DNA of 64,000 nucleotides from contig JADZAN010000001.1 of the NCBI GenBank assembly GCA_020852815.1, positions 62,001 to 126,000 on the forward strand, read 5' to 3'. The translations under genes were made by a program, and so were the position numbers. The stretch is from Gemmatimonadaceae bacterium. GTDB taxonomy: Bacteria > Gemmatimonadota > Gemmatimonadetes > Gemmatimonadales > Gemmatimonadaceae. Shown one piece after another: positions 1-64,000 of the stretch (its first letter is position 1; each line of letters begins with the position of its first letter). A model generated the notes under the pieces. It made no database searches. It was given only the letters and a program-made list of their open reading frames with translations, and was not told the DNA's origin.

Positions 1-1803
<1,803 letters not shown>

Positions 1804-1848
1804 GTTAATCCGCGCGATACCGCTTTTCCAACCGCGATGCGTCGCCCC

Positions 1849-3030
1849 CTATCGCGACGGCAGGAGTTCGCCCAGCAGTCGCAGCGCGTTCTCCCCCATC
1901 ACCTTCCTCACCTGCTCGTCCGACAGCCCCGCGTCGCGCAGCGCCGCCGCCACCAGGCCCATCCCGCTGGCGTCGAACGGCTCGGCGGTGCTCCCATCGA
2001 AGTCAGACCCGAGGGCAATGTGGTCCTCCCCGGCGACCCGCATCGCGTAAGCGACCGCCCGGGCAAAGGACGCCGCCGTGGGCTCGCATATGGCGCCGTC
2101 CCAGTAGCCGATCCCCACCACCCCGCCGCCGGCGGCGATGCGCCGCAGCTGGTCGTCGGTGAGGTTGCGCGGCCCCGGGCAGGTGCCCTGCACCCCGCCG
2201 TGCGAGACGACGATCGGACGGCGCGTCGTGGCGAGGATGTCGTCCACGAGGCGCGGCGAGGCGTGCGCGACGTCGATCACCAGCCCTAACGAGTCCATCC
2301 GCGCGACCACCTGCCGGCCGAAGGGCGTAAGCCCCCCCTGCTCCACCCCATGCGCCGACCCGCCCACCTCGTTGTCGAAGAAGTGGGTGAAGCCAAACAT
2401 GCGAAAGCCGTCGGCGGCGAGCGAGTCGAGGAAGTCGAGGCGCCCCTCGAGCGGATGCAACCCCTCCGTGGCGAGGAGCGCGCCGATGGCGGGGCGACCG
2501 CGCCGGCGCAGGGCGAGGAGTGCCGCGAGCTCTTCGCGGGATGTCACCAGGCGCAACGCCGAGTCGCCGCGCGCCGCGCTGCGCGCCACCGCATCCCTGA
2601 GCCGCCTCGCCTGCCAGCGCGCGCGACCGAAGACCGAGAACCAGGCGCGAACCGGGTACCGCTCGGCAATGGCGAGGATCGTGATGTTGTCCGTCGTTGC
2701 GGTATTGCGCTCGTAGTTGATACCGCGCGGCGTCTTGGTCACCACGGAGAACACCTGCAGGGCGACATGTCCGTCCTGGAGGCGCGGGACGTCGACGTGC
2801 CCGTAGTCATGCCGCTCGAGCAGGTCGCGCGGCCACAGCAGGGCGTCGGCGTGGAGGTCGACCACGTCAAGCGTGCGCAGGAGCGACTCTGCCGCCGGTG
2901 GGGCCGTGTACGGCGCAGGGGCCAGCAGCGTGTTCATGGAGCGGTCGGCCATGGCCGCGCCGCGCGTGAAGAAGACCACCAGCCCGGCCGCGACGACGGC
3001 GGCAAGGGCGAGGAGCAGCTTGCGGGTCAC
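1849..3030 (-). CDS. Membrane dipeptidase, peptidase family M19, membrane anchored
   Basis: A zinc dipeptidase of the renal-dipeptidase (M19) family, which cleaves dipeptides, probably outside the cytoplasm. I chose a GTG at 3030, 15 bases after the trpG stop; the longer reading to 3156 would overlap trpG by over 100 bases. From this GTG the protein (393 residues) opens with MTRKLLLALAAVVAAGLVVF, a clear anchor or signal. Metal-site motifs follow: DLHADALL near 58-65, ATEGLHPLEG, SHGGVQGTCPGPRNL and LGSDFDG. The family is certain; substrate is not visible in sequence. The Shine-Dalgarno is weak, so the exact start is uncertain. Confidence 0.9.
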   Translation of the reverse strand: MTRKLLLALAAVVAAGLVVFFTRGAAMADRSMNTLLAPAPYTAPPAAESLLRTLDVVDLHADALLWPRDLLERHDYGHVDVPRLQDGHVALQVFSVVTKTPRGINYERNTATTDNITILAIAERYPVRAWFSVFGRARWQARRLRDAVARSAARGDSALRLVTSREELAALLALRRRGRPAIGALLATEGLHPLEGRLDFLDSLAADGFRMFGFTHFFDNEVGGSAHGVEQGGLTPFGRQVVARMDSLGLVIDVAHASPRLVDDILATTRRPIVVSHGGVQGTCPGPRNLTDDQLRRIAAGGGVVGIGYWDGAICEPTAASFARAVAYAMRVAGEDHIALGSDFDGSTAEPFDASGMGLVAAALRDAGLSDEQVRKVMGENALRLLGELLPSR

Positions 3031-3044
3031 GGGCGTGAGGAGGG

Positions 3045-3647
3045 TCAGGCCGCGCGCGCGCGCGCGTGAAAGGCGTCGGCCATCGCGAGGAAGTTGCGCA
3101 GCATCTCCTTGCCACCCTGCGTCAGGATCGACTCGGGATGGAACTGCACCCCCCACACCGGGTGCGAGCGGTGGCGCAGGGCGTGGATCTCGTCAGGCAG
3201 GTCGGCGGCGTGCGCCACGACGTCGAGCGTGTCGGGGAGCGAGACCCGCTCCACGATCAACGAGTGGTAGCGCATCACACGGAGCGGCGACGGGAGCCCC
3301 TGAAAGAGCCCGCTCCCCTCGTGCACCACCTCCGACACCTTGCCGTGCATCACGCGCGAGGCGCGCACCACGCGACCGCCGTACGCCTCGCCGATCGCCT
3401 GGTGCCCGAGACAAACTCCCAGCAGCGGCGTGGTGGCGCCCAGGGCACGGATCACGGGGACGCTGATCCCCGCCTCGTGTGGCGTGCACGGCCCTGGCGA
3501 GATCACGATGGCCCGCGGCGACATCGCGCGCACCGCATCGACCGTGAGCGCGTCGTTGCGGTGCACCACCGGCGACGCCCCCAGTTCACCGAAGTACTGG
3601 ACCAGGTTGTACGTGAAGGAGTCGTAGTTGTCGATGACGAGGAGCAC
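3045..3647 (-). CDS. trpG/pabA: Glutamine amidotransferase, anthranilate/aminodeoxychorismate synthase component II
   Basis: This class I glutaminase (200 residues, GTG start) hydrolyses glutamine and passes ammonia to a TrpE- or PabB-type partner for tryptophan or folate. The triad is complete: Cys79 in [11 protein letters not shown], His170 and Glu172 in QFHPESI. The opening [20 protein letters not shown] is typical. No trpE, pabB or other trp gene is next to it (xerD upstream, a dipeptidase downstream), so sequence alone cannot tell TrpG from PabA; it may serve both, as in some bacteria. Confidence 0.95.
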
Positions 3648-3734
3648 GAGGACGATTGGCGAAAGGAGGAGGCAGCGCGTGTTGCGTCCGCTCTGGCGTG
3701 CGCGCTGGTCTGCGCGCGGGCGTGCGCCGACGCT

Positions 3735-4655
3735 TCACCCACGCGGATGATACTGCCGGTGAACGGTGCGCAGATAGTCGCGGTTGACGTGCGTGTAGAT
3801 CTGCGTCGTGGAGATGTCCGCGTGCCCCAGCATGTCCTGCACCGCCCGCAGGTCGGCCCCGCCCTCCAGCAGGTGCGTCGCAAAGGAATGGCGCAGCGTG
3901 TGGGGCGATACGTGTTTCTCGATGCCGGCGCCCTCCACGTGCTTGCGAAGGATCTTCCACGCCCCCATGCGCGACAGCGCCTGGCCACGCGCATTGAGGA
4001 AGAGGATCCCCTTCCCGCTCCCCCGCTCGAGCCGCGGGCGCAACTCGCGCAGGTACAGGTCGATCGCGCCAACCGCCGAGCGTCCCACGGGAACCAGTCG
4101 TTCCTTGGCGCCCTTGCCGAAGACGCGCACCAACCCCTCGTCGAGGAGGACGTCCTTCACCTGCAGCCCGATCCACTCGCTCACGCGGAGCCCCGCCCCG
4201 TAGGCCAGTTCGAGCATCGCCCGGTCGCGAAAGAACATCGCATCGTCGATCAGCGGCGCCCCCAGCAACCGGTCGACTTCTTCCACCGAGAGGACGTCGG
4301 GGAGGTCGCGCCAGCGCTTGGGCATCTCCAGACGGTCGCTGGGATCGCTGGCAACGACCCCTTCGCCCAGCAGAAAGCGAAAGTACGTCCGCACCCCCGA
4401 CACGTTGCGCCGGATGGACGATGGCGAGAGCCCCAGGTCCTTGAGGTGGTAGACGAAGTCGCGCAGCAGTCGCGCGTCGAGTGCACCGGGAGCACGCACC
4501 CCCTTGGTGACGGCGAAGATGGCGAGGCGCGCCACGTCGCGTCCGTACGCGTCGCGCGTGCGCTCCGACGAGCCCTGCTCGAGCGAGAGGAAGTCGTCGA
4601 AGCGCTCCAGGTAGAAGGCGCGCGCCACGTCATCGGGCGTCAGCGGCTCGCCCAT
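3735..4655 (-). CDS. xerD: Site-specific tyrosine recombinase XerC/XerD family
   Basis: A tyrosine recombinase of 306 residues, the usual XerC/D length. These enzymes resolve chromosome dimers at dif before division. The N-terminal SAM-like DNA-binding domain covers about 1-105. The catalytic set is complete: Arg157 in YGAGLRVSEW, Lys near 181-184 in GKGAKERLVP, His252 and Arg255 in HTLRHSFATHLL, His278 in MLGHADI, and Tyr287 in IYTHV. It sits among housekeeping genes with no integrase cargo, which argues for the Xer role rather than a mobile element. I see no dif-like site nearby. XerC versus XerD is a guess. Confidence 0.9.
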   Translation of the reverse strand: MGEPLTPDDVARAFYLERFDDFLSLEQGSSERTRDAYGRDVARLAIFAVTKGVRAPGALDARLLRDFVYHLKDLGLSPSSIRRNVSGVRTYFRFLLGEGVVASDPSDRLEMPKRWRDLPDVLSVEEVDRLLGAPLIDDAMFFRDRAMLELAYGAGLRVSEWIGLQVKDVLLDEGLVRVFGKGAKERLVPVGRSAVGAIDLYLRELRPRLERGSGKGILFLNARGQALSRMGAWKILRKHVEGAGIEKHVSPHTLRHSFATHLLEGGADLRAVQDMLGHADISTTQIYTHVNRDYLRTVHRQYHPRG

Positions 4656-4660
4656 CGCCG

Positions 4661-5290
4661 TTACTCCTCCCCCGCGCCGCCCTTTCGGCGCCGCGCGACG
4701 TACCAGGCGCCCAGCGCCACGACGACGACCACTCCCGCCACCACCCCCGACCAGCGTCCGAGCCGCCCAACCTGGCGCGCCAGCAGCTCCCAGTTGCTCC
4801 CCGCGGTGAAAGCGAGCCAGGTGATTGCCCCGTACCAGATGGCCGAGGCGGCGGAAATCGCGATGGCCAGCCCCGGCAGCGGGAAGTGCAGCGCGCCAGA
4901 CATGGGCGGGACGAGGGCGCGCACGCCGGGAAGGAATCGGCTCACGAAGAAGGCGAGAGCGCCGTAGCGCTCATGCCAGGCGGCAAGGCGAGCCTCATTT
5001 CGCCCTCCCGGCGCCACATGGAAGCGCCGCGCAATCCAGGCGCGTCCCAGCCTCCGTCCCGCCACGTACATGGCCAGCGCCCCCGCCACGTTGCCGAGCC
5101 AGACGGCGAGGAAGGCCGGCCACGGCGAAGCCTGGTTGCGGGCGGCCAGAAACCCGCCGAACGCCACCAGCACGTCGGCCGGAATGGGTGGGAAGATGTT
5201 CTCGACCGCGGCCAGCGCCGCCATGGCGGCCAGGAGCGTGGCCGGATGGAGCGCCGAGAGCCAGTCCAGCAGCGATTGCAGCTGCAGCAC
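4661..5290 (-). CDS. DedA family membrane protein
   Basis: A DedA/VTT-domain inner-membrane protein (about 209 residues). Some DedA proteins flip undecaprenyl phosphate or phosphatidylethanolamine; the substrate here is unknown. Visible hallmarks are ENIFPPIPADVLVAFGGFLA, WLGNVAGALAMYVAGRRLG and FVSRFLPGVRALVPPMSGAL, then C-terminal hydrophobic segments and a basic tail RRRKGG. I start at a GTG at 5290, seven bases after the ispF stop, giving VLQLQSLLDWLSALHP; the longer TTG reading (5338) overlaps ispF. Five bases separate it from xerD, so it is probably in the same operon. Confidence 0.85.
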   Translation of the reverse strand: MLQLQSLLDWLSALHPATLLAAMAALAAVENIFPPIPADVLVAFGGFLAARNQASPWPAFLAVWLGNVAGALAMYVAGRRLGRAWIARRFHVAPGGRNEARLAAWHERYGALAFFVSRFLPGVRALVPPMSGALHFPLPGLAIAISAASAIWYGAITWLAFTAGSNWELLARQVGRLGRWSGVVAGVVVVVALGAWYVARRRKGGAGEE

Positions 5291-5297
5291 GGCGCGC

Positions 5298-5789
5298 TCA
5301 GCCAGCGGCGGTGGCGCGCGCGGAACCGAGCGTCGCAACTGCGACGCAGGCCAGTCCCTCGCCGCGCCCGATCCACCCCATCCCCTCGTTCGTCTTCCCC
5401 TTCACGCTGACCGCGCCCAGCTCCAGCTGCAACACCGCCGACAGGCGCTCGCGGATGCGCAGGCGGTGCGGGCCGATCCGCGGACGCTCGGCAATCACCG
5501 TCACGTCGATGTTGGTCAGCGTGAAGCCCAGCGCACGCACGCGATCGTACGCCGCCAGCAGCATCTCCACCGAATCCCTGCCGCGGTTCGCGGGATCGGT
5601 GTCGGCAAACATCTCGCCGATGTCGCCCGCGCCCGCGGCGCCGAGGATGGCGTCGGTGAGCGCGTGGCAGATCGCATCGCCGTCGGAGTGCCCCACGAGG
5701 ACCACATCCGACGGAACGTCGACGCCCCCGAGGCGCATGGGGCCTCCGGGGGCGAAGCGGTGCGAGTCGTAGCCGATTCCCGTGCGCAT
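5298..5789 (-). CDS. ispF: 2-C-methyl-D-erythritol 2,4-cyclodiphosphate synthase
   Basis: IspF carries out the fifth step of the MEP isoprenoid pathway, cyclising CDP-ME 2-phosphate to MEcPP with loss of CMP. The protein (163 residues) has zinc ligands Asp8 and His10 in GYDSHRF and His42, the VGHSDGD motif at 32-38, and the signature VKGKTNEGMGWIGRGEG near the end. Its ATG overlaps the mqnC stop (TGATG). The usual partner ispD is almost 50 kb away at 53.5 kb, so this genome has separated the two. Undecaprenyl and menaquinone side chains depend on this pathway, which may explain the mqn neighbourhood. Confidence 0.97.
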   Translation of the reverse strand: MRTGIGYDSHRFAPGGPMRLGGVDVPSDVVLVGHSDGDAICHALTDAILGAAGAGDIGEMFADTDPANRGRDSVEMLLAAYDRVRALGFTLTNIDVTVIAERPRIGPHRLRIRERLSAVLQLELGAVSVKGKTNEGMGWIGRGEGLACVAVATLGSARATAAG

Positions 5790-6850
5790 CAGGCGGCGAC
5801 CGGCGTCTCCTGCGGGATGAGCGAGTAGTCCTGGCGCCGGCGCGCTGGGGTGAAGCCGGCGTCGCGAATGAGGCGCTCCAACTCGTCCGTGGTGGTGCGG
5901 TACGTCGTGTTGGCCGCCGACACCACGTTCTCCTCGATCATGAGCGAGCCAAAATCGTTGCAGCCGAACGAGAGCGCGAGCTGCCCGATCTTCATCCCCA
6001 TCGTCACCCAGCTGGCCTGCAGGTTGGGGACGTTGTCCAGCACCATCCGCGCAATGGCGACGGTGCGCAGGTACTCCGTCGCATCGGTCTTTTGCATGTG
6101 CGACATCTGCGGCGTGTTCTCCGGCTGCAACGGCCAGGTGATGAAGGCGGTGAAGCCGTTGGTGCGCGCCTGCACCGCGCGCACGCGCTGCAGGTGCTCC
6201 AGGCGCTCCGCCAGCGTCTCGCCGATCCCGTACATCATGGTGACCGAGGTCTTCATTCCCTCGTTATGCGCCAGCTCCATGATCTCCAGCCAGCGGTCGG
6301 CCCCGGCCTTCTTGGGGGCGACGATGTCGCGCACGCGCTGGACCAGGATCTCGCCACCCCCGCCCGGGATGGAGTCGAGCCCCGCCTGTTGCAGCTCACG
6401 GATGACGTCGACCGCCTCCATCCGGAACGTCTTGGCAAAGAAGTCCACCTCGCTCGGACTGAAGCCGTGGACGTGGATGGGATGGTGACGCTTGATGTAG
6501 CGCAGCAGGTCCAGGTACCACTCGAAGGGGATGTACGGGTTGTGCCCCCCCTGGATGAGGATCTGCACCCCGCCCAGCGCCTTCGTCTCCTCGATCTTCT
6601 CCCCGATCTGCTCGAACGAGAGCGTGTACCCTTCCCCGTGCTTGGGACGACGGTAGAAGGCGCAGAAGCCGCAGTCGGCCACGCAGACGTTGGTGTAGTT
6701 GATGTTCCGGTCCACGATGAACGTGACCGTGTCGTGCGGATGCTTCTCGCGCCGGATCCGGTCAGCCTCGTGGCCGAGTTCGAGGAGCGGGGCGTTGGTG
6801 TAGAAGTCGAGGAGGTCGCGCGTCATGCCCGCAAAGCTATCCATGTGCAC
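5789..6850 (-). CDS. mqnC: Cyclic dehypoxanthine futalosine synthase (radical SAM)
   Basis: MqnC is the radical-SAM enzyme that cyclises dehypoxanthine futalosine in the futalosine route to menaquinone. The protein (353 residues) binds 4Fe-4S through Cys56, Cys60 and Cys63 in CVADCGFCAFYR, the standard CX3CX2C. Other family marks are NINYTNVCV, GGVQILIQGGHNP, HGFSPSEVDF and GLDSIPGGGGEIL. The first codon is GTG; an ATG two codons on (6844) is possible. It lies three bases after the hybrid kinase gene and overlaps ispF, all in one run with mqnA and mqnE. Confidence 0.97.
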   Translation of the reverse strand: MHMDSFAGMTRDLLDFYTNAPLLELGHEADRIRREKHPHDTVTFIVDRNINYTNVCVADCGFCAFYRRPKHGEGYTLSFEQIGEKIEETKALGGVQILIQGGHNPYIPFEWYLDLLRYIKRHHPIHVHGFSPSEVDFFAKTFRMEAVDVIRELQQAGLDSIPGGGGEILVQRVRDIVAPKKAGADRWLEIMELAHNEGMKTSVTMMYGIGETLAERLEHLQRVRAVQARTNGFTAFITWPLQPENTPQMSHMQKTDATEYLRTVAIARMVLDNVPNLQASWVTMGMKIGQLALSFGCNDFGSLMIEENVVSAANTTYRTTTDELERLIRDAGFTPARRRQDYSLIPQETPVAA

Positions 6851-6853
6851 GGG

Positions 6854-8413
6854 TCATCCACCAGCGATGGCCCGGTGCACCGCCTGCGCCAACACTTCGG
6901 CCCCCACCGGCTTCTGCAGCACCTCCGAGATCCCCCCGTCGGCCAGCGCTTGCGGGGCGAAATCGCCAATGAAGCCCGACAGGACGAGAATCGGCACCGT
7001 GACCCCGGCCGCGCGCACCGCCGCCGCAAACTCGAGTCCCGTCATTCCCGGCATCAGGTAATCGGTCACGATCGCCGCGAAGGCCTCGGACGACCCCTGC
7101 CGCGCATTGAGGGCAACCAGCGCCTCACGCGGATCGGCGCACCCCATCACGCGGTACCCCATCCGCTCCAACTGTCGCTCCCCGATCTTCACCAACGTCG
7201 ACTCGTCATCGACATAGAGCAGCCACTCGCCATTGCCCCGCGGGACGGCATCGCTCGCCGACAGGTCCTGGCCCGCATCCTCCTCGATGGCCGGAAAGAG
7301 GCAGTGCACGATTGTCCCCACCCCGGGCGACGATTCCATCTCGATCACCCCTTCGTGGTCGTGCACGATACCGTGCACCAGGGCGAGCCCGAGCCCGCTT
7401 CCCGTGCCGACAGGCTTGGTCGTGAAGAAGGGCTCGAACGCCTTGAGCCGCGTCGCCTCATCCATGCCGTGACCGTTGTCGCGAACGGTCAGGCGAAGGT
7501 ACCGCCCTTCGCGCGCCGCGGCGCGTGAGCGCGCCAGGCTGTCGTGCAGGTACACCTCGTCCAGGGCGATGATGAGCGTGCCGCCGTCGGGCATGGCCTG
7601 CGCCGAGTTCGTGGCCAGGTTCATCACGACCTGCTGCAGCGATGTAGCGTCGCCGCGCATGCGCCGCCGCATGGGGAGCAGCGTCAACTCGATGCGGACG
7701 TTGGGCGGGAGCGAGGCGCGCAGCAGGCGCGCCGAGTGCGCCATCGTGTCACCCAGGTCGAGCGGGGACATCTTCACCGATTGTCGCCGGCTGAAGCGCA
7801 GGATGCGCTCGACCAGCTCGCGCCCCCGATGCGCCGCGGTGAGCAGGTCGCGCACGTCCTCCTCGACCTGGGGCCGGTCGCCAACGGCCCGCAGCACCAA
7901 CTCGCCCAGCCCCACGATGGAGGCGAGGACGTTGTTGAAGTCGTGCGCCACCCCGCCGGCGAGCGTGCCGAGTGCTTCCATCTTCTGCGACTGCCGCAGC
8001 TGCGCCTCGAGCCAGTCGCGCTCCCGGGCGGCGGCGAGTCGCTCCGTGATGTCCACGATGGAAGCAACGACGAAGATTCCATCCTCGGTCGCGACTGGGG
8101 TGAGCCCGATCTCGACCGGGAACTCGCTCCCGTCGGCGCGTCGCGCGCTCAGCTCACGGCCTGCCCCCATGCGTCGCGCCGTCGGATCCGTCACGAAGTC
8201 GTCGCGAAGGGCTGGATGCGCGCCGCGCGAGCGCTCGGGAAGGAGCAACTCCACGCTCTGGCCATACATCGCCTCGCGTGCGTACCCGAACAGGCGCTCG
8301 ACCTCGGCGTTCACGAGCACGATTCGACCGCGGTGATCGACCATCAGCAAGCCAATCGGCGACGACTCGACCACGGCGCGCAGCTGCTGCGCCGTGTATG
8401 GGGTGTGGGGCAT
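6854..8413 (-). CDS. PAS-domain hybrid histidine kinase with C-terminal receiver
   Basis: A 519-residue soluble sensor kinase. Order: PAS domain about 8-125 (VVESSPIGLLMVDHRGRIVL, DITERLAAAR); dimerisation domain with His157 in AGGVAHDFNNVL; HATPase domain with NLATNSAQAMPDGG, DNGHGMD and GTGSGLGLAL; then a receiver from about 395 (LLYVDDES, phosphoacceptor Asp in IVTDYLMPGMTG, Lys in VLQKPVG). There is no transmembrane segment and no DNA-binding output, so phosphoryl transfer to another protein is likely. It is locked between mqnA (0-base gap) and mqnC (3 bases), which suggests co-expression with menaquinone synthesis; what it senses cannot be read from sequence. Confidence 0.93.
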   Translation of the reverse strand: MPHTPYTAQQLRAVVESSPIGLLMVDHRGRIVLVNAEVERLFGYAREAMYGQSVELLLPERSRGAHPALRDDFVTDPTARRMGAGRELSARRADGSEFPVEIGLTPVATEDGIFVVASIVDITERLAAARERDWLEAQLRQSQKMEALGTLAGGVAHDFNNVLASIVGLGELVLRAVGDRPQVEEDVRDLLTAAHRGRELVERILRFSRRQSVKMSPLDLGDTMAHSARLLRASLPPNVRIELTLLPMRRRMRGDATSLQQVVMNLATNSAQAMPDGGTLIIALDEVYLHDSLARSRAAAREGRYLRLTVRDNGHGMDEATRLKAFEPFFTTKPVGTGSGLGLALVHGIVHDHEGVIEMESSPGVGTIVHCLFPAIEEDAGQDLSASDAVPRGNGEWLLYVDDESTLVKIGERQLERMGYRVMGCADPREALVALNARQGSSEAFAAIVTDYLMPGMTGLEFAAAVRAAGVTVPILVLSGFIGDFAPQALADGGISEVLQKPVGAEVLAQAVHRAIAGG

Positions 8414-9262
8414 CTAGGCCGCGGGGAGAAAGGCCAGGGTCCCGTTCGGCACACGTCCCGCGGCCACGAGGCGGCGGAAGAACTCGGTGAGCCCGGCCAG
8501 GTGTTCGTACCCGAGCCCGTAGTCGAGCCCCGCGAAGTACTCGACGCAGGCGGCACGGGCCACCCCGGTGGCGCGCGCCGCCTGGTCGGCCAGCTCATCG
8601 AGATGCTGCAGCCCCCAGTCGCGGGAGCGGATGAGCGATGCGTGCGCGCCTAACGACTCGGTGACCGGCGTGGTGCGCAGCGCAACCCAGACGGCGAAGA
8701 CGAACGGGAGCCCGGTCCAGCGCTTCCACTCCGCCCCCAGGTCGTAGACGTACGGGTACGAGGCGAACGACTCGCCGCCGCGCCACTGGCGCGCGTTGTC
8801 CAGGATGAGCGCCGCATCGCCAATGACCAGTCGGGCCTCGTGCTCCTCCTCGGCGAAGCGCGTGATGTCGGCCAACTCGCTGTTGCCGGGGACGAACTCG
8901 GGGCGCGCATGCCAGACGTGCTCGAAGAGCAGCTCGAGGAGCGCGACGCTCGTCATCGAGCTGCGCGAGACGATCACGCGGTGCCCGTTGAGTTCCGCCG
9001 CGGGGCGCTGGCTGAACAGCATCACGCTGCGCACCGGGCCGTCGCAGGAGATGGCGAGGTCCGGCAGCAACAGGTAGCGCCTGGAGTCGCGCGCGTACTC
9101 GACGGCCGAGACCACGCTCACGTCGAGCGTCCCCGCCGCCATCTGCTGGTTGAGTGCACTGGGGATCCCGTCGATGAGTTCCCCGTCGAGGCTCACGATC
9201 CCGCGATCAATCGCCCCATAGACCGGGTAGCAGTTGATGTACGGGATGCGGCCGATGCGCAT
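8414..9262 (-). CDS. mqnA: Chorismate dehydratase, menaquinone biosynthesis
   Basis: MqnA removes water from chorismate to make 3-[(1-carboxyvinyl)oxy]benzoate, the first committed step of the futalosine pathway. I start at ATG 9262 (MRIGRIPYINCYPVYG), one base after mqnE; the longer reading adds 18 unconserved residues overlapping mqnE. The 282-residue protein has the periplasmic-binding-like fold marks GIPSALNQQMAAGTLDVSVV, SAVEYARDS, VSRSSMTSVALLE and IGDAALIL. It ends TAG directly before the kinase ATG. With mqnE upstream and mqnC downstream the pathway order is clear; mqnB and mqnD are not in the window. Confidence 0.96.
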   Translation of the reverse strand: MRIGRIPYINCYPVYGAIDRGIVSLDGELIDGIPSALNQQMAAGTLDVSVVSAVEYARDSRRYLLLPDLAISCDGPVRSVMLFSQRPAAELNGHRVIVSRSSMTSVALLELLFEHVWHARPEFVPGNSELADITRFAEEEHEARLVIGDAALILDNARQWRGGESFASYPYVYDLGAEWKRWTGLPFVFAVWVALRTTPVTESLGAHASLIRSRDWGLQHLDELADQAARATGVARAACVEYFAGLDYGLGYEHLAGLTEFFRRLVAAGRVPNGTLAFLPAA

Positions 9263-9263
9263 G

Positions 9264-10487
9264 TCAGGCGGCGTGCGCGTCGCTGACGGCGCTGGTAGCG
9301 CTGGCGGCGCTGTCAACGCGCGGGGTTTCGTTGCCGCCTTCGCTGCCGTCGTCGAAGCGTCGCAGGATCCGGTAGAACGAATCGCGCTCGGCTGGCGTCT
9401 TCTTCGCCCCGCGAATGAGGCGCAGCAGATCGTCGAGCGACATGCCTTGCGGCGTCGTGGCGCCCACGGCGTGGTAGATCTTCTCCCGCACCACGGTCCC
9501 TTCCAGGTCGTTCACCCCGAAGTGCAGCGCCACCTGCGAGAGGAAGGGGGTGACCATGATCCAGTGTGTCTTGATGTGCGCGAAGTTGTCGAGGTACAGC
9601 CGCCCAACGGCCAGCATCTTGAGGTCGTCGTAGCCGGTCGTCCCCCGTCCGCGCCGGCCGAGCTGCTCGCCCAGGGCGTTGTCGTCGGGATGATAGGCCA
9701 GCGGGATGTAGGCCAGGAAGCCGCCGGTTTCGTCTTGCAGCTCGCGGAGCATGCGCAGGTGCTCGACGCGATCCTCCAGCGTCTCCACGTGCCCGTACAG
9801 CATTGTGCAGTTGGAGCGGATCCCGAGCTGGTGCGCGGCGCGATGGACGCCGATATAGTCGGCGCCGCCCAGCTTCCGGTCGGCGATCCGTTCGCGCACC
9901 GCCGCGCTGAAGGTCTCCGCCCCCCCGCCCGGCAGCGTGTCCAGCCCCGCCTCGCGCAGCGCCGACAGCACGTCGTGCCAGCTCATCTTCTCGATGCGCG
10001 CCAGGTGGGCGATCTCGACCGCGGTCAGCGCCTTGATGTGCACATGCGGCAGCTCGCGCTTGAGCATGCGGAACATCTCGGTGTAGTACGCCAGCCCGGC
10101 CTTCATGTCGAGCCCGCCCACGATGTGGAACTCGCGCGTGAGGCCGTTGCGCGCCAGCTCCGCCTCGGCCATCACCTGCTCCATCGTGTAGCGGTACGCC
10201 CCATCCTCCTTGGGAAGGCGCGCGAAGCCGCAGAAGACGCACGTCTTGCGCAGCACGCAGACGTTGGTGGGGTTGATGTGCTGGTTGGAGGCGAACGTCA
10301 CCACGTCGCCGTGGCGCGCGCGGTTCACCGCATCGGCCATGTGCCCCACGCCGAGCAGGTCGGACGTGCGATACAGCGCGAGCGCGTCCTCCTCGTTCAG
10401 CCGTTCGCCAGCTGCAACCTTGTCGGCGATCGGCCACAGCGCCGGATCGCGGATGGCATCGCGCGGGACTTCCACCGCCTGGGGCAC
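9264..10487 (-). CDS. mqnE: Aminofutalosine synthase (radical SAM)
   Basis: MqnE joins the MqnA product to SAM to form aminofutalosine. The protein (407 residues, GTG start) carries NQHINPTNVCV, FHIVGGLDMKAGLAYYTEMF, GLDTLPGGGAETF and CTMLYGHVETLEDRVEHL, all family marks. The cysteines read C77-x5-C83-x2-C86 (CVLRKTCVFCGF), wider than the CX3CX2C in the MqnC of this window. The last 25 or so residues are a low-complexity Ser/Ala tail. It sits 12 bases after fabF and one base before mqnA. Confidence 0.95.
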   Translation of the reverse strand: MPQAVEVPRDAIRDPALWPIADKVAAGERLNEEDALALYRTSDLLGVGHMADAVNRARHGDVVTFASNQHINPTNVCVLRKTCVFCGFARLPKEDGAYRYTMEQVMAEAELARNGLTREFHIVGGLDMKAGLAYYTEMFRMLKRELPHVHIKALTAVEIAHLARIEKMSWHDVLSALREAGLDTLPGGGAETFSAAVRERIADRKLGGADYIGVHRAAHQLGIRSNCTMLYGHVETLEDRVEHLRMLRELQDETGGFLAYIPLAYHPDDNALGEQLGRRGRGTTGYDDLKMLAVGRLYLDNFAHIKTHWIMVTPFLSQVALHFGVNDLEGTVVREKIYHAVGATTPQGMSLDDLLRLIRGAKKTPAERDSFYRILRRFDDGSEGGNETPRVDSAASATSAVSDAHAA

Positions 10488-10499
10488 GACTGGGCTCGC

Positions 10500-11741
10500 T
10501 TACTCGGCGTAGCGCCGGACCGCCAGGGCCACGTTGTGGCCGCCGAAGCCCGACGAGTTGCTGATGGCCACGTCCACCGTGCGCTCCACGGCGACGTTAG
10601 GCGTGACGTTGAGGTCGCACTCGGGATCGTGCTCGAACTGGTTGATCGTCGGCGGGACGGTCCCGTGGACGATGGCCAGCGTGCTGACGATGAACTCCAC
10701 CGCACCGGCGGCGCCCAGCATGTGTCCCGTCATGCTCTTGGTCGAGCTGACGTTGAGCGCGTCGGCGTGTGTCCCGAACACCGCGCGAATGCCGCGGATC
10801 TCGTTGGAGTCGTTGAGCGGGGTGGAGGTGCCGTGCGCGTTCACGTACTGCACCTGCTCCGCCCCCAGGCCGCCGTCCTTGAGGGCGCGGCGCATGGCGC
10901 GCTGCAACCCCTCGTGGTCCTCCGGCTGCCCGGTGATGTGATAGGCATCGCCCGTGGCGCCGTACCCGCTCACCTCGCCGTAGATGCGGGCGCCACGACG
11001 GCGCGCGTGCTCCAGTTCCTCCAACACGACAATGCCGGCGCCTTCGCCCATCACGAAGCCGTCACGTCCCTTGTCGAACGGGCGCGACGCGGTGGCCGGG
11101 TCGTCGTTACGCTCGGAGAGCGCCGTCATGTTGGCGAAACCGCCAATCGACATCGGCGTCACCGCCGCCTCGGCACCGCCGGCGATGATGATGTCGGCGT
11201 CGCCGTGCTGGATGGCACGAAACGCCTCGCCGATCGCGTGCGCGCTCGATGCGCAGGCCGACACGGTGCCGTAGTTCGGTCCCTTGGCGCCGAAGCGCAT
11301 CGAGACGATCCCGGCGGCCATGTCGGAGATGAACATCGGGATGAAGAACGGGGAGATCTTGCTTGGCCCCCGCTCCCGATACACGTCGTGCTGTTCCTCG
11401 AACACGCGGATGCCGCCGATCCCGGAGCCGATGATGACGCCCGTGTCCTCGGGAACGAAGCCTCCCTCGGACAAACCGGCGTCCTGCATCGCCTGCACCG
11501 CCGCCGCCAGCGCGTATTGCGCGTAGACGTCGTTGCGCTTGGCTTCCTTCCGGTCCATGTACAGCCCGGGATCGAACCCCTTCACCTCACAGGCAAAGCG
11601 CACCTTGAAGTGCGTGGCGTCGAAGCGGGTGATCGGTCCAGCGCCCGACGTGCCCGCGACCAGCGCGCGCCACGTCGTCGCCACATCGTTGCCGACCGGC
11701 GTGATGGCCCCGAGGCCCGTGACGACGACTCGACGCCGCAT
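10500..11741 (-). CDS. fabF: 3-oxoacyl-ACP synthase II (KASII)
   Basis: FabF elongates acyl-ACP by condensing it with malonyl-ACP in type II fatty acid synthesis. The 413-residue protein has the thiolase-fold triad: Cys163 in TVSACASSAHA, and His residues in YVNAHGTSTPLND (about 305) and KSMTGHMLGAAG (about 341). The N-terminus RRVVVTGLGAITPVGND is typical. Its start touches the acpP stop (TAATG), so synthase and carrier are coupled. It is the last clear fatty-acid gene of the operon before the mqn genes. Confidence 0.97.
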   Translation of the reverse strand: MRRRVVVTGLGAITPVGNDVATTWRALVAGTSGAGPITRFDATHFKVRFACEVKGFDPGLYMDRKEAKRNDVYAQYALAAAVQAMQDAGLSEGGFVPEDTGVIIGSGIGGIRVFEEQHDVYRERGPSKISPFFIPMFISDMAAGIVSMRFGAKGPNYGTVSACASSAHAIGEAFRAIQHGDADIIIAGGAEAAVTPMSIGGFANMTALSERNDDPATASRPFDKGRDGFVMGEGAGIVVLEELEHARRRGARIYGEVSGYGATGDAYHITGQPEDHEGLQRAMRRALKDGGLGAEQVQYVNAHGTSTPLNDSNEIRGIRAVFGTHADALNVSSTKSMTGHMLGAAGAVEFIVSTLAIVHGTVPPTINQFEHDPECDLNVTPNVAVERTVDVAISNSSGFGGHNVALAVRRYAE

Positions 11742-11980
11742 TACGCGCTGACCTTCTCCTTCAGGTAGCCCAGGGCATCACCGACCGTGCGCAGCTTCTC
11801 GGCGTCCTCGTCCGGGATGTCGATGTTGAATTCCTTCTCGAACTCCATGACGAGTTCGACGATGTCGAGGCTGTCCGCGCCAAGGTCCTCGATGAAGCTG
11901 GCCTCGTTCGTGAGCTTCTCGCGCTCGACGCCCAACTCCTTCTCGATGATGTCTTTGACCTTCTCGCTCAGGTCGGCCAT
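11741..11980 (-). CDS. acpP: Acyl carrier protein
   Basis: A 79-residue acidic carrier protein that holds growing acyl chains on a phosphopantetheine arm. The attachment Ser37 sits in the conserved [12 protein letters not shown]; the flanks [19 protein letters not shown] and [18 protein letters not shown] match the family throughout. It lies between fabG (68 bases upstream) and fabF (overlapping stop/start), the usual place. The 68-base gap could hold an extra promoter, as is common for highly expressed acpP; a possible -10 TATCTT lies there, but I see no convincing -35. Confidence 0.98.
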
Positions 11981-12048
11981 GACCGGGTCCTCTGGGTAAG
12001 TGCGTTGATGGTGGTGGGACGGGAAAAGATAAGCGAAGTGCGTGTGGG

Positions 12049-12786
12049 TTACATCACCAGCCCGCCGTCGACCACGAGGACCTGCCCCGTGATGTAGGCG
12101 GCCCGGTCCGAGGCCAGGAAGGTGACCACGCTGGCGATGTCGTCCGGGCTCCCCAGTCGTTCCAGCGGGATCTGGGCGCTCATCGCCGTGCGCGCCTCGG
12201 GTGTCATCGCCGCCGTCATGTCGGTTTCGATGAAGCCGGGGGCGACCACGTTGGCCAGGACGCCGCGCGAGGCAAACTCCCTGGCCACCGACTTGGTGAG
12301 CCCGATGAGCCCCGCCTTGCTCGCGGCATAGTTGCTCTGCCCCTTGTTGCCGATGATGCCGACGACGCTGGCGATGTTGATGATGCGCCCCCAGCGCTTC
12401 TTCATCATCCCGCGCACCGCGGCGCGGGTGGTGGCGAAGGCACTGCGCAGGTTGGCGTCGATCACCGTGTCCCAGTCGTCGTCCTTGAGACGCAGCATGA
12501 TGTTGTCGCGCGTGAGGCCGGCGTTGTTGACGAGGATGTCGATCCCGCCGAATGCCTTCTCCACCGCGTCGACCAGCACATTCACCTGCGCCACGTCGCT
12601 GACGTCACAGGCAAAGCCCTGAGCGCCGTTCCCCACCTCGGCGGCCACCGCGTCGGCCCGCGCCTGGTCGCGTCCCACGATCGCCACGCGGGCGCCGGCG
12701 TCGCGCAGCGACTGCGCAATGGCGCGCCCGATGCCGCGCGTGCTCCCCGTCACCAGCGCGCTCTTTCCCGTTAGGTCGATCTGCAT
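12049..12786 (-). CDS. fabG: 3-oxoacyl-ACP reductase
   Basis: FabG reduces 3-oxoacyl-ACP with NADPH. The true start is ATG 12786 ([20 protein letters not shown]), which overlaps the fabD stop (TGATG); a longer in-frame reading runs inside fabD and is not real. The 245-residue SDR protein has the Rossmann motif [10 protein letters not shown] (14-23), NNAG in [12 protein letters not shown], and the catalytic Ser, Tyr and Lys in IASVVG and NYAASKAGL. The end [15 protein letters not shown] is typical. Confidence 0.97.
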
Positions 12787-13730
12787 CACGCCACCCTGGC
12801 AAGGAGTTGTTCCACGTCGGCCGCCGTTCCGCAGGGCGCGGTGGCGACGGTCGGGGCGATCTTCCTGACCAATCCGGCAAGGACCGTCCCCGGCCCCAAC
12901 TCGACGAAGAGTGCGTCGGGATGGGCCGCCGCGAGTCGCTCGACCAGCTCCGTCCAGCGAACCGGCGCCGTCAGCTGCTCGAGGCAGAGACGCTCGGCCG
13001 ACGGCGCGTCGCCCACCACGTCGGCGGTGACGTTCGCATACACGGGCACGAGCGGCGCGACGAAGCCGGCGGCGGCAATCGCCTGCTGCAAGCCATCGCG
13101 CGCCGGGCGCATGAGGGGCGAGTGGAAGGCGCCGCTCACGTTGAGGCGCATGGCGCGCTTGGCGCCGGCCGCCTTGCACAGCGCCATCGCCGCCTCGACA
13201 CCGGCCACCTCACCGGAGATCACGACCTGTCCCGGGGCGTTGTAGTTGGCGGGGACCACCTCGCCGCCGTCGGGAGCGGCGCTGGCGCGCCGGCAGATCT
13301 CGTCGACCGACTCGGTCATGTCGCCAAGAATTGCCGCCATCGCCCCGGGGCGCGCCACGCCGGTCTCGGCCATCAGGCGCCCGCGCTCGCGTACGAGGCG
13401 CACCGCGGCCGGGAGCGTCAGCGACCCGGCGGCGTGGTAGGCGGTGAACTCGCCTAACGAATGCCCGGCGGCGGCGCGCACCTTCCCGGCCAGCGCGCTC
13501 GCCACCACGGCCCACGCGGCCGCGCCGTGCGTCAACAGCGCGGGCTGCGCGTTGGCCGTCAGCGTGAGCGTCTCGGCCGGCCCGTCGAAGCACAACGTTG
13601 ACAGCGACTCGCCCAGTGCCTCGTCGGCAGCTGCAAACACTTCACGCGCGCGCGGAAAGGCGTCCACGAGCTCCTTTCCCATCCCCGGCTTCTGCGATCC
13701 CTGGCCGGGAAACAGCAGGACGACATCCAT
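12786..13730 (-). CDS. fabD: Malonyl-CoA:ACP transacylase
   Basis: FabD moves malonyl groups from CoA to ACP, supplying extender units. The 314-residue protein starts MDVVLLFPGQGSQKPGMGKE, with the nucleophile Ser91 in AAGHSLGEFTAY, then VSGAFHSPLM with the catalytic His and FVELGPGTVLAGL near the end. It is six bases after fabH and overlaps fabG. The nucleophile codon is followed by TTA GGC and lies inside one of the recurrent GCCTAACG octamers (13452). Confidence 0.97.
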   Translation of the reverse strand: MDVVLLFPGQGSQKPGMGKELVDAFPRAREVFAAADEALGESLSTLCFDGPAETLTLTANAQPALLTHGAAAWAVVASALAGKVRAAAGHSLGEFTAYHAAGSLTLPAAVRLVRERGRLMAETGVARPGAMAAILGDMTESVDEICRRASAAPDGGEVVPANYNAPGQVVISGEVAGVEAAMALCKAAGAKRAMRLNVSGAFHSPLMRPARDGLQQAIAAAGFVAPLVPVYANVTADVVGDAPSAERLCLEQLTAPVRWTELVERLAAAHPDALFVELGPGTVLAGLVRKIAPTVATAPCGTAADVEQLLARVA

Positions 13731-13736
13731 AAGACC

Positions 13737-14726
13737 CTAGAAGCGGATAACCAGCGAGGCCCAGGTAAAGCCCGCGCCAAAGGCGACGAGCAGGACGTTC
13801 ATCCCCTCCGTGATGCGCCCGCTCTGCATCGCTTCCTCGAGCGCGATGGGGACAGACGCCGAGGAGGTATTCCCGTAGCGGTCCACGTTCACGTAGACCT
13901 TCTCCATCGGGATCCCGGCATGCTTGGCCGTTGCCTCGATGATGCGGATGTTGGCCTGGTGCGGGATCATCACGTCGATCTCCGCTCCCGTGAGCCTGGC
14001 CCGATCCAGCGCGTGGTCGGCCGCTTCGGACATCGAGCGCACCGCGTGCTTGAAGACCTCGCGCCCCTCCATCTTCACGTAGAACGAGCGGTCGTCGAGT
14101 ACGTGCTGGTCGAACGGGTGCGCCGCACCGCCGGCGGGGCGATACAGGAGTTCCGCCAGACGCCCGTCGGTACGCATGAAGCTCGACAGGATTCCCTTCG
14201 TTCCGTCGGACTTCTTGAGCACGGCGGCCCCCGACCCGTCCCCAAACAAGACGCACGTCGAGCGATCCTTCCAGTCGACGATGGTGGTGAGCTTCTCGGT
14301 CCCGATCACCAGCGCCGTCTCGGCGCTCCCGGCCTGCATGAGCCCTTCGGCGACGATCAGGCCGTAGAGGAACGACGAACATGCCGCCATCACGTCGAAG
14401 GCTGCGGCGCGCGTGGCCCCCAGCTCCGCCTGCACATCGACCGCGGTGGACGGGAGGAGCCGATCGGGCGAGGCCGTGCCCAGCACGATGAGGTCGAGCT
14501 CTCCCGCCGTGACGCCGGCGCGCTCCATGGCCACGCGTGAGGCCGCAGATGCCATGGTGCGGTTGGTCTCGGCGGCGGCGGCCACGTGTCGTTCGCGGAT
14601 GCCCGTGCGCTGGACGATCCACTCGTCGTCGGTCTGCAGCCCGAGCTCGGCGAACTCCGCGTTCTTCATGACCCGCGGCGGCGCGTACTTGCCGACGCCG
14701 GCGAGGTAGGCAATGGGGCGCTTCAC
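13737..14726 (-). CDS. fabH: 3-oxoacyl-ACP synthase III (KASIII)
   Basis: FabH starts fatty-acid chains by condensing an acyl-CoA primer with malonyl-ACP; its specificity sets branched versus straight chains, which cannot be judged here. The 329-residue protein has Cys116 in DVMAACSSFLYGL, His in IPHQANIRIIEA and Asn in DRYGNTSSASVP. It overlaps the plsX stop by four bases (ATGA) and precedes fabD by six, in the common plsX-fabH-fabD-fabG-acpP-fabF order. Confidence 0.97.
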   Translation of the reverse strand: MKRPIAYLAGVGKYAPPRVMKNAEFAELGLQTDDEWIVQRTGIRERHVAAAAETNRTMASAASRVAMERAGVTAGELDLIVLGTASPDRLLPSTAVDVQAELGATRAAAFDVMAACSSFLYGLIVAEGLMQAGSAETALVIGTEKLTTIVDWKDRSTCVLFGDGSGAAVLKKSDGTKGILSSFMRTDGRLAELLYRPAGGAAHPFDQHVLDDRSFYVKMEGREVFKHAVRSMSEAADHALDRARLTGAEIDVMIPHQANIRIIEATAKHAGIPMEKVYVNVDRYGNTSSASVPIALEEAMQSGRITEGMNVLLVAFGAGFTWASLVIRF

Positions 14727-15751
14727 GCGGCGCTGCCCGCCTGCTCGTTCTCCGTCAGGCGCCGTCCGATGTGATCATTCATGCGGGTCTCCACCGCCCG
14801 CAACGCCACCTTGATCGCGCTCGTGATGGCTCGCGGGTTCGACTTGCCATGCGAGATGATGGACACGCCCTTCACGCCGAGCAGCGGCGCGCCCCCGTGC
14901 TCCGAATAATCGAGGTGCTTGAACGTCGCCGCCAGCTGCTCCTTGGAGAGACCCGCGCTGCGGGCGACCATGTTGATCAGCGTGGGGGCGATTGCCTCGT
15001 AGAACTTGAGGAGCGCGTTGCCGACAAAGCCGTCGCAGACCACGACGTCGATGGCGCCACGATCGCTGCGCCCCAGGGGGATGTCGCGCCCCTCCACGTT
15101 CCCGTGGAAGTTGAGCCCCGAGCGCAGGAGGAGCTGATGTGCTTCCTTCACCGCGACGTTCCCCTTTTCCGGTTCCTCGCCAATGCTCAGCAGCCCGATG
15201 GACGGGTTGGTGCGCCCCAGCATGTCCTCGGCGTACACGGCACCCAGCCGGGCAAACTGCACGAGTTCCTGCGGGGAGCAATCGACGTTGGCCCCGGAAT
15301 CGAGGACGACGACCGACTGCGCGGCGGTGGGGAAGACCGTGCTGATGGCTGGGCGGGAGAGCCCGGGGTGCAGCCGGAGGATGAGCGTCGAGATGGCCAT
15401 CTGCGCCCCCGTATTGCCGGCGGAGACGAAGGCCTCGGACTCTCCATCGACCTGGAGCTTGAGCCCGACGTGCATCGAGCTGTTCGGCTTGCCGCGAATG
15501 ACCGCCGATGGCTTCTCCCCCATCTCGATGATGTCCGAGGCTTCGATGATGTCGAGGCGATCGGCGTGGGGGGCCATCCCCGCATGGGCGCCCGAGAGCG
15601 CCTCGTCGAGCGCCCGTCGGATGACCGACGGGATGCCGACGAGTTGGAGGCGGTGCGAGGGATCGAGTTCGGCGAGGGCCAGGAGCGCCCCCGCGACGGG
15701 TGCGGAGGGGGCGAAGTCGCCCCCCATCGCGTCAAGCGCGATGCGCGCCAA
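14723..15751 (-). CDS. plsX: Phosphate acyltransferase
   Basis: PlsX converts acyl-ACP to acyl-phosphate, the donor for glycerol-3-phosphate acylation by PlsY. The 342-residue protein begins MARIALDAMGGDFAPSAPVA and has ASDIIEMGEKPSAVIRGKPN, SAGNTGAQMA, LDSGANVDC and VVCDGFVGNALLKF, all family marks. It follows rpmF by two bases and overlaps fabH. The pairing with rpmF links membrane lipid supply to ribosome production in many bacteria. Confidence 0.97.
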   Translation of the reverse strand: MARIALDAMGGDFAPSAPVAGALLALAELDPSHRLQLVGIPSVIRRALDEALSGAHAGMAPHADRLDIIEASDIIEMGEKPSAVIRGKPNSSMHVGLKLQVDGESEAFVSAGNTGAQMAISTLILRLHPGLSRPAISTVFPTAAQSVVVLDSGANVDCSPQELVQFARLGAVYAEDMLGRTNPSIGLLSIGEEPEKGNVAVKEAHQLLLRSGLNFHGNVEGRDIPLGRSDRGAIDVVVCDGFVGNALLKFYEAIAPTLINMVARSAGLSKEQLAATFKHLDYSEHGGAPLLGVKGVSIISHGKSNPRAITSAIKVALRAVETRMNDHIGRRLTENEQAGSAA

Positions 15752-15753
15752 GG

Positions 15754-15936
15754 TTACGCTTCCTGCGCTTCGACTCGCTGCTCACCCGCGTAGTACCCGC
15801 ACTCCGCGCAGACGCGATGCGGGCGCTTCATGCTCCCGCAGCGCGGGCAGCTCTGGATGGCGATCGCCGGGGCGACCTTGTGCGTGTTGCGCGCGCGCTT
15901 CCGGCGCTTGGAGGTACGTCGCTTGGGGACGGCCAT
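15754..15936 (-). CDS. rpmF: 50S ribosomal protein L32
   Basis: A 60-residue ribosomal protein of the large subunit. It starts MAVPKRRTSKRRKRARNTHK, the canonical basic N-terminus, followed by a zinc ribbon CPRCGSMKRPHRVCAECGYY with four cysteines, so this is the zinc-binding form. It lies 30 bases after the DUF177 gene and 2 bases before plsX, the very common DUF177-rpmF-plsX order. Confidence 0.98.
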   Translation of the reverse strand: MAVPKRRTSKRRKRARNTHKVAPAIAIQSCPRCGSMKRPHRVCAECGYYAGEQRVEAQEA

Positions 15937-15966
15937 GGGACTATCGTCTCGAAGAAAGTGATCCGC

Positions 15967-16476
15967 CTAACGTGCCGACTCGTCCAGCGAGCGCAGCGCA
16001 TCCCAGCGGGGATCTTGCACCTGGGCGCAGCGGCACGCCCCGGCGTTCAGGTCGGCGCCGCATTGCGGACACAACCCCTTGCAGTCCTCCTTGCACACCA
16101 CGAGCGCGGGGACGGCCAGCAGCCATTCCTCACGGATCGCGGGGCGAAGGTCCAGGTCGTGTTCGCGGGCGTCGATGGGGTACACATCGGGGTCGTCCTC
16201 GTCCTCGCCCCCCGACTCGGCGAACAGCACGTGCACGTCCTCCGCCACCGGCGTCTCCACGTCGACCAGGCACCGACGGCAGGAGTCGCGCGCGACCCCC
16301 GACAAGTGCCCGCTGAAGTAGAACCGTTCCGACCCCGCGCTCGACAGGCGCCCCGTCACGTGCACTCCGTGGACGGGACGCGCGTCGCCTTCGAGCCAGA
16401 CCGGATCGTTACCGGGAAGCACGCCATCGACGCGGGCCGCCTGGCTTTCCAAGGTTCGAAGGTCAAAGGACAGCAT
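15967..16476 (-). CDS. DUF177 (YceD-like) protein
   Basis: A 169-residue DUF177 protein. In plants and bacteria relatives are linked to 23S rRNA accumulation, and the gene nearly always precedes rpmF; the molecular role is unsettled. Visible features are SCRRCLVDVETPVAEDVHVLF, an acidic stretch GGEDEDDPDVYPID, and a C-terminal cysteine set CKEDCKGLCPQCGADLNAG plus CRC that looks metal-binding. It is the first gene of the lipid operon. Its ATG lies directly at the edge of an 11-bp inverted repeat that overlaps a good promoter, so its mRNA may start at or within a base or two of the ATG. Confidence 0.88.
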   Translation of the reverse strand: MLSFDLRTLESQAARVDGVLPGNDPVWLEGDARPVHGVHVTGRLSSAGSERFYFSGHLSGVARDSCRRCLVDVETPVAEDVHVLFAESGGEDEDDPDVYPIDAREHDLDLRPAIREEWLLAVPALVVCKEDCKGLCPQCGADLNAGACRCAQVQDPRWDALRSLDESAR

Positions 16477-16504
16477 AGCCCGGCAATTTAGACTTGCCGG
16501 GCTA
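16476..16504. repeat. Perfect 11-bp inverted repeat over promoter and start codon
   Basis: TAGCCCGGCAA and TTGCCGGGCTA flank a 7-base spacer. The repeat covers the predicted -10 box and ends on the first base of the DUF177 ATG. It could be an operator for a dimeric repressor of lipid synthesis, or an RNA hairpin controlling the start codon; the sequence does not decide between these. Confidence 0.85.
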
Positions 16505-16513
16505 GCGTATCAA
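16476..16513 (-). promoter_or_regulatory. Promoter of DUF177-rpmF-plsX-fab operon, possibly leaderless
   Basis: On the minus strand TTGATA (16513-16508) and TAAATT (16490-16485) are separated by exactly 17 bases, with an A-tract (CCAAAAAACA) just upstream resembling an UP element. Only eight bases separate the -10 from the ATG at 16476, so transcription would start at or next to the A of ATG, and no Shine-Dalgarno is present. Prediction by eye only. Confidence 0.55.
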
Positions 16514-16537
16514 GTGGCGATGTTTTTTGGACTTACG

Positions 16538-16567
16538 CCCCTCGCACCACCCCTCCCACCACCCCCC
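16538..16567 (-). other. G-rich tract downstream of ndk
   Basis: The minus strand here carries four G-runs (six, three, four and four G) with spacers of 4, 1 and 8 bases, just after the ndk stop and before the lipid-operon promoter. It nearly fits a quadruplex rule; the last spacer is one base too long. It may help end ndk transcription. No classic terminator is seen in the 123-base gap. Confidence 0.4.
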
Positions 16568-16599
16568 GGCGAGCGCGATCGACCCAGAGCGCCCACCGA

Positions 16600-17019
16600 C
16601 TACAGAATGTCCGACTCGGCGAAGAAGAAGCGCGACTCGCGCGAGGCGTTCTCGTCCGAATCCGACGCGTGAATCGCGTTCCGTTCCTTCGATTCGGCAT
16701 AGAGCTTCCGAACCGTCCCTGCCGCCGCCTCCGCCGGGTCGGTCGCCCCGATCACCTTGCGCAGTTCCGCCACCGCATCACCCCGCTCCAGCACGATCGG
16801 CATGCACTTCCCCGACGTCATGAACGTCACGAGCGACCGGAAGAACGGGCGCTCGCGGTGCACGCCATAGAACTCTTCGGCCTGCGCCGTCGACAGGTGC
16901 ATCACCCGGGCGGCGACGACCGTGAATCCCGCCCCCTCGAGGTGGGCGACGATCTTCCCGGCCTTCCCGACCGCAAAGGCGTCAGGCTTCACGATGGTCA
17001 GCGTACGATTTCCAGCCAT
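16600..17019 (-). CDS. ndk: Nucleoside diphosphate kinase
   Basis: Ndk passes phosphate from ATP to other nucleoside diphosphates through a phosphohistidine. The 139-residue protein has KPDAFAVGKAGKI near the start and the active His117 in RNAIHASDSDENA. Its GGAG Shine-Dalgarno (17030-17027) sits seven bases before the ATG inside a small inverted repeat. It lies downstream of sucC-sucD, a sensible partner because the ligase can make GTP or ATP that Ndk interconverts. Arrays of an 8-bp repeat lie in the 147-base gap upstream. Confidence 0.97.
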   Translation of the reverse strand: MAGNRTLTIVKPDAFAVGKAGKIVAHLEGAGFTVVAARVMHLSTAQAEEFYGVHRERPFFRSLVTFMTSGKCMPIVLERGDAVAELRKVIGATDPAEAAAGTVRKLYAESKERNAIHASDSDENASRESRFFFAESDIL

Positions 17020-17021
17020 TG

Positions 17022-17036
17022 ATAAACTCCGTTTAT
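17022..17036 (-). promoter_or_regulatory. ndk: Hairpin around ndk ribosome binding site
   Basis: ATAAAC and GTTTAT pair perfectly around a three-base loop, and the GGAG ribosome binding site of ndk spans loop and stem. The stem is six pairs, five of them A-U, so it would be weak and could open with temperature or ribosome loading. Function is inference. Confidence 0.5.
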
Positions 17037-17037
17037 A

Positions 17038-17154
17038 GAAGACGAGAGGGCGAGAAGACGAGAAGCTTGCCCCAGCGAAGGCTGGGGACGAGGTAGTAAC
17101 CCCACTTAGGGCTGAGAACGCGCCCCTCCCTCGTCTTCTCGTCTTCTCGTCCTC
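17038..17154. repeat. Inverted pair of 8-bp repeat arrays upstream of ndk
   Basis: Three units on the plus strand read GAAGACGA, GAGGGCGA, GAAGACGA (17038-17061). Facing them are TCGTCTTC, TCGTCTTC, TCGTCCTC (17131-17154). Between them lies a short perfect hairpin, CCCCAGC-GAAG-GCTGGGG (17070-17087). The whole block fills the gap between sucD and ndk and could fold into one long stem. The same unit occurs at 19219, 34153 and 39686. Confidence 0.85.
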
Positions 17155-17166
17155 TGTGAACTGCCC

Positions 17167-18035
17167 CTATTTGAGACGCGCTTTCACGAGTTCCACGAAG
17201 TCGATCGGGCGCTTGGCGACGCCCATCCCCGCGTCCTGGAACGATTGGATCTTCTCGGCGGCCGTACCGGCCGAACCCGAGATGATGGCGCCGGCGTGCC
17301 CCATGCGACGCCCCGGCGGGGCCGTCTGCCCGGCGATGAAGCCGACCACCGGCTTGGTCATGTGCTCCTTCACGAACCGGGCGGCGTCCTGCTCGTCCGT
17401 TCCCCCGATCTCCCCCATCATGCAGACCACCTTGGTCGCCGGATCGGCTTCGAAGGCGGCCAGCGTGTCGATGAAGTTGGTCCCGTTGATCGGGTCACCG
17501 CCGATCCCGACGCACGTCGTCTGGCCAATGCCGGCACGCGTGAGTTGGTAGACGATCTCGTAGGTCAGCGTCCCTGAACGGGAGACGACGCCCACCGGTC
17601 CGGGGGCGCAGATGCGTCCGGGGATGATGCCGACCTTCGATTCCCCGGGCGAGATGAGCCCCGGGCAGTTCGGGCCAAGGAGACGAACGCCCTTCTCCGT
17701 CACGTACGGATAGACGCGCGTCATGTCGAGGACGGGGACGCCCTCGGTGATGGCAACGATGAACTGGACGCCGGCATCGGCCGCCTCGATGATCGCGTCG
17801 GCGGCGAACATCGGCGGGACGTAGATGACGGACGTGTTCGCCCCCGTGGCCTGCACGGCGTCGGCAACCGTGTTGTAGACCGGTACGGTTCCCTCGAACT
17901 TCTGTCCGCCCTTGCCCGGCGTGACGCCGGCAACGATGCGGGTCCCGTACTCGATCATCTGCTTCGTGTGGAACGATCCATCACGTCCCGTGATCCCCTG
18001 CACGACGACGGTCGTGTCCTTTCCGATGAAGACGC

Positions 18036-18039
<4 letters not shown>
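17167..18039 (-). CDS. sucD: Succinate-CoA ligase (ADP/GDP-forming), alpha subunit
   Basis: SucD forms the active succinyl-CoA ligase with SucC, making a nucleoside triphosphate in the TCA cycle. The 290-residue protein has the CoA-binding start [18 protein letters not shown] and the phosphorylated His248 in [28 protein letters not shown] and [12 protein letters not shown] are typical. Its ATG overlaps the sucC stop by four bases. It ends just before the repeat block upstream of ndk. Confidence 0.98.
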
Positions 18040-19181
<1,142 letters not shown>

Positions 19182-19218
19182 GCGATCTCCAACGAGCTAA
19201 AGAGTGGCTGGACGACAA

Positions 19219-19318
19219 AAAGACGAGAAGACGAGGGGAAGAAGGAGCCGGCATCGAGGTCCAGCGCCTCGGCCGAGCGATTGCACCTTCCCGATGGGAC
19301 GTCTTCCCGTCTTCCGCG
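19219..19318. repeat. 8-bp repeat array with inverted partner upstream of sucC
   Basis: Plus strand reads AAAGACGA, GAAGACGA, GGGGAAGA (19219-19242), and a degenerate inverted copy, ACGTCTTCCCGTCTTCC, lies near 19299-19315. On the sucC coding strand this is a pyrimidine-rich run ending about 37 bases before the GTG. It is the second member of the family at 17038, 34153 and 39686. The rest of the 172-base gap shows no gene. Confidence 0.7.
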
Positions 19319-19353
19319 GTACGAAGGCAAGCTAGGGTGCCTCCGGAGGGGGT

Positions 19354-21828
19354 TCAAGGTTTGGATGACGTTGAGCGCAGGACACGTCCCAGCGCTTCGT
19401 ATGCGTTGCCGAACGCGAGCCAGTCGCCGCGCTTGAGCGCCTCGCGCATCTCGGCGTACAGCGACTCCACGCGGGCGCGGAATTCGGCGGGCGTGAGTGG
19501 GGTCGACGGCACGGCCGGCGCTGGAAGTCCCGCCGCCGCCGCGATGGTGGCGCCGGTTCTCACGGTGTCGTTGGCGAGGACGGCAACCAATCGCACCGCC
19601 GGCGCTCCGTCGGTACGCCACGCATACGCGGTCTGGATGTACGCCTGAGCGCCACCCGTGGGCACTGCCCGCACGGCGCCGCGCACGAGTGGCGACTCGC
19701 GCGTGACGACGCCCTGCGACGCCGAGTCGATCGCGCGGTGCAGCCGATCGAGGATCGCCCCCCAGCGCGCCCCGGACTGCTCGGCCGGTTCCCATCGCAC
19801 GTCGTAGTCGGCGCCCCCAGCGGCAATCACGAGGCCGCGCACACGCTCGCTGGCATCGACGACCGGATAGGCCACGGAAAGCCGCTGCGTGAGCGTGTCG
19901 AGGTACGGCGCCTGCGCCTGGAGTGAGAAGAGCGTGTCGCCACCGACCTGTCGCGGGAGTCGCGACGGCGGGCCGTTCTCCCCTCGCGGGCCAAGGAGCG
20001 CGAACAGGCGCGCGTGGAGGAAGCTCGCCTCGGCCGGCGGCGGAATGCGTTCGAGGAGTTCGCGATCGAGCGCGGTGGAGGCGATGAAGAGCGCGGGGAA
20101 GCGCCGCATCCACGACGTCGTCACGGGATCGGGGGCCGGGTCGACCGCGACGATGGCGCGCCCGGTATGCGCGTTGATCAGGGCAACGCCGGCGTGCTGC
20201 AGGTAGCGCACCGAAGCGTCCGTCAGGCGCACCGGATCGCTGAGCGGATACGTCTGTGAGGTGGCGTACAGGTGCAGCGACCACCACAGCGAGTCGCGAT
20301 GCACGACAGGTGCAATGCGCGCCCCCTGCTGGAAGAACGGGTAGAGCCGCTCGACGCGCTGCCGCACGCGTCGATAGAGGATGGCGCGCTCGGTCTCGCG
20401 GGCGTTCCCGCGCAGGAGGCGCGGGTTCTGCAGCGCCCATGCATGCGCCAGGCGCGCCGCGAACGAGGCGAGCGGCGGTGCCGCGATGCGCTGCGTGGAG
20501 TCGAGGACGATGCTGTAGCCCGGCGCAGAGTCGAAGACGACGGCGGGGGGGAGCGACTCCTCCCCGTTGGGGCCGGCGTCGGTGACGGGGGTCCCCTGCT
20601 CCGTGGCGAGGTCGCTCTCGATGCGCACCGTTCCCCACGGGGCCAGGGGCTCGGCCGCCTCGGTTCCCGCCGGCTGCTCGACGACCACGGCGCGCAGCCG
20701 GCCGTCCGCCGCCTCCCATCCCACCGTGCCTAACGGGCGCCCGGGACGTCGCTCACGCGAGATGGCGCGCTCCAGCGCGGCCGGATCCCACAACGACGCC
20801 CCGCGCAGCAGCCGCAAGTTGCTCCTGGCGGTGAGCACCGACTCCGGACGGGCCACGCGGTCGACGTCGTAGGCGCGGCGCGTGTAGCCTGCGCGCGTCT
20901 TGAAATACGGGGCATCGCGTTGCTCCTGGTCGCCCGGCGAGAGGAAGCGCTCGGCCACCGGAGGAACGATCTGGCGAAGCGCGAGCGCGGAGAGAAGGAC
21001 CGCGCTCACCGTGGCAAAGGCCAGGCGCAACTGCCCGAACCACCCCGCCCACACGAGGAGCATCGCCGCGGCGATGGTGCCGATGGAGAGCACGAGGTTC
21101 GCCGGGATGCCCACGCGGTGGTCGAGCGCGTTGAAGGCCGACTGCGCCCCGCTCCCCTCCAGGAGGAGTCGGTAGCTGTCGAGCCGGTAACTCCACGCGA
21201 GGATGACGAGGACGGCGGCGGCGAGAACGAAGAGGTGGCGGCGCACGTACGCCGTCACGCGCAGCCGGCCACCATCCCACCGGAGGCTCGGAGTGAGCGC
21301 GTACAGCACCACCACCACCAGCGAGACGGCGAGGACCGAGATGAGCGCCCACAGGTGCAACGCCGACTCCAGCGGCAACCAGTACACCCAGAAGGCGAGG
21401 TCGAACTGGAAGTACGGATCGCTCTCGCGGAACGGCTCGCCGTGGCGCAGGAGATCCACCGAGGTCCAGTCGCCGTGCGGGAGCGCGAGGAGGAGTCCCA
21501 GCACCAGCGACAGCGAGACGACGGCCACCATGAGGTACTGCCCCGGGACTTCCTCGCCAATCTCGAGATTCCCCACGCGTCGCGGGAGGACGAGCGACTC
21601 GACCGAGTGGCGCACCGCCCACAGGTTGAGGAAGACGAAGGTGGTCCCGGCGAGGAACGCGCCGCCGCGCAGGATCAGGAGGTCCATCGTGCGCGCGTAC
21701 CAGAGGGCGCGCGCCCCCAGCGCATCGTACCACAGGTAGTCGACGTACCATCCGGCCACCACGCGCCCCACGAGGAGCAGCGTGGCGACGGCGAGGACCG
21801 CGCCGACCACCCAGCGGCGGCGGTTCAC
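19354..21828 (-). CDS. UPF0182 family large membrane protein
   Basis: An 824-residue protein of the UPF0182 (COG1615) family, function unknown. The first 300 or so residues hold about seven hydrophobic segments (for example VVGAVLAVATLLLVGRVVAG), with the family motifs WYVDYLWYDALG and SDPYFQFDLAFWVYWLPL. The rest is a large soluble domain, probably outside the cytoplasm, with YYxx-poor but conserved stretches such as APYFKTRAGYTRRAY and LYPFFQQG. GTG start, one base after the phosphomannomutase stop, so they are translated together. It reads as a full-length member. Confidence 0.85.
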   Translation of the reverse strand: MNRRRWVVGAVLAVATLLLVGRVVAGWYVDYLWYDALGARALWYARTMDLLILRGGAFLAGTTFVFLNLWAVRHSVESLVLPRRVGNLEIGEEVPGQYLMVAVVSLSLVLGLLLALPHGDWTSVDLLRHGEPFRESDPYFQFDLAFWVYWLPLESALHLWALISVLAVSLVVVVLYALTPSLRWDGGRLRVTAYVRRHLFVLAAAVLVILAWSYRLDSYRLLLEGSGAQSAFNALDHRVGIPANLVLSIGTIAAAMLLVWAGWFGQLRLAFATVSAVLLSALALRQIVPPVAERFLSPGDQEQRDAPYFKTRAGYTRRAYDVDRVARPESVLTARSNLRLLRGASLWDPAALERAISRERRPGRPLGTVGWEAADGRLRAVVVEQPAGTEAAEPLAPWGTVRIESDLATEQGTPVTDAGPNGEESLPPAVVFDSAPGYSIVLDSTQRIAAPPLASFAARLAHAWALQNPRLLRGNARETERAILYRRVRQRVERLYPFFQQGARIAPVVHRDSLWWSLHLYATSQTYPLSDPVRLTDASVRYLQHAGVALINAHTGRAIVAVDPAPDPVTTSWMRRFPALFIASTALDRELLERIPPPAEASFLHARLFALLGPRGENGPPSRLPRQVGGDTLFSLQAQAPYLDTLTQRLSVAYPVVDASERVRGLVIAAGGADYDVRWEPAEQSGARWGAILDRLHRAIDSASQGVVTRESPLVRGAVRAVPTGGAQAYIQTAYAWRTDGAPAVRLVAVLANDTVRTGATIAAAAGLPAPAVPSTPLTPAEFRARVESLYAEMREALKRGDWLAFGNAYEALGRVLRSTSSKP

Positions 21829-21829
21829 G

Positions 21830-23197
21830 TTAGGGTGTCACTCCCTGCGCGCGCAGCCACCCCTCCATCTCGTCGCGGATGGCCTTCAGGCGTTCGGGCG
21901 TGAGCGCCTCATAACGCGTGACGAGGATCGGTTGCGTGTTGGAGGCGCGAATGAGCCCCCAGCCATCACCGAACAGCACGCGCACGCCATCGACATCGAT
22001 CACGTCGTGGCGCGCCTTGAAGTGCTCGGCCGCGGCGCGCACGAGGTCGAACTTTCGGTCGTCGCCGCAGTCGACGCGGATCTCCGGCGTGGAGAAGAAG
22101 GGGGGAACGTCGGCGAGGAGTTCACGCAGCGAGCGCCCGCTGTCGGCAACGATCCGCAGCAGGCGCGCGGCGCCGTAGAGCGCGTCGTCGTGCCCGTAGA
22201 ATCCTTCCGCAAAGAACATGTGCCCGGACATCTCGCCGGCGATGGGCGCGTGCAGCGCCTTCATCTTCTCCTTGATGAGCGAGTGACCGGTCTTCCACAT
22301 CACCGGCGTCCCTCCCGCCTTGGCAATCGCGTCGGGGAGCGCCTGCGAACACTTGACGTCGAAGATGATCGACTGCCCCGCCCCCGTGCGCGCCAACACG
22401 TCGCGGGCGTAGAGGATGAGGATGTGATCGCCCCAGATGATCGTGCCGTCGCCATCCACCACACCAATGCGATCGGCGTCGCCGTCGAAGGCAATCCCGA
22501 GGTCGGCCCCGCCCTGTCGCACGGCGGCAATGAGGTCCTGCAGGTTCTCGACGACGGTAGGATCGGGGTGGTGATTGGGGAACGTCCCATCGCTCTCGCA
22601 GAAGAGATACGTTCCCTCCACGCCAAGCCGCGTGAAGAGCGACTCGGCGACGAGTGCGCCGGCGCCGTTGCCGGCGTCGATCACCACCTTGAGCCTGCGC
22701 GACAGTGGGCCAATGCGCTGGGCAATGTCATCGACATAGCGCGACAGCAGCTCCACGTGCGACACACTCCCCTTGCCGGCTGGGAATGCCCCCTGTCGAA
22801 TGAAGCGCAGCAAGCCCTGGATCCCGTCGCCGTGCAGCGATTCGGTGCCGACGCACAGCTTGAAGCCGTTGTACTCCGGCGGATTGTGCGACCCGGTGAT
22901 CTGGATTCCTCCAACGACCGGCAGATGGTGCAGGCTCCAGTACAGCAGTGGCGTGGGAACGACTCCGATGTCGATGACATCCACGCCGCTCGCGGTGAGG
23001 CCCTGCACCAGCGCGTCGCGCAGCATGGCCCCCGACGGGCGGTTGTCGCGCCCCACCGCCACCGCGCCGCGAATGCCGTGCGTCGAGAGATGGGCGGCAT
23101 ACGCGCGGCCGATCCCCTCGGCGGCCTCGGTGGTGAGGTCGTCACCGACCACGCCGCGAATGTCGTACTGCCGGAAGATGCCGTCGTTGATGGCCAT
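21830..23197 (-). CDS. manB/pgm: Phosphomannomutase/phosphoglucomutase
   Basis: An alpha-D-phosphohexomutase (455 residues) interconverting hexose 1- and 6-phosphates for cell-surface sugars. I start at ATG 23197 (MAINDGIFRQYDIRGVVGDD); upstream codons are unconserved. The phosphoserine is Ser103 in QITGSHNPPEYNGFK, the metal loop is FDGDADRIG, and the sugar loop is GEMSGHMFF. The last domain ends with RASNTQPILVTRYEA. The AlgC-like pattern suggests dual mannose/glucose use; this is inference. It follows the nuo operon terminator by a few bases. Confidence 0.92.
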   Translation of the reverse strand: MAINDGIFRQYDIRGVVGDDLTTEAAEGIGRAYAAHLSTHGIRGAVAVGRDNRPSGAMLRDALVQGLTASGVDVIDIGVVPTPLLYWSLHHLPVVGGIQITGSHNPPEYNGFKLCVGTESLHGDGIQGLLRFIRQGAFPAGKGSVSHVELLSRYVDDIAQRIGPLSRRLKVVIDAGNGAGALVAESLFTRLGVEGTYLFCESDGTFPNHHPDPTVVENLQDLIAAVRQGGADLGIAFDGDADRIGVVDGDGTIIWGDHILILYARDVLARTGAGQSIIFDVKCSQALPDAIAKAGGTPVMWKTGHSLIKEKMKALHAPIAGEMSGHMFFAEGFYGHDDALYGAARLLRIVADSGRSLRELLADVPPFFSTPEIRVDCGDDRKFDLVRAAAEHFKARHDVIDVDGVRVLFGDGWGLIRASNTQPILVTRYEALTPERLKAIRDEMEGWLRAQGVTP

Positions 23198-23223
23198 GAG
23201 TCGGTGGTTCGTCCGTAAACGAG

Positions 23224-23246
23224 GCGGGGCCGCGTGGCGGCCCCGC
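23224..23246 (-). terminator. Probable terminator after nuoN
   Basis: GCGGGGCCGC and GCGGCCCCGC form a perfect 10-bp stem with a 3-base loop right after the nuoN stop. On the minus strand it is followed by CTCGTTTACG, only a short T-run, so termination may be partial and allow read-through to the mutase gene. Confidence 0.6.
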
Positions 23247-23251
23247 TGCAA

Positions 23252-24820
23252 TCATTGTCCCGTCGTCGAGGGCGCGTCAGGCGCGTCCAGCGCGGCGGCG
23301 GCCCTGGCATCGCCGGCCCCCGGCGAGCCTGGTAGCGCCGGCGTCCCCAATGTCGACGACGCCTTCGCCAGCCTGGCGATCGGGTCGGGGTAGACCCCAA
23401 AGAAGAGTATCAGCGCGACCGCCCCTCCCACCACCAGCTTGGTGAGCCGGGGCATGGCCGGGATCCGTGGCGCGTCGTCGGGGCGTGGCTTCATGAACAT
23501 CGCCATCACGACCGGGACGTAGTAGCCCGCCGAGATGGTCGAGGTCAGGACCAGGACCACCGCGAGTCGTACCTGCGGCGCCGGCGCCTGGATCGCGGCC
23601 TGGAGCACATACCACTTCGCAAGGAAGCCCATCCCCCCAAACACGGGAAAGCCAAGCAGGGCGAGCATGAAGACCATCATCGAAACGGCGAGCCCCGGAT
23701 TGCTCTGCCAGAGCCCGTACAGGTCCTCGATGCGGTCGTTCGATTGCCCCGACTGCCCCACGGCGATGAGGACGGCAAACGCCCCCATGGTTGCCAGCGT
23801 GTAGGCGAAGAGATAGAAGAGGAAGGCGGTCGCCGCGGCAGGCGTCCCGGCCGACAGCGCCACGAGGACGAAGCCGGTGTGCGCAATGCTCGAGTAGGCG
23901 AGCATGCGCTTCAGGTTCTTCTGCTGGAGCGCGATGATGTTGCCGACGATCATGGTGATGGCCGCGATCCACCAGATGGCGCGGTGCCACTCCGCGTATA
24001 CCGTCGGGAAGGCCTCGAGCCAGACGCGCAGGAATGCGGCGAAGGCCGCCGCCTTGACGCCCGCGGCCATGAACCCGGAAATCGGCGTCGGCGCCCCCTC
24101 GTACACGTCGGGGGCCCACATGTGGAACGGCGCCGCGGCCAGCTTGAAGCCGAAGCCGACCAGGAGCAACGCCACGCCCACGAGGAGCATCGGCGTCCTG
24201 GCCATGTCGTACGTCGCAATGCGCTCGCCGATGGTCGCCAGGTTCGTCGACCCGGTCGCCCCGTACACCAGCGCGATGCCGTAGAGGAGGAATCCGGTGG
24301 CGAAGGCGCCGAGGAGGAAGTACTTGAGAGAACCCTCCGCCGAGCGCGGGCTGCGCCGGTTCATGCCAGCCAGCACATAGACGGCGATCGACATCAGCTC
24401 GATGCCGAGAAAGAGCACCATCAGGTCGCGCGCCGCCGCCATCAGCATCATCCCGCCGGTGGCGAAGACCGTGAGGACGTGCAACTCGGCGGCGAGGATG
24501 CCCTCACGCGCGTTGTAGTCGATCGAGAGCGCGGTGGCGATGATGGCCGCCAGCAGGAAGAGTGCGTCGGCCGCCCAGCGGAAGCCGTCGACGGCAATCA
24601 CGCCGGCGCCGGCGGTGGCGTTGCGGGTCGCGGTCCAGACCACCACGAGGAGCACCAGGACGAGCAGGGCGAGGCTGGCCATGCCGACGCTCCGCTGCCG
24701 CTCGTTGGACTCGCGCCCCCACGCGGCGCCGAGCATCAGGATCATTGCGCCGCCGAGGAGGATCAGGTCCGGGCCGAGCGCGGCCGTCAGCTGCGCCGGG
24801 ATGGAGAGATTGTAGTGCAT
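23252..24820 (-). CDS. nuoN: NADH-quinone oxidoreductase subunit N
   Basis: An antiporter-like proton-pumping subunit of complex I in the inner membrane. The 522-residue protein has about 14 hydrophobic helices and family stretches FLGIELMSIAVYVLAGMNRR, AEGSLKYFLLGAFATGFLLYG, FKLAAAPFHMWAPDVYEGAP with the conserved Lys, and LLGFPVFGGMGFLAKWYVL. It is the last nuo gene, one base after nuoM. The C-terminal 40 residues are Ala/Pro-rich and unconserved. Confidence 0.97.
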   Translation of the reverse strand: MHYNLSIPAQLTAALGPDLILLGGAMILMLGAAWGRESNERQRSVGMASLALLVLVLLVVVWTATRNATAGAGVIAVDGFRWAADALFLLAAIIATALSIDYNAREGILAAELHVLTVFATGGMMLMAAARDLMVLFLGIELMSIAVYVLAGMNRRSPRSAEGSLKYFLLGAFATGFLLYGIALVYGATGSTNLATIGERIATYDMARTPMLLVGVALLLVGFGFKLAAAPFHMWAPDVYEGAPTPISGFMAAGVKAAAFAAFLRVWLEAFPTVYAEWHRAIWWIAAITMIVGNIIALQQKNLKRMLAYSSIAHTGFVLVALSAGTPAAATAFLFYLFAYTLATMGAFAVLIAVGQSGQSNDRIEDLYGLWQSNPGLAVSMMVFMLALLGFPVFGGMGFLAKWYVLQAAIQAPAPQVRLAVVLVLTSTISAGYYVPVVMAMFMKPRPDDAPRIPAMPRLTKLVVGGAVALILFFGVYPDPIARLAKASSTLGTPALPGSPGAGDARAAAALDAPDAPSTTGQ

Positions 24821-24821
24821 C

Positions 24822-26420
24822 TCAGTTCCCTCCCGTGGACGCGCTCATCGTCGCTTGCTGCGCGGCGGCCCTCGTTTCCACCTGCTGCACGAAGTGCGAG
24901 GCGGAGGCCTCCATGCGCGACAGCACCGGCTGCGGATACACGCCCATCCAGAGGATCAGGAAGAGGAGTGGCGCCAACAGCGTGATCTCGCGCCAGTTGA
25001 GGTCCGACAGAGACGCATTTGCCGGCTTGTCGAGCGGGTTGTACAGGATGCGCTGCACCGCCCACAGCATGTAGGCCGCCGCGAGGATCACGCCGGTGGC
25101 CGAGATCGTCGTCATCCACGGCACGGTCTGGAACGAGCCGACCATCACCAGGAACTCGGAGATGAAGCCGTTGGTCCCGGGGAGGCCGATGGACGACAGC
25201 GCGACGACGGTGAGCGCCGTGGCGAAGATCGGCACCACCTTGGCAATGCCGCCGTAGTCGGCGATGAGGCGCGAGTGCTTGCGCTCGTAGATCATCCCGA
25301 TCAGGAAGAAGAGCGCCCCGGTCGAGACGCCGTGCCCGATCATCACCATCAGCGCGCCCTGCACGCTCTCGGTGGTCATGGCAAAGATGCCGAGCATGAC
25401 CATGCCCAGGTGCGCCACCGAGGAGTAGGCGACGAGCTTCTTGAAGTCGGGCTGCACCAGCGCCACCAGTGAGCCGTAGATCACGCCAATCACGCTCAGG
25501 GCGATGATCACGGCGCGCACGGTGTCGTGCATCGCCACGCCCGGGAAGAGCGGGATCGCCAGGCGCAAGAAGCCGTAGGTGCCGAGCTTGAGCAGGATGC
25601 CGGCCAGCACCACCGATCCCGCCGTGGGCGCCTCGACGTGCGCGTCGGGAAGCCACGTATGGAACGGGAACATCGGCACCTTCACCGCGAAGGCGACGAA
25701 GAACGCGACGAAGAGCCAGAAGGCAACCGACGGATCCAGCTCGGCGATCGCCAGCACGGCGTCATACGAGAAGTTCGGCTGCCCCCCAGGCAACCCCGCC
25801 TGGTACCCGAGGTACACGATGGCCACCAGCATCAGCAGCGAGCCAAACATCGTGTAGATGAAGAACTTGAGCGATGCGTAGATGCGGCGTTCCCCGCCCC
25901 AGATCCCAATGATGAAGTACATCGGGACGAGCATCACTTCCCACATCACGTAGAACAGGAACAGGTCGCGCGCCACGAACACGCCCAGCATCCCCACCGT
26001 GAGGAGGAGCATGAGTATGTGGTAGCTGTGCACCTTCCGGTTCACGCTCGTCCACCCGCCCAGCACCGCCAGCGGCATGAGGAAGGTCGTCAGCAGCACC
26101 ATCATCAGCGAGAGGCCGTCGATCCCCAGCGTGAAGCGCGCCCCCCACGCGTTGATCCACGGGGCGTCGAACGACGCCTGCCAACCGGCCGACGCGGGGT
26201 CGAACGACCACCAGAGCCCGATGGAGACGACAAACTCGACGAGGAAGGTGGCCAACGTGATGACGCGGGCGGTGTGCTCCGCCGCGGCGAGCAACTCGCC
26301 GGTCGCGCCCTTGAGCGTCGCGCCATGCAGCCACACCGCCAACGCCCCGATCACCGGAATGATCAGGAGCGCCGGGAGGACCCAGGCGTTGTAGCCCATC
26401 GATTCGAGGAATGCAGCCAT
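24822..26420 (-). CDS. nuoM: NADH-quinone oxidoreductase subunit M
   Basis: Second antiporter-like pump subunit of complex I. I start at ATG 26420 (MAAFLESMGYNAWVLPALL), four bases after nuoL; the longer reading runs into nuoL. About 532 residues with NIKKLGM-type core seen as RDLFLFYVMWEVMLVPMYFI, VKVPMFPFHTWLPDAHVEAP, and KKLVAYSSVAHLGMVMLGI, the Lys and His of the proton path. Spacing to nuoN is one base. Confidence 0.97.
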   Translation of the reverse strand: MAAFLESMGYNAWVLPALLIIPVIGALAVWLHGATLKGATGELLAAAEHTARVITLATFLVEFVVSIGLWWSFDPASAGWQASFDAPWINAWGARFTLGIDGLSLMMVLLTTFLMPLAVLGGWTSVNRKVHSYHILMLLLTVGMLGVFVARDLFLFYVMWEVMLVPMYFIIGIWGGERRIYASLKFFIYTMFGSLLMLVAIVYLGYQAGLPGGQPNFSYDAVLAIAELDPSVAFWLFVAFFVAFAVKVPMFPFHTWLPDAHVEAPTAGSVVLAGILLKLGTYGFLRLAIPLFPGVAMHDTVRAVIIALSVIGVIYGSLVALVQPDFKKLVAYSSVAHLGMVMLGIFAMTTESVQGALMVMIGHGVSTGALFFLIGMIYERKHSRLIADYGGIAKVVPIFATALTVVALSSIGLPGTNGFISEFLVMVGSFQTVPWMTTISATGVILAAAYMLWAVQRILYNPLDKPANASLSDLNWREITLLAPLLFLILWMGVYPQPVLSRMEASASHFVQQVETRAAAQQATMSASTGGN

Positions 26421-26424
26421 CGGT

Positions 26425-28638
26425 CTATCGCAGGGAGAAAGCGCCGAGTACCGCGACGACGCCGATGATGAGGACCCAGGCGTACGTGCCCACCTGCCCC
26501 GATTGCACGCGCGAGCCCACCCACCCGATCCCGCGGGCGAGCTGGGCGCTCCCATTCACGAACAAGCCGTCGATGAGTCCCGCATCCATCCCCTTCCACA
26601 GGACGGCGCGCGACACCCCAACGAGCGGTTGCACCACGACACGGTCGTACCCTTCGTCCACGAAGTACTTGTTCTCCAGCACGCGATCGAAGCCTTCGGC
26701 TGCCGGGTACTGCGCCTTGGGGACCAGCGCCGCCGGCTTGAGCCGCGCCACCGCGAACGCGATGCCGATCACGGCGATCGCGATCGCGATGCCGACCAGG
26801 ATGTATTCGGTCGAGTGCTCGAGATGCGCTTCATGCCCCAGCGTCACGCGCAGCGCCGCCTCGCCGGTCACCGGCTCGAGCCAGTGATGCAGCGCCGCGA
26901 CCGGCCCGGCGGGGAAAAACGTCGGGAGGTTGATCCAGCCGCCCACCGCCGACAGGACACCAAGCACGACGAGCGGCCCGGTCATGATCCACGGCGCCTC
27001 GTGCAGGAAGCCGCGCTCCTTCTCGCCGGTCCGGTTGGGGCCGTGGAAGGTGTAGAGCATCATGCGCGTCATGTAGATCGCTGTCAGGAGCGCCGACACC
27101 AGGCCAATCGCATAGATCGCGTACAGCAGCGCGCTCCCGGGGATGCCTAACCAGCTTGCCTCGGCCAGCGTGGAGCCATGCGTGCGCGCGAAGACCGAGC
27201 CGAGGATTTCGTCCTTCGAGAAGAAACCGGCAAACGGCGGGATGCCGGCGATGGCCAGCGTGGCAATCCACATCAGGATGAACGTGACGGGCATGTACTT
27301 CCGCAGCCCGCCCATGTTGCGCATGTCCTGCGCGTCGTCGTGGTTCCCGGTGTGATGATAGGCCTGGTGCATCGCGTAGATGACCGACCCCGACCCCAGG
27401 AAGAGGAGCGCCTTGAAGAAGGCGTGCGTCACCAGGTGGAAGACCCCCGCCGCGTACGCCCCCACGCCGACGCCCACGAACATGTAGCCCAGCTGCGAGA
27501 CGGTGGAGTAGGCCAGGACCTTCTTGATGTCCCACTGCTTGAGCCCGATGGTCGCGGCGAAGATCGCGGTGAGCGCGCCAACGAGGGCCACCGTGAGCGA
27601 CGCTACCGGCGACAGCGAGAAGAGCACCGCGCTGCGGGCAATCAGGTACACGCCCGCCGTCACCATCGTGGCCGCATGGATGAGCGCAGAGACCGGCGTT
27701 GGCCCCGCCATGGCGTCCGGGAGCCAGACGTAGAGCGGGATCTGCGCGCTCTTGCCGGTGCACCCCAGGAACATGAAGAGGCAGATGGCCGTGACCAGCG
27801 CGCCGCCAGGCGCAAAGGCCAGCGCCCCCGCGTTCACCCCGGCAAAGTCGAGCGTCTTGAGGTTCGAGAAGAGCAGGAACATCGCGACCAGGAAACCGAA
27901 GTCGCCGATGCGATTCACGATGAACGCCTTCTTCCCGGCGTCGGCGTTGGCCTTCTCCGAGAACCAGAAGCCAATCAGCAGGTAGGAGCAGAGCCCCACC
28001 CCTTCCCATCCGACGAACAGCAGCGGGTAGTTGGCGCCCAGCACCAGGACGAGCATGAAGAAGACGAACAGGTTGAGGTACGCGAAGTAGCGCGGGTACC
28101 CCGGGTCGTCCTGCATGTAGCCTACCGAGAACAGGTGGATCAGCGTCCCCACGCCGGTGATGACCATCGCCATCACCATCGAGAGCTGGTCCACCTGGAA
28201 CGCGGCGTCCACGTGCAGGTTCCCCACCGCCATCCACGTGAACATCGTCTTCACGAACGGATGCTCGGCGTGCGCCCCCTTGAGCGCGAAGAAGATCGTC
28301 GCCGTCAGCGCGAACGACAGCGCGAGGACCGCCGGCCCCACGATGCTCACGATCCCCGCATACTTGTGCCGCGGCGGGGCGTGATGATCACCGTGCCCGT
28401 GCTCGTCGTCGGCGTGCGCCCCGTGAGATCCGTGGTCGCCGTGCGCCCCGTGATCGTCGTGGTGCGCGTGGTATTCCGTGGGATTGCCGGGCCCTACCTT
28501 CGCCACGCTCGTCAGCGACAGGAGGCCATTGATGATGAAGCCGATGAGCGGGAGGATCGGGACGAGCCAGATCCACTCGGCCGCGGTTCCGGCCAATGGG
28601 TGCGCTCCGGCGGCTGCCGCTTCCTGGAAGAGGAGCAT
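26425..28638 (-). CDS. nuoL: NADH-quinone oxidoreductase subunit L with His-rich loop
   Basis: Third antiporter-like subunit, with the C-terminal lateral helix that spans the membrane arm. The 737-residue protein has FVGWEGVGLCSYLLIGFWF, QIPLYVWLPDAMAGPTPVSA, KVLAYSTVSQLGYMFVGVG and FFKALLFLGSGSVIYAMHQ. Odd: residues about 57-87, after the first helix, form a His/Asp-rich stretch (HAHHDDHGAHGDHG and onwards) of a kind not found in the E. coli protein. Start overlaps the nuoK stop (TGATG). Confidence 0.97.
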   Translation of the reverse strand: MLLFQEAAAAGAHPLAGTAAEWIWLVPILPLIGFIINGLLSLTSVAKVGPGNPTEYHAHHDDHGAHGDHGSHGAHADDEHGHGDHHAPPRHKYAGIVSIVGPAVLALSFALTATIFFALKGAHAEHPFVKTMFTWMAVGNLHVDAAFQVDQLSMVMAMVITGVGTLIHLFSVGYMQDDPGYPRYFAYLNLFVFFMLVLVLGANYPLLFVGWEGVGLCSYLLIGFWFSEKANADAGKKAFIVNRIGDFGFLVAMFLLFSNLKTLDFAGVNAGALAFAPGGALVTAICLFMFLGCTGKSAQIPLYVWLPDAMAGPTPVSALIHAATMVTAGVYLIARSAVLFSLSPVASLTVALVGALTAIFAATIGLKQWDIKKVLAYSTVSQLGYMFVGVGVGAYAAGVFHLVTHAFFKALLFLGSGSVIYAMHQAYHHTGNHDDAQDMRNMGGLRKYMPVTFILMWIATLAIAGIPPFAGFFSKDEILGSVFARTHGSTLAEASWLGIPGSALLYAIYAIGLVSALLTAIYMTRMMLYTFHGPNRTGEKERGFLHEAPWIMTGPLVVLGVLSAVGGWINLPTFFPAGPVAALHHWLEPVTGEAALRVTLGHEAHLEHSTEYILVGIAIAIAVIGIAFAVARLKPAALVPKAQYPAAEGFDRVLENKYFVDEGYDRVVVQPLVGVSRAVLWKGMDAGLIDGLFVNGSAQLARGIGWVGSRVQSGQVGTYAWVLIIGVVAVLGAFSLR

Positions 28639-28934
28639 CAGCCCTTGAGGAGATTGATGTTCGAGAGGTCCACCGTCTGGCGATGGCGGAAGATCGAGAT
28701 GATGATCGCCAGGCCCACCGCCGCTTCAGCCGCGGCGACGGTCATGACGAAGACGACGAACACCTGCCCTGTCATCCCGTACAGCCTCGAGAAGGCGACA
28801 AACGACAGGTTGACGGCGTTGAGCATCAGCTCGACGCACATGAAGATGATGATTGCGTTGCGGCGCGTGAGGACGCCGATCACCCCGATGGTGAACAGCA
28901 CCGCCGAGAGCGCAAGCGCTTCGTTGACCATCAT
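28638..28934 (-). CDS. nuoK: NADH-quinone oxidoreductase subunit K
   Basis: A small three-helix complex I subunit (98 residues). It reads [20 protein letters not shown], with the conserved Glu in [15 protein letters not shown] and a second in [11 protein letters not shown]. Two tandem ATG codons at the nuoJ stop give a 4-base or 1-base overlap. A longer reading upstream lies in nuoJ and is not real. Confidence 0.97.
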
Positions 28935-29467
28935 GCGTGGCTCCTCCGCTTCCCCAGGACGACTGCGCCGACGATGGCGACCAGCAGGAGGATGCTCGTC
29001 AGCTCGAAGGCGAGGAGGTTGTCGGCGAACAGCGGCTTGGCAACCGCCGCTACCGCATTCAGTCCCTCCGTGTTCTCCGCGCGCTGGAACTGGTTCTGGA
29101 CCAGCGCACCCTGCGGCGGCGCGCGAAGCAGGGCCGCGATCTGCGCGAGGAGCGCGATCCCCAGGAGTCCCGCGGCGAGGCGCCCCCACTTGCCGCGCAG
29201 GTCCGAGAGTTCGTCCGGATGCCCGAGGTTGAGCAGCATGACGACGAAGAGAAAGACGACCATGATCGCGCCGGCGTAGACGAGGACCTGGATCGCACCG
29301 ATGAAGTGCGCGTCCATCATCACGTACAGCGCCGCCAGGCAGAACATGGTCTGTACCAGCCACAGCGCCGCCGACACCGGGCTCTTGCGGGTCACGAACG
29401 CGAGCGCCGAGGCAATCGCGAGCAACCCGAAGAAGTAGAAATGAAGTTCGTAGAAGAAGTTCGGCAT
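28931..29467 (-). CDS. nuoJ: NADH-quinone oxidoreductase subunit J
   Basis: Membrane subunit of complex I (178 residues) with five hydrophobic segments. Family marks are [10 protein letters not shown]-like [40 protein letters not shown] and FVVMLLNLG. It starts at ATG 29467, overlapping the nuoI stop (TAATG), and runs into nuoK with a tiny overlap. Confidence 0.96.
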
Positions 29468-29964
29468 TACTCGCCCTTGGGGTCGGCCGGGTCCCACATC
29501 TCGCACACCGGGTGCGTCTGGGCCATCAGGCGCTCGAGGTCGTAGACAAAGCCCTCGCGCGAGTACTCTGAGTTCTCGTAGTGACGTCCGAGGTGGATCG
29601 CCTCCTCCGGACACACTTCCTGGCAGTATCCGCAGAAGATGCATCGGAACTCGTCGATCTCGAACACCAGCGGATAGCGATTGCCCTGCTCATCCTCGCC
29701 CGGCACCAGCTTGATGCAGTTGGCCGGACAAACCGTGGGACACAGGCCGCACGCCACGCACTTCGCCTTGCCATCCTCGGTGGTGAGCATGCGGTGCGTC
29801 CCGCGCCAGCGCGGCGAGATGCTCTCGCGCTGCTCGGGATACTGCGTCGTCACCTTGTGCGGATCGATGAGGTGCTTGAAGGTGTTGCCCAGCCCCTTCA
29901 GCGTCGCCCGGACGTAGCTCGTCTCCGCGAGGGGACGGTCCACGACCTTGGTGTTGATGGCCAT
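29467..29964 (-). CDS. nuoI: NADH-quinone oxidoreductase subunit I (2x 4Fe-4S)
   Basis: Peripheral-arm ferredoxin-like subunit (165 residues) carrying clusters N6a and N6b. Both ligand sets are intact: [15 protein letters not shown] and [15 protein letters not shown]. The start overlaps the nuoH stop (TAATG) and its stop overlaps nuoJ, so translation is tightly coupled. Confidence 0.98.
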
Positions 29965-31259
29965 TAGTCGCCTGCCTGGGTCGAGAGATGCGCGCGAGCC
30001 GCCGCGGCGCCGCGCAGCCTGGCCAGTTCCTCAGCCGAGGCGCGCCCGAAGGCCGGGCTCAACACGCGGCCGCGATCGAAGCGCCAGAACGCCACGAAGA
30101 GGATCACCGCGTTCACCGCCAGGAAGATCCCCGCGTACGCAAAACCCCGCGGGATGCCGGCGGCATCGAGCACCAGCATCAGCGTCGCCACGATCACGAT
30201 GTACGCCAGCGCCAGCGGCAGGAGGAGCTTCCACCCTAACGACATGAGCTGGTCGTAGCGGAAGCGCGGCAGCGTCCAGCGGATCCAGATGTAGAAGAAC
30301 ATGAAGAACAGCGTCTTCGCCATCATGATCCCCACGGAGAGCAGCACCAGCGGCCCGCTCACTGCCCCCGTGTTGTCGGCGGTCATGAAGGGAATGTCCC
30401 ACCCGCCAAGGAACAGCGTCGCCAGCATCGCCGACTGCGTCAGCATGTTGGCGTACTCGGAGATCATGAACATCGAGAACTTCATGGCCGAGTACTCGGT
30501 GTGGTACCCGGTCACCAGCTCCGACTCCGCCTCGGGGAGGTCGAACGGCAGACGGTTCGTCTCGGCGAAGGCAGAGATGAGGTAGGTGACAAACGCCACG
30601 GAGAGCGTGATCACGTTCCAGGCATGCATCTCGGCCTGCTGGTTCACGATCGTCCGCAGCGTCACGTTGCCCGCAATCAGCAGGACGGGGATCAGCGACA
30701 TCCCCATCGAGATCTCGTACGAGATCATCTGCGCGCTCGAGCGCAGCCCGCCAAGGAGCGCGTACTTGTTGTTGGAGCCCCATCCGGCCAGCACGATGCC
30801 GTACACCCCCAGCGATCCGATCGCGAGGATGAACAGGAAGCCGATCGGGAGGTCGGCGAGGACCATGTCGATGCGCCCCAACGGCGAGGCATAAGCCGCT
30901 CCCCACGGGATGATGGCCCACACCAGCAGCGCCGGAATGAACGAGAGCATCGGCGCGATGATGAACACCGCCTTGTTCACGTGCGGCGGCAGCGTCTCTT
31001 CCTTCATGAAGTTCTTCACGCCGTCGGCCAGCGGCTGGAAGTACCCGCGCGGCCCGACGCGATTGGGACCGTGCCGCCCCTGGATCCACGCCGAGATCTT
31101 GCGCTCGGCCAGCGTGGAATAGGCGACGATCACCAGGTACAGCGTGAAGAAGACGAGCAACTTGAGCAGCGTGACGAAGAACCAGGGCCAGAAGTCGAGC
31201 GGGGCCTGGCGATCGACCGCCACCTGCAACAGCGCCGGAAGTGTGTGGAGCACGCTCAT
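29964..31259 (-). CDS. nuoH: NADH-quinone oxidoreductase subunit H
   Basis: Membrane subunit that shapes the quinone chamber next to NuoB and NuoD. The 431-residue protein shows ERKISAWIQGRHGPNRVGPR, the acidic quinone-site loop FAETNRLPFDLPEAESELV, YSAMKFSMFMISEYANML and RWTLPRFRYDQLMSLGWK. It is longer than the E. coli protein (325), with an extra C-terminal segment. It overlaps nuoG by four bases (ATGA). Confidence 0.97.
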   Translation of the reverse strand: MSVLHTLPALLQVAVDRQAPLDFWPWFFVTLLKLLVFFTLYLVIVAYSTLAERKISAWIQGRHGPNRVGPRGYFQPLADGVKNFMKEETLPPHVNKAVFIIAPMLSFIPALLVWAIIPWGAAYASPLGRIDMVLADLPIGFLFILAIGSLGVYGIVLAGWGSNNKYALLGGLRSSAQMISYEISMGMSLIPVLLIAGNVTLRTIVNQQAEMHAWNVITLSVAFVTYLISAFAETNRLPFDLPEAESELVTGYHTEYSAMKFSMFMISEYANMLTQSAMLATLFLGGWDIPFMTADNTGAVSGPLVLLSVGIMMAKTLFFMFFYIWIRWTLPRFRYDQLMSLGWKLLLPLALAYIVIVATLMLVLDAAGIPRGFAYAGIFLAVNAVILFVAFWRFDRGRVLSPAFGRASAEELARLRGAAAARAHLSTQAGD

Positions 31260-32827
31260 GTCGCCGCTCCCGCGAACTGTGCCGCGTCGACGACCGGGAG
31301 GCCGCGCAACCCGAGCGCCTCGAACGAGAGGCCGGCGAAGGCCGGTTCGCTCGCCGCGAGCGCGGCAAAGGCATCGGCCGCGGCAAAGTACTCGGCCCGC
31401 TCGCCTAACGCGGCCAGCAGGTCGGCGAGGACATACCAGCTCGGGCGCGCCATTCCCGGCGTTGCCTTGGCCTGCAGGAAGCGCTGCACGCGCCCGCGCA
31501 GGTTGGTCAGCGTCCCTTCCTCCTCCACGATGTTGGCGATGGGAAGGATGATGTCGGCCCTGGTGAGGTTGGCCGGCATCGCCGTCCCCACCACCACGAT
31601 CGCCGAGGCCCTGGCCACCGCCGCTCCCTCCGCCTCGGACAAGTCCTGGTCGGCCACGATGAGGGCATCGCCGGGCTGCATGAGTTCGAGCGGCGACTCG
31701 GAGCGCGTGAAGCCCAGGAGCTTGGCCCCCGTCGCATTCGCCGCACGATCGGCGCGCAGCGCGAGATCGTCCACGCCGGGGAGCGGCGCAACGGCGCCCT
31801 GCGGTACGCGATACGCGCCCACACCCCCCGACTTGCGGACGATGCGTGCCAGCAGGTACAGCGCCTCGTTGGAAAGGTTGGGCGATGCGAGGACAAAGAC
31901 GCGCTTCCCCTTCAGCACGCGTGCCGCGCCCTCGAGCGCCACCTCCCAGTCCACCGTCGAGTGCCCGTTCGCGCCAAGGATGCTGGGCGACTCGAGCCGG
32001 TCACGCCGGTTGAGCCAGCGGTAGTTACCGCGCCCGTGGTCGCACATGAAGAACTGGTTCACGCTCTCATTGGAGCGCGGACGCAGGCGCATCACCGTGT
32101 TGTCCCGCGTCTCGACGATGATGTTGCATCCCTGCGAGCAACCGGTGCAGACAGACGCCGTCCGGTCCAGCTCCCAGGCGCGCGCCTTGTTGAGGAAGTC
32201 CTTGGAGAGGAGCGCGCCCACCGGGCACAGGTCGACGACGTTGGCCGCCCACGGGTGCGTGAGGTCCTTCCCCTCGAACTTCCCGATGAAGGCGCGGTCG
32301 CCGCGCTCGCTGACATTGAGCACCGCGTCATGCGCCACGTCGTCCATGAAGCGAACGCAGCGCGTGCACAGGATGCAGCGATTCTGCACGTAGAGGACGT
32401 CGCCACCGAAGTCATCGGCCGGATTGAAGCGCTTGGGCTCGCGGTAGCGCGAGTCCTTGCGCCCTTCCTGGTACGTGTAGTCCTGCAGCTCGCACTCGCC
32501 CGACTGGTCGCAGATGGGGCAGTCGAGCGGGTGGTTGATGAGGAGCATCTCGAGGACGCCCTTGCGTGCCTCGCGCGCCTTCTCGGAGTGCACGTGCACC
32601 ACCTGTCCCTCGGCCACCGCCGTCGCGCACGACGGGGCGAGCTTGGGGAACTTCTCGACTTCCACGAGGCACATGCGGCACACGCCGGCCACGGGAAGTC
32701 CCGGGTGGTAGCAGTAGTGCGGGATGAGGACCCCTGCCGACTTCGCTGCCTCGAGGATCGTGGTCCCCGGGGCGACGGCGACTGGGCGCCCTTCGATGGT
32801 GAGGTTGACTGTCGGAGTGTCTGCCAT
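31256..32827 (-). CDS. nuoG: NADH-quinone oxidoreductase subunit G, short form
   Basis: Iron-sulfur subunit of the NADH arm (523 residues). The 2Fe-2S ferredoxin domain has CYHPGLPVAGVCRMC; next come the His/Cys ligands around CPICDQSGECELQDY, CILCTRCVRFMDDV and CTGCSQGCNI. After about 250 it has a reduced molybdopterin-type domain, far shorter than the roughly 900-residue E. coli subunit, and no Mo cofactor is expected. Start overlaps the nuoF stop. Confidence 0.96.
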   Translation of the reverse strand: MADTPTVNLTIEGRPVAVAPGTTILEAAKSAGVLIPHYCYHPGLPVAGVCRMCLVEVEKFPKLAPSCATAVAEGQVVHVHSEKAREARKGVLEMLLINHPLDCPICDQSGECELQDYTYQEGRKDSRYREPKRFNPADDFGGDVLYVQNRCILCTRCVRFMDDVAHDAVLNVSERGDRAFIGKFEGKDLTHPWAANVVDLCPVGALLSKDFLNKARAWELDRTASVCTGCSQGCNIIVETRDNTVMRLRPRSNESVNQFFMCDHGRGNYRWLNRRDRLESPSILGANGHSTVDWEVALEGAARVLKGKRVFVLASPNLSNEALYLLARIVRKSGGVGAYRVPQGAVAPLPGVDDLALRADRAANATGAKLLGFTRSESPLELMQPGDALIVADQDLSEAEGAAVARASAIVVVGTAMPANLTRADIILPIANIVEEEGTLTNLRGRVQRFLQAKATPGMARPSWYVLADLLAALGERAEYFAAADAFAALAASEPAFAGLSFEALGLRGLPVVDAAQFAGAAT

Positions 32828-34143
32828 CAGGCCACCACGGCGGGGACGGCGTGCACGGTCTTGGTCTTGATGAGGGCTTCGAACTCATGGCGGAACTTCG
32901 CGAGCCCCGACGACACCGGCGTGGCGCACGAGTCGCTCAGCACGCAGATCGTCTTCCCGGTCATGTTCTCGCCGATCTCCAGGAGCGTATCGAGGTCCTC
33001 GGCCGTCCCGTCGCCAGCGACGATGCGCTCGAGGATCTTGGTGGTCCACGCAGTCCCTTCGCGGCACTGCGTGCATTGCGCGCAGCTCTCGTGCGCGTAG
33101 AAGCGCGCGAGGCGTGCAATCTGCCTGGGCATCGACTGCGCGCTATCGATCACGATGCAGCCGGCGGAGCCGAGCATCGTCCCGACGGCCATCATTCCTT
33201 CGTAGTCCATCACCGCACGCTCGGCCTCCTCGCGCGTGATGATCGGGACCGAGCAGCCGCCGGGGATCACCGCCTTGATGGTGCGCCCCTGGGGCGCGCC
33301 GCCGCAGACGTCGTTGAGGAACTCCCCGAACGGGAAGCCCATCTCCACTTCGTAGTTCCCCGGGCGCTGAATGTTGCCGCACACGCTCCAGAGCTTGGTC
33401 CCCGTCGACTTGGGGTTGTCGGGGCGCGACATCTTCTTGTACCAGTCGGCGCCGTGGTTCAGGATGTGCGGCACCGCGGTGAGCGTCTCGACGTTGTTGA
33501 TCGTCGTCGGCTTGCCGAACAAACCAGCGACTGCCGGGAAGGGCGGCTTGATGCGCGGGTTGCCGCGTCGCCCCTCGATCGAGTTCATCAACGCGGTTTC
33601 TTCCCCGCAGATGTAGGCCCCCGCGCCACGATGCACCCAGACGTTCACCGTCTTGCCCGACCCCATCGCGTTCTTCCCGACCACACCGGCGTTGCGCGCC
33701 TCGACAAGCGCCGCCTCCATCACCGCGATCGGTTCGGTGAACTCGCCGCGGATGTAGATGTAGGCGTTCTCGGCGCCGATCGCGTGGGCGCCGATCGCCA
33801 CCCCCTCGATGAGGGCGTGCGGCGTCCAGCGCATGATCTCGCGGTCCTTGAACGTTCCGGGCTCGGACTCGTCGGCGTTGCAGCACAGGTAGTGCGGCTT
33901 GCCGTCGCCGATCTTCATGAACGACCACTTGAGCCCCGTGGGGAACCCGGCGCCGCCACGCCCGCGCAGCCCCGATTCCTTCACGACGTTCTGGATCGCG
34001 ACCGGGTCCATGCCTAACGCCGTCTCCAGCGCCTTGTAACCGCCGCGCTTCTTCCACCCGTCGAGCGACCGGGCGTCCCCCTCGCCGAAGTGCTTCGACA
34101 GGACGAGGGTCTCGCGGGGATGTGGTTGGTGCGGGTAACCCAT
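32827..34143 (-). CDS. nuoF: NADH-quinone oxidoreductase subunit F (NADH and FMN binding)
   Basis: Catalytic subunit that oxidises NADH through FMN and cluster N3. The 438-residue protein has GLRGRGGAGFPTGLKW, the FMN site CNADESEPGTFKDREI, IYIRGEFTEP, GAGAYICGEETALMNSIEG and cluster ligands ESCAQCTQCREGT. Its ATG is nine bases downstream of a four-unit TCGTCYTC array and has no clear Shine-Dalgarno, unlike its tightly overlapping neighbours. It is separated from nuoE by 45 bases, the only sizeable gap in the operon. Confidence 0.98.
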   Translation of the reverse strand: MGYPHQPHPRETLVLSKHFGEGDARSLDGWKKRGGYKALETALGMDPVAIQNVVKESGLRGRGGAGFPTGLKWSFMKIGDGKPHYLCCNADESEPGTFKDREIMRWTPHALIEGVAIGAHAIGAENAYIYIRGEFTEPIAVMEAALVEARNAGVVGKNAMGSGKTVNVWVHRGAGAYICGEETALMNSIEGRRGNPRIKPPFPAVAGLFGKPTTINNVETLTAVPHILNHGADWYKKMSRPDNPKSTGTKLWSVCGNIQRPGNYEVEMGFPFGEFLNDVCGGAPQGRTIKAVIPGGCSVPIITREEAERAVMDYEGMMAVGTMLGSAGCIVIDSAQSMPRQIARLARFYAHESCAQCTQCREGTAWTTKILERIVAGDGTAEDLDTLLEIGENMTGKTICVLSDSCATPVSSGLAKFRHEFEALIKTKTVHAVPAVVA

Positions 34144-34152
34144 GTGCTTCGG

Positions 34153-34184
34153 GAAGACGAGAGGACGAGAGGACGAGAAGACGC
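34153..34184. repeat. Four-unit 8-bp tandem repeat between nuoE and nuoF
   Basis: Plus strand units GAAGACGA, GAGGACGA, GAGGACGA, GAAGACGC with an exact 8-base period; on the nuo mRNA this is a UCGUCYUC run ending nine bases before the nuoF ATG. It fills most of the nuoE-nuoF gap. Same family as 17038, 19219 and 39686. Confidence 0.9.
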
Positions 34185-34188
34185 GTGG

Positions 34189-34734
34189 CTACTGGTACTT
34201 CTTGAGCACGTCGGAGACGTTCTCGGGGGTGACCGATTCGAGGAAGTCCTCGTTGACCATGATGGGCGTGGCGAAGCCGCAGGCGCCGAGGCACTCGACC
34301 TCGATGACGGTGTAGCGACCGTCGAGCGACGTGACCCCCAACTCGCCGCAGCCGGTCTGGTCGAGGAAGGCCTTCACCACGTCCTCGGCGCCACACACGT
34401 GACAGGGCGAGGTAGTGCACACCTGGATGAAGTACTTCCCCACCGGGTGCTGGTGGTACATGGTGTAGAAGCTCACCACCCCCTTCACGTACGCGGGCGT
34501 GATGTCCAGCAGCGATGCGATCTCCGCCATCCCCGCCTCGCTCACCCAGCCGCGCGCCTGCTGCAACATCCACAGCGCGGGGAGCAGCGCCGCCTGCTTG
34601 GAGGGATAGCGCGTGAGGAGATCATCGAGCTTCGCCCGGGTGTCGCCGACAAAGACGGGGACGTGCGGCTCGTCGTGATGGCCATGCCCCGCCTTGAGGA
34701 CGGCACCGCCGGCTGCTGAAGGTCCGTGACTCAT
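34189..34734 (-). CDS. nuoE: NADH-quinone oxidoreductase subunit E (2Fe-2S)
   Basis: Thioredoxin-like 24 kDa subunit with cluster N1a (181 residues). Ligand cysteines are in VCTTSPCHVCGAEDVV and ECLGACGFATPI; ALLPALWMLQQARGWVSEAG and YTMYHQHPVGKYFIQVC are typical. It overlaps nuoD by four bases (ATGA). An N-terminal extension has a His-rich patch (HGHHDEPH). Confidence 0.97.
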   Translation of the reverse strand: MSHGPSAAGGAVLKAGHGHHDEPHVPVFVGDTRAKLDDLLTRYPSKQAALLPALWMLQQARGWVSEAGMAEIASLLDITPAYVKGVVSFYTMYHQHPVGKYFIQVCTTSPCHVCGAEDVVKAFLDQTGCGELGVTSLDGRYTVIEVECLGACGFATPIMVNEDFLESVTPENVSDVLKKYQ

Positions 34735-36041
34735 CGGTCGATCTCACCCATGACGATATCGATGCTCGCATTGATCGCGATGACGTCGGAGAGGAGGTGC
34801 CCCTCCACCATCTTCGGGATTGCGCTCAGGTTCACGAAGGCCGGCGGGCGGATGCGCCAGCGCACCGGCTTGGCCGTCCCGTCGGACACGAAGTAGTAGC
34901 CCTTCTCTCCCTTCGGCCCCTCGACGGGGACGTAGACCTCGCCCGCCGGCGGGCGCGGCCCTTCCATGACGACCTTGAAGTGATGGATCATCGACTCCAT
35001 CTCGCTCGTCGCCTTGTGCTTTGGCGGGAGGATGAGGCGCGGGTCGTCGACGTTGAGCGGGCCGTCGGGGAGGCGCTGCACCGCCTGCTCGAGGATGCGC
35101 ACCGACTGGCGCATCTCCTCCATGCGGACGAGGAAGCGATCGTACACGTCGCCATGCACCCCCACCGGCACGTCGAAGTCGTACGTCTCGTAGCCGAGGT
35201 ACGGGAAGTCGCGCCGGATGTCCCACGACACGCCGGACGCGCGCACCATCGGGCCCGAGAGCCCGTAGTTGAGCGCCTCAGCCGGCGACATCACCCCTAA
35301 GCCGACCGTGCGCCCCACCCAGATGCCGTGGCGCGTCACCATCTTGTCGACTTCGGCGATCGTCTTGGGGAAGGTGCGCAGGAATCCCTTGAGCCCGTCC
35401 ATCCAGCCGTCGGGAATGTCGGCCGCCATCCCGCCCACGCGCGAGATGCTCGTGGTCAGGCGCGCCCCCACCCACCCCTCGAGCAGGTTGTAGATGTTCT
35501 CGCGCTCCTGGAACGCCCACAGGAACGGCGTGAACGCGCCGATGTCGATGCACGTCGTTCCCACCCACACCAGGTGCGAGATGATGCGCGACAGCTCCAG
35601 CGCGATCACCCGCAGCACCGTGCAGCGCTCCGTGATCTCGACGCCGAACAGCCGCTCCGCACCTAACGAGAAGGCGATGTTGTTCCCCGGGGAGTTGAGG
35701 TAGTCCTCGCGGTCGGTCCAGGGGATGATCTGGTTGTACTGGCGGTACTCGCCGATCTTCTCGAAGCCGCAGTGCAGGTAGCCGATGTGCGGAATGCACC
35801 GCACCACCGTCTCGCCGTCCAGTTCCAGCACCAGGCGCAACACCCCGTGCGTCGCCGGATGCTGCGGCCCGATGTTGATGAGCATGTGCTCACCCTCGAG
35901 CTCCGGCTCCAGCGCCGGCGGCGGCTCCAGCGTCGTCACCTGCCCGCCGTCGTTCACCACGAGCGGCACGCGCTGCGGACGCCCCTCGGCGTCCAGCCCC
36001 GTGGTCGACAGCGCGACTTCGATCGTTCGCTTCGTGGCCAC
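34731..36041 (-). CDS. nuoD: NADH-quinone oxidoreductase subunit D
   Basis: The 49 kDa subunit that binds quinone with NuoB. The 436-residue protein (GTG start) has NIGPQHPATHGVLRLVLELD, PHIGYLHCGFEKIGEYR, NIYNLLEGWVGARLTTSISR and the C-terminal end VIAINASIDIVMGEIDR. It lies three bases after nuoC. Confidence 0.98.
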   Translation of the reverse strand: MATKRTIEVALSTTGLDAEGRPQRVPLVVNDGGQVTTLEPPPALEPELEGEHMLINIGPQHPATHGVLRLVLELDGETVVRCIPHIGYLHCGFEKIGEYRQYNQIIPWTDREDYLNSPGNNIAFSLGAERLFGVEITERCTVLRVIALELSRIISHLVWVGTTCIDIGAFTPFLWAFQERENIYNLLEGWVGARLTTSISRVGGMAADIPDGWMDGLKGFLRTFPKTIAEVDKMVTRHGIWVGRTVGLGVMSPAEALNYGLSGPMVRASGVSWDIRRDFPYLGYETYDFDVPVGVHGDVYDRFLVRMEEMRQSVRILEQAVQRLPDGPLNVDDPRLILPPKHKATSEMESMIHHFKVVMEGPRPPAGEVYVPVEGPKGEKGYYFVSDGTAKPVRWRIRPPAFVNLSAIPKMVEGHLLSDVIAINASIDIVMGEIDR

Positions 36042-36043
36042 GG

Positions 36044-36745
36044 CTATTCTCCCGTCCGTTCGCCACTCGTCAGGCGCTGCCGCATCTCGCCCGGCAGGTC
36101 CTCGAACGCGTCGGCGATGCTGAGCTCTTCCATCGAGTATCTCGCCTCAGGATTGGCCGTCAGCGCCTGGCGCAGCTGCTCGGCCCGCGAGAAGCGTCCG
36201 CGCAGCGGGAAGTCCTTCCGCAGCGGGAAGCCTTCGCGATACTGCTCCCACATGAGGATGCGGCGCAGGTCCGGGTGCCCCTCGAAGACGATGCCGAACA
36301 TGTCGTAGCACTCGCGCTCCAGCCAATCGGCCCCCTTCCACACCGGCTCCACGCTCGGAACCTTGAGCGGTCCCCCCTTGGGAAGTTCCGCCTTGACGCG
36401 CAGGAAGCGCCGGTACGGGATCGAGCGCAGGTGCCACACCACTTGCAGCGGCAACTCGAGGTCGCGGTACTCGACCGCCGTCACGTCCACGAGGTAGTCG
36501 TACTGCTGCGAGACGTCGTCGTGCAGCCAGCGCATCACCTCGAGCGCACCCTCCGGCTTCACGTAGACGGTGGTGTCGCCCCAGAGCACCTCGACCCTGA
36601 CGAAGTGCTGCGCAAAGCGGGCCTCGATGGCCCCGGCGCTCGGGTTCGTGGCGCCGCCGCGATGCGCAAGGCCGACGGGAGTGCGCGGGGCGCTCGCGTC
36701 GCTCGCCGCCTGGCCCGCATGGATGATCGTGAAGGGAGCGCTCAC
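36044..36745 (-). CDS. nuoC: NADH-quinone oxidoreductase subunit C
   Basis: The 30 kDa peripheral subunit (233 residues), not fused to NuoD as it is in E. coli. The signature [18 protein letters not shown] and [20 protein letters not shown] is complete. The first 40 residues are Ala-rich and unconserved. GTG start overlapping the nuoB stop by four bases (GTGA). Confidence 0.96.
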
Positions 36746-37368
36746 AGCCCCGACCGCGTTTGGTGAACCGAATTGCCGAACGGTTCCGACAGCTCGTCGA
36801 TGACCGAGGGCGGGATGTACAGGTCGCTCTTGGGATCCGGCTCCAGTTCCTCGCGCAGCGCGTCGTTGCTCATGCGCTCACGCTTCACCTTCTCCTGCAG
36901 CATCATGATGCCGTACATGAGCCCTTCCGGGCGCGGCGGGCACCCCGGGACGTAGACGTCGACCGGGATGATGGTGTCGATCCCCTGCGCCACGGCGTAG
37001 GTGTCGAACATCCCGCCCGACGACGCGCACGCCCCCATCGAGATGACCCACTTGGGCTGCGGCATCTGCTGGTAGATGCGCCGCAGGACGGGCGCCAGCT
37101 TGAACGGGACGCGGCCGGCGCAGATGAGAACATCCGCCTGACGAGGCGAGAACGACATGCGCTCCATGCCGAAGCGCGCGAGGTCGAAACGCGACGCCGC
37201 CGAAGCCATGAACTCGATGGCGCAGCACGCGGTGCCGAACGGCATGGGCCACAGCGAGTTGGCGCGCCCCCAGTTGACCAGCATGTCGAGCCGGGTCGTG
37301 ATCCACCCTTCCTGCGACTGCGGATCGTAGCTGACGACGTTCGGCTCAGGGCGAGGGGCTAATCCCAT
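36742..37368 (-). CDS. nuoB: NADH-quinone oxidoreductase subunit B
   Basis: Subunit with cluster N2, which passes electrons to quinone (208 residues). Tandem cysteines are in [18 protein letters not shown], with [15 protein letters not shown] and [17 protein letters not shown]. It starts at ATG 37368, ten bases inside the end of nuoA in another frame; the longer reading upstream is an artefact. The tail [13 protein letters not shown] is variable. Confidence 0.98.
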
Positions 37369-37763
37369 TGCAACGCTCCCTTCTTCCAGACGTAGACGAA
37401 GCCGACGACGAGGATGGCCATGAAGACCAGCATCTCGCCGAGCCCGAAGAACGAGATGTTCCCCGCCGGACAGGCGTTGTTGACGAGCGCCACGCCGCAG
37501 GAGAGCTGTCGATAGTAGACCCCCCAGGGGATCATGAACACGGTTTCGATGTCGAAGATGATGAACAACATCGCCACCATGTAGAACTTGACCGAGAAGC
37601 GCTCGCGCGCGTCCCCCAACGGCGGAATGCCGGACTCGTACGGCGTGTCCTTGACCGGCGTCGGGCGACGCTTCATGACCAGCGTCGACAGCGCGATGAT
37701 CAGGACGGCGTTCAGCGCGACGAATCCGAGCAGCAGCAGGACGGGCAGGTACGTGCGATCCAT
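37359..37763 (-). CDS. nuoA: NADH-quinone oxidoreductase subunit A
   Basis: First gene of the complex I operon; a three-helix membrane subunit of 134 residues. [20 protein letters not shown] and [19 protein letters not shown] are family signatures. A GGGAG ribosome site lies four bases before the ATG. The upstream region has a promoter and two palindromes, one resembling a Rex or CRP-family operator. Confidence 0.97.
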
Positions 37764-37788
37764 TTCGCTCCCAACGCGCCTCGAAGTT

Positions 37789-37804
37789 CGTGAAACATTT
37801 CACG
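37789..37804. promoter_or_regulatory. Rex- or CRP/FNR-like operator upstream of nuoA
   Basis: A perfect 16-base palindrome, CGTGAAA-CA-TTTCACG, 26 bases before the nuoA ATG. Rex sites follow TTGTGAA-N4-TTCACAA and CRP-type sites TGTGA-N6-TCACA; the core GTGAA-N4-TTCAC fits both. It would lie just after the predicted transcription start, a classic repressor position. Confidence 0.6.
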
Positions 37805-37818
37805 TGTTCAGCGCGGGT

Positions 37819-37848
37819 AACCTACCCGACAGGGTAGGAGGGTGTCAA
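37819..37848 (-). promoter_or_regulatory. Predicted nuo operon promoter with internal palindrome
   Basis: Minus strand TTGACA (37848-37843) and TAGGTT (37824-37819) are 18 bases apart, upstream of nuoA. A perfect 7-bp palindrome, CCTACCC-GACA-GGGTAGG (37821-37838), fills the spacer and runs into the -10, so a regulator binding there would control polymerase access. Prediction by eye. Confidence 0.5.
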
Positions 37849-38161
37849 CGGAGATAAACCGCGTCGTGCGAGCGAGTTGTGCGCATTCTTCGCCTTGTAC
37901 CACGATTCCAACCACCCCACCCGCCCACCGCCCCGCAACCGACCGCGAAGCGCCCGGCAACCGACCGAGCAACCGCCCGCGCACCGCACGCACCGCGCGC
38001 CGTTCGCATCCCCCGCGCGCACCGTCGTCGTTAGCTTTCCCACGCCCGAGTTTGCACCGATCGGTCCCACTCGCGACGACGCGCCCGCTTCACGCACGAA
38101 GCGCGGGCGTGTGGTTGTTCACGCCCCCCGTTCACCCCTACGCACCCGCGGAGTACCCGGC
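37849..38161. other. Gap between nuoA promoter and dcd, C-rich T-free stretch
   Basis: No gene is seen. From 37908 to 38002 the plus strand has no T at all and is mostly C, with repeats of CAACCGACCG. The remainder up to dcd is GC-rich. A dcd promoter must lie here or further left but I find no good hexamers. Confidence 0.6.
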
Positions 38162-38713
38162 ATGTCGATTCAGAACGATCGGTGGATCACGGAGATGGCC
38201 ACGCAACACGGCATGATCGAACCATTCGAGTCGAGCCAGGTGCGATCCGGGGTCATCTCGTATGGCGTGAGCTCGTATGGCTACGACATGCGCGTGGCAC
38301 GCGAGTTTCGCATCTTTACCAACGTCCTGAACTCGGTAGTCGATCCCAAGGCCTTCGATCCCAAGTCATTCGTCGAGTTCGAGGGCGACGTCTGCATCGT
38401 CCCCCCCAATTCCTTCGCCCTCGCGCGCTCGGTCGAGTACTTCCGCATCCCGCGCGACGTGGTGACGATCACGGTCGGCAAATCGACCTACGCCCGCTGC
38501 GGCATCATCACCAACGTCACGCCGTTCGAACCGGAATGGGAAGGGCACGTCACGCTGGAGATCTCCAACACCACGCCGCTTCCCGCCAGGATCTACGCCA
38601 ATGAGGGGATCGCGCAGGTCCTCTTCTTCAAGGGCGAACCGCCGCTCGTCTCCTACAAGGACAAGGCCGGCAAGTACCAGGGGCAGCAGGGCGTCACGCT
38701 CCCCAGGTTGTAG
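38162..38713 (+). CDS. dcd: dCTP deaminase
   Basis: Dcd deaminates dCTP to dUTP, the source of dTMP. The 183-residue protein starts [20 protein letters not shown] and has [13 protein letters not shown], the substrate loop [16 protein letters not shown], the catalytic Glu in [14 protein letters not shown] and [11 protein letters not shown]. It is the only plus-strand gene in the window, divergent from nuo and convergent with sdhB. A longer reading upstream is in C-rich noncoding sequence and is rejected. Confidence 0.97.
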
Positions 38714-38750
38714 TTGGCGGTCGTGCTCGGCGGGAAGCATGGCAGCACGA

Positions 38751-38787
38751 GAACCGGCGACGCCCCCATCAGGGACGCCGCCGGTTC
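38751..38787. terminator. Shared hairpin between convergent dcd and sdhB
   Basis: GAACCGGCG and CGCCGGTTC form a 9-bp stem 37 bases after the dcd stop, with additional pairing inside. No strong T-run follows on either strand. Its position between convergent genes suits a bidirectional terminator. Confidence 0.5.
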
Positions 38788-38833
38788 CGTCTTCCGCGTG
38801 GCGGGTCGCGCGCGCCGCCGCGCGCACAACGCT

Positions 38834-38902
38834 CGTCAGGCTACGCGTCAGGCGCCTCGTGAGGTCACTCGTCAGGCATGGCGCCAGCCGCGAGCGTCAG
38901 GC
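38834..38902. repeat. 12-bp periodic direct repeat
   Basis: CGTCAGGC-like octamers recur at 38834, 38846, 38858 (CGTGAGGT), 38870 and 38882 (CGCCAGCC), an exact 12-base period, with a sixth exact copy at 38895. They fill the gap before the sdhB stop. Read in one frame they would encode RQAT RQAP REVT RQAW, but I see no convincing gene. Confidence 0.75.
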
Positions 38903-39678
38903 TAGCCCGCACCCCCCGCTGACTTCCGCTCCTCGACCTCGAACGCGCTCCCGAAGATGTAGTCGCGGTTCATGCGGGCGATGGTGTCGATGGAGATCTC
39001 CTTCGGGCACGCTGCCTGGCACTCGCCGAACAACGTACAACCGCCGAAGTCCTCGAGGTCCATCTGCGCCACCATCTTCAGCGCCCGCCGATAGCGCTCA
39101 GGCTGCCCCTGCGGGAGGTGCCCCAGGTGCGAGATCTTGGCGGCCGTGAAGAGCGACGCGCTCCCGTTGGGGCAGGCGGCGACGCATGCCCCGCACCCGA
39201 TGCATGCCGCCGCATCCATGGCCGAGTCGGCATCGGGCTTGGGCACGGGGAGCGCGTTGCCGTCGGGGGCATTCCCCGTCGACACGGAGACGTAGCCGCC
39301 GGCCTGGATGATCCGGTCGAGGGAGCTGCGATCGACGCAGAGATCGCGCAGCACCGGGAATGCCTGCGCCCGCCACGGCTCGATGGTGATGGTGTCGCCG
39401 TTGCGGAAGGTGCGCATGTGCAGCTGGCACGTCGTGGTGGCCTTCTGCGGGCCGTGCGCCACGCCGTTGATCACCAACCCGCACATGCCGCAGATCCCCT
39501 CGCGGCAGTCGTGGTCGAAGGCGATGGGCTGCTCGCCCTTGTTGGTCAGGTCCTCGTTGACGACATCGAGCATCTCGAGGAACGACATCTCCGCGGTGAC
39601 GTCGTTCGCCTTGTACTCGACAAACTGGCCGGTGGCGGTGGGACCGGACTGCCGCCACACCTTGAGGGTCACGTTCAT
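38902..39678 (-). CDS. sdhB: Succinate dehydrogenase iron-sulfur subunit
   Basis: Carries three Fe-S clusters from SdhA flavin to the membrane. I start at ATG 39678 ([20 protein letters not shown]), 258 residues. Ligands: [20 protein letters not shown] for 2Fe-2[16 protein letters not shown] and [15 protein letters not shown] for the others. The layout (long, non-E. coli type) fits the SdhC-b558/Bacteroidetes-like complexes. No Shine-Dalgarno is seen; a TCGTCYTC array ends seven bases before the ATG. Confidence 0.96.
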
Positions 39679-39685
39679 GGGGACA

Positions 39686-39717
39686 GAAGACGAGAGGACG
39701 GGACGACGAGAAGACGA
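39686..39717. repeat. Four-unit 8-bp tandem repeat between sdhA and sdhB
   Basis: Plus strand units GAAGACGA, GAGGACGG, GACGACGA, GAAGACGA, exact 8-base period, filling the 49-base gap. On the sdh mRNA it is pyrimidine-rich and sits where a ribosome site should be. Same family as 17038, 19219 and 34153. Confidence 0.9.
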
Positions 39718-39727
39718 GGGTGGCCGT

Positions 39728-41640
<1,913 letters not shown>

Positions 41641-41641
<1 letters not shown>

Positions 41642-42444
41642 CAGCGTGCGCCTCCCGTCGTGAGCGAGGCAACCGGGGTGGCGGCGGCGTTCGCCGCCCG
41701 TACGGTCGGGGATTCGTCCATCACCGGCGTATCATCGGTGAACATGCCGAGGGCCGCGCCGATGGGCACGGCCGCGAATCCGATCGCCACCACGACGGCG
41801 ATGACGATCGCCAGGTTGCGATGGAGGGGATTGGCCGAGGGGCGTCGCGCCCCCAGCGTGCGCAGCGATGCCCACGCGCCGTGGAACAGGTGCAACCCGA
41901 GCGAGGCCATCGCCAGGAGGTAGAAGGCCACCGCCCAGGGGCGCGAGAAGCCGCTGCGCAGGTTGTTGTACGGGTCGAGGTGACGGAAGCCCGGGACGCC
42001 CAGGCCGAACGTCATGTCGGCGATATGGAAGACGATGAAGGCCAGGAGGATGACGCCGCCCACGCGCATGGTGCGCGAGGCGAGCGTGGCCACCTGCGCC
42101 TTCTTGCTGCCGTAGGGAACCGGGCGCGCCGCACGGTTGCGCGCCGTCAGCTGCAGAGCCGCCGTCACGTGCAAGGCGACCGCGGTCACCAGCGCCCCGC
42201 GGATGAGCCAGAGAAGGCCGCCGGTCTTGCGCAGGAGGAGGGCGTAGTCGTGCATGGCCTGCGCCGCGCCCGTCCCCTTGAACATCTGGAGGTTGCCGGC
42301 CATGTGGCCAACGACGAAGCCGATCCCGATGATCCCGGTCACGGCCATCACGACCTTCTTGCCGACGCTGGAATCCCAGAAGCGTTTCACGCGACTCGCC
42401 GATACCCGCTCGCCGCTACTCGCCGGCATCGCTGCTGTTGCCAT
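41641..42444 (-). CDS. sdhC: Succinate dehydrogenase cytochrome b558 subunit
   Basis: Membrane anchor of complex II, 267 residues from ATG 42444 ([20 protein letters not shown]). Five hydrophobic helices, with conserved His for heme in [36 protein letters not shown] and [13 protein letters not shown], the b558 family pattern with one large subunit instead of SdhC plus SdhD. The longer reading upstream overlaps the mdh terminator and is not used. Confidence 0.94.
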
Positions 42445-42485
42445 GGGGCACGAGGTGTAGGGGGAAGGAAGGAGTGGGGAGGCAA

Positions 42486-42512
42486 ACGGGGCGCGCAATC
42501 CGCGCGCCCCGT
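42486..42512 (-). terminator. Terminator after mdh
   Basis: ACGGGGCGCGC and GCGCGCCCCGT make a perfect 11-bp stem with a 5-base loop, 13 bases after the mdh stop; TTTGCC follows on the minus strand. It separates mdh from the sdh operon, so sdhC should have its own promoter in the remaining 40 bases. Confidence 0.7.
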
Positions 42513-42524
42513 GCACGTCCTCGG

Positions 42525-43451
42525 TCAGGCGAGCTTGGCCATCGGCTCTCGCACGGCGTCCGCGCTCTTGCCTAACGCCACGCGCTCGGCGCTCGTGAGT
42601 TCGACCTCGATCACCTGCTCCAGCCCCTTGCGCCCAAGCTTGCACGGCACGCCAAGGAAGAGCCCCGACATCCCGTACTCGCCCTCGAGCCACGCGGCGC
42701 ACGGCAGGATGCGCTTCTGGTCCTGCACGATGGCCTCCACCATCTGCACCGCCCCGGCCGACGGGGCGTAGTACGCCGAGCCGGTCTTGAGGTAGGACAC
42801 GATCTCCGCGCCGCCGTTGCGCGTGCGGTCCACGATCTTGTCGAGGACGTCGCGCGCCATCAGCTGCGTGATGGGGATGCCGCTGACCGTCGTGTACGAG
42901 ATGAGCGGGACCATCGTGTCGCCGTGCCCACCCAGCACCATGGCCTGGATGTCACGCACCGAAATGTCGAGCGCCTCGGCCAGGAATGCACGATAACGCG
43001 CCGTGTCCAGCACCCCCGCCATCCCCAGCACGCGCTCGCGCGGGAAGCCCGACGCCTTCTTGGCCACGTGGCACATCACGTCGAGCGGGTTCGAGACGAT
43101 GATGAGGATCGCGTTAGGCGAGGTGCGCGCCACGCTCTCCGCCACCGACTTCACGATCCCCGCGTTCGTGTTCATGAGGTCATCGCGCGACATCCCCGGC
43201 TTGCGGGCAATGCCGGCGGTGATCACCACGATGTCGGAGTCGACCGTCTCGTCGTACCCGTTGGTCCCGACGATGCGCGTGTCGTACAGCTCGATGGGCG
43301 CCGACTGCCATTGGTCGAGCCCCTTGCCCTGCGGAATGCCCTCGGCGATGTCCACGAGGACGACCTGCTTGGCGAGTTCCTTTTCGGCCAGTCGCTGCGC
43401 GGCGGTTGCACCCACATTGCCAGCGCCGACGACCGTGATCTTGTTGACCAT
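42525..43451 (-). CDS. mdh: Malate dehydrogenase
   Basis: Converts malate to oxaloacetate with NAD. I start at ATG 43451 ([20 protein letters not shown]), 308 residues. The lactate-dehydrogenase-like type shows [31 protein letters not shown] with substrate Arg, [10 protein letters not shown] and the catalytic His in [12 protein letters not shown]. It stands alone between a terminator and a 118-base gap with a possible promoter. Confidence 0.96.
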
Positions 43452-43491
43452 GTATCGGATCGTGTGAAAGGATCGGTGAACGGATGAATCC

Positions 43492-43520
43492 AAGCTAGCC
43501 CGCGCGCTCCGCCCCTTCAA
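43492..43520 (-). promoter_or_regulatory. Possible mdh promoter
   Basis: Minus strand TTGAAG (43520-43515) and TAGCTT (43497-43492) spaced by 17 bases, with a G after the -10. The leader would be about 35 bases. Matches are moderate. Confidence 0.4.
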
Positions 43521-43569
43521 CGCCCTCATCCGCACCCCCGCCCACCGCCCCTCTCCCGCCCCTCGCCGG

Positions 43570-44553
43570 CTACCCGCCCACCTGCGACAACGCGCGCAAG
43601 CCGCCCACCTGCATCTGCAGCAACTGATGCTCCTTGGGCTTCTCGGCCAGCGCCTGCCGGAAGAGCGGCTCCAGCGCCTCGCCGCGACGCAACGGATCGC
43701 GCAGGTTCACCTCGTGGTCGCCGTACAGGCACGTCCGCAGCCGGCCATCTGCCGTTAGGCGCACCCGGTTGCACGCGCCGCAGTAGGTGTGCGTCATCGG
43801 CGTGATCACCCCCACCGTCCCCGGCGACCCGTTGATCCGGTAGTACTGCGCGGGGCCGTTGCCGCGAGGGCCCGCGTCGCTCGTTAGGGGACCCAGCGCC
43901 GAGAGGCGCTGCAGGATTTCCTCGCTGGGCACCACGTGCTCCCACGTGAGCTCCCGCATGTCGCCCACCGGCATCAGCTCGATGAAGCGCACGTGCCACG
44001 GATGGTCGAGCGCCAGGCGCGCGAAGTCCACGACCTCGTCGTCGTTGATCCCCCGCATGACGACCATGTTGATCTTGATGGGCGAGAGCCCCGCCGCCTC
44101 CGCCGCACGCGCCGCGTCCACCGGCGAGAGTCCGAGGTTCCGTCGCGCGATGGCCGCAATGCGCGCCTCCTGCAACGAGTCGGCGCTCATGTTCACGCGG
44201 TCGAGCCCCGCCGCCGCCAGCGCCGGCGCCAGCTGCGGCAGGCGCACGCCGTTGGTCGAGAGCGCGATGTCCTCGATGTGCGGGACTGCCTTGAGCATCC
44301 CCACCAACGTGGGGAGTTCGGGGCGAATGGTCGGCTCGCCCCCCGTGATGCGCAGCCGCCGCAGCCCCAGCGGGGCAAGCTGGCGCACAACCTCGGCAAT
44401 CTCCTCGTACGAGAGGATGTCTCGCTTCGGAAGCCACTCCAGCCCTTCCAGCGGCATGCAGTACAGGCACCGGAAGTTGCAGCGATCGGTGACCGAGATG
44501 CGCAGGTATTCGATGCCGCGCCCAAACTGGTCTTGCAGCACGAGCCCGCTCAT
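43570..44553 (-). CDS. moaA: GTP 3',8-cyclase, molybdenum cofactor synthesis
   Basis: Radical-SAM enzyme that cyclises GTP in the first step of molybdopterin synthesis. The 327-residue protein has Cys25, Cys29 and Cys32 in [12 protein letters not shown], a second cluster in [17 protein letters not shown] with RTCLYG, and the C-terminal Gly-Gly needed for activity. Start overlaps the moaE stop (ATGA). Confidence 0.97.
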
Positions 44554-45029
44554 GCGCGCCCCTCCTGCGGTGCACCCGTGATCACCGATTCCCCCGCGCG
44601 CGCTGTGCCCCCCGACCGCGTGGGATCGACCCATTCGCGCGTGCCATCCACGTAGTGCTCGCGCTTCCAGATGGGGACGCGGCGCTTGAGCTCCTCGATG
44701 GCGTAGCGCATCGCGTCCATCGCCGCCCCGCGGTGAGGGTGCGATATGGCAATCGCCACGCTCGCCTCGGTGAGCGCCAGGTAGCCCAGGCGGTGCTCGA
44801 TCACCACGTGCTCGGTCGCGAACGCTTCACAGGTCTCGCGCGCGATCGCGTCCAATTCGCGTTGCGCCATCGTCTCATAGGCCGAGTAGTCGATCCCCGC
44901 CACATCCCTACCCTCGTTCACTTCCCGCACGGTGCCGACAAAAAGGGTCGATGCCCCTGACGAGGGGGCGTTCACCTCGGCCAGCAGGGCGGCCGCGTCG
45001 ATGGCACCGTGCACCAACGCCGCGCGCAT
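44550..45029 (-). CDS. moaE: Molybdopterin synthase catalytic subunit
   Basis: MoaE transfers sulfur from MoaD to precursor Z. The 159-residue protein has TLFVGTVREVNEGRDV, EHRLGYLALTEASVAIAISH, and the catalytic Lys region ELKRRVPIWKREHY with GTREWVDP. Linked by TGATG to moaD and ATGA to moaA. The last 20 residues are an unconserved tail. Confidence 0.97.
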   Translation of the reverse strand: MRAALVHGAIDAAALLAEVNAPSSGASTLFVGTVREVNEGRDVAGIDYSAYETMAQRELDAIARETCEAFATEHVVIEHRLGYLALTEASVAIAISHPHRGAAMDAMRYAIEELKRRVPIWKREHYVDGTREWVDPTRSGGTARAGESVITGAPQEGRA

Positions 45030-45274
45030 CAGCCCCCGGCCACCGGAGGGATGATCGCCACCTCATCGCGCTCGCTCACCGCGTCGTCGAGGGAGGCGTA
45101 GCTCTCGTTGACCGCGACGAGCGGTTGCGGCGGGAGCTTCGCGGTCGTGGCGCGCGCGCGCACCGACGCCAGCACGTCACGAACGCGCGCCGTGGGGGCG
45201 ATTTCGACGTCGATTGCCGACGCGCCGAACGCCTCGGCGTACGACGCGAACAGGAGAACCCTGACCGTTGGCAT
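45029..45274 (-). CDS. moaD: Molybdopterin synthase sulfur carrier
   Basis: Ubiquitin-like carrier, 81 residues from ATG 45274 (MPTVRVLLFASYAEAFGASA). It ends in VAGG, whose last Gly becomes the thiocarboxylate. First gene of moaD-moaE-moaA; a weak possible promoter (TTGCGT, 16 bases, TAGTCT) precedes it. Confidence 0.95.
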   Translation of the reverse strand: MPTVRVLLFASYAEAFGASAIDVEIAPTARVRDVLASVRARATTAKLPPQPLVAVNESYASLDDAVSERDEVAIIPPVAGG

Positions 45275-45337
45275 ACGAGGGAAGACTAGCCCGGGGGCAG
45301 CGCCACGCAACCGTGGCCGGGGGGTGCGGCCGCACGT

Positions 45338-45371
45338 GAAAACGCCCCATCCGGCTGGGCCGGCGGGGCGT
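45338..45371 (-). terminator. Rho-independent terminator after the HU gene
   Basis: On the minus strand ACGCCCC-g-CCGG, a short loop CCCA, then GCCGG-at-GGGGCGT followed by TTTT. It lies 37 bases after the HU stop and is the best classic terminator in the window. Confidence 0.85.
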
Positions 45372-45407
45372 CAATGCTGCCTCGAGATTGCCGCGATGAC
45401 ACGAGGC

Positions 45408-45770
45408 TCACGCCTCGCTCATCTCCTCCTCATGATCGTCATCCCAATCGTCCAGGTCTGCGCCATCGAGCGGCTCGAGATCGGCGACCATCGCACGCAG
45501 CTCCTTGGACGGCTTGAAGACGGGGACCGGGCGGGCCGAGACCTCGACGGGAGAGCCGGTTCGCGGGTTACGCGCCATGCGGGTCTTGCGGTGCCGAATC
45601 TTGAACGTGCCGAAGCCCCGAACCTCGATGTTCTTCTGGGCCTGCAGCGCTTCCTTGATCGCCTCGAGGAACGAATCGACCACGCGCGCGCAGTCCTTCT
45701 TCGAGATCATCGGCCCGGCCGTGCGGGAAATCTGCTGCGTGACGCGCTCGACGAGGTCGGCTTTGGTCAT
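45408..45770 (-). CDS. HU/IHF family DNA-binding protein with acidic tail
   Basis: A nucleoid protein of 120 residues. Body 1-92 matches HU/IHF: MTKADLVERVTQQISRTAGP, VRGFGTFKIRHRKTRMARNP (DNA-binding arm), RPVPVFKPSKELRAMV. It then has an acidic tail (DGADLDDWDDDHEEEMSEA) absent from E. coli HU, which may tune binding. It is a single-gene unit with a strong promoter upstream and a terminator downstream. HU versus IHF alpha cannot be settled. Confidence 0.93.
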   Translation of the reverse strand: MTKADLVERVTQQISRTAGPMISKKDCARVVDSFLEAIKEALQAQKNIEVRGFGTFKIRHRKTRMARNPRTGSPVEVSARPVPVFKPSKELRAMVADLEPLDGADLDDWDDDHEEEMSEA

Positions 45771-45818
45771 TGCGTAATCTCGAACAGGACGAGGTCCGAA
45801 GGCTCGAAAGTTTGGTCG

Positions 45819-45848
45819 AACATAGAACGCTTAGCTATTGTGTGTCAA
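45819..45848 (-). promoter_or_regulatory. Promoter of the HU-family gene
   Basis: Minus strand TTGACA (45848-45843), 18-base spacer, TATGTT (45824-45819). The -35 overlaps the carA stop codon. Leader about 42 bases. Confidence 0.65.
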
Positions 45849-46978
45849 GCGTTTGGACCACTTCGCCCGACCTCTCCTCTCACCGCATTGATGAACTGCC
45901 GGAACAGCGGACGGGCGTCATGCGGCCCCGGCGCAGCCTCCGGATGATACTGCACCGAGAAGATCGGCAGCGTGCGATGCCGCAACCCCTCGACCGTTCC
46001 GTCGTTGAGGTTGATGTGGGTCACCTCGAGTTCCGGCGCCCCCGGGATCTCGCGCTCGTCGCCCTGGACGGCGAAGCCGTGGTTCTGCGACGTGATGAGG
46101 ACGCGGCCCGTCGCGAGCTCCTTCACCGGCTGGTTCCCCCCGCGATGCCCGAACGGGAGCTTCACCGTCGAGCCGCCAAAGCTGAGGCCGATGAGTTGGT
46201 GCCCAAGGCAAATCCCGAACACCGGCACTCCCGCCTCACCAATGCTCCGGATCGCCGCCGGGGCGTAGGCGACGGCGGCCGGATCGCCGGGGCCGTTGGA
46301 GAAAAAGACGCCGTGCGGCTTGAGCGCGAGCACCTCGGCCGCCGAGGTCGTGCTGGGGACCACGGTGATGCGGCAGCCGTGCGCCTCGAACAGTCGGAGG
46401 ATGTTGCGCTTGATCCCGAAGTCGTAAGCGACGATGTGATACGGGGCGTTCTCCGCCCCCCAGTGATAGACCCTATCGGTGGTCACGACCGACGCCAGGT
46501 CGAGCCCTTCCATCGACGGGCAGGCATCGAGCGCCGACTGCGCCTCGGCCGTGGCCGCCTCACCGGCGCCAATGACGCCACGCATGACGCCCGCCGAGCG
46601 CAGGTGCTTGGTGAGCCGGCGCGTGTCGATCCCCTCGAGGATCGGGACCCCCGCGTTGCCTAACCACGAGCGCAGATCACCGCTCGCGCGCCAGTTCGAG
46701 AAGGTGCGCGAGAGCTCCCGCACCACGACCGCCGCCACCTGCGGACGCCCCGACTCGGGGTCTTCGGCGTTGACGCCGTAGTTGCCGATCATCGGGGCCG
46801 TCATGACCACGATCTGCCCGCGATAGGACGGGTCGGAGAACGTCTCCTGGTAGCCAGTCATGTTCGTGGTGAACACGACTTCGGCAACGGTCACCGGGGC
46901 GGGCGCTGCCAGTCGCCCGTGAAAAAGGGTTCCGTCCTCGAGGAGGAGGAACCCTGGAAGGTCTGCGTGAGCGGTCAC
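45845..46978 (-). CDS. carA: Carbamoyl-phosphate synthase small subunit
   Basis: Glutaminase subunit supplying ammonia to CarB for pyrimidine and arginine synthesis. The 377-residue protein has [35 protein letters not shown], the nucleophile in [16 protein letters not shown] and [16 protein letters not shown]. carB is not adjacent; the HU gene follows. It lies 13 bases after secG. Confidence 0.97.
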
Positions 46979-46991
46979 GTCGCGGAGTGAA

Positions 46992-47381
46992 CTACTGCTT
47001 CGGAGTCGACGGGGCTGGGGCCGGCGTGGCCGGCGCCTTCTCCAGCGGAACGACGGGCGCGGTGGCCGGAGCCTGGTTCTTCGTGGCCGGCGCGGTGGGC
47101 GCCGCGCCCGACAGCGGCGTGTCGAGCACCGACTTCGGCACGCGCGTACGCACCGACATCAGCTGCAACACGAACGCCAGGAGCAGGAAGACGCCGCCCC
47201 CCCACCAACTCACCTTCGTGAGGAGGTTGCCGGCCTGTCGCGACCCGATGAGCGAGTCGGACGAGGACGACGTTCCGCCGAAAGAAGCGGCGAGGCCGCC
47301 TCCCTTCCCCGACTGCAGGAGAATCGCCGTGATCACGGCGAAGCTGACGAGGATGAGGATGATCAGGAGAAAGGTGTACAT
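46992..47381 (-). CDS. secG: Preprotein translocase subunit SecG
   Basis: Small SecYEG subunit in the inner membrane. The 129-residue protein has two hydrophobic helices, a first one starting [20 protein letters not shown] and a second near 55-75, with [17 protein letters not shown] between them. The last 40 residues are an Ala/Pro/Thr-rich tail ([16 protein letters not shown]) longer than usual. It follows tpiA as in many bacteria. Confidence 0.93.
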
Positions 47382-47407
47382 GCGCGCGGCGCTGAAAGGG
47401 GCTCGTT

Positions 47408-47420
47408 CGTGCTAAGCACG
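47408..47420. repeat. Small palindrome upstream of secG
   Basis: CGTGC-TAA-GCACG, 5-bp arms, in the 66-base tpiA-secG gap, 27 bases before the secG ATG. A weak promoter (TTGATT, 17 bases, CAATAT) lies just before it. Could be an operator or a small hairpin. Confidence 0.4.
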
Positions 47421-47447
47421 GAATATTGAACCACTTACAGACATGAA

Positions 47448-48197
47448 TCAAGTGCGAACGATGGACGACCATCCTTCGGCATCCAGCGAAGCGCCGCCCA
47501 CCAGCAACCCATCCACCTCGCTGGCGTCGAGCAGGGCCGCGGCGTTGCCCCGGTTCGCGCTCCCGCCATAGAGAATCGGGATCGCCTTGGCCCGCTCTCC
47601 CAGCAGCCCGACCAGGTCCTGACGGATGAGCAGGTGGATCGCCGACGCGTCGTCCGGCGTCGCCGTGCGCCCGGTCCCGATGGCCCACACCGGCTCGTAG
47701 GCGATCAGCATTCCCGCCACCTGATTCGGTTCGATGAGCGAGATCCCCGCGCGCAGCTGCCGCAGGACGACCGTCTCGGTCTCTCCCGACTCGCGCTGCG
47801 CCAGCGTCTCTCCCACGCACAGCACGGGGGCGAGCCCTGCCTTGACCGCGGCGGCGACCTTCCTGGCCGTCTCCTCGTCGGTCTCGCCGAAGACGTGCCG
47901 GCGCTCCGAATGCCCGACCAGGACACAGGTGGCGCCGGCGTCGCGCGCCATTCCCGCCGAGAGTTCGCCGGTGAAGGCGCCCTTGTCTTCCCAGTAGATG
48001 TTCTGCACACCAACCAGGATGTCCTGCCGATCCTTGAGCATCTCCAGCACCGTGGTCAGCGTGACCGCGGGTGGGAAGAAGATGACCTGCCGGTCGGTGC
48101 GTCGTGCGTAGTGCGCCAGGAACGAGCGCAAGAAGGCCCGGGCATCGCTCGGGCCATGGTTCATCTTCCAGTTGGCGGCAAAGACAGGGTGCTGCAT
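47448..48197 (-). CDS. tpiA: Triosephosphate isomerase
   Basis: Interconverts dihydroxyacetone phosphate and glyceraldehyde 3-phosphate. I use ATG 48197 (MQHPVFAANWKMNHGPSDAR), five bases after the pgk stop, 249 residues; a GTG nine bases earlier (48206) overlaps pgk and is also possible. Catalytic Lys in NWKMN, His in VLVGHSERRHVF, Glu in IAYEPVWAIGTGRTAT. Ends near LVGGASLDAEGW. Confidence 0.96.
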   Translation of the reverse strand: MQHPVFAANWKMNHGPSDARAFLRSFLAHYARRTDRQVIFFPPAVTLTTVLEMLKDRQDILVGVQNIYWEDKGAFTGELSAGMARDAGATCVLVGHSERRHVFGETDEETARKVAAAVKAGLAPVLCVGETLAQRESGETETVVLRQLRAGISLIEPNQVAGMLIAYEPVWAIGTGRTATPDDASAIHLLIRQDLVGLLGERAKAIPILYGGSANRGNAAALLDASEVDGLLVGGASLDAEGWSSIVRT

Positions 48198-48202
48198 GGG
48201 CC

Positions 48203-49399
48203 TCACTTGTCGTCCAGCGCGTCGACTCCAGGGAGCAACTTTCCTTCGAGGAACTCCAGCGAGGCGCCGCCACCGGTCGAGACGTGACTCATCGCTGACT
48301 CCAACCCGGCTTCCGCGACCGCCGCGGCGGAATCACCGCCGCCCACGATGGTCGTGGCGCCGTTCTTCGTCGCTTCGGCCATGGCCTTGGCGATTGCCAG
48401 CGTCCCCTGGTCGAACGGGGGATTCTCGAAGACCCCCATGGGTCCGTTCCAGAGCACCGTCTTGGCCGACCGGATGGCGCGCGCGTACGACTCCATCGTT
48501 TCCGGCCCGATGTCGTACATGGCCTCGTTGGCCGGGATGGCGTCTCGTTTGGTGGCGTGCGCCGCTGCGCCGTTGTCGATGGCGGTGGAGACCACCGCGT
48601 CGTGCGGGAGGGTGAGCCTGTAGCCGGCGCGCTCCACCAGCGACGCGGCGAGTTCGACCCGATCGGGCTCGACGAGCGACGTGCCCGTCTCGAGCCCCAT
48701 CGCCTTGAAGAAGGTGCAGGCCATGGCGCCACCGATCAGGAGCCCGTCCACCTTGGGAAGGAGCGCCTCGATCACGTCGATCTTGCCCGACACCTTGGCG
48801 CCGCCGAGGATGGCGATGAACGGCCGCCTGGGCTCCGCCACCGCTGTTCCGAGGTAGTCGAGTTCCTTCTCCATCAGGAAGCCGGCAACCGCGGGTTTGA
48901 GGTAGGCGGTCACGCCGGCGGTGGACGAATGCGCGCGATGCGCCGACCCGAAGGCGTCGTTGACATAGAGGTCGCCGAGCCTGGCGAACGCCTGCGAGAG
49001 CGCGTCGTCGTTCTTCTCCTCGCCCTTGTGGAAGCGCGTGTTCTCGAGGAGAAGTATCTCGCCGTCGCCTAACGCCTGCGTCGCGGCCACCGCACTGTCG
49101 TCGGCCGACGAGGCGTGGAAGCGAACCGTGAATCGCGTCCGCCTCGCCAGTTGCCTGGCCGCCGGGGCAAGCGAGTATTTGGGATCGGGGCCACCCTTGG
49201 GGCGCCCGAGGTGCGAGAGGAGGACGACGCGCGCCCCTCGCTCGGCGAGATACTCGAGCGTCGGGAGCGCGGCGACGATGCGCGTGTCGTCCGTAACGTT
49301 GCCCGCGTCGTCGAGCGGGACGTTGAAGTCGACGCGCACCAGGACCCGACGCCCCTTGAGCTGGGCGTCGGGCAGGTCGCGAATGGTCTTCTTGTTCAT
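48203..49399 (-). CDS. pgk: Phosphoglycerate kinase
   Basis: Makes ATP from 1,3-bisphosphoglycerate. About 398 residues from ATG 49399 ([20 protein letters not shown]). [65 protein letters not shown] and [10 protein letters not shown] are all in place. It follows gapA by four bases. Confidence 0.97.
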
Positions 49400-49403
49400 G
49401 AGC

Positions 49404-51265
<1,862 letters not shown>

Positions 51266-51354
51266 GCCGCCCTCTTCGCTGGTGTGGCGATGGGTGGCGC
51301 GCGCGAGCCCACGCTCGTTGCGCCTGCGCAGGCCGCGCGCGCGCGGTTCCGCGT

Positions 51355-51390
51355 GTGCGTGTGCACGTGCCCTCGCACGTGCGCGCGCAC
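51355..51390. repeat. 16-bp imperfect hairpin in alternating purine-pyrimidine DNA
   Basis: GTGCGTGTGCACGTGC and GCACGTGCGCGCGCAC flank CCTC in the 140-base aroE-comF gap; 14 of 16 pairs are Watson-Crick and the other two are G-U in plus-strand RNA. The arms are strictly alternating (51351-51370, 51374-51391), so the site could also form Z-DNA. The rest of the gap shows nothing. Confidence 0.7.
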
Positions 51391-51405
51391 GGCGCAGCGG
51401 CGCGG

Positions 51406-52230
51406 CTACGGTCGAGCGGCGCGTTGCAGGGCGTCCCGCATCACCGCGAGATCTGCGGCGCGAGCGAACCACCGCTCGAACGATCTGGCGCCCTGATGCA
51501 ACAACATCTCGATGCCGTCCAGCGCCGCGTGTCCCGCTGCGCGTGCCTCGCGCACCCATCGCGTTTCGCCAGGACGATACACCAGGTCCATCACGCGAGC
51601 GTCACGTGGGAGCGCGGCGAGGCCCAGGGGGAGGGCATCGTCGCGCATGCCGACCGGCGTGGCGTTGATCACGAGCGTTGCCCCCGACAAGGCATCCGAC
51701 GCCGAGCCCGCCAGCCGCACCAGGGCGGGAAAGCGTGCCGCCAACGCCGCGCTTCGCGATGCGGTGCGGGCAAAGACGCGCACCTGCGCACCGGGCCAGC
51801 GTTCGATGGCGGCACAGACCGCGGAGGCCGAGCCGCCGCTCCCCAGCAGTGCCACGCGCGCCGACGCGCGCTCGACGCCCAGGGCATCGGCCAACGCCTC
51901 GATCCCGTGCACGTCGGTGTTGTCGCCAACCAGTCGCCCGGTGGCATCGACCCAGAACGTATTCACGGCCCCGGCGCGTTCGGCCAGCTCGCTGCGAGCG
52001 GCGCAGGCGCGGTACACGGCGTCCTTGTGCGGAATGGTGACGTTCCCCGCGGCGCGTTGGGCCAGGAGTAGCTGCAAGACACCAGAGAGCGCGTCCGGCG
52101 GGACGTCGAGCGCCTCGTACGCGAGCGGGATCCCCGCCGCGCGCAGCGCGGCGTTCTGGAAGGCGGGCGAGAGGGAGTGCGAGACCGGGTGACCGAGGAG
52201 GACGAGCCGCCCCGGCAGCGGTGCCGTCAC
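51406..52230 (-). CDS. aroE: Shikimate dehydrogenase
   Basis: Reduces 3-dehydroshikimate in the chorismate pathway, which here feeds MqnA as well as aromatic amino acids. The 274-residue protein (GTG start overlapping the phosphatase stop, GTGA) has GHPVSHSLSPAFQNAAL, catalytic Lys in NVTIPHKDAVY, Asp in GDNTDVHGIEAL, and a Rossmann LLGSGGSASAV. Confidence 0.95.
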   Translation of the reverse strand: MTAPLPGRLVLLGHPVSHSLSPAFQNAALRAAGIPLAYEALDVPPDALSGVLQLLLAQRAAGNVTIPHKDAVYRACAARSELAERAGAVNTFWVDATGRLVGDNTDVHGIEALADALGVERASARVALLGSGGSASAVCAAIERWPGAQVRVFARTASRSAALAARFPALVRLAGSASDALSGATLVINATPVGMRDDALPLGLAALPRDARVMDLVYRPGETRWVREARAAGHAALDGIEMLLHQGARSFERWFARAADLAVMRDALQRAARP

Positions 52231-52685
52231 GCCGGCTCGGGCGTGAGCGCGTCGAAGACGCGGCGTATTTCGCGCTGCAACTCCTCGAAGGTGGCGCGAT
52301 ACACGTCGAGCCCACCGCCGAACGGATCGCTCACCGCGATTCCTTCGCCCCCGGTGCGGGCGTACGACGTGAGGAGGTGCGCGCGCCCTTCGCCACCGAG
52401 CGCCAGGACGCGCTCCAGATGGTGCGGTCCCATGGTGAGGATCAGGTCCGACTCCTGCACGAGATCGCTCGTCAGTTGACGCGCCGAGTGTCCACCGAGA
52501 TCGAGGTGCCGTTCGAGCGCCACGAGGAGGGAGCCGTCGGAGGCCGGGGCGCCATCCCAGGCGCTGGTGCCGGCGCTGGCGATCTCGATGTCCTCACGCC
52601 CTCGCTCGATGGCCTCGCGCCGGGCGATGGCCTCGGCAAGCGGCGAGCGACAGGTATTCCCGGTGCAGACGAAGAGGATCTTCAC
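52227..52685 (-). CDS. Low-molecular-weight protein phosphatase
   Basis: A 152-residue LMW phosphatase; relatives act on phosphotyrosine or, in YwlE, on phosphoarginine. The P-loop CTGNTCRSPLAEAIA (about 7-21) and the general-acid Asp in VSDPFGGGLDVY are intact. The Thr after Cys (CTGNTCRS) is closer to the YwlE-type pattern; this is a weak hint only. No tyrosine kinase gene is adjacent. GTG start. Confidence 0.9.
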   Translation of the reverse strand: MKILFVCTGNTCRSPLAEAIARREAIERGREDIEIASAGTSAWDGAPASDGSLLVALERHLDLGGHSARQLTSDLVQESDLILTMGPHHLERVLALGGEGRAHLLTSYARTGGEGIAVSDPFGGGLDVYRATFEELQREIRRVFDALTPEPA

Positions 52686-52786
52686 GACGTCGTGGGGATC
52701 GGGTATGAGGGTAAGGTGAACTTACTCGACCAGGCGCCGGATCGCTTCGCCCGTTTGTCCGATTGGCGCGTCGCGCGCCCCCCGAC

Positions 52787-53458
52787 TCAGGTGTCGCCGA
52801 CCAGGTCGGGGACCGCCTCGCGCAGGACCGCGGAGGGGATCGCCCCCGGGCGTATGACGCGCGGCCGGCTCCCGGTACAATCGACCACCGTGGACGGCGG
52901 CGAGTCGACGAGCCGTCCGCCATCCAGCACCCGAATGATTCCGCGCGTGATCTCGGGCTGCCATTGCGCGACGACCTCGCTTGCCGCCATGGCGGGAGGT
53001 TGACGCGGGCGGTTGGCGCTGGTCGAGGTGATCGGGTCACCGTAGGCGCGCAGGAGACGTTGCAGCCCCGGGTGCGAGGTCCACCGGACGGCGACGCCCC
53101 CTTCCGGGCCGCGGAGGCGGGGGGGAACTCGCCGGTCGCCGCCGTTGAGCACGAGGGTGAGCGGCCCTGGCCAATGTCGCGCCGCCAGCGACGAGGCGGC
53201 TCGGGAGAGTGTCAGGTCGAGGCGGGAGAGCATGTCGCTCCCCGCGATGAGGAGGAGGAAGGGCTTGGCGGGGGGGCGGTGCTTGAGGCGCACCAGCGTC
53301 TCGACGGCATCGTGATCCACGGCCGTGCCGAAGCCGTACACCGTCTCGGTGGGGTAGGCGAGCACTCCCCCGCCCTGCAGGTGTTCGACGGTGTCGCGCA
53401 GCGAGGCCTCGACCTCGGGTGGGGACCAGAACGGGACGGACAGCAGCGGGGTGCTCAT
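52787..53458 (-). CDS. tsaC: L-threonylcarbamoyladenylate synthase
   Basis: YrdC/Sua5-type enzyme that makes threonylcarbamoyl-AMP for the t6A37 modification of ANN-decoding tRNAs. The 223-residue protein shows LAYPTETVYGFGTAV, RLKHRPPAKPFLLLI, WPGPLTLVL, STSANRP and VVDCTG. It lacks the extra Sua5 domain, so is the short TsaC form. Seven bases after ispD. Confidence 0.93.
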   Translation of the reverse strand: MSTPLLSVPFWSPPEVEASLRDTVEHLQGGGVLAYPTETVYGFGTAVDHDAVETLVRLKHRPPAKPFLLLIAGSDMLSRLDLTLSRAASSLAARHWPGPLTLVLNGGDRRVPPRLRGPEGGVAVRWTSHPGLQRLLRAYGDPITSTSANRPRQPPAMAASEVVAQWQPEITRGIIRVLDGGRLVDSPPSTVVDCTGSRPRVIRPGAIPSAVLREAVPDLVGDT

Positions 53459-53465
53459 CGGCGCA

Positions 53466-54281
53466 CTAGGCGTCGAGTGCCGCCATGGCGTCGGCGCGCG
53501 CGAAATCGCGCTCCTCCGTCACCTTCATGGCGCGTTCGCTCCCGCGGACCACGACCACGGGGAGGGCCAGCCGTTCGCAGAGAGCGGCGTCGTCGGTGGC
53601 TGTCACGCCCGCGCGCCGCGCCTCCAGATGCGCACGCTCGAGCATGTCGCGCGGGAAGGCCTGCGGCGTTTGCGCTCTCCACAGTTTGGTACGGTCCACC
53701 GTGCGCACGATGGTCCCCTCGTCATCGACCTCCTTGAGCGTGTCGACGACCGGGAGGGCGGCCACGGCGCCGGTGCCGCGGCGTGCCTGCGCAATCACGT
53801 CCTCGATGGTGGCGTCGGTCACCAGCGGGCGCGCGGCGTCGTGCACCACGACGATCTCCACCTCGTCCTCGAGGTCCTCGATCCCGCTCCACACGCTGTC
53901 GCCGCGTTGTGCGCCACCCACGGAGACGAGGAGGCGATCGACATCGCACTGGAAGATCCACGGCGGCGGATCGCCGGCGACCGATCGCGGCAACACGGCC
54001 ACCACCTGTGCCACGTCGGCGCGGCGATGAAAGGCCTGGATGCTGTGCAACAGCATCGGCTTCCCCGCGACCCAGCGGAACTGTTTCAGCTCCGCGCCTC
54101 CCGTGCGCGTCCCACTCCCCGCGGCCACGATGATCACCCCGACGTCGCGTCGCACCGTCCCCGCCGGGCGCAACTCGGGGGGCGTCGTGTCGCGTGGGAG
54201 GTGGCCCGGGGCCCGGCGCACGTCGTGTCCGTCGTGCTCGGCCTGCTCGGCCTGCTCGTCATGCGCGTCGTGCATCGACAT
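53466..54281 (-). CDS. ispD: 2-C-methyl-D-erythritol 4-phosphate cytidylyltransferase with N-terminal extension
   Basis: Third MEP pathway enzyme, making CDP-ME. From ATG 54281 the protein has about 271 residues. The core starts near residue 47 with VGVIIVAAGSGTRTGGAELK and has VHDAARPLVTDATI and RTKLWRAQTPQAFPRDMLE. Odd: the first 45 residues are a charged, His/Asp-rich extension (MHDAHDEQAEQAEHDGHD) not usual in IspD; a later unseen start is possible but no good one exists. Four bases after radA. Confidence 0.93.
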   Translation of the reverse strand: MSMHDAHDEQAEQAEHDGHDVRRAPGHLPRDTTPPELRPAGTVRRDVGVIIVAAGSGTRTGGAELKQFRWVAGKPMLLHSIQAFHRRADVAQVVAVLPRSVAGDPPPWIFQCDVDRLLVSVGGAQRGDSVWSGIEDLEDEVEIVVVHDAARPLVTDATIEDVIAQARRGTGAVAALPVVDTLKEVDDEGTIVRTVDRTKLWRAQTPQAFPRDMLERAHLEARRAGVTATDDAALCERLALPVVVVRGSERAMKVTEERDFARADAMAALDA

Positions 54282-54285
54282 CACG

Positions 54286-55668
54286 TCAGCGAAAGAGGTC
54301 CTGGAAGAGCGAGCCTAACGAGGAGACGCCGATGGCGCGCACGCCATCGGGGGTGCGGCGCGGCATGCCGCGCTCCGACAGATATACGCGCTTGAAGCCA
54401 AGCTGCGCCGCCTCGGCCAGCCGTCGCTCCGATTGCGAGACGGGACGCACTTCCCCGCCCAGCCCCACCTCGCCAATGAACACGGCGTCCGACGGCAGCG
54501 CCTGGTCGTACACGCTCGACGCCAGGGCGGCGGCCACCGCGAGGTCGCCCGCGGGCTCGTTCATGCGCAGCCCGCCCACCACGTTGAGGAAGACATCGAG
54601 CGGCGCGAACGAGAGCCCGGCCCGCTTGTCGAGCACCGCCAGCAGCAACGCGAGCCGGCGCCCGTCGAAACCGGTCGCCACGCGTTGCGGCGTCCCGAAC
54701 CCCGCCTTGGCGGCCAGCGCCTGCACCTCCACCAGCACCGGGCGCGACCCTTCCAGCAACGCGGTGATGGCCGAACCCGAGGCCCGCCCCTCTCGGTCAC
54801 CGAGGAAGAGCGCCGAGGGGTTCCCCACCCCCAGCAGCCCATCCTCGGTCATGCGAAAGACGCCGATCTCGTCCACCGAGCCGAAGCGGTTCTTGGTGGC
54901 GCGCAGGATCCGATGGTCGCCGGTGCCCTCGCCCTCGAAGTACAGCACCGTGTCGACGATGTGCTCGAGCGTCTTGGGGCCGGCGATCCCGCCCCCCTTG
55001 GTCACGTGCCCGACCACGATGACCGTGGCGCCGGCCGACTTGGCGTGTCGCATGAGGCGCGCGGCGCATTCGCGCACTTGTCCCACGTTGCCAGGCGCCC
55101 CTTCCAGCGCCTCGGTGGCCATCGTCTGGATGGAGTCGATGATCATGACCGCCGGCCGCGCCTGTGTGGCCACGTCGAGGATCTGCTCCAGCGATGTCTC
55201 GCACAGCAGCTGCACGTCTTCGGCCTGCCCCAGGCGCTCGGCCCTAAGCTTCACCTGCAGCGGTGATTCCTCCCCCGACACGTACAGCACCTCGGTGGCG
55301 GCCGCCGTGAGCGAGCCCGCCACCTGCAACAGGAGCGTCGACTTGCCGATCCCCGGCTCCCCACCCACCAGGACCATCGACCCGGGCACGATGCCGCCGC
55401 CCAGCACGAAGTCCAACTCGGCAATGCCGGACGAGAGCCGCGCCGTGCGCGCCGAGCGCACGTCGCGCAGGCGTACCGGCGCGGCACCGGCGCCGTCCGC
55501 CCCCGCGCCCCCCCTGGGGTGCCCGCGGGGCGGCGCCTTGGCCGAGCGCGGCGCCGCCTCCTCGACGAGGACATTCCACTCGCCGCAGGCATCGCACCGC
55601 CCGGCCCACTTGGGGTGCTCGGCGCCACACTCGGTGCAGCGGAACACCGACTTGGTGCGCGGCGCCAT
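54286..55668 (-). CDS. radA: DNA repair protein RadA
   Basis: A RecA-like ATPase that drives branch migration in recombination. 460 residues from ATG 55668. Order: zinc finger CTECGAEHPKWAGRCDACG (about 10-28), Walker A GGEPGIGKSTLLLQ, the RadA motif KNRFGSVDEIG, then a Lon-like domain ending VFIGEVGLGGEVRPVSQSERR. Start is 10 bases after dnaB. Confidence 0.96.
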   Translation of the reverse strand: MAPRTKSVFRCTECGAEHPKWAGRCDACGEWNVLVEEAAPRSAKAPPRGHPRGGAGADGAGAAPVRLRDVRSARTARLSSGIAELDFVLGGGIVPGSMVLVGGEPGIGKSTLLLQVAGSLTAAATEVLYVSGEESPLQVKLRAERLGQAEDVQLLCETSLEQILDVATQARPAVMIIDSIQTMATEALEGAPGNVGQVRECAARLMRHAKSAGATVIVVGHVTKGGGIAGPKTLEHIVDTVLYFEGEGTGDHRILRATKNRFGSVDEIGVFRMTEDGLLGVGNPSALFLGDREGRASGSAITALLEGSRPVLVEVQALAAKAGFGTPQRVATGFDGRRLALLLAVLDKRAGLSFAPLDVFLNVVGGLRMNEPAGDLAVAAALASSVYDQALPSDAVFIGEVGLGGEVRPVSQSERRLAEAAQLGFKRVYLSERGMPRRTPDGVRAIGVSSLGSLFQDLFR

Positions 55669-55678
55669 CACGCGGGAC

Positions 55679-57100
55679 TCACTCCTGACGCGCCGAGTAG
55701 TTGTCGAAACGGGTGTACTTCTTGTGGAAGAACATCCGCACCGTGTCGACCGGCCCGTTGCGCTGCTTGCCGATGATGACCTCGGCGAGTCCATCGAGCG
55801 GCGTGCCGTCGGCCAGGCGCCGCGGCTCCCCGCGCTCGTCGTGCGCCCCCTCGTAGTACTCCGGGCGATAGAGGAACATCACGACGTCGGCGTCCTGCTC
55901 GATGGCCCCCGATTCGCGCAGGTCGGAGAGCTGCGGCTTCTTGTTCTCGCCGGTGCGCTGTTCGGGGCCGCGCGATAGCTGCGAGAGGCAGATCACGGGC
56001 ACCTCGAGCTCGCGCGCGAGGATCTTGAGCGACCGCGAGATGTAGCTCACTTCCTGCTGGCGGCTTTCCGAGTCGGCCGGCCCCTGGATGAGCTGCAGGT
56101 AGTCGATGATGATGAGGCCGATGTTGTTCTCCGCCTTGAGGCGGCGACAGCGCGAGCGAATCTCGAGGACCGAGAGCCCCGGCGTGTCGTCGATCCAGAT
56201 GGGGAGCGTTCCCAGGATCCCCGACGCCTTGGCCAGGTTGCGGAAATCGTCATCGGTCAGCTTCCCGCTGCGGAGCTTTTGGGCATCGACCCACCCCTCG
56301 GCGGCCAGCATGCGGGTGACCAGCTGCTCCTTCGCCATCTCGAGCGAGAAGAGCGCGACCGCCGTCTTGCCGTAGTAGGCCGCGTTCTGCGCCACGTTGA
56401 GCACGAACGCCGTCTTCCCCATGGAGGGGCGTGCGGCGACGATGATCAGCTCGGAGGGCTGGAAGCCTAACGTGAGCTTGTCCAGGTCGTCGAAGCCCGA
56501 GGGGACGCCGGTCACGGTCTCGCCGTGCCGACTCAGCTCCTCGATCTTCTCCATCGCCTGCCAGAGGAGTTCCTTGATGCGATGGAACCCCTCGGCCTTG
56601 CGCGACTGGTTGATCTGGAAGATGCGCTGCTCGGCGACATCGAGCAGGTCGTGCGAGGTCGACTTCCCCTCGTACGCCGACGTGATGATCTCCGTCGACG
56701 TCTCGATGAGGCGGCGCACGAGCGCCTTCTCGCGGATGATCTTCGCGTGGTACTCGACGTTGGCCGAGGTGGGGACCGCGTCGACCAGTTGCGCGAGGTA
56801 GTCCTTGCCGCCCGACGCTTCCAGCTCTCCGCGCAGCGAGAGTTCGTCGGCGAGGGTAAGGACGTCCACGACCGACCCGCGCTCGTTGAGCGAGAGGATG
56901 GCGCGGAACATCCGGCGGTGCGCTTCCCGGTAGAACATGCTGTCGTCGACGAACTCGATCGCACGCACGATGGCGTTGCGATCCATCATCATCGCCGACA
57001 GCACCGCCTGCTCGGCATCCTCCGAGTACGGGGGACGCCGATCGCGGAACGGGTCACGCGTCGCGGGCGCGGTCGTAGAGTCGTCGAGCAAGCTGGACAT
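55679..57100 (-). CDS. dnaB: Replicative DNA helicase
   Basis: Hexameric fork helicase, 473 residues. N-terminal domain PPYSEDAEQAVLSAMMMD; RecA-like domain from about 180 with GVPSGFDDLDKLTLGFQPSE, Walker A AARPSMGKTAFVLN, and LSQLSRGPEQR, DLRESGAIEQDADVVMFLYR. ATG 57100 lies 47 bases inside the uracil-DNA glycosylase gene; no later start keeps the domain. No intein is seen. Confidence 0.97.
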   Translation of the reverse strand: MSSLLDDSTTAPATRDPFRDRRPPYSEDAEQAVLSAMMMDRNAIVRAIEFVDDSMFYREAHRRMFRAILSLNERGSVVDVLTLADELSLRGELEASGGKDYLAQLVDAVPTSANVEYHAKIIREKALVRRLIETSTEIITSAYEGKSTSHDLLDVAEQRIFQINQSRKAEGFHRIKELLWQAMEKIEELSRHGETVTGVPSGFDDLDKLTLGFQPSELIIVAARPSMGKTAFVLNVAQNAAYYGKTAVALFSLEMAKEQLVTRMLAAEGWVDAQKLRSGKLTDDDFRNLAKASGILGTLPIWIDDTPGLSVLEIRSRCRRLKAENNIGLIIIDYLQLIQGPADSESRQQEVSYISRSLKILARELEVPVICLSQLSRGPEQRTGENKKPQLSDLRESGAIEQDADVVMFLYRPEYYEGAHDERGEPRRLADGTPLDGLAEVIIGKQRNGPVDTVRMFFHKKYTRFDNYSARQE

Positions 57101-58247
57101 CTTCCCAGGTCGGGCGCTTCCACGACGGATTGCGCAGCAACGCCGCCGGGTGATAGGTGACGATCAGGGGGACCCCGTAGTAGCGGTGGATCCGTCCGCG
57201 CAGTTTGCCGATCGGCTCCTTGGTCTGCAATAGTGTTTGCGCCGCAAAGGTCCCCAGCGCGACGATCACCTTGGGGCGCAGGATCTCGATCTGCCTAACG
57301 AGATACGGCGAGCAGGCCGCGACCTCGTCGGGCGTCGGGTTCCGGTTCCCCGGTGGCCGGTGCTTCAGGACGTTGCAGATGAAGACGTCCTCGCGCGACA
57401 GGCTGATGGCGGCCAGGATCTTGGTGAGCAGCTGCCCCGCCTGCCCCACGAACGGCTTCCCCTGCTCGTCCTCCGTGGCGCCAGGCGCCTCGCCCACGCA
57501 GACGAAATCCGCCTCGGGATTCCCTTCCCCGGGGACCGCCTGCTTGGCCGTCTTGTACAGCGTGCATGCCTGGCAGCTGCGCGCCGCCTCGGCAATGTCG
57601 GCCAGCGAGCGCCACGGCGACTGGGGACCGCCAAACAGCTCGTGCGCCGGCGAGCCGACCACCAGGCCCGTGGGGATCTGTTCGAACGGCAGCGTGGCGT
57701 GTGACATTTCCTGCGGCTTCGCGGAGGGCGAGGCTGGCATGGGTTGGGCGGTGGAGGCGATGGGCGCATCTGAGGCTCGCTCGTCGGATGCTGGCGCGTC
57801 AGACGATCCCTTCGCCGCGCCGGCCGAGTCGGAGGGCGGGGCGACGAGGGCGGCACCGGCTTCCGCGTCGGACGCTTCGAGCGACGCCGCGTCGGCGCGC
57901 GGCGCGGGGCGAGGTGCGGGGGCGCGCTCACGATCGGTGCGTGGCGCGCTCCCGGCGCCCCCGCGCTGGTCGAGTGCGCGTAGCGCCTCGCGCCAGTCGC
58001 TCGGAGGGGCGGCGTCACCGAGCGTCGCGGCGCCTGGGCGCTCCGTTGCTGCTGACGGCGGCACGGGGCGGTCGCTCGCCGGCGCCCGCCCTCCCGCGTC
58101 ACCCGTCGCCGGGCGCCGCCCGCTCCCCGCGCCGGCTCCAAGGAGGCGCAGCACCTCCTCCACCGACATCGCGTCGAGGACGAGTTCCGTCTCTCCCGCG
58201 TCGCGCCGCTGCTCCAGGTAGAGCCGCAGCCGCTCCTTAGCGTCCAC
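57054..58247 (-). CDS. Family 4 uracil-DNA glycosylase with long disordered N-terminal region
   Basis: Removes uracil from DNA; family 4 enzymes hold a 4Fe-4S cluster. The 397-residue protein (GTG start) has the catalytic part from about 200: SCQACTLYKTAKQAVPGEGN, GEAPGATEDEQGKPFVGQAG, NVLKHRPPGNRNPTPDEVAA and TYHPAALLRNPSWKRP. The first 30 residues are helical (MDAKERLRLYLEQRRDAGET); 38 to about 185 are Ala/Pro/Asp-rich and probably unfolded. Typical members are near 200 residues. Confidence 0.92.
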   Translation of the reverse strand: MDAKERLRLYLEQRRDAGETELVLDAMSVEEVLRLLGAGAGSGRRPATGDAGGRAPASDRPVPPSAATERPGAATLGDAAPPSDWREALRALDQRGGAGSAPRTDRERAPAPRPAPRADAASLEASDAEAGAALVAPPSDSAGAAKGSSDAPASDERASDAPIASTAQPMPASPSAKPQEMSHATLPFEQIPTGLVVGSPAHELFGGPQSPWRSLADIAEAARSCQACTLYKTAKQAVPGEGNPEADFVCVGEAPGATEDEQGKPFVGQAGQLLTKILAAISLSREDVFICNVLKHRPPGNRNPTPDEVAACSPYLVRQIEILRPKVIVALGTFAAQTLLQTKEPIGKLRGRIHRYYGVPLIVTYHPAALLRNPSWKRPTWEDVQLARRLYDRARDA

Positions 58248-59442
58248 CGAGCAGCGCCTCGATACGGTCGAGGATCTCGTCGGCCACCTCGCGCTTGCTC
58301 AGGAGCGGGAGCGCCTCGCTGGCGCCGGCGCGCGAGAGGAACGTCACGCGATTGGTGTCGCCCTCGAAGCCGGCCCCCGCCTCGCGCGCGTCATTCACGA
58401 CGATGAGGTCGAGCCCCTTGGCCTCGAGCTTCTGCGCTCCGTTGGCCAGGACGTCGTCCGTTTCCAGCGCGAAGCCGACGATCACGGCGCCCGGGCGGCG
58501 CACCTCGCGCGTGTCGCGCAGGATGTCCGGCGTAGGCGCCAGCGCGATGGCCTCTGGGGCGCCGGACTTCTTGATCTTGGAGCCGGCAACGGTCACCGGG
58601 CGGAAATCGGCGGGCGCCGCCGCCATCACGAGCACGTCGGCGCCCGGGAGCGCATGCGCCACGGCATCGCGCATCTCCAGCGTGGTGTGCACGGGGACCA
58701 GGTCGAGCGGCGCCGAGGGCGCCGTGCCTAACGGGCCGGCCACCAGCGTGACGTGCGCCCCTCGCCGCCATGCCGCCTCGGCGATGGCCACCCCCATCTT
58801 GCCGCTGCTGCGGTTCGACAGGAAGCGCACCGGATCGATCGCCTCCCGCGTGGGCCCCGCGGTGACGACGATGGAACGGCCGGCGAGTATCGAGCCGCGC
58901 TCGAGGATCCGGGCCGCGTGAAGGAGGATCGTCTCGGGCTCGCTCATGCGCCCCGGCCCCACCCCTTCCCCTTCCGCCAGCTCACCCACCTCGGGATCGA
59001 GGACGTGGTACCCGATCTCACGCAGCTGCGCCACGTTGCGCGCAGTTTGGGGATGGGCCCACATGCGGTCGTTCATCGCCGGGACCACGAGGACCGGCGC
59101 CGTGGTGGCGAGGAGCGCGGCGGTGAGGAGGTCGTTGGCGAAGCCGTGCGCCGCACGCGCCATCGTGTCGGCGGTGGCCGGTGCCACGATCACCAGGTCC
59201 GCGGCGCGCGCCAGCTTGATGTGCTCGAGCGCGTGTCCCGGCGTGAACAGGCCGCTGTGCACCGAGCGCCCCGTGAGCGCCTCGAACGTCACCGCCCCGA
59301 TGAACTCCTGCGCCGACGGCGTGAGGATCACGTCGACGGCGGCACCGCCCTGCGTGAGCAGGCGCGCCAGCGACGCCGACTTGTAGCTGGCGATCCCTCC
59401 CGTGACTCCCAGGAGGATGCGGCGTTTCGTGAACGGACGAAC
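58237..59442 (-). CDS. coaBC: Bifunctional phosphopantothenoylcysteine decarboxylase/synthase, start codon unclear
   Basis: CoaBC joins cysteine to 4'-phosphopantothenate and decarboxylates it for coenzyme A. CoaC marks: RRILLGVTGGIASYKSASLA, PATADTMARAAHGFANDLL, PAMNDRMW; CoaB marks: TAGPTREAIDPVRFLSNRSS, GKMGVAIAEAAWRRGA. The essential first motif is encoded upstream of any ATG, GTG or TTG in frame. The best start position is GTT at 59442, eight bases after a GGAG. It would give 401 residues, the normal length. The only downstream GTG (59331) would delete the flavin-binding part. Confidence 0.9.
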   Translation of the reverse strand, partial: VRPFTKRRILLGVTGGIASYKSASLARLLTQGGAAVDVILTPSAQEFIGAVTFEALTGRSVHSGLFTPGHALEHIKLARAADLVIVAPATADTMARAAHGFANDLLTAALLATTAPVLVVPAMNDRMWAHPQTARNVAQLREIGYHVLDPEVGELAEGEGVGPGRMSEPETILLHAARILERGSILAGRSIVVTAGPTREAIDPVRFLSNRSSGKMGVAIAEAAWRRGAHVTLVAGPLGTAPSAPLDLVPVHTTLEMRDAVAHALPGADVLVMAAAPADFRPVTVAGSKIKKSGAPEAIALAPTPDILRDTREVRRPGAVIVGFALETDDVLANGAQKLEAKGLDLIVVNDAREAGAGFEGDTNRVTFLSRAGASEALPLLSKREVADEILDRIEALLGGR

Positions 59443-59447
59443 GGGAC

Positions 59448-59660
59448 CTACTCCGCGCGCCGACGGGGGATGACCTTGTACTCCACGTCGCCCCGCGCCA
59501 ACTCCTCCATGGCCCGCGTGGTGAGCTTCTTCTCGCGTGTGCTCGGCGTGAGGTTCTTGGGAATGTCGTTCAGGACGCGCGCATACTTCGCGGCCACAAG
59601 GACCCCGAGGTACTTGTTCGCCGAAGCGCTGGCAATCTCGTCAGGCGTGAAGACTCGCAT
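59448..59660 (-). CDS. rpoZ: RNA polymerase omega subunit
   Basis: Small subunit that aids RNA polymerase assembly. The 70-residue protein has MRVFTPDEIASASANKYLGV, VAAKYARVLN and LTTRAMEELARGDVEYKVIP, matching the family. The gmk-rpoZ-coaBC order is common. Five bases separate its stop from the proposed coaBC start. Confidence 0.93.
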   Translation of the reverse strand: MRVFTPDEIASASANKYLGVLVAAKYARVLNDIPKNLTPSTREKKLTTRAMEELARGDVEYKVIPRRRAE

Positions 59661-59701
59661 TCGTGGGCTCGTGTCTGTTGGTCAGGTGCAACGCTGGTCG
59701 A

Positions 59702-60349
59702 TCAACCAGCGCGTGCGTACTTCGTGATCTCGCGGTCCAGCCCATCCACCAGCAGCCGGACGCGATCCTCCAGGAGCGGCACCCGGCGATGGCGCACCGT
59801 CTCGGCGTCGACGATCGACGCCACCTGCGCGTAGGCCACCTCCAGGTCGTCGTTCACCACGACGTACTGGTAACTCCCCACCGCCGCCAACTCGTCACGC
59901 GCCCCGGTAAGCCGGCGATGGAGCGCCTCCGGTGACTCCGTCTGCCGCCCGGTCAACCGGCCGAGCAGAACTTCGGCCGACGGCGGGAGCAGGAAGACTA
60001 ACACCGACTCGGGGTACGCCGCGACGAATTGCCGCGCCCCCTGAACGTCGATGTCCATCACCACGTGCCGTCCCGTCCCGAAGACCCGCTCGATCTCGCT
60101 CCTCAGCGTCCCGTAGAAGTTGCCGTGCACCTCGGCCGACTCCGCGAACTCCCCCCGCGAGCGCCGCTCCCGGAACTCGTCCACCGAGAGGAAGTGGTAG
60201 TCGCGGCCGTTCTCCTCCCCGTTGCGGGGCGAGCGCGTCGTGCACGAGATCGAGTATCCGACGTCCTCGCGGCGCTTGAGCAACATCCGCGCGATGGTCG
60301 TCTTGCCGCCCCCCGAGGGGGACGAGAGGATCATGGGAAACGGGTTCAC
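59702..60349 (-). CDS. gmk: Guanylate kinase
   Basis: Phosphorylates GMP to GDP. The 215-residue protein (GTG start; an ATG five codons on at 60334 is possible) has the P-loop SSPSGGGKTTIARMLL, the GMP site CTTRSPRNGEENGRDYHFL and DIDVQGARQFVAA. Between yicC and rpoZ, the usual order. Confidence 0.97.
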   Translation of the reverse strand: MNPFPMILSSPSGGGKTTIARMLLKRREDVGYSISCTTRSPRNGEENGRDYHFLSVDEFRERRSRGEFAESAEVHGNFYGTLRSEIERVFGTGRHVVMDIDVQGARQFVAAYPESVLVFLLPPSAEVLLGRLTGRQTESPEALHRRLTGARDELAAVGSYQYVVVNDDLEVAYAQVASIVDAETVRHRRVPLLEDRVRLLVDGLDREITKYARAG

Positions 60350-60380
60350 AAGCAGTTCCGTAGCGCAGGTACGTCGCAGT

Positions 60381-61253
60381 TCACTCGAGGTTCTCCACCT
60401 GCTCCCGGATCCGCTCCAGTTCCTCCTTGATCGTCACGACGTCGGCCAGCATGGCTGCATCGTTCGACTTGCTCCCGGTGGTGTTGGCCTCGCGGAGCAT
60501 CTCCTGGAGCAGGAACCCGAGCCGCTTTCCCACCGGTTCGCCGTCCCGGCGCTCGAGCGTCTGCCGAAACGCGGCGTTGTGAGAGTCAAAGCGCGACAGC
60601 TCCTCGTGCACGTCGAGCCGGTCGGCGAGGATGGCGATCTCCTGCGCCAGGCGCTGGTCGTCGACCGCCACTCCCGCGGCGAGTTCCTGCACCGACGCGC
60701 GAAGGCGATCGCGCTGTTCCAGCAGTCGTGCCGGCGCCCGCGCCGCGATGCGCCCCAGCGCTCCCTCGACGATGGCCAGCCGCTGCAAGAGGTACGCGGC
60801 CAGTCGCTCGCCCTCCTCCTCGCGCGCCGCCGATAGCGCCTGTGCGGCGGAATCGACGATCGTCAGCAGCTCGCTCACCTCGCCGTCCTCCCCTTCGGAG
60901 ATGGACTGCATCACGTCGGGCATGCGCAGCACCGCCGACACGTCGATCACGCCATCCAACTGGTAGCGCGACTGGAGCCGGCGCAACAGCTCCACGTAAG
61001 CGCCAAACCGCGCCTCGTCGATCGCCGGCGCCCCCGCCACCCCACGCTCCACCCGCGCGCTGAGCGAGATGTGCCCGCGGTTCACGCGCTTGCGCAGCGA
61101 TTCGCGCACTTCGCTCTCCCATCGGGCAAGCTCCGAGGGGAGACGGATGGTCGCGTTGAAGAATCGATGATTGACGGAGCGGAGTTCGACGGCGACGCGC
61201 GCGGCGCCCACCATCCCTTCCGCCACGCCAAAGCCGGTCATGCTTCGGATCAT
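60381..61253 (-). CDS. yicC: YicC family endoribonuclease
   Basis: YicC proteins are recently described RNases in E. coli, acting on some small RNAs; the role here is inferred. The 290-residue protein starts MIRSMTGFGVAEGMVGAARV, with ELRSVNHRFFN, GHISLSARVER and ends with GKRLGFLLQEMLREANTTGS, KSNDAAMLADVVTIKEELER, the family's best C-terminal signature. First gene of yicC-gmk-rpoZ-coaBC, with a promoter just upstream and little or no leader. Confidence 0.94.
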   Translation of the reverse strand: MIRSMTGFGVAEGMVGAARVAVELRSVNHRFFNATIRLPSELARWESEVRESLRKRVNRGHISLSARVERGVAGAPAIDEARFGAYVELLRRLQSRYQLDGVIDVSAVLRMPDVMQSISEGEDGEVSELLTIVDSAAQALSAAREEEGERLAAYLLQRLAIVEGALGRIAARAPARLLEQRDRLRASVQELAAGVAVDDQRLAQEIAILADRLDVHEELSRFDSHNAAFRQTLERRDGEPVGKRLGFLLQEMLREANTTGSKSNDAAMLADVVTIKEELERIREQVENLE

Positions 61254-61265
61254 GGGAGGCCGCGC

Positions 61266-61294
61266 AAGTTATTGCGGGACAACAACCTTGTCAA
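61266..61294 (-). promoter_or_regulatory. Promoter of yicC-gmk-rpoZ-coaBC
   Basis: Minus strand TTGACA (61294-61289), 17-base spacer, TAACTT (61271-61266). Only 12 bases separate the -10 from the yicC ATG and no Shine-Dalgarno is visible, so the leader would be about five bases. Confidence 0.6.
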
Positions 61295-61304
61295 ATCGGC
61301 CTTC

Positions 61305-63410
61305 CTAGTTGAAGAAGTACCAGCGCACGCCGTAATACTGCACGGGGCGATGCATGAAGTAGCCCGGCACCTGCTGGTACACCTCGTTCATCACGTTCCG
61401 GAACTGGTAGGAGAGCGTCGCTTGCAGCAGGCGGATCTCCAACTGCGCACCGATCGTTCGGTACTGCGACGACTGGAGCACCTCGTCGCCCACCAGGAAG
61501 AGCGCCTGGGTGCGGTACTCGTGCGAGACGGCGAAGTAGATGTTCAGGTTCCCGGAGGGGAATCGCGAACGCCAGGCGGTGTTCACGTACAGCTGCGAGC
61601 GCGTCTGGTACATGGGGCGCAACATCCCCGCCGAATCCCACTTGATGGCGGTCGCGTCAAAGCCCACGTCCTTCCAGACCTTGCCACGCAGCGAGACAAA
61701 CAGCCCGGTTGCGGCGCCGACCGACGTTCCCGTGAAGCCGGTATCGAAGACGATCGGGGCGATGAGTTGCGCCGTGTCGCGCGACATGATGCCGCCCGAC
61801 AGCCACGCGCGATGCAACCGAACCCCGACCTCGCCGCGATACGTGAGTTGCGTGGGAAAGAGGGCCGCGATGCTGGGGGCGTAGTAGCTCACGGCGCCCG
61901 ACACGCCAAGCCACGACAGCGGGAGGAGGCGCGCCGAGCCGTCAATGCGCCTGAGGTGGCGCTCCTCCTGCTGCTCCACGAAGCCCGTGACCGCCAGGCG
62001 CGGGCGCTCGTACGAGACGCGCGCCGACGGCGTGAGGTACGACAGCGAGTCGATACGCCTGAAGCGCCCAGTGACCGAGAGCGACAGCGCCCCCCGATCC
62101 CACCCGGCGGCGGCGATGTACTGCTGCGCGCTCGGCGTGAACTCGGTGGGCGAGGGCCTGAGCGGGAAGGCGACGGTATCGGTGTGATTGATGTTCGACT
62201 GCTGGTGCGACAGGCGGGCCGCCGTCAGGTGCATCCAGATGCCGCGCGCGGTGTCGGTGAAGGCAGCGCGCGCATAGGCCTGCGTGAACGACCCGTCGAA
62301 CCGCGGGAGCGCCGGTCGCGTGGGGATCAACTCCTCGTCGCGCGGCTGCTCCGTCCGGTCGCGCGCGGTGCGCAGGAACGACGCGTCGACGCTGAAACGC
62401 CCGCGTGCCCACCCGGTCCGGCCAAAGAGCGACAGCCCATCGGCATCGCCACCGCCGCGACTGTCGCGCGTCCCGATCTGGTAGGCCCCGAGCTGCAATG
62501 CCGCGCCGTTCCGGTAGCGCTGCCCGAAGTAGCCGGCGTAGCCGTTGGTCTCGAGGTCACCGGTCCCGATGTCGATACGCGTCGATGGCGTGACGTTCCG
62601 GACGCGCCACGAACGCAGGTGCACGCGCACCTCCGCCGCGGCGCGCTCGAGTCGCACTTCCTCGAGCGGCCAGAGCTGCACGAAGGAGAGGTCGAGGATG
62701 CCGCCGTTGCGTGGATCCAGGTTGTCGAGCTCGATCCCGTCGTAGAAGACGCGAACCCGTCCCACGTCGCCGATCATCGCACCCACCTGCGGCGACCCTA
62801 CCCATCCGGTGCGGAAGACCGAGAGCCCCGGCACGCGATCGAGAAGATCGCCCAGCGTGAGCGCCCCGGTGGCGGCGAGTTCGTCGCGCCCCCAGCGGTA
62901 CTGTTCGCCAAGGTCGGTGAGCTTGGGCATCTCGGCGGCGGCGGTCGGCGCCTTGACGGTGTCGATGCGGCGCGCCTGCTCGCGCAGGATCGCCTCCGCC
63001 TCCTTGCGCAGCGAGTCGGTCCGGAGCGAATCGGCGCGCAACGAATCGCGCCGCGCCTTGAGCGTGTCCTGGGCGATGGGTTCGCGCTGGGCGAGCGAGT
63101 CGCCCCTGGCGGCCGAGTCTCCCTTGGGACGCAGGGTGTCAACCGGAGTGACCGGGACCACGGGAGCCACGGCCGGCGTTGGCGTGGCCGCGCGCGCCTT
63201 GGCCAGCGAGTCGGCGCGAAGCTTCGCCTTGGCGATGGAGTCGGCGCGGGCCCTGGCCTTACGGATCGAGTCGGCGCGGGCGCGCGCGGCCTTGCTCGTA
63301 TCCTGGCGTGCCGCCGTTGGGGGCGGCTGGCGCTGCTGCGCTGCCGCCGTCCCGTGCAAAACGGCCCCGACCGCGAGGCCGAGGCCGGCGAGCCGCAGTA
63401 GTCGGACCAA
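61305..63410 (-). CDS. TonB-dependent receptor with RADS-repeat region
   Basis: Outer-membrane receptor, substrate unknown. From TTG 63410 the protein is 701 residues; a CTG at 63419 with better-spaced AGGGAG is also possible. It opens with a signal LLRLAGLGLAVGAVLHGTAA. Next is a charged repeat region (about 44-143) with ARADSIRKAR-type decapeptides and RRDSL/RADSL/RTDSL pentapeptides. A plug domain follows (LTLGDLLDRVPGLSVFRTGW, VRVFYDGIELDNLDPRNGG), then a beta-barrel ending YYGVRWYFFN. No TonB box is obvious. pepA is six bases upstream. Confidence 0.82.
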   Translation of the reverse strand: MVRLLRLAGLGLAVGAVLHGTAAAQQRQPPPTAARQDTSKAARARADSIRKARARADSIAKAKLRADSLAKARAATPTPAVAPVVPVTPVDTLRPKGDSAARGDSLAQREPIAQDTLKARRDSLRADSLRTDSLRKEAEAILREQARRIDTVKAPTAAAEMPKLTDLGEQYRWGRDELAATGALTLGDLLDRVPGLSVFRTGWVGSPQVGAMIGDVGRVRVFYDGIELDNLDPRNGGILDLSFVQLWPLEEVRLERAAAEVRVHLRSWRVRNVTPSTRIDIGTGDLETNGYAGYFGQRYRNGAALQLGAYQIGTRDSRGGGDADGLSLFGRTGWARGRFSVDASFLRTARDRTEQPRDEELIPTRPALPRFDGSFTQAYARAAFTDTARGIWMHLTAARLSHQQSNINHTDTVAFPLRPSPTEFTPSAQQYIAAAGWDRGALSLSVTGRFRRIDSLSYLTPSARVSYERPRLAVTGFVEQQEERHLRRIDGSARLLPLSWLGVSGAVSYYAPSIAALFPTQLTYRGEVGVRLHRAWLSGGIMSRDTAQLIAPIVFDTGFTGTSVGAATGLFVSLRGKVWKDVGFDATAIKWDSAGMLRPMYQTRSQLYVNTAWRSRFPSGNLNIYFAVSHEYRTQALFLVGDEVLQSSQYRTIGAQLEIRLLQATLSYQFRNVMNEVYQQVPGYFMHRPVQYYGVRWYFFN

Positions 63411-63415
63411 CCGAG

Positions 63416-64000
63416 TCAGTGCGCTCTCCCTCGAACGAATTCGATGAAGGTACCCGTCGGCGTCCCGGTCGGTCCCTTCGGGATGATTCCGAGGTCGACT
63501 TCGCTGTACGCGGTTCCGGCAACGTCGAGATGCACCCACGGGTACGAGACAAACTCGCGCAGGAACATGGCCGCGGTGATGGTCCCGCCGGCGCGTCCGC
63601 CCGTGTTCTTGATGTCGGCCACGTCCGACTTGATCTGTTCGCGATAGTCCTCGAACATCGGCAGCTGCCACGCCGGTTCGCTGGCGCGCGTGGCGGCGCC
63701 GATGACTTCCGCCACAAGGGCGTCATCGTTGCCGAGGGCACCGGTCGTCGTGTTGCCCAGCGCGATGACGCAGGCGCCCGTGAGCGTGGCGGCATCGACC
63801 ACCGCCGCGGGATCGAAGCGCGCGACCCAGGCCAGCACGTCGGCGAGGACGAGCCGCCCTTCGGCGTCGGTGTTGATGATCTCGATCGTCTTCCCCGTCG
63901 ACGCGGTCACGACGTCGCCCGGCTTCACCGCGGTGCCCGACGGCATGTTGGTGGTCGCACCAAAGACGCCGACGACGTTGACGGGAAGCGCCAGGCGAGC
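63416..64000 (-). CDS. pepA: Leucyl aminopeptidase family M17, N-terminal part cut by window edge
   Basis: A two-metal cytosolic aminopeptidase that removes N-terminal residues. About 194 C-terminal residues are visible, including the family signature NTDAEGRLVLADVL with metal and active-site residues, DAATLTGACVIALG and KSDVADIKNTGGRAGGTITA, HLDVAGTAY near the end. The 5' end lies outside. Its TGA is six bases before the TonB receptor TTG start, so both are probably co-transcribed. Confidence 0.96.
   Translation of the reverse strand, partial: ARLALPVNVVGVFGATTNMPSGTAVKPGDVVTASTGKTIEIINTDAEGRLVLADVLAWVARFDPAAVVDAATLTGACVIALGNTTTGALGNDDALVAEVIGAATRASEPAWQLPMFEDYREQIKSDVADIKNTGGRAGGTITAAMFLREFVSYPWVHLDVAGTAYSEVDLGIIPKGPTGTPTGTFIEFVRGRAH

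Follow-up and report, generated by a model that had tools for sequence, protein, structure and literature searches.

Octamer tandem repeats of fixed orientation at gene edges in a Gemmatimonadaceae bacterium

Cyanobacterial STRR heptamers are lineage-specific short tandem repeats found in many intergenic regions, and in this they resemble the octamer TCGTCYTC described here, which has a different unit. REP/BIME and Rickettsia palindromic elements are also dispersed intergenic repeats, and they share with the octamer the formation of inverted pairs and the presence of some in-frame genic copies. In Xanthomonas and Nostoc, GGGAATC repeats and GGGGAYT heptamer repeats, respectively, prefer four units, lie close to ORF edges in a strand-specific manner and form inverted pairs with no bias for a class of genes (Rehm et al., 2015; PMC4692102). 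Eighty-three percent of these repeats are present in the same gene context between species, with varying length; they contain G-tracts and form G-quadruplexes in vitro, a property stressed by the authors (PMC4692102). In marine Beggiatoaceae, direct repeats of TAACTGA lie a few nucleotides before start codons and overlap the position of the ribosome-binding site (MacGregor, 2015; PMC4679880). They occur in reverse orientation inside ORFs and are not linked to a functional class, and binding by S1, Csp or Csr has been proposed (PMC4679880). A literature search found no paper on such repeats in Gemmatimonadota.

The DNA analyzed here (the window) is a stretch of 64,000 nucleotides from a Gemmatimonadaceae genome, in which nuoF (32827-34143, minus strand; NCBIfam TIGR01959) and nuoE (34189-34734, minus strand; NCBIfam TIGR01958) are separated by a gap of 45 nt. 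On the coding (minus) strand, the gap reads CCACG-CGTCTTC-TCGTCCTC-TCGTCCTC-TCGTCTTC-CCGAAGCAC-ATG. In an octamer array of 3.9 units (34153-34183, minus strand), the T end is separated from the nuoF ATG by 9 nt, and the opposite end lies 5 nt past the nuoE stop codon. A preliminary description had presented four exact units; three are exact, and the fourth has a changed or missing first base (34153-34183/4). The array itself is real and far beyond chance, with 10 two-unit matches (at most one mismatch) in the window and 0.05 expected in shuffles. Rfam covariance models gave no match in the window at gathering thresholds.

The unit had also been reported upstream of ndk, sdhB and sucC, and it is found there. 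One array (17037-17065, minus strand) has its T end 17 nt before the ATG of ndk (16600-17019, minus strand; NCBIfam NF001908). An imperfect array of 34 bp and about four units (39685-39718, minus strand) ends 6 nt before sdhB (38902-39678, minus strand; NCBIfam NF005746) and has a counterpart at the same place in a second species of the genus (G002). The array before sucC (18036-19181, minus strand; NCBIfam NF001913) is short, with only about two units (19220-19239, minus strand) and its T end 38 nt from the gene; a degenerate two-unit array, (CGTCTTCC)2, at 19300-19315 (plus strand) is a possible but weak inverted partner. The window holds a fifth array, however, contrary to the account that four of four lie before energy genes. 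This array (17130-17155, plus strand) is antisense to sucD (17167-18039, minus strand; NCBIfam NF004230) and its T end follows the sucD stop codon at a distance of 11 nt, so that the array borders an end rather than a start. Together with the ndk array it makes an inverted pair spanning the sucD-ndk gap, with the ndk array as left arm and the sucD array as right arm.

The whole genome (5.38 Mb) contains 466 exact two-unit matches, and a reversed-pattern control gave 0. Arrays, defined as 20 bp or more, were placed relative to genes in 1.58 Mb (29% of the genome), for which a small home-made hexamer-based caller gave 1271 genes; stop-side results are independent of the caller's choice of starts, and the in-gene count depends on the caller. 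This part of the genome has 55 arrays, 8 inside genes and 47 intergenic or at gene edges, and scaling by the 466 matches gives an estimate of 150-200 arrays for the whole genome. Like the Xanthomonas and Nostoc repeats (PMC4692102), the octamer is thus a dispersed tandem unit of 7-8 bp that is mostly intergenic (47/55 arrays) and for which four units are preferred: the typical array is C(TCGTCYTC)4T, and four units are found in 36/55 arrays. The preference is weaker in stretches of G002 and of another congener, G001 (8/17).

The position of the arrays follows a strict rule. In 41 of the 47 non-genic arrays, the T end of the TCGTCYTC strand lies no more than 20 nt from the edge of a CDS, whereas arrays placed and oriented at random within these gaps gave 17.3 +/- 2.5 such cases, with a maximum of 27 in 2000 simulations. 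Nineteen of these edge arrays face a start on the same strand (sense), and 22 face the stop of a gene on the opposite strand (antisense). When the gap is roomy, 30/32 arrays are nearer to an edge on their T side, and 9/23 stop-side arrays have two bases in common with the stop codon. The same rule applies in the G002 stretches and a G001 contig, where 17/17 arrays lie within -11 to 8 nt of an edge. The Xanthomonas and Nostoc repeats have the same arrangement: a given strand of the repeat is antisense when it precedes a start and sense when it follows a stop (41/47 for the octamer; PMC4692102). The octamer arrays are a gene-edge dispersed repeat of fixed orientation, found before starts and after stops alike, for which gene function is immaterial. 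The genome-wide check bears out the part of the preliminary description that saw a non-random, directional element hugging gene edges (41/47 against 17.3); as an element of start codons it does not hold, since starts are not favored over stops (19 vs 22), 8 arrays lie in genes and energy genes are not enriched.

The proposed tie to genes of the TCA cycle, complex I and nucleotide energy balance gives way to genes of every class when the bordering genes are named by NCBIfam. Outside the window, start-side arrays precede accC, rpiB, eno, mraY, queD, pilT, pilC, prfC, argD and genes for an acyl-CoA dehydrogenase, an amino-acid dehydrogenase, an aminotransferase, a histidine kinase, a protein kinase and an NtrC-like regulator, as well as a fumarylacetoacetate-hydrolase-family gene and unknowns. 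Among the 18 start-side genes checked there, no name pointed to the TCA cycle, complex I or ndk. Stop-side genes include purH, rho, a Rid-family gene and genes for a methylmalonyl-CoA mutase subunit, PBP1A, dihydrolipoyl dehydrogenase, MMSDH, M16-like peptidases, a GGDEF/EAL protein and cystathionine beta-synthase. The names rule out an energy-gene regulon, and the bias seen at first arose because the window holds the suc, sdh and nuo genes. We infer that the octamer is not a regulator of particular genes. In this, it is similar to TAACTGA, which also forms direct repeats near starts, takes the reverse orientation within ORFs and has no functional class (PMC4679880). Conversely, the octamer borders stops as often as starts, whereas most TAACTGA arrays face starts, and TAACTGA carries stop codons, whereas the octamer has none (PMC4679880).

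The distribution also bears on the idea of a pyrimidine array that, placed ahead of the ATG, recruits ribosomal protein S1 in place of a Shine-Dalgarno sequence. The distance from array to start is 0-20 nt in 19 cases, only 3/19 of the genes concerned have a Shine-Dalgarno-like 4-mer, and the nuoF leader RNA, like that of sdhB, is predicted to be unstructured. Although nuoF indeed has no clear Shine-Dalgarno, this is ordinary here because such 4-mers are scarce: they are found in 30% of called genes and in 23% of those with at least 35 nt upstream, so that starts without them are the rule (77% of genes with an upstream gap), and their absence is ruled out as a special sign. An S1-binding leader leaves the stop-side half of the arrays unaccounted for: 22 are antisense arrays past a stop, and a further 8 are purine-sense arrays within genes. 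No array was detected at nuoF when it was looked for in G002. A start-codon leader as the sole role is ruled out by the stop-side arrays, and a translation leader in general is highly improbable.

All 8 in-gene arrays are in the purine sense. They lie in ileS, mutS, hisF, uvrA, two genes for ABC ATPases, an msrB-like gene and an unassigned ORF (C2:286427-288268) that may be two genes fused by the caller; the names msrB-like and ABC are readings of the translations. In ileS, mutS and one ABC ATPase gene, the arrays encode EDEKTRGR-like stretches in linkers that vary among relatives, and in hisF, the msrB-like gene and the other ABC ATPase gene they are near the C-terminus. Thus, arrays occur wherever coding constraint is weak, and their orientation is always the one that yields charged residues in place of hydrophobic ones. 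The MutS, IleRS and ABC linkers of relatives have a similar length without an array. Clean insertion inside genes was rejected on the basis of these array-free linkers, and neither an empty site nor a target duplication was found.

Mobility has a candidate agent in a Y1 (RAYT-like) transposase, which would move a miniature transposable element or REP of which the octamer is the terminal part. REP-like hairpins (CCCAGCCTTCGCTGGG) are found within 80 bp of 13/55 arrays, always on the gap-interior side, and the genome (G000) has one Y1_Tnp gene; yet 42/55 arrays have no REP within 80 bp, and the in-gene arrays sit in linkers as long as those of relatives and not in a clean extra insert. Moreover, G002 has 301 octamer matches and no Y1_Tnp gene, so the Y1 transposase is not required. 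RAYT/REP transposition was rejected as unneeded in G002, and the octamer is very unlikely to be part of such an element. Unlike REP/BIME and the Rickettsia palindromic elements, the array has no conserved palindrome and needs no RAYT (absent from G002), and its unit is a tandem octamer. The REP-like hairpin, seen in the window at 17063-17080 and in the contigs of this genome (1.58 Mb), has 37 copies, 33 of them intergenic, with a head (CTTCTCGTC) that keeps the octamer phase. The Y1_Tnp gene (L096; G000:C9:243554-243886), IS200/RAYT-like, is the sole one of the genome, with none in two congeners, and may be the partner of the REP hairpin. A viral origin was also considered and rejected, as a search of viral contigs for the octamer gave 0 matches.

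Another feature in common with the Xanthomonas and Nostoc repeats (PMC4692102) is frequent inverted pairing. Arrays that share a gap are inverted (-,+) in 11/11 pairs with their T ends outward, where about one pair or none is expected by chance. Such pairs could act as a long RNA or DNA stem with a role in mRNA protection or insulation, or a REP/BIME-like role, and single arrays would then be remnants of pairs. The outward orientation of all 11 pairs is consistent with this, and so is the predicted fold of the sucD-ndk gap RNA, with -69.8 kcal/mol where shuffles average -49.4 (z -5.4). However, the nuoF and sdhB gaps are too small for a stem, and the arms of one gap are often unlike in their Y pattern. 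Among 35 array flanks examined for hidden second arms, 18 had strong partners, 1 had a weak one (score 13) and 16 had none above 9; outside pairs, the second arm is absent and not degraded. Single arrays as decayed inverted pairs were rejected on this ground, and a hairpin element is rather unlikely as the general explanation. The Y patterns also rule out that arrays are recent copies of a single master, as 30 four-unit arrays show 13 different patterns and the arms within a gap often differ.

The octamer is nearly genus-specific. Two-unit matches number 466, 454 and 301 in three congeners (466 in this genome and 301 in G002), whereas the 145 other genomes of the family have 13 altogether, 4 in G109 and 9 in G163. 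This genome and G002 have a median ortholog identity of 84%, and an array is present in at least one of them in five syntenic gaps and common to both in 3/5. At sdhB, 30/34 array positions are identical in G002 while the remainder of the gap does not align, and the retention of the array in a gap that diverged hints at constraint. At ndk, the array differs in length, with about 8 units in G002 compared with about 3.5 in this genome, and such a change in unit number at a shared locus points to slippage. The nuoF array is common to this genome and G001.

Other genera have different repeats in the same nuoE-nuoF gap, for instance CTGCCGTCTACCGTCTACCGTCTG before the ATG. In the genus g13, genome G133 has 319 matches to (CCGTCTR)2. 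In nine loci of 2-3 kb (two of them overlapping), its (CCGTCTA)n arrays obey the same edge rule as the octamer, with the TCTA end close to or touching a start or, for antisense arrays, a stop; at one locus it is 29 nt from the edge. These arrays often supply a TAG stop codon themselves, and the match list again shows adjacent arrays on opposite strands (-,+). At four G133 loci (L212, L216, L218, L241), (TAGACGG)n follows a CDS and its first repeat provides the TAG stop. In genome G011, CGCAGAGG-type arrays are inverted across a convergent gap. In the nuo region, GAGAAACAACA / AGAGAACAAC repeats lie past stop codons at L146, L147 and L149, and the first two of these loci also have CCGTCTR heptamers before nuoF, which places two repeat families, each with its own edge type, in one operon. 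Two further nuo-region loci (L161, L167) have CACCGAGGCACCGAGGACACCG and GGGGTCCGGGGTCC repeats at one gap edge and inverted counterparts of them at the opposite one. In genus g23 (G085, G124), CCGTCTG two-unit motifs are paired in inverted orientation at a spacing of about 180 bp; they differ in this from the g13 arrays and look MITE-type. It is a tentative and doubtful proposal that each genus of the family has its own unit (TCGTCYTC, CCGTCTA, CGCAGAGG-type, GAGAACAAC-type) at the same CDS-edge place and with the same polarity, and that a common process, independent of the unit and of G-quadruplexes, writes or maintains gene-boundary repeats and is also behind those of Xanthomonas and Beggiatoaceae.

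The nuoF array is best read, with a probability of about 0.55, as a member of a dispersed family of short tandem repeats, lineage-specific and located at gene edges, and not as a regulator of particular genes. Arrays would change length in 8-bp steps by slippage, new sites would be gained by copying, and arrays would persist where they are least harmful, at CDS edges and in variable protein linkers. At either edge, it is the pyrimidine strand that runs into the CDS, which puts UCGUCYUC in the mRNA before a start and GARGACGA after a stop. A gap with arrays at both edges could fold into a long hairpin. The orientation rule may come from the process that makes the arrays or from selection on RNA, for which the favored candidate is a C-rich, G-poor, unstructured Rho loading site that would be tolerated or useful only where RNA enters a CDS.

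As a transcription guard, the UCGUCYUC strand would be a candidate Rho-loading (rut-like) site at which transcription that is antisense or untranslated is kept from entering a gene, whichever side it comes from. The orientation is identical at both edges, the CDS-entering strand of the arrays has 44% C, 12% G and 0% A and is rich in YC dinucleotides, the nuoF leader has no stable predicted fold, and an excess of C over G and the same orientation are also seen in the g13 heptamer and in the published Xanthomonas repeat (C-strand). Nevertheless, only a small fraction of gaps has an array, the C>G skew of edges without an array is only weak for starts and nearly nil for stops, and usual rut regions are longer than a 34-nt array. 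Such a guard against transcription is possible but unlikely. A neutral or mildly selected repeat with a polarity set by the way arrays are made is given a chance of about one half. Persistence where harm is least has the array kept in 3/5 syntenic array-bearing gaps counted against it, and the fixed orientation and exact abutment exceed what is expected of a repeat tolerated anywhere harmless, which suggests either a function or a directional writing mechanism.

The octamer belongs to a poorly understood class of gene-edge repeats, of which it is an example without quadruplexes. Its closest known counterparts are the units of Xanthomonas and Nostoc (PMC4692102), from which it differs in that TCGTCYTC/GARGACGA lacks GGG and occurs in a different phylum, and without a run of three G no canonical quadruplex is possible. 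Because, in an unrelated phylum, a repeat incapable of forming quadruplexes agrees with those of Xanthomonas and Nostoc in the number of units, the strand rule and the inverted pairing, quadruplexes are not the general cause of these properties. As genera differ in their unit but keep the position rule, function at gene edges and directional writing become alternatives that can be tested by comparison.
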